NCBI GenBank assembly: GCA_016212295.1
Contig: JACRGO010000070.1
Coordinates: 1 to 12,979 of the forward strand
Direction: 5' to 3'
DNA from: Nitrospinota bacterium
Lineage (GTDB): Bacteria; Nitrospinota; Nitrospinia; JACRGO01
DNA length: 12,979 nucleotides
Shown here: positions 1-12,979 of the stretch, piece after piece
Layout of the letters: each line of letters starts with the position of its first letter
Position numbering within the stretch: the stretch's first letter is position 1
The notes under the pieces: model-generated
Told to the model about the DNA's origin: nothing
The model's input: the letters and a program-made list of their open reading frames with translations, nothing else
The model's database searches: none
Translations under genes and position numbers: made by a program

Positions 1-10
1 ACCTAGCCAT
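1..10 (-). CDS. 5' end of a gene leaving the left edge, probably the efflux regulator
   Basis: On the minus strand an ATG at 10-8 (codons Met-Ala-Arg) is preceded by a strong Shine-Dalgarno AGGAGG with a 5-nt spacer, and further upstream by a consensus-like promoter and a palindrome. Only three codons are inside the window, so the product cannot be read. Genes divergent from RND adaptor/permease operons often encode TetR- or MarR-type repressors. The palindrome between promoter and start fits an autoregulated repressor, but that identity is inference only. Confidence 0.5.
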
Positions 11-24
11 TTTGCCCTCCTCCA
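11..24 (-). promoter_or_regulatory. Strong ribosome binding site for the left-edge gene
   Basis: The minus strand reads GGAGGAGGGCAAA directly before ATG. AGGAGG is complementary to the 16S rRNA 3' end at an ideal 5-nt spacing. This site fixes the start codon of the gene running off the left edge. Confidence 0.6.
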
Positions 25-32
25 TCTTTTAT

Positions 33-50
33 AAGAGTATTTTTACTCTT
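33..50. promoter_or_regulatory. Palindromic operator-like site
   Basis: AAGAGTA-TTTT-TACTCTT is a perfect 7-bp inverted repeat with a 4-bp spacer. It lies just downstream of the -10 of the leftward promoter and upstream of the left-edge gene's ribosome binding site, where a dimeric repressor would block transcription. TetR/MarR-class regulators of efflux pumps commonly bind such sites. It could instead form a weak hairpin in the 5' UTR. Which protein binds it is unknown. Confidence 0.45.
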
Positions 51-55
51 GATAT

Positions 56-84
56 AAAATATAAAAAAACCACCCATTTGTCAA
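56..84 (-). promoter_or_regulatory. Sigma70-type promoter reading left
   Basis: On the minus strand a perfect -35 TTGACA (84-79) is followed by a 17-bp spacer and a -10 TATTTT (61-56). Transcription would start near position 50, at the edge of the palindrome, and read into the left-edge gene. No equally good rightward promoter is visible for the adaptor remnant, consistent with loss of the head of that operon. Confidence 0.55.
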
Positions 85-88
85 GATA

Positions 89-310
89 ATGGACGGTATT
101 AGAACAAAAAAGACACAGAAAGGGCTAAACTGTTACAAAAATCTTACAGCGGAATACCGGTCCGTTGAGACAGGAAGGACCGTCAATGGAGAGACCATTG
201 TTGTAAAGGGACTTGAGCCTGGCGAGAAAGTGGTGACGGACGGCCAGCTAAGGCTTATTCATGGTACCCAGATTCAAATAAAAAACGGCGCTGAAGAGAA
301 AAAGCAGTAG
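89..310 (+). pseudogene. C-terminal remnant of an RND efflux periplasmic adaptor (HlyD/MFP family)
   Basis: From about residue 21 the 73-codon frame reads like the membrane-proximal end of an MdtA/AcrA-type adaptor: EYRSVETGRTVNGETIVVKG, then LEPGEKVVTDGQ and LRLIHGTQIQI. Intact adaptors are about 350-420 residues, with a signal peptide or lipobox, a coiled-coil hairpin, and lipoyl and beta-barrel domains. All of those are missing. The first ~20 residues (MDGIRTKKTQKG...) do not resemble the family, and the ATG at 89 has no ribosome binding site, so this is probably intergenic DNA joined to the remnant by a deletion. The breakpoint is around 140-150. The remnant precedes the RND permease gene in the normal adaptor-permease order. 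It is very unlikely to be functional. Confidence 0.75.
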
Positions 311-416
311 CAGTCCAGGTGTCAGGTGTCAGGTGTCAGGACTTGGTCCTGCGCCTATCTGCTGAGTCATTGTTAAATCCCTGGCCCCTGAAACCCGCGA
401 ACTATTACAAAAAACA
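311..416. repeat. Heptamer tandem repeat plus hairpin between adaptor remnant and permease
   Basis: CAGGTGT occurs three times in perfect tandem (316-336). It runs directly into a perfect hairpin, CAGGAC-TTG-GTCCTG (337-351). The remaining ~65 bases contain a C-rich stretch and no Shine-Dalgarno sequence before the permease ATG at 417. Adaptor and permease genes usually overlap or nearly touch, so this 106-bp spacer is unusually long and repeat-derived. Confidence 0.7.
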
Positions 417-2528
417 ATGAACATCTCCGCCATTTTCATCCGTCGTCCGATAATGACCACCCTGGTGATGCTCTCCATTCTAGCCTTGGGGATAGCGGGC
501 TACGGATTGCTGCCTGTCAGCGACCTTCCAAACGTGGATTACCCTACGCTCCAGGTTACTGCAAGCCTGCCCGGGGCAAACCCTGAGACAATGGCGTCCG
601 CCGTTGCCACGCCCCTGGAGAGGCAGTTTTCCACCATCGCGGGCCTCGACTCCATGACGTCCACAAACGCCCTGGGAAACACCCAGATCACCCTGCAATT
701 CAACCTCAACCGCGACATAGACGCTGCGGCCCAGGACGTTCAGGCGATGATCACCAAGGCGTCCAGGCAGCTTCCGCAGAACATGCCGGCTCCTCCCACC
801 TATAACAAGGTCAACCCCGCTGACCAGCCCGTAATCTACCTTGCCCTGAGCTCGCCGACCCTTCCCCTTTCCACGGTGAATGAATATGCCGACACATTCA
901 TTGCCCAGAGGGTTTCAATGATAAGCGGAGTGGCGCAGGTCCAGATTCTGGGCGCTCAAAAATTCGCGGTGCGGGTGCAAGTAGACCCCAAGGCCCTCGC
1001 TTCCAGGCAGATCGGCATTGACGAGGTAGCAAGCGCCCTGGCCAAGGGCAATGTGAACCTCCCGACCGGGGTCCTTGACGGGAAGCAGCAGGCGTTCACG
1101 ATCCAGGCCAACGGACAGCTTTATACCGCCGAGGACTACCGGCCCCTGGTTGTGGCCTACAGGAACGGCTCCCCGGTCCGGCTCGAGGAACTGGGCAAGG
1201 TCATCAACAGCGTCGAGAACAACAAGGTCGCGAACTGGTATAACAATGAGCGCGCCGTTGTGCTGGCCATACAGCGCCAGCCAGGCACCAACACAGTGGA
1301 GGTGGTTGACAGCATCCAGAAACTTCTTCCAACCTTTAGAAAGCAGATACCTCCTTCCGTGAAACTGGAAGTCCTTTATGACCGCTCCATAACCATCAGG
1401 GAATCGGTGAAGGAGGTGAAATTCACCCTTTGCCTTACAATAGGACTGGTCATCATGGTGATTTTTCTTTTCCTGCGCAATCTCTCCGCCACCATTATAC
1501 CAAGCCTGGCCCTGCCTTTTTCCATTATCGGTTCCTTCGCTGCCATGCACCTCATGGGGTTCAGCATCAATAACATATCCCTCATGGCGTTGACCCTTTC
1601 AGTGGGGTTCGTGGTGGATGACGCCATTGTCATGCTCGAAAACATAGTCCGCCATATAGAGCGTGGGGAAGGGGTCCTTCAGGCCGCCCTCAATGGCTCC
1701 AGGGAGATAGGTTTCACGATCATATCCATGACCCTCTCCCTGGTCGCGGTGTTTATTCCAGTGCTTTTCATGGGAGGAATCGTGGGCCGCCTGCTTCATG
1801 AATTCGCTGTGACAATCAGCGCGGCCATTCTTATATCAGGCTTTGTTTCGTTGTCGCTTACCCCAGTCCTATGCAGCCGCTTCATTCGTCCTTCCGGCGG
1901 GAAAAAGCATGGATTGCTTTACAATTTAATGGAGCGGTTCTTTAACGGGATGCTGCATCTTTATGAAAGGACCCTGAAGATAGTCATAGCGTGGCGCTTG
2001 CCCACCTTGATCGCCAATATTATACTCGCCGTTGCCACGGTCTATTTATTCTCTAAAATGTCCATGGGATTTCTTCCATCGGAAGATACAGGCGGGATAT
2101 TCGCATTCACAGAGGCGGCCCAGGGAATTTCCTTCGAGGACATGGTGAAGCACCAGCGCGAATTGGCGGCCATAGTCGCCAAGGACCCCAATGTGGCGGG
2201 CCATATGTCAGCGGTCGGCCCCAGCGGTATCAGCATATCCAGTAACACCGGCCGCATCTTCATGCGCCTGAAGCCGCGTTCAGAGCGGGAACTAAGCGCG
2301 GACGATATTATCAAGGGACTGAGGCCGAAGGTCGCCACCGTTCCCGGAATACAGATGTTCATGCAGAACCTTCCCGCCATACGGATCGGGGGCCAATTGA
2401 CCAAGAGCCAGTACCAATTCACCATGCAGAGCCCGGACACGGAAGAACTTTATCGCGCCGCTATCGCGATGGAGTCGCGCATGCGGGAACTTCCACAGTG
2501 GCCGCCCTCATGGGATCAATGCCCATAG
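417..2528 (+). CDS. RND multidrug efflux permease, MdtB/MdtC-like, truncated by a frameshifting internal deletion
   Basis: The N-terminal ~694 residues match the hydrophobe/amphiphile efflux RND family. The start MNISAIFIRRPIMTTLVML is the cytoplasmic end plus TM1. A pore-domain segment follows (PVSDLPNVDYPTLQV, TPLERQFSTIAGLDSM). TM2-TM6 span about residues 337-488, with the proton-relay pair D401-D402 in TM4 (GFVVDDAIVMLENI, equivalent to AcrB D407/D408). TM7 lies near 529-548, followed by the first part of the second periplasmic loop. At residue 695 the frame changes to WPPSWDQCP and stops. Family members are about 1,030-1,050 residues, so TM8-TM11, including the essential TM10 lysine, are lost. 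The ATG start is set by homology; no ribosome binding site is visible. An active pump is not expected. Known substrates of MdtBC relatives are bile salts, novobiocin and similar compounds; the substrate here is unknown. Confidence 0.88.
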   Translation: MNISAIFIRRPIMTTLVMLSILALGIAGYGLLPVSDLPNVDYPTLQVTASLPGANPETMASAVATPLERQFSTIAGLDSMTSTNALGNTQITLQFNLNRDIDAAAQDVQAMITKASRQLPQNMPAPPTYNKVNPADQPVIYLALSSPTLPLSTVNEYADTFIAQRVSMISGVAQVQILGAQKFAVRVQVDPKALASRQIGIDEVASALAKGNVNLPTGVLDGKQQAFTIQANGQLYTAEDYRPLVVAYRNGSPVRLEELGKVINSVENNKVANWYNNERAVVLAIQRQPGTNTVEVVDSIQKLLPTFRKQIPPSVKLEVLYDRSITIRESVKEVKFTLCLTIGLVIMVIFLFLRNLSATIIPSLALPFSIIGSFAAMHLMGFSINNISLMALTLSVGFVVDDAIVMLENIVRHIERGEGVLQAALNGSREIGFTIISMTLSLVAVFIPVLFMGGIVGRLLHEFAVTISAAILISGFVSLSLTPVLCSRFIRPSGGKKHGLLYNLMERFFNGMLHLYERTLKIVIAWRLPTLIANIILAVATVYLFSKMSMGFLPSEDTGGIFAFTEAAQGISFEDMVKHQRELAAIVAKDPNVAGHMSAVGPSGISISSNTGRIFMRLKPRSERELSADDIIKGLRPKVATVPGIQMFMQNLPAIRIGGQLTKSQYQFTMQSPDTEELYRAAIAMESRMRELPQWPPSWDQCP

Positions 2529-2704
2529 CCGTCGGCTTCGGGGCGGGCGGGGAATCGCGCCAGCCGCTGGGGCTTGCAGTGGTCGGCGGCCTCGTCTTTT
2601 CACAGCTTATGACGCTTTATATCACCCCGGTTGTTTATTATTATATGGACAAGGTGCAAGGGATGTTCGGCAGGGCCTTTGGACGCAGGCAAAAAGCCAA
2701 GTGA
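2495..2704 (+). pseudogene. C-terminal remnant of the same RND permease (TM12)
   Basis: In the +2 frame relative to the upstream permease frame, the sequence reads TVAALMGSMPIAVGFGAGG, ESRQPLGLAVVGGL, LYITPVVYYYMDK, ending with a basic tail (RRQKAK). This is the typical TM11-TM12 loop, TM12 and C-terminus of RND permeases. It begins exactly where the upstream frame loses homology (2493-2498). It is therefore the far end of the same gene, brought in by a deletion of about 270 codons that also shifted frame. It has no credible start of its own, since GTG 2498 lacks a ribosome binding site. Confidence 0.85.
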
Positions 2705-2740
2705 CTGAAGTGTGAAGTGAGCTAAAGTGACTAAAGTTGA
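2701..2740. repeat. Degenerate short tandem repeat (GTGACT/AAAGT type), inverted copy at 12571-12610
   Basis: Directly after the permease stop, TGAAGTG occurs twice in tandem (2706-2719). Then comes GTGAGCTAAAGTGACTAAAG (2718-2737) and TTG. The reverse complement of 12571-12610 is built of the same words in the same order (AGTGACT...GTGAGCTAAA...GTGACTAAAGTTG) with small length changes. This is a dispersed intergenic repeat. Confidence 0.7.
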
Positions 2741-2750
2741 AAAATAAAAA

Positions 2751-2778
2751 TTGGCGACACCTTAGATAGGGGTATAAT
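2751..2778 (+). promoter_or_regulatory. Predicted sigma70 promoter upstream of the zinc-ribbon gene
   Basis: TTGGCG (2751-2756), a 16-bp spacer, and a perfect TATAAT (2773-2778). It would start a transcript near 2785, leaving a leader of about 190-290 nt before the zinc-ribbon protein, depending on the true start codon. Its position just after the RND pseudogene suggests the accessory patch is transcribed independently. Confidence 0.5.
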
Positions 2779-2880
2779 ACTTTAACTATTCCTTCCAAGC
2801 CATTGGTGCAGTATTTCGTTAATAGGCGCGCAGGCGCGTGTTTGTAAATATTAGGAAGCGCAATATATTATTACGTTCAG

Positions 2881-2927
2881 AAATTTGCGTTAGGCGAGCA
2901 AATTTTAGACGCTTGCCACTTGCGTCT
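2881..2927. other. Twin hairpins in the leader of the zinc-ribbon gene
   Basis: Two perfect inverted repeats with the same geometry stand side by side: AAATTTGC-N9-GCAAATTT (2881-2905) and AGACGC-N9-GCGTCT (2907-2927). They fall between the 2773 TATAAT and the coding region. They could be a structured 5' UTR, paired operator sites or a small RNA. No U-tract follows the second stem, so a terminator is not supported, and I do not recognise a known riboswitch. Confidence 0.45.
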
Positions 2928-2971
2928 GTTGCGGCATGATCTGATCTCCGTTTGCTGAATTCGTAAAATTT

Positions 2972-3355
2972 ATGGTTACTCACGAACAACATGCCATCTC
3001 GGTCCGTGCGGGAGAGGGCGCGACTCGGCCCGGGATCCTCTGTGTGGTCCGTTACGATAAAAATGAGCGGATGCGGCGCGCATTGAAAACGCTGGGCTTC
3101 TTTTGGGCGTTGGCCGTGGCGTCGGTCCCGGTCGTGATCGCTCATTTCGTGCTGGTGCCGGGATTTTTAATCGCGGGCCCGTTTTTGGCGTTCCGCAAAT
3201 TCAAAGCAGAGACGGCTTTGGAAAAAGCGCTGGGCGCGTGCCCGGCATGCGATAAGGAAATATCGTTCGCGCTGGAGCCGGCGGATGTGCTGCCTAAATG
3301 GACCTATTGCCCGCGGTGCAATGCGTCTTTACAGTTAGCGTTTGGCAGAAAATAA
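2972..3355 (+). CDS. Small membrane-anchored zinc-ribbon protein, unknown function
   Basis: This 127-residue frame has a hydrophobic segment (about residues 43-74, GFFWALAVASVPVVIAHFVL then PGFLIAGPFLAF) that could be one long helix or a helical hairpin. A basic/charged turn (RKFKAETALEKAL) follows, then two CxxC pairs (C90/C93 and C113/C116) spaced like a zinc ribbon. The likely architecture is a membrane anchor with a cytoplasmic metal-binding tail. The start is uncertain. ATG 2972 is the longest choice, but residues 1-24 look non-native; GTG 3044 or ATG 3071 (MRRALKTLGFF) would begin at the conserved-looking part. None has a good Shine-Dalgarno sequence. It stands alone, behind the promoter at 2751 and ahead of a separate promoter at 3425. 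I do not know its function. Confidence 0.6.
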   Translation: MVTHEQHAISVRAGEGATRPGILCVVRYDKNERMRRALKTLGFFWALAVASVPVVIAHFVLVPGFLIAGPFLAFRKFKAETALEKALGACPACDKEISFALEPADVLPKWTYCPRCNASLQLAFGRK

Positions 3356-3424
3356 CCGTTACAGCTTTTCACCTTGCTATATTATATGTTTTTGCCATTT
3401 GGAAATGGGTTATGTAAATTTTAT

Positions 3425-3453
3425 TTTACAAATAAGCCTGCTTTAATTATAAT
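3425..3453 (+). promoter_or_regulatory. Near-consensus sigma70 promoter for the Rossmann/TIR-like gene
   Basis: TTTACA (3425-3430), an ideal 17-bp spacer, and a perfect TATAAT (3448-3453). The expected transcription start is near 3460. It lies in an AT-rich 115-bp gap after the zinc-ribbon gene and directly upstream of the gene ending at 4327. It is one of the two best promoters in the window, which argues that the downstream gene is expressed on its own. Confidence 0.6.
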
Positions 3454-3577
3454 CGCTGTGTCGGTTAATAACATTGCTGCAACTATGGAGCCCAGAGAAA
3501 TTGAACATCACTGAAGCTAGCCTGCGCGCTTATATTGAGGCATTCAAGACCCATCTCGGCTTCGTAATATTGTGCCC

Positions 3578-4327
3578 ATGCTTGCGATTGGCGGCTCCGG
3601 AACAGGCATTCATCGGGTCACTCTTTCTGGAAGATTCCCTTTTCGACTTACGGCGACGGAAGCCAGCGTTTCATTCGGTGATGTAGCTTTTGAGGCCGGG
3701 CAATGGAGAAGACTGGTTCACTATGCCGAGGTATTCGGCAATCGTTCTATAGAAAATTGGAGTTTAGAGAAGGCCACGTCGCGTGCAAAGGACGAAGTCC
3801 TCGCCGCGATGGTTATGGCAAGGCAAGCCAAAGAGAAGTACGTGGCCATTGCCGACTACATTAAGAATTTCAAGGCAAAAACTGTTCTTGTTCTTGGCGA
3901 CTACGATAGCTCTGGTCATTCTCGTCTGCGGTGCATCAAACATGCACTCATGAAACTTGGTTATGAACCGCTGCTGATCAAGGACATTCCAGACCATCCG
4001 CATCACGATCTTCCTCAAAAGGTAGTCGCTATCGCTGCGATTTCGCGTTTTATCATCGTTGACGACTCCTCAAAGTCTGGACATTTGCTTGAGGTTCAGC
4101 TTTGCAAACAGAATAGTTGGATTACTATTTTGCTCCGCGCTGCTGGGCAAGGCGGCTCATGGATGACAGCTGGCGCGTCGCACACAAGCAATGTAATTAT
4201 CGAGATTGATTACGATCCAGACACGCCGGAAAAAACAATCGCTGATGCTTCCACATGGGCAGAAAACAAGCTCAAAGAGCTGCAGGTTAAGTTCGATAAC
4301 ACATATCCTTGGCGCATGAGCAGCTAG
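3578..4327 (+). CDS. Protein with Rossmann/TIR-like nucleotide-binding domain, unknown function
   Basis: Numbered from GTG 3572, the 251-residue frame has an N-terminal part of unclear fold (1-60). A charged helical stretch follows (64-100, SLEKATSRAKDEVLAAMVMA). Residues 103-190 form an alternating beta/alpha domain: strand TVLVLGDYD, helix RLRCIKHALMKLGYEP, strand LLIKDIPD, helix LPQKVVAIAAIS, strand RFIIVDD, then SSKSGHLLEVQLC and strand ITILLR. A DD...SGHxxE arrangement (D164, D165, E174) at the end of the third strand resembles the catalytic region of TIR NADases and of nucleoside 2-deoxyribosyltransferases, both of which use a Glu on a flavodoxin-like fold. The family assignment is inference. 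ATG 3578 is used here; GTG 3572 is equally possible, and neither has a Shine-Dalgarno sequence. The frame upstream is closed by stops although the promoter sits at 3425, so the 5' end may be frameshifted or the leader long. Confidence 0.65.
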   Translation: MLAIGGSGTGIHRVTLSGRFPFRLTATEASVSFGDVAFEAGQWRRLVHYAEVFGNRSIENWSLEKATSRAKDEVLAAMVMARQAKEKYVAIADYIKNFKAKTVLVLGDYDSSGHSRLRCIKHALMKLGYEPLLIKDIPDHPHHDLPQKVVAIAAISRFIIVDDSSKSGHLLEVQLCKQNSWITILLRAAGQGGSWMTAGASHTSNVIIEIDYDPDTPEKTIADASTWAENKLKELQVKFDNTYPWRMSS

Positions 4328-4438
4328 TGCTACGTTCAAGTGGACACCCGGTAAGCTGGGCACTTCGATTCGGGCGTGGCAGCGCTGGCGTCACTTGACT
4401 TCTTTATATTTTGAAAAAATAAGGCATGAAATAAAATT

Positions 4439-4744
4439 ATGTTCACGATAAAATGGATAAAAGAGAGGGTTAGAAAAGATGAATATTACTTCTCACGACA
4501 TGGTGATAGAGAAAGGCAAAATGATCTTCTATCAATGTCAGAAGTAGAAGAAGCATTAACCAATGGAATGATTTTAGAGCAATACGAAGATAAAGGAAGA
4601 GGTGAAAGTTGTTTGGTCGTCGGTTTTACAAATTTTGGTAAACCTGTTCATATTGTTTGTGGAGAAATGGAGGGAGAGTTGGCTATAATTACAGTTTATA
4701 TTCCGTCTCCTCCAAAGTTTAAAAATCCATACGAAAGGGGTTGA
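4439..4744 (+). CDS. DUF4258-domain protein, probable toxin of a toxin-antitoxin pair
   Basis: 101 residues. The pattern fits DUF4258 proteins: FSRHGDRERQ near residue 18, an acidic helix MSEVEEALTNGMILEQY, then a beta-rich half with LVVGFTNFGKPVHIVCG, ending ITVYIPSPPKF. These are small RelE/MqsR-fold-like proteins often encoded just upstream of YgiT-type zinc-finger proteins. That is the case here: only six bases separate its stop from the next ATG. By analogy it may be an mRNA interferase, but no catalytic residue has been demonstrated. The gene is strikingly AT-rich with an A-ending codon preference, unlike the flanking RND and cstA genes, which suggests transfer. The start ATG follows an A-rich stretch with only a weak AAGG-like site. 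Confidence 0.75.
   Translation: MFTIKWIKERVRKDEYYFSRHGDRERQNDLLSMSEVEEALTNGMILEQYEDKGRGESCLVVGFTNFGKPVHIVCGEMEGELAIITVYIPSPPKFKNPYERG
4735..4740 (+). promoter_or_regulatory. Ribosome binding site for the YgiT-type antitoxin
   Basis: AAGGGG, inside the last codons of the DUF4258 gene, lies 10 bases before ATG 4751. It allows separate and probably stronger translation of the second gene, as is usual for the antitoxin of toxin-first pairs. Confidence 0.45.
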
Positions 4745-4750
4745 ATTATT

Positions 4751-5005
4751 ATGAAAATTTGTCATTTTTGTGGAAATAAAAATTTTAAAAATATCGAAGT
4801 ACAATACACATATAAGCAAAACGATCAATTTCTTATTGTTGATGATGTTCCATGTGAACAATGTGAGTATTGCGGAGAACAGTATTTTAAAGGAAAGGTA
4901 TTAAAACAAATTGAAAAGGAATTTAATTCTATTCATTTACATGGGAAAAAAGTGAAAAAAGAAATAATAGTTCCAGTTGAACAATTTCATGAAATTCAAT
5001 CATAG
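4751..5005 (+). CDS. YgiT-type zinc-finger protein, probable antitoxin
   Basis: 84 residues. CHFCG at residues 4-8 (C4, C7) and CEQCEYCGEQYF at 35-46 (C38/C41, plus an extra C35) form the paired CxxC zinc-binding site typical of the N-terminal domain of MqsA/YgiT antitoxins. The rest is a lysine-rich helix (VLKQIEKEFNSI) and a tail VKKEIIVPVEQFHEIQ. MqsA also carries a C-terminal HTH domain; this protein is too short for one. It is therefore a 'zinc-finger only' YgiT-type protein that probably binds its partner and may or may not bind DNA. It is translated from AAGGGG six bases after the DUF4258 stop and shares that gene's AT-rich composition, so the two form a bicistronic unit. Confidence 0.78.
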   Translation: MKICHFCGNKNFKNIEVQYTYKQNDQFLIVDDVPCEQCEYCGEQYFKGKVLKQIEKEFNSIHLHGKKVKKEIIVPVEQFHEIQS

Positions 5006-5246
5006 CGAGGCTTAGCCGCAACCAAGGGGAAAACAAAGCCCCAAATGACAAATAGCAAATTACAGATAAATTCCAAATTACAATTTTTGAGTGCCCAAAA
5101 CAATTCAATTTTTTTTATTTATTTCTTTGTAATTTTTTTCGTTACACGCCTATCTCACTGCCATAAAGTTACAGGAAAGTTTTTTAATTTTGGTTGCGGC
5201 GGAGCCGCGCCATGCCCTTTATAATCAAAAGCAAACATACAAAAAA
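5006..5246. repeat. Intergenic spacer with heptamer repeats and an 11-bp inverted repeat
   Basis: The gap before cstA carries four degenerate heptamers in register (CAAATGA, CAAATAG, CAAATTA, CAGATAA; 5042-5069). It also carries a perfect 11-bp inverted repeat, GCCGCAACCAA (5015-5025) with TTGGTTGCGGC (5190-5200). The right arm belongs to a REP-like unit, TTGGTTGCGGCGGAGCCGC (5190-5208). The DNA between the arms is AT-rich with long T-runs. I see no convincing -35/-10 pair or Shine-Dalgarno sequence for cstA. Confidence 0.6.
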
Positions 5247-7289
5247 ATGAAAAAACTCCCTTCAATCCTATTCTGGACAGCGTTCTCATTGCTTGGGGCG
5301 GGATCGGTTGCCGTTATTGCCTTGAACCAGTATGAAAAAATCAACGCGCTTTGGTTCATTACCGCAACGGTGTCTTTCTTTGCCGTAAGCTACCGCTTCC
5401 ACTCCAAGTGGCTGGCCGCTAAAGTCCTTGCCCTTGACGACGCCCGCGCCACCCCTGCCTATATTTACAACGACGGAAAGGACTTTGTCCCGACAAACAG
5501 GTGGATAGTGTTTGGACACCACTTCGCCGCCATTGCCGGACCCGGCCCGCTGGTAGGCCCCGTGCTGGCGGCGCAATTCGGGTATCTGCCCGGCGCGCTT
5601 TGGATTTTGGTCGGGGCCGTGCTGGGCGGCGCCGTGCATGACTCAGTGGTGTTGTTTTGCTCCATGCGGCGCGGGGGCAAGTCCCTTGGCCGTATGGTAA
5701 AGGATGAAGTCGGCCCCGCTGCCGGATACATCGCCATTGTCAGCATTCTCTGCATCATGGTGATCCTGATCGCGGTTTTGAGTCTTGTTGTTGTCAAGGC
5801 GCTTGCGGAAAGTCCGTGGGGGCTTTTTACTATAGCCATGACAATCCCCATAGCGCTCTTCATGGGATGCTGGCTCCGTTTTTTCAGGCCGCATAAGGTT
5901 GTAGAGGTTTCCGCGATGGGCGTCGGCCTTTTGCTGCTGGCCGTGTGGGGAGGACAATATGTCGCCGGTTCTCAATTCTGGGGCGGGGTCTTCACCAGGA
6001 GCGCGCCATTTCTTGCCTGGGCAGTGATATTTTACGGCCTTGCCGCTTCGGTGCTGCCTGTCTGGCTGCTGCTTGCGCCGCGTGATTACCTGAGCTCGTT
6101 CATGAAGATCGGCACCGTGGCTGCGCTCATGCTGGCCATAGTTTGGGTCGCGCCTGCCGTGAGCATGCCGAAATTGACCCCGTTCATATACGGGAACGGT
6201 TTCGTCGTTGCTGGAAAACTCTTTCCTTTCGTCTTCATCATCATAGCTTGCGGGGCCATATCCGGGTTCCACGGGCTCATAAGCAGCGGGACAACGCCAA
6301 AGCTTATAATGCGCGAATCCGCGGTGCGTAACGTGGCTTACGCGGCTATGATAACAGAGATGGCCGTGGGAATCATGGCGCTCTTGGCAGCGTGCGCCCT
6401 GGAGCCGGGCCAGTACTTTTGCATCAACATGAAAGGGACGCCTGACGCGGTCGTGGAGAAGGTTTCCGCCGCAGGTTTCCAGGTGACAGAGGCCGATATG
6501 CGGCAGTTGGCGGCTGACATAGGCGAGAAGACGATGTTCGGACGCACTGGAGGGGCGCCGACGTTCGCTGTCGGGATGGCAAGAATGTTCTCGCACGCGA
6601 TAGGAAGCCAGGCGATGATGGCCCTCTGGTACCATTTCGCCATAATGTTCGAGGCGCTTTTCATTCTTACCACCATAGACGCAGGCACAAGGGTAGGCAG
6701 GTTCCTCCTTCAGGACCTGCTTGGCCATGTGTGGAAGCCGCTGGGCGACACTTCTTTATATGTATCCAATGTTTTTTCCAGCGTCGTTTTCGTGTCCGCG
6801 TGGGGATGGTTCCTCTACCAGGGGGTGATAGATCCGTTAGGCGGCATAAACACCTTGTGGCCGATTTTCGGGATAGCGAACCAGCTCCTGGCGGTCATGG
6901 TCCTTTCCCTCGGCACTACGGTGCTGATCAAGATGGGCCGCGCGCGCTACGCATGGGTGACACTGGCCCCGATGATATTCCTGTTGATAGTTACTATGTC
7001 AGCAGGGGTCGAGAAAATCTTTTATGAGGACGCGGCGGGTTTTATTCCAGCCATAAAGGGACTTCAGGCGAAGCTGGCAACGGCCGCGCCAGCGGCGAGG
7101 AAAGACCTGGAGACGCTTATCTTCAATAACCAGGTAGACGTGGCTGTTACCGCGTTCTTCATGGTCCTGGTCCTGTTGATCGTGGCTGCGAACGCGCGCC
7201 TGTGGTGGGGGCTGCTGAGCGGGAAGGAACAACCAGTTCTAAGCGAGCATCAGAGGGTTGAAATGCCTTCAATTGCCGCGTCTTATTAA
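5247..7289 (+). CDS. cstA: Carbon starvation protein CstA family transporter
   Basis: 680 residues from ATG 5247 (MKKLPSILFWTAFSLLG). An upstream TTG (5190) adds 19 residues that are translated repeat and is rejected. CstA/BtsT proteins are inner-membrane proton-coupled importers of pyruvate and/or peptides, used during carbon limitation. Seen here: YIYNDGKDFVPTNRWIVFGH leading into HHFAAIAGPGPLVGPVLAA (residues 91-109), the family signature; AVHDSVVLFCSMRRGGKSLG; GAISGFHGLISSGTTPKL; FEALFILTTIDAGTRVGRF; and about 15-17 hydrophobic segments. The length is close to E. coli CstA (701) and BtsT. A soluble insert (about 388-450) lies between late transmembrane helices. The frame is intact. It is monocistronic in this window, and its 3' end meets the convergent fused-synthase gene with a 12-bp gap and no visible terminator, so antisense overlap of transcripts is likely. 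Substrate is not predictable from sequence. Confidence 0.93.
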   Translation: MKKLPSILFWTAFSLLGAGSVAVIALNQYEKINALWFITATVSFFAVSYRFHSKWLAAKVLALDDARATPAYIYNDGKDFVPTNRWIVFGHHFAAIAGPGPLVGPVLAAQFGYLPGALWILVGAVLGGAVHDSVVLFCSMRRGGKSLGRMVKDEVGPAAGYIAIVSILCIMVILIAVLSLVVVKALAESPWGLFTIAMTIPIALFMGCWLRFFRPHKVVEVSAMGVGLLLLAVWGGQYVAGSQFWGGVFTRSAPFLAWAVIFYGLAASVLPVWLLLAPRDYLSSFMKIGTVAALMLAIVWVAPAVSMPKLTPFIYGNGFVVAGKLFPFVFIIIACGAISGFHGLISSGTTPKLIMRESAVRNVAYAAMITEMAVGIMALLAACALEPGQYFCINMKGTPDAVVEKVSAAGFQVTEADMRQLAADIGEKTMFGRTGGAPTFAVGMARMFSHAIGSQAMMALWYHFAIMFEALFILTTIDAGTRVGRFLLQDLLGHVWKPLGDTSLYVSNVFSSVVFVSAWGWFLYQGVIDPLGGINTLWPIFGIANQLLAVMVLSLGTTVLIKMGRARYAWVTLAPMIFLLIVTMSAGVEKIFYEDAAGFIPAIKGLQAKLATAAPAARKDLETLIFNNQVDVAVTAFFMVLVLLIVAANARLWWGLLSGKEQPVLSEHQRVEMPSIAASY

Positions 7290-7301
7290 TGGCCAGGTGT
7301 T

Positions 7302-10049
7302 TCACTTCAAGGCTTCCACAGCCAGGCCGTATTCCTTTTCAGCCTTTCCGGTTTCTCCCATGTCGCTGTAAACCTTGGACAGATAATAGTGGGCTTCCGG
7401 CAATTGAGGGGCAAAGGCGGCCGCCTTTTCCAGAAAACGCAGGGCCTCCCGCTGCCTTCCCTGCTGGAGATAGAGAAGTCCAAGCTCGAAATTTGAAAAG
7501 CCAAGATAAGGGTCGGACGGATTCACGGCCTCGGACCGTTGGTATTGTTTTATTTCCTCCTGGAAATCCCCCTCAGCGTGTGCTATTCTCCCTTTCAGCA
7601 GCAGGGAGCGGCCCTCAAAATATTTGGCTGTTTTCTCTAATGCCTTTGAGCGGTCCTCAGCCGGAAGCGACTCAGGAAACCCTTTAAAGGAGGACCGGAT
7701 ATGGCTAAATTCCCTGAAGTTCTTGACCGCGTCCGATTGCCTGCTCCATATATGCTTCGGCGCTGAATACTCTATGGCCGGATGTTCGTCCGTGTTGATC
7801 ACAGCGTCCTTCAGGAATTCTTTTAATCCATCCTGGTCCGTGATGAAAAAACTCAGGAGGCTGAAAGGGTCGGCCCACTCTATAAGGTCCTTTCTCACCT
7901 GATTGTTTTTCATCTTTTCCCGCAATGCATCCGGAGCAAGCTGCAAATCCTCCCTGCCGCCGAGGAGCATCAAGGTGGGCTTGGAGCTGTTGGTGTCCCC
8001 ATACCATAACGTGATTTTGGGAAACACGGAGGCAAAGGTTGCGACGATGGTTTTCAGGTCATCGGGATGCAATTGATAGAGCGGCAGCCATTGCGCCATG
8101 AGTCCGCCCGGCTTCAGCTTCGCAAGGCAGTTTTCATAATGCTCCCTTGAGTACAAATTGCCTGAGCCGCTGGTGTCCGGCTGGAAAAGGTCGGAGATGA
8201 TCACGTCGTATTTACGCTGGACCGTTCTCACGAAATTCCTTCCGTCCCAAATGGCCAGATGAAACTTGGGATTTGATATGATTCCGTGGTTGGATTCCTT
8301 GAAGAACGCCGCTGTTTCCACCAGTTCAGGCACTATTTCCACGCAGTCTATCCATTCCACTTCTTCGTGTTGTCCAACCGCGCCTGCCGTGATCCCGGCG
8401 CCCAGGCTTATGGCCAAGACCTCCTTGGGGTCTGGATGGAAAAGGAGCGGGAGGTGTCCGAAGCGCACCGCCACGTCTCCTGTTGTGGCCATGTGATAGT
8501 TGTTTACTGTAAGCGTGAGCGCCTTGCCGCCTTTTTCCTGAACAACCTTTACCGTGCCCGCAGATCCTTCTTTTTTATAAACAGCCTCACCGCCCATGTC
8601 AGGGCCGGAGCCTATGTCTTTCTCAGCTAAAATGCCGGAGAACAGAAATACCAGGGACGCGAGTCCCATTGCATAGCCTGGCAGTCCAAATCCCTCCCTT
8701 GGGCCGCTCTTTAGGATGGCCAAGGCCCCGGCGGCCATATTGACGAAGGCTATGATGATTATTCCCCATTGCAATCCCAGGACAGGGATCAGAAAGAACC
8801 CGGCGGCAATGGAACCGAATATTCCTCCAAATACATTGGCGCTGTACATGCGCCCTACGCCGCCACCGGCTTCATCGACAGATGATATATACGCCTTGCA
8901 GATCAAGGGGAAGGCCATTCCCATGAGAAATGTAGGGACGATAAGAACCAGGAAGTTCAGCGCGAACAGCCGCAAAATATGGCTACCCCAGGCCGTTGCC
9001 CCGGTCCATTGGCCCCCTTCCCCAACCTCGCCCGGCATCCATGCGAAGAGGAGGATGGAAAAAAGCGCGTAGCATCCAATGGCAAGCTGGAGCCAGCCAA
9101 AATAGCGGAGCGGGGATTCTCGTTTTTCCAAAAGTTTTTGATAGCAAAGGGAACCGATGGCGATCCCCAGCAGGAAAACGGTGAGGATATTGCTGAAGAG
9201 GTAAACTGTGGATTTGAAAATCAGGGAAAAGGCCCTTGTCCAAAGGACCTCATAAGCTAGTCCGCAAAAACCGGCAAGGCCGGAAAAAAGGAGGATGAGT
9301 TCTCTGCTAAGGGGCTGTTTTGTGGCTTCCAGCGAAATAACGGGCTCTTTTTCCTTGGCCTTTTGTTTCTTTTTTTTGCCTTGCTTGGCGCTGTCATGGA
9401 CCGCTGGAGCGCCTGCTTCCTCTGAAAGATATATGCCTGCAAAGTCCTTTTGGCCGGCAAAGGCAATTGCCGCCACTGACAGATTAACAGCTATGGCAAG
9501 ATACTGTGTATGCGTGGTCCCGAGATAAGGAATCAGGAAATAGCCGGTTACGAAACAGCCAAGGCAGGCCCCAAAGGTGTTGATCCCGTAAAGGCGGGAA
9601 ATTTCAGTTCCAGCGAGGTCGAGTCCATGTATCAGGCAGCGGCTTAATACTGGAAGGGTGCCGCCCATCAAGAGAGAGGGGACCAACAGGATTACAAAGG
9701 AGGACAGGAAACGCAGCAGGGTGGAACCTTCCGGCGTAAGGGAAAATTCATGATGGAGATAGACGTAGAGGGAATCGAGAAAGGGGAAGAACAGGACTAT
9801 GGCCAGGGCCGAAAGGGCCACGCCGCCTTCCATGAACGCGAAAAGCCTCAGGCCCTCATCCCTTTTCGTGGAAACCTTTCCAAAGAGAAAACCTCCAGCC
9901 GATAGCCCCAGCATGAAGGCGGCCAGTACCGTGCTTACGGCGTATATGGTGTTTCCAAAGGACAGGGAAAAGAGCTTGACCCAGACGATCTCGTAAACTA
10001 GTCCGCTGAATCCGGATGCGAGGAAGAGGAGAAGAATTCTGATTTTCAT
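7302..10049 (-). CDS. Fused membrane (MFS-like) spermidine synthase-family protein with C-terminal TPRs
   Basis: 915 residues from ATG 10049 (MKIRILLLFLASGFSGLVYE). The open frame continues upstream to 10364, but that extension runs through repeats and is not protein-like. Domains in order: a first membrane block (about 1-205) opening with G-x-x-GLVYEIVWVKLF; a Lys-rich linker (about 215-245); a second membrane block (about 253-470) repeating the signature as GLAYEVLWTRAF; a spermidine-synthase-like Rossmann domain with AISLGAGITAG and a VEIVPE loop (about 540-565) and ISDLFQPD near 616 (counterpart of the SpeE catalytic Asp region); then about three TPR units (810-915, ending LPEAHYYLSKVYSDMGETGK). 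This matches the 'fused MFS/spermidine synthase' family, whose substrate is not established. True polyamine synthesis is doubtful because the substrate-binding loops look divergent. There is no Shine-Dalgarno sequence before ATG. Confidence 0.88.
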   Translation of the reverse strand: MKIRILLLFLASGFSGLVYEIVWVKLFSLSFGNTIYAVSTVLAAFMLGLSAGGFLFGKVSTKRDEGLRLFAFMEGGVALSALAIVLFFPFLDSLYVYLHHEFSLTPEGSTLLRFLSSFVILLVPSLLMGGTLPVLSRCLIHGLDLAGTEISRLYGINTFGACLGCFVTGYFLIPYLGTTHTQYLAIAVNLSVAAIAFAGQKDFAGIYLSEEAGAPAVHDSAKQGKKKKQKAKEKEPVISLEATKQPLSRELILLFSGLAGFCGLAYEVLWTRAFSLIFKSTVYLFSNILTVFLLGIAIGSLCYQKLLEKRESPLRYFGWLQLAIGCYALFSILLFAWMPGEVGEGGQWTGATAWGSHILRLFALNFLVLIVPTFLMGMAFPLICKAYISSVDEAGGGVGRMYSANVFGGIFGSIAAGFFLIPVLGLQWGIIIIAFVNMAAGALAILKSGPREGFGLPGYAMGLASLVFLFSGILAEKDIGSGPDMGGEAVYKKEGSAGTVKVVQEKGGKALTLTVNNYHMATTGDVAVRFGHLPLLFHPDPKEVLAISLGAGITAGAVGQHEEVEWIDCVEIVPELVETAAFFKESNHGIISNPKFHLAIWDGRNFVRTVQRKYDVIISDLFQPDTSGSGNLYSREHYENCLAKLKPGGLMAQWLPLYQLHPDDLKTIVATFASVFPKITLWYGDTNSSKPTLMLLGGREDLQLAPDALREKMKNNQVRKDLIEWADPFSLLSFFITDQDGLKEFLKDAVINTDEHPAIEYSAPKHIWSRQSDAVKNFREFSHIRSSFKGFPESLPAEDRSKALEKTAKYFEGRSLLLKGRIAHAEGDFQEEIKQYQRSEAVNPSDPYLGFSNFELGLLYLQQGRQREALRFLEKAAAFAPQLPEAHYYLSKVYSDMGETGKAEKEYGLAVEALK

Positions 10050-10270
10050 AAAAAACGTGACATTGTAGTTGTTATAAAAAAAATCAGCCGTGGATGAACG
10101 CGAATTTTTACTTATGGATTTTAAAAAGTCCGATAGTATCAGCGTAAATCCGTGGCTGATTCTAAAAATCTCTTCGCTTGAGTCTCCGCTTCGCCGAGGA
10201 ACGCTCCGCTTCAGTTGCGGACGCCCAGTGAGTAAGAGGCGAGCCGTCAGTTGCAAGCGGTAAGACACCA
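10050..10270. repeat. Upstream region of the fused-synthase gene with ATCAGC/GGCTGAT palindromes
   Basis: Non-coding. AATCAGCC (10082-10089) pairs perfectly with GGCTGATT (10154-10161). A competing closer partner, ATCAGC (10138-10143), can pair with GCTGAT (10155-10160). The stretch 10165-10220 has repeated CTCCGCTTC-like words. TTGCAAGC (10253-10260) can pair with GCTTGCAA (10305-10312). I find no clear -35/-10 pair for the minus-strand gene; TATAAC or TACAAT on the minus strand near 10065-10076 are weak candidates. Confidence 0.5.
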
Positions 10271-10602
10271 AGAAGCTGTCTTGAAAAAACATTACGGTCC
10301 GCCGGCTTGCAAACACAGCCACGAAAATCCTTAACACACCCCGGCCTTCGGCCACCCCTCTCAAGAGGGGAATTTATAGATGCGGCGTCCTCTCAACAGT
10401 GGATTAAGGCACAAGGCATCCTGGCAAGTCGCGGGAAATCATAAAGGCATCGGGTAAACCGCTGAAAATTATACCGCCGGCGATTAAATTTTTCTTCTGA
10501 AAAATTCCCCTCTTGAGAGGGGTGGCCGAAGGCCGGGGTGTGTCAGCGGGCTTCATATTCCAACCGCATACTTGGATAAACATTTTTTTCAAGACAGCTT
10601 CT
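10271..10602. repeat. Nested 332-bp inverted-repeat element with perfect 42-bp inner arms
   Basis: Inner arms 10334-10375 and 10502-10543 are exact reverse complements over 42 bp. Outer arms 10271-10292 and 10581-10602 (AGAAGCTGTCTTGAAAAAA type) match at all but about two positions. Each inner arm is itself two REP-like hairpins: GGCC-TTC-GGCC and CCCCTC-TCAA-GAGGGG. The 126-bp centre has no recognisable gene. Minus- and plus-strand frames across it are translations of the repeat and are not annotated. Confidence 0.85.
10497..10520 (-). terminator. Possible rho-independent terminator for the small gene at 10606
   Basis: On the minus strand, inside the right inner repeat arm, CCCCTC-TCAA-GAGGGG forms a GC-rich 6-bp stem with a tetraloop and is followed by AATTTTTC. 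It lies about 85 bases downstream of the stop at 10606, in the correct orientation. It may simply be part of the repeat and only act incidentally as a terminator. Confidence 0.35.
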
Positions 10603-10605
10603 AAT

Positions 10606-10896
10606 TTATAAATATTTAATACTAATGCCATTATTTGACACAAATATATTTTGAACATTATGCTTTTTAAACTGGTTGCATATATCGTTTGAATCAAGAT
10701 AACTATATATTACTTGTGGCGCTCGGTCATCAACAAAAGAACGTTCTACTATTAGAATTTGCAACACATTTCCATGATCCAATCTAAATTCATATGAAAA
10801 TGTATACATATCAATCCTATAATTAATATCTGCATCAGGAAATGTTCTTTTTAAATAATCTATAACTACCTTGCTTTTCGTTTCATCAGGAAACAT
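10606..10896 (-). CDS. Small hypothetical protein
   Basis: 96 residues from ATG 10896, with an excellent Shine-Dalgarno GGGAGG a few bases upstream (minus strand TAAAGGGAGGTAAAATATG). The protein is soluble and mixed alpha/beta: an N-terminal acidic/basic helix (PDETKSKVVIDYLKRTFPDA), then strands such as NYRIDMYTFSYEFRLDHG, VLQILIVERSFVDD, and a C-terminal helix plus strand (ICNQFKKHNVQNIFVSNNGI). There is no signal peptide, membrane segment or cysteine pair. It is AT-rich compared with its neighbours. Its stop codon lies four bases from the outer arm of the 332-bp inverted repeat. I do not recognise a family. The ribosome binding site and natural composition make it a likely real gene. Confidence 0.65.
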   Translation of the reverse strand: MFPDETKSKVVIDYLKRTFPDADINYRIDMYTFSYEFRLDHGNVLQILIVERSFVDDRAPQVIYSYLDSNDICNQFKKHNVQNIFVSNNGISIKYL

Positions 10897-10899
10897 ATT

Positions 10900-10906
10900 T
10901 TACCTC
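10900..10906 (-). promoter_or_regulatory. Ribosome binding site deciding the start of the 10606-10896 gene
   Basis: On the minus strand GGGAGGT stands about 5-6 bases before ATG 10896. It is the clearest reason to accept this short gene. Confidence 0.55.
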
Positions 10907-11434
10907 CCTTTATATGTGTCTAACGCACTGCTAACCGGGCCGTGCAGACTCGGCCTAACCTTTAACGATGAAAGGACATGACCGCTTGACCTTATAAAAA
11001 TTGCCGCTGGCAAGGGTCCGATTGAGCAGATTGGTATGTGAATTTTTTGTTTCTAAAATTTTGTGTATTGATCAAATTTTAAAGTAGACGTGTATATCAT
11101 CAACAGAAACTCCAGTTCACCGGCAACCGTGTATGCGCTCGACCATGTAGGTCACAAAGATGACCCCGTACCAGACGGCTTCAATTCTTGCTGCCTCGTT
11201 ACCGCCAAGGCTCCAAGTGCAAAGATCGGCTATCAGTATTATGGCTATCATACACCACCACGGTGGTCTATGCGGAAGGACATCCGTATCGAGTATAATA
11301 TTGATGAGGCGTTTAGTTGTCATGATGCCATAGTTACAAGATTTAGTTGAAAGGTTGCTGAGGGTTTGGACCTACTTACTCGTCACTTGTCACTTGTTAC
11401 TTCAGTTTGGCTGCGGCCACGCCGCACTACGTAT
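10907..11434. other. Long intergenic stretch with no confidently assigned gene
   Basis: Contents seen: a GGCCG-N8-CGGCC hairpin (10938-10955) bracketed by directly repeated TAACC, and an AT-rich segment (11040-11085). Two frames are open over the same DNA. One is on the plus strand from GTG 11090 to 11350. The other is on the minus strand, 11323 to 11117, 68 residues with two hydrophobic stretches (WWCMIAIILIADL and VWYGVIFVTYMVE). Neither has a Shine-Dalgarno sequence or a recognised family. The minus frame is the more protein-like and could be a gene fragment. At 11382-11402 there is a heptamer array, and at 11406-11426 a REP-like palindrome. Confidence 0.45.
11382..11426. repeat. GTCACTT heptamer array plus REP-like palindrome
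   Basis: GTCACTT, GTCACTT, GTTACTT follow each other in register (11382-11402). Directly after comes TTTGGCTGCGGC-CAC-GCCGCA (11406-11426), whose GCGGC/GCCGC core and leading TTGG match the unit at 5188-5208 and, inverted, 5006-5025. It lies just past the stop codon of the membrane protein gene and could be transcribed as its 3' hairpin. Confidence 0.65.
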
Positions 11435-12298
11435 CTATCCCGCCTTCCTGAGGTGTCTGCTGAAACCAATCAAAAACAATAATGACCCCATCATCTCAGC
11501 GCCCTCCTCCATGCCGATCAAAAGCACGCCATGGCCCATCGGGTCGACAATATTTTTCGCTATGCCTTCGAAAAAGATGACGGAAACCCAGAGTGAAAGG
11601 GCCGTGAAAAGTATCAAAATGACCGAAAATTCATTTCTGAAGCGCCATAGAAAGAATCTGATGAAAAAAACCACCACAACCACGATGAAAGGAACATAAA
11701 CCCACAGCCATTCATGGATAAAATGAAATGCCTTCGCGTCCGGCCTTATTTTCTGGAACCACATCATGAATTGCTCGTGTATGGCCAGGCACTCGTCAAG
11801 GGTCAGGTACAAATACACGAAGGCCACTAAAAGCCATAGCCACCTGTTTTCATTTTTAGACGGGTCTTTCCCTTCTTCCCTGTAAATGATGAGTATTATT
11901 AGTCCGAGCAAATACAGAAGCGTGGAGGAGAAATACGTGCCGTTTCCCTGTTCCACGTTGAGGTTCCAGTAAGGTTCATCGAAATGGCGAAAGTGCATGA
12001 CCTCCAGGAAGACCACAATGGAAAGTAATGCGCCGAAGAAAAGCAATCGTTGCGGAGATTTAGTGGCGAGTTTTTTCAGGCGGTTGAGCCATTTATCCCC
12101 CCATTGGCGGTCAACCACGCCAAGGAGAAAGGTGGCTATTAAAAGGAACCCGAAAGGGTTGTTCAATCGCTTTCCCGGAAGCGGAAAGGGGAATTGATAA
12201 TTGAGCCTGGTATGAAGAAAAATGAGGGATATGACAACCAGGTCTACGAAAATAAACAGCTTTAGAAACAGGCCAAATTTTTTTGTTGAATTATTCAA
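11435..12298 (-). CDS. Polytopic membrane protein with LDE...IHE and EEGAEM motifs, unknown function
   Basis: 287 residues with about eight hydrophobic helices (roughly 10-30, 46-63, 84-101, 122-138, 153-170, 197-215, 224-243, 258-280). Conserved-looking polar residues sit in or next to membrane segments: E99 and H102 (FLEVMHFRHFDEP), N112/E116 before TYFSS, LDE (167-169) with IHE (173-175), HEW (195-197), E244, and EEGAEM (264-269). Such Glu/Asp/His sets in helices suggest a metal-dependent intramembrane enzyme or a proton-coupled carrier; I know of similar uncharacterised proteins but no function. The start is TTG 12298. No ATG precedes residue 101, and AAGG lies about 8 bases upstream on the minus strand. 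The gene stands alone, and its ribosome binding site overlaps the end of a 48-bp inverted repeat. Confidence 0.75.
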   Translation of the reverse strand: MNNSTKKFGLFLKLFIFVDLVVISLIFLHTRLNYQFPFPLPGKRLNNPFGFLLIATFLLGVVDRQWGDKWLNRLKKLATKSPQRLLFFGALLSIVVFLEVMHFRHFDEPYWNLNVEQGNGTYFSSTLLYLLGLIILIIYREEGKDPSKNENRWLWLLVAFVYLYLTLDECLAIHEQFMMWFQKIRPDAKAFHFIHEWLWVYVPFIVVVVVFFIRFFLWRFRNEFSVILILFTALSLWVSVIFFEGIAKNIVDPMGHGVLLIGMEEGAEMMGSLLFLIGFSRHLRKAG

Positions 12299-12305
12299 TT
12301 GGTTT

Positions 12306-12548
12306 ACCTTAATTTTTCATTCAGAAAGTTTTTTTCTGCCTTCCTGGTTTCCTGATATACTAAAATATTTATAAGGAACCCAGGAAAGCAGGAGAAAAAA
12401 GTATAATTGGCGGAACGTGTATTGACTCAAAACAGGGTTTACTATACATTAAAAACCACTGGAAATTCCATATTTAAGACCGCATATATGTCAGTATCTT
12501 AGGAAGCCAGGAAGGCAGGAAAAAACTTTCTAAATGAAAAATTTAGGT
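12306..12548. repeat. 243-bp inverted-repeat element (48-bp arms) with a third internal half-copy
   Basis: Arms 12306-12353 and 12501-12548 are reverse complements at 44 of 48 positions (both read ACCT...TTTTTCATT...GCCTTCCTGG...TTCCT from the outside in). A third copy of the inner half lies at 12374-12400 in the orientation of the right arm, so the left arm can also fold onto it across a 20-base AT-rich loop. The arms contain an 8-nt period (AGGAA at steps of eight). No open frame of note lies inside, and no target-site duplication is visible at the borders. It is either a miniature element or a composite of dispersed repeats. Confidence 0.75.
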
Positions 12549-12570
12549 TATACTATAAAAACAACTTCCA

Positions 12571-12610
12571 CAACTTTAGTCACTTTAAACTTTAGCTCAC
12601 TTTAGTCACT
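12571..12610. repeat. Inverted copy of the 2701-2740 tandem repeat
   Basis: Built from CTTTAGTCA, CTTTAAA, CTTTAGCTCA, CTTTAGTCA and CT in tandem. Its reverse complement matches the repeat at 2701-2740 word for word apart from short insertions or losses. It is non-coding, between the inverted-repeat element and the IS end. Confidence 0.65.
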
Positions 12611-12681
12611 CGCACTGCTATCCCGTTGATTTTTGAAGAAAAATTTTGAAATTCCGATACAGACAAATATAACATGAATAT

Positions 12682-12979
12682 CACTGCTGTCCGGTTAAAA
12701 TTGTCCTAACATGCTCTAACATACTGTTTTTTAAAACAAAATAGTCGTTTTATGGGTGTTACCGACTTGAATTTTAAAATATGTCCCTTTATTCTCCCCC
12801 GCAGGATTATTTCTGAGGAGGAGAATTATGTACAGTGGTCAGCTTGTTTTTTCGCAGATAATGGATCACCTGCCGCTACATGCCTTTCGACGGTATGCGG
12901 CGCGTTACCAAGGCGAACGGTATGTAAAGGAGTTCCGCTGCCTGGATCAATATTTCGTCATGTCATTCGCCCAATTGAC
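12682..12979 (+). mobile_element. Left end of an IS4-type insertion sequence (continues past the window)
   Basis: The element is identified by its transposase start at 12828. The left boundary is placed at CACTGCTGTCCGGTTAAAA (12682-12700), which resembles the TTAACCGGACAG-type ends I associate with IS4 elements carrying a DUF4372 N-terminal domain. The right end and target duplication are outside the window, so the boundary is tentative. The ~130-bp leader contains repeated CTAACAT-like words (12705-12723). Confidence 0.6.
12828..12979 (+). CDS. IS4 family transposase, N-terminal part (runs off the right edge)
   Basis: ATG 12828 follows a strong Shine-Dalgarno GAGGAGGAG at about 6-bp spacing. 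The 50 complete codons read MYSGQLVFSQIMDHLPLHAF, then RRYAARYQGERYVKEFRC and LDQYFVMSFAQL. This is the N-terminal DUF4372 helical domain characteristic of one branch of IS4 transposases ('FSQLMDFLP...F...V..YGG...V..F.C.DQ...M.FAQL'). The DDE catalytic residues would lie downstream, outside the window, so intactness cannot be judged. Confidence 0.88.
   Translation, partial: MYSGQLVFSQIMDHLPLHAFRRYAARYQGERYVKEFRCLDQYFVMSFAQL

Follow-up and report, generated by a model that had tools for sequence, protein, structure and literature searches.

The window, by which we mean the whole stretch of 12,979 nucleotides analysed, contains a gene for a protein of 251 amino acids, followed by a pair of genes of toxin–antitoxin (TA) type (Table 1). 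The gene had been read from the sequence alone as covering positions 3425–4327, but, read in the frame assigned to the protein, this interval is interrupted by three stops, at codons 30, 32, and 38, and does not form a single open frame. The protein is therefore encoded by 3572–4327 (+), starting from a GTG codon, and the residue numbers of the earlier reading (D164, D165, and E174) are consistent with this start. The upstream part, 3425–3571, holds the three in-frame stops and the near-consensus promoter that had been proposed there; the latter is a sigma-70-type site and the top-ranking one within 2600–5300, although as a consensus match only it is putative. No Shine–Dalgarno sequence is evident upstream of the GTG at 3572. 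In comparison with a relative that is 66% identical, identities at the first, second, and third codon positions were 72%, 79%, and 34%, a pattern that places the ORF beyond chance and bears the mark of purifying selection on the protein.

Table 1. Features in and around the gene, with window coordinates
Feature	Position	Strand	Basis
Promoter-like site, TTTACA-17-TATAAT	3425..3453	+	11/12 consensus positions
5' remnant of the gene, TTG start, LNITEASLRAYIEAF..., out of frame with the main ORF	3501..3557	+	tblastn with L002
Putative deletion junction, TTC common to both sides	3543..3545	+	blastn coordinates of the flanking matches to L002
Surviving ORF, rest of the N-terminal region and C-terminal domain	3572..4327	+	Relatives L002 (66%) and L003 (53%)
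Predicted TIR/NDT-superfamily-like Rossmannoid domain, residues 88–251	3833..4324	+	AF2, Foldseek, VIA, 12-sequence alignment
DUF4258 protein, predicted TA toxin	4439..4744	+	PF14076, E 9.8e-18
YgiT-type zinc finger protein, predicted antitoxin	4751..5005	+	TIGR03831, E 2.5e-11

Intact relatives were found in a single scan of 84,980 species genomes, one in a Gammaproteobacteria MAG (L002, 66% identical) and one in a Desulfobacteraceae MAG (L003, 53% identical). The L002 protein has 341 amino acids from a TTG start, that of L003 has at least 349 and runs off the contig end, and both carry approximately 66 residues more than the window copy. The start of the full-length relatives (LNVTEESLRSYIEAF) is recognizable at window positions 3501–3557 in a frame different from that of the main ORF: residues 1–19 of L002 share 13 of 19 identities with it in tblastn, and blastn finds a 44-nt match at 73% identity. 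Residues 81–341 of L002 match window 3542–4324. The two nucleotide matches to L002 join at 3543–3545 with offsets 199 nt apart, the missing stretch corresponding to about 165–361 of L002, or about 199 nt; the offset difference implies that some 66 codons are gone, with a frameshift, and the triplet TTC is common to both sides of the junction. Judged against its relatives, the window gene is thus truncated at its 5' end, and the N-terminal region that had been proposed as a sensor is largely missing from it.

The loss of about 199 nt may have come about by decay or by assembly collapse, and a second interrupted gene stands nearby. A gene for an MdtB-like RND pump (417–2704) matches MdtB residues 13–704 over 417–2528 and residues 973–1035 over 2498–2704 in another frame, so that about 268 residues (MdtB 705–972) are lacking and the frame shifts near 2500–2528. 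Either local decay or errors in the draft assembly could account for two large gaps of this kind in the space of about 1.1 kb. A fragment of an RND adaptor precedes the pump at 89–310, and its initial residues (MDGIRTKKTQKGLNCY) do not look like an adaptor; this may mark a third abnormal junction, close to where the contig begins. Barring an assembly fault, the window copy has probably decayed or yields a shortened protein only. It may be dead, a horizontally acquired accessory gene that is now decaying and functionless here, and we judge the chances of this reading, which is compatible with any ancestry of the domain, to be evenly balanced. It is favoured by the loss with its frameshift, the GTG that lacks a Shine–Dalgarno sequence, the interruption of the adjoining efflux-pump gene, and a patchy distribution, the gene being present in 1 of the 77 genomes searched in the phylum. 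On the other hand, no stop interrupts the 251 codons that remain, these codons are under strong constraint, and the two gaps could likewise come from a fault in the draft assembly.

The TA-like pair that had been noticed beside the gene is real, both partners matching named families (Table 1), and apart from it no defence system was found in the window. TA pairs lie near the copies of the window, L003, and L013, but they are of a different kind each time (DUF4258/YgiT, NTase/HepT, and ParE/Phd), which indicates proximity only. The window holds no lmuB or lmuC genes that would make its copy a Lamassu effector, and no lmuB lies near the L002 and L003 genes. Elsewhere in the window, 7302–10364 (−) encodes a fusion of 1,020 amino acids with an MFS-type membrane part, a spermidine synthase-like part, and TPR repeats. 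The counterparts of the MdtB-like pump elsewhere in its own genome and in a same-genus genome are only about 30% identical, and the contig (G000:C17) may therefore hold horizontally acquired genes or be misbinned.

The C-terminal 160 amino acids of the ORF form a separate domain that is predicted to be a five-stranded Rossmannoid. The alternation of strands and helices described in the sequence-only reading, with DDSSKSGHLLE at the third strand, is seen in both the ORF and the structural model. An AF2 model of the domain built from four sequences had a pLDDT of 75 and a pTM of 0.75, and its order of elements, b1-a1-b2-a2-b3-a3(E174)-b4-b5-a, agrees with that of TIR and NDT proteins, and the helix that follows strand 3 has E174 in its first turn; full-length L002, modelled from three sequences, reached a pLDDT of 41. 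The top PDB matches in Foldseek were DNPH1 (E 2e-4), TIR-STING (5e-4), BcmB (1e-3), and NDT (2e-3), with MilB also among them, and flavodoxins and lysine decarboxylase wing domains were likewise matched at 2e-3. VIA gave Z scores of 12.8 for MilB, 12.8 for DNPH1, 12.7 for the SfSTING TIR, 12.0 for the IL-1RAcP TIR, and 11.7 for SARM1, but the response regulators NtrX and PleD reached 11.5–11.6, so Z is not decisive by itself and the support for the fold is moderate. The best-named matches among viral models were nucleoside 2-deoxyribosyltransferases. The leading matches thus come from the NDT/DNPH1/MilB and TIR families, as had been anticipated for a structure prediction: the model supports, with moderate strength, the five-stranded α/β Rossmannoid fold of NDT, DNPH1, and MilB, and its predicted order and the position of E174 are also those of a TIR fold with a Glu in helix C.

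Direct profile matches, which the earlier reading had looked to for a TIR or NDT assignment, did not appear. No Pfam, NCBIfam, or PADLOC family matched the C-terminal domain; specifically, the TIR profiles PF01582, PF13676, PF08937, and PF10137 and the NDT profile PF05014 gave no match at E up to 1. Matches of the window ORF to Pfam 3HCDH_RFF (E 0.016) and NCBIfam InaA (E 0.0033) fell far under the cut-off and were judged to be chance. We then compared profiles with hhalign, using families retrieved for this analysis. The 12-sequence profile of the domain scored 28.9 with TIR_2, its top single score, and 23.7 with NDT, in comparison with 17.8 for the Response_reg control and 20.6 for the B12-binding control, and none of 60 column shuffles reached the TIR_2 or NDT score. 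The accepted relatives TIR_2 and NDT score 28–38 against each other, on the same scale. The controls are not silent, as B12 against TIR_2 gives 23.4 and, for the domain profile, the B12 score was likewise reached by none of the shuffles, and we regard the profile support as moderate. Searches of the PDB sequences with 6- and 12-sequence profiles returned chance matches only. Kinship with two further families was considered and found no support: the DUF4062 comparison, made with four DUF4062 sequences, scored 14.2, a value reached by 9 of 60 shuffles, and ThsB, represented by two sequences only, gave no profile score.

The alignment of 12 diverse relatives narrows down the candidate active site. 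L106, L108, G109, F160, and E174 are invariant, E174 being the sole invariant acidic residue. D164, D165, and E174 had been proposed together as catalytic acids; while E174 fits this role, position 164 is D, E, or V and position 165 is D, K, N, R, I, or M among the 12 relatives, and these two are therefore unlikely to be catalytic acids. The acidic partner known from many NDTs is not evident in the domain. In unforced profile comparisons E174 fell in register with the Glu of NDT-like and TIR proteins, in agreement with the alignment to a catalytic Glu that had been predicted for it. The NDT comparison places it on the Glu of DGTCVELGWA, and in phmmer this Glu of an NDT sequence (L019) is aligned to that of SPGTHVEIGWA in MilB; the PDB title of 4ohb names a MilB E103A mutant, and from the numbering E103 would be the Glu of that motif. 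The residue four positions before the Glu (E-4) provides a further distinction. The motif WxxxE is common in TIR NADases, and most of the 24 TIR_2 sequences have W, F, Y, or H at E-4. The window-type members have G instead, giving GxxxE in all 7 window-type sequences, 5 of 5 NDTs, and 0 of 24 TIR_2 members; 4 of the 5 group-B relatives, described below, do not have the G. As the window-type members share GxxxE with the NDTs, TIR is the weaker half of the original guess. The active-site loop, SG-x-x-x-E, is most likely nearer to enzymes of NDT/DNPH1/MilB type than to TIR NADases, judging from the motif.

We extended the family beyond the close relatives with tblastn and profile searches using the C-terminal 160 amino acids, and found the domain to be modular. 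On a plasmid of Haloferax gibbonsii (L005:6615-8567), it is located C-terminal to an HsdM-type N6-methylase, and this fusion adjoins a separate complete type I R-M operon. In L013:1144-1986 it stands behind a retropepsin-like aspartyl protease (gag-asp_proteas, E 3e-9), an unusual pairing. On two Priestia megaterium plasmids, the domain gene lies directly behind lmuC–lmuB with a 17-nt overlap with lmuB, within four-gene Lamassu-like operons (L004:4693-8621 and L006:4534-8492) that encode a 247-aa protein, an lmuC-like protein, lmuB, and the domain protein; no PADLOC model matched the first gene. A second set, group B, has the domain at the C terminus of pentapeptide-repeat proteins, in L014, Vibrio, Chlorohelix, Azospirillum, and a phage contig (L018:737-1876). 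Window-type and group-B domains are homologous, with an hhalign probability of 97.9%, an E of 3e-13, and the Glu in register. On a Vibrio pectenicida plasmid (L015:3326-6477), thsB, thsA-macro, and one hypothetical gene are followed by the pentapeptide/group-B gene, the Thoeris pair thus lying two genes upstream, and the surroundings of the Azospirillum copy include CHAT, SLATT, and TIR genes. Near the pentapeptide/domain gene of the phage contig, a second protein (L018:3276-4127) has an NDT/TIR-looking stretch and no Pfam match.

The survey of homologues for defence neighbours, made locus by locus, placed relatives within or next to genes of Lamassu, Thoeris, and type I R-M systems. The distribution is patchy: the domain was found in 1 of 77 genomes of the window phylum, in 1 of 369 in a sample of Gammaproteobacteria, and in 3 of 395 in the phylum of L003, and no copy of the gene was seen in the same-genus genome G001. 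No relatives were found in phage records, and window-type queries found none among viral contigs, where one pentapeptide-type relative is present.

Taken together, these observations favour, at somewhat better than even chances, the domain being a new subfamily of TIR/NDT-superfamily N-glycosidases that has been reused in defence. In the mechanism we propose, the N-terminal region or a partner protein would sense the invader, and E174, as a single Glu, would break the N-glycosidic bond of a nucleotide, nucleoside, or NAD, by which the nucleotide or NAD pool would be depleted or converted; the domain would then serve as a module on varied front ends and partners and provide defence systems with their toxic or signal-making effector. 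TIR, DrHyd, and SLOG domains constitute a related class from which conflict systems draw NADases or signal makers (PMC9503650), TIR domains occur among the Lamassu effectors (PMC10586767), and DUF4062 (Swarozyc) was recently reported (PMC13174449, preprint) to be a TIR-like NADase of defence that has auxiliary domains and a conserved Glu, so the type of mechanism has support in the literature. We see the domain as a probable effector or signal maker that defence systems can reuse, a role suggested by the relatives and not by the window locus. The original idea is thereby partly supported: as for a defence component, relatives lie near defence genes, but the window itself has just the TA pair.

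The evidence on the active site also bears on whether the domain is a true TIR-type NADase effector, in which phage sensing would activate NAD+ hydrolysis and abortive infection or the making of a cyclic ADP-ribose signal. The top single profile score is that of TIR_2 (28.9), the fold searches rank TIR-STING and the SARM1 TIR among their best matches, some relatives have Thoeris or Lamassu genes close by, and DUF4062 has lately been shown to be a TIR-like defence NADase (PMC13174449). We nevertheless consider this rather unlikely: no TIR Pfam model matched, the first Foldseek matches are DNPH1 and CMP N-glycosidases, and E-4 is the NDT-like G in 7 of 7 window-type sequences in place of the W or F of most TIR_2 members. 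A noncatalytic nucleotide sensor, which would have kept the fold and bind a nucleotide signal to relay it to the fused methylase, protease-like, or pentapeptide partner, would account for the regulator-like C-terminal position in varied architectures, and a sensor role is possible for SLOG and other related domains of this class (PMC9503650); as the catalytic position is where the sole invariant acidic residue lies, and pure sensors need not retain it, this appears improbable. The receiver domains at Z 11.5 and the flavodoxins and lysine decarboxylase wing domains at a Foldseek E of 2e-3 would be in line with some other flavodoxin-like or receiver-like Rossmannoid without N-glycosidase ancestry. 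Such an origin seems more improbable still, as response regulators (17.8) and B12-binding domains (20.6) score below TIR_2 and NDT in the profile comparison and an invariant Glu has no role in these folds.

Returning to the N-glycosidase subfamily, a bolder version of it can be offered only tentatively and is on the unlikely side: a new and widely reused effector family, distinct from TIR and DUF4062, occurring across Lamassu-type, methylase- and retropepsin-fused, and pentapeptide defence proteins of bacteria and archaea, with a nucleotide rather than NAD as the substrate. Enzymes of the TIR/NDT class have a central place in bacterial immunity, and new branches of them, DUF4062 for one, have proved to be active defence enzymes. 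The present branch is absent from Pfam, NCBIfam, and PADLOC; it is joined to several unrelated defence contexts and has one candidate catalytic residue. This gives biochemistry a concrete target, and with the domain on record defence finders could put a label on proteins that are now hypothetical; the window copy matters chiefly as the lead to the family.

Among known systems, the domain resembles TIR NADases (TIR_2 PF13676, ThsB_TIR PF08937, SARM1, and TIR-STING) in its five-stranded order, the Glu in the third helix, the highest profile score, and the association with defence genes, but differs from them in matching no TIR profile and in lacking the E-4 aromatic residue of most TIR_2 members. 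The DUF4062 NADases (PMC13174449) would share the proposed strategy, a diverged TIR/NDT domain with variable auxiliary domains in defence islands, although the profile relation to them (14.2, from four DUF4062 sequences) is not above chance. The tie to Lamassu and ABC-3C systems is the Priestia domain gene, located directly behind lmuC and lmuB; it follows lmuB, whereas the usual Lamassu effector is lmuA. The best fold matches are DNPH1/Rcl and MilB/BcmB of the NDT superfamily (PF05014 and relatives, "DrHyd"), and like these the domain has one Glu at the catalytic position and a G-x-x-x-E loop leading into the helix that follows strand 3. It stands apart from that superfamily in having no significant sequence match to PF05014, in its C-terminal location, and in an extra C-terminal helix ending in YxWR, and, unlike NDTs that act as free metabolic enzymes, it is fused to other domains.

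Follow-up and report, generated by a model that had tools for sequence, protein, structure and literature searches.

The closest described systems are IS5-family MITEs, REPINs, QMITE2 of Coxiella burnetii, and the Correia repeat enclosed elements of Neisseria. IS5-family MITEs are gene-less, carry terminal repeats matching those of IS5-family elements, are flanked by a short AT-rich target duplication, and occur in tens of copies. The element described here shares all of these properties, but unlike them it holds an inverted pair of REPs, which is much less diverged than its other internal sequence, and the centre of its family occurs in both orientations. A REPIN (Bertels and Rainey 2011, PMC3116915) is a REP doublet that folds into a hairpin. 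Our element resembles one in its two inverted REPs, less conserved spacer, strong hairpin, and singlet remnants, and in the presence of Y1 genes of REP-associated type in the genome; it differs in its larger REPs and centre, in the MITE ends that enclose them, and in that no REP lies beside the Y1 genes. The accessible part of one review (PMC10969869) supplies two further precedents. Truncated QMITE2 copies without terminal repeats are described there as resembling REPs, so that a MITE decaying to REP-like remnants has been seen before, though the target duplication of QMITE2 is 7–9 bp rather than TNA, and in that part of the source no separate REP family is described for it. The same text cites reported inversion of Correia elements, which are likewise abundant, short, and palindromic; in our family, by contrast, inversion concerns the centre, which lies between the internal inverted REPs and changes direction with respect to the outer arms.

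The window, meaning the whole stretch of 12,979 nucleotides analyzed here, is contig 17 of a 3.74-Mb draft genome (237 contigs, 90.5% complete). A nested palindrome with exact 42-bp arms and matching outer arms had been proposed for it, and a mechanical search for inverted repeats recovered this structure. The inner repeats (10334–10375 and 10502–10543) are identical over 42 nt (100%) at a spacing of 126 nt, and the outer repeats (10271–10289 and 10584–10602) are identical over 19 nt (100%) at a spacing of 294 nt. From left to right, the copy consists of a target-site duplication CAA (10269–10271), a terminal inverted repeat GAAGCTGTCTTGAAAAAA (10272–10289, plus strand), a type L outer arm (10290–10333, plus strand), REP arm 1 (10334–10375, minus strand), a 126-bp centre (10376–10501), REP arm 2 (10502–10543, plus strand), which is an exact inverted copy of arm 1, a type R outer arm (10544–10583, minus strand), the right terminal inverted repeat (10584–10601, minus strand), identified as the outer inverted-repeat match, and a target-site duplication TAA (10602–10604), identified by flank comparison. 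We refer to the side of the centre facing REP 1 as A and to the side facing REP 2 as B. Each 42-bp arm contains two hairpin palindromes, GGCC-TTC-GGCC and CCCCTC-TCAA-GAGGGG (10343–10353 and 10355–10370 in arm 1). The stretches between inner and outer repeats on the two sides, types L and R, are mutually unrelated, and the element, ~330 bp long with 18-bp perfect terminal repeats, has no convincing internal gene. The descriptive parts of the original prediction (two hairpins in each arm, no gene, unrelated intervals) were thus borne out. An Rfam search of the window gave no match. The predicted RNA fold of the palindrome has an energy of −164.6 kcal/mol, compared with −93.2 (SD 5.3) in shuffled sequences (z −13.5); because of this, and because the arm and the terminal repeat each recur about 110 times genome-wide, a chance origin of the palindrome is excluded.

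Both parts of the element are highly repeated in this genome. The 20-bp REP core has 116 exact matches, against 1 for a reversed control pattern, and the 19-bp terminal repeat has 111 matches at ≤3 mismatches, against 0 for its reversed control. A recount of the terminal repeat on fetched sequence yielded 109 ends, including a few spurious ones; at two ends per insertion, this amounts to ~50 insertions. The copy closest to that of the window, C183, is 96% identical over 300 bp. TNA precedes 94 of the 105 terminal-repeat ends with readable flanks, and among the 13 complete copies, the left and right 3-bp duplications agree in 10. The window copy has an imperfect duplication, CAA on the left and TAA on the right, the first base on the left deviating from the family consensus TNA. 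Positions 10271 and 10602 are part of the target duplication, which places the true ends of the element at 10272 and 10601. When the flanks of the 13 complete copies were joined, 8 sites had no open frame of 80 codons running across them, which suggests that insertion is mostly intergenic. At C109:10114-10428, the flanks of the MITE are nearly inverted copies of each other (ATTTTAGATTTA and TAAATCTAAAAT), and this MITE has perhaps inserted into a palindrome. One candidate for a cargo-free ancestral MITE, C207 (75 bp, TTA/TTA), was rejected: parts of both outer arms are missing along with the REPs and centre, and it looks like an internal deletion rather than an empty ancestor.

The terminal repeat, rather than transposase models, was used to locate an autonomous partner. 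At two contig ends (C212:8818-8954 and C23:1-137), the terminal repeat is followed by the C-terminus of a transposase, FAWLGNFRRLSKDYEILTRSEENMVRIAMLRITVAKCI-stop, and at the opposite end of C212 (bases 1–137) it is followed by a frame starting MYQSDLSEREWELIGHHFEPK. The nearest relatives of the C-terminus, found in a plasmid collection, share 68% and 61% identity with it (over 38 and 36 aa, respectively). Both are IS5-family transposases whose coding sequence is divided between two frames (NF033580, PF13340, PF01609), and their N-termini, VYQSDLKDAEWLIIKNYFNPS and MSYPSDLSDAEWALIEHHFKPK, resemble the frame start. The elements of the plasmid relatives have CTGTCT-type ends (e.g., GAAGCTGTCTGGCAAAAAT and ..CTGTCTTGAAATAATTT) that partly match the MITE terminal repeat, and they are flanked by TGA/TGA duplications. 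Because the C212 and C23 ends carry the N- and C-termini, the genome contains the two termini of an IS5-type element that bears the MITE terminal repeat. The draft lacks the middle of this element, and an intact transposase is presumed from the two ends. On its own, the C-terminal fragment reached only a sub-threshold Pfam match. A search of the genome with the DDE_Tnp_1 and DUF4096 models found no IS5-type gene over the cut-off, only an IS4-type gene and fragments, and the IS5 fragment has no match in other genomes of the class. As a separate observation, C69 carries a complete IS4-type transposase (DUF4372 and DDE_Tnp_1), with a partial second copy at the end of C227.

By its ends, target duplication, and copy number, and by ends shared with an IS5-type element, this is a MITE of the IS5 type, in line with the non-autonomous, MITE/BIME-like unit originally suggested. 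On sequence grounds, an IS5-family insertion sequence is its probable driver, with mobilization in trans: an IS5-family DDE transposase would recognize the 18-bp ends and insert the element at TNA, duplicating those 3 bp. The explanation we favor for the whole locus, with a probability of roughly 0.87, is a non-autonomous ~330-bp MITE moved in trans by an IS5-family transposase, with a REPIN-like cargo whose arms are conserved family-wide.

Among 59 other genomes, the terminal repeat had a single match, with one mismatch and in a distant genome, which is probably due to chance. The 37-bp REP (≤3 mismatches) was absent from all 76 other genomes of the phylum that were searched, and the only congener has three related REPs, which differ in their loop, and lacks the MITE. 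Neither terminal repeat nor REP gave matches in a set of named genomes and viral contigs, a set that may not include this genome or its near relatives.

We then classified half-elements by their outer arm (L or R) and by the side of the centre (A or B) joined to it. Among halves with a terminal repeat, 34 L-A and 32 R-B have the arrangement of the window copy, against 12 L-B and 11 R-A that are flipped, with a few untyped. The centre is therefore inverted in 23 of 89 typed half-elements, and inversion of the 126-bp centre, which had been proposed as a check, has occurred among copies of the family. The flipped state is seen in four complete copies (C68, C168 at 22.4 kb, C221, and C227), and type L arms occupy both ends of C226, which has an intact TAA/TAA duplication. 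At least 4 orientation switches are needed on the L arm tree and 4 on the R arm tree, counts that are only approximate because the trees are built on 63–68 columns and have little support. One flipped lineage has been amplified, with identical L arms in 10 copies. Flipping and swapping are possible since two inverted REPs of nearly identical sequence are present in each copy; we infer that the centre flips by recombination or template switching between them, and the same process could exchange outer arms. Such flips and swaps would generate new subfamilies, and one subfamily has been amplified in its flipped state. A single genome illustrates the potential of internal inverted repeats to reshuffle a MITE into flipped and arm-swapped subfamilies.

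The REPs are the part of the element that varies least. In arms with a terminal repeat, REP divergence between copies is 2.0% (L) and 0.7% (R), whereas terminal repeats diverge by 3–4%, outer arms by 22–25% (means of 22% for type L and 25% for type R), and the 30 nt of the centre adjoining the REP by 8–30%. The puzzle is why REPs inside a transposon are ~1% diverged when divergence exceeds 20% only a few bases away. As the REPs had been collected by a pattern tolerating few mismatches, a reverse check started from the terminal repeats. Of 109 terminal-repeat matches, 94 carry a REP matching at ≥34 of 42 positions (88 at ≥40), 2 carry a diverged REP, 11 have none, and 2 are incomplete; the 11 include four IS ends, two C207 ends, and several that are likely spurious. 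Because 94 of 109 matches have a good REP and only 2 a diverged one, the conservation is not a bias of collection. The diverged REPs are in the one-armed copies C174 and C1, and that of C174, a single example, has kept both hairpins with letters changed on both sides. This conservation could stem from selection, if a REP-associated tyrosine transposase (RAYT) or another factor that binds hairpins has to recognize the REPs, or from gene conversion among the ~130 REPs; the data are compatible with both.

The strongest competing explanation reverses the roles of the parts: the mobile unit would be REP-centre-REP, a REPIN moved by a RAYT, and the outer terminal repeats would be the hitchhiking flank of one early insertion. 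The REPIN-type feature is indeed present, as two inverted 42-bp REPs around a variable hairpin-forming spacer, and the superior conservation of the REPs would fit. Singlet REPs exist (C6, C42, C199), the congener has REPs without the MITE, and the genome encodes three Y1 (IS200-like) genes of REP-associated type (L145, L146, L147), one of them over the NCBIfam cut-off. However, no REP of the window type was found within ~1.5 kb of the three Y1 genes (a cognate gene may be missing from the draft), which leaves the RAYT link to these REPs circumstantial. Because no neighboring RAYT was found, we stop short of classifying the cargo as a REPIN, although it is REPIN-like in its working. Copies lacking terminal repeats offer evidence in both directions. 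In 29 such halves, homology is lost within 3 nt of the REP edge in 7, as RAYT movement would give, but most end at scattered points, as erosion would give, with a group at 15–18 nt and others out to 67 nt. Erosion explains most of these halves, and independent REP dispersal may account for those ending at the REP edge and for the singlets. Furthermore, most copies have terminal repeats and TNA duplications at unrelated sites, which would be unexpected of a passive flank. We therefore consider a RAYT-moved unit unlikely.

Elements of both mechanisms could nevertheless coexist. As a tentative extension of the MITE reading, which we hold at well below even odds, an IS5 transposase would maintain the terminal repeats while a second system (a RAYT, a hairpin-binding factor, or genome-wide gene conversion) would maintain the REPs, and REP-mediated flips and swaps would regularly make subfamilies. 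If a second factor does maintain the REPs, the family would be a natural experiment on the purpose of REPs beyond the usual RAYT-only setting.

The original prediction read the perfect arms as a sign of recent duplication-inversion or active homogenization. The 42/42 identity in the window copy would suit a recent inverted duplication or gene conversion within that copy, but 81 of 125 REP arms genome-wide have the exact sequence of the window arms, and REPs within one element differ as much as REPs in different elements (1.65 mismatches on average in 37 pairs, against 1.64; permutation p=0.69). The arms also adjoin type L and type R sequence common to dozens of copies. Because of the shared sequence and the permutation result, perfect arms say nothing of a recent event in this copy; their identity reflects how strongly the REP is conserved throughout the family, and a recent local origin is very improbable. 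Homogenization is likewise not supported for the window copy, on the same two grounds. At the level of the family, homogenization or selection may be at work, since REP arms diverge far less than the neighboring sequence.

Equally hard to credit is that the palindrome is not a mobile element but persists as a long hairpin serving the host, for instance in transcription termination or mRNA protection. The element lies between two minus-strand frames, a large gene (7302 to ~10051, open further upstream) and a 96-aa frame that ends at 10606 and has no Pfam match. The strong predicted fold and this position between same-strand frames would suit such a role, as would a terminator-like stem on the minus strand, from REP arm 2, with a T-run at 10522–10507. 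The TNA duplications, the ~50 dispersed sites, and the absence from relatives are, however, marks of a mobile element, and any effect on regulation might be secondary. The congener's orthologue of the large gene shares 64% identity with it and has neither the element nor the 96-aa frame as a neighbor, at a locus where synteny is not preserved.

To an assembly artefact, in which two contig ends were joined at the repeat, we attach almost no weight: the draft has 237 contigs, many of them ending in the element, but the breaks cluster 136–141 bp inside it, which implies k-mers longer than the 42-bp arm, and 12 more complete copies exist, the majority built in the same way and flanked by intact duplications. 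Terminal repeats lie near contig ends in 58 cases, 37 of them at 136–141 bp from the end, which points to de Bruijn assembly at a k of about 141. At that value, a single k-mer would span a half-element as far as the beginning of the centre, so chimeras at the 42-bp arm are unlikely.

In a literature search that reached few subscription papers, we found no description of a MITE with a conserved REP pair and a flipping centre, nor the REP of the window as a sequence. Elsewhere in the window, two adjacent small frames (4439–5005) form what we take to be a toxin-antitoxin-like pair, the second bearing zinc-finger-like CxxC motifs. A further frame of 703 aa (417–2528) is presumably RND-efflux-like; it is short for such pumps and possibly truncated or frameshifted.
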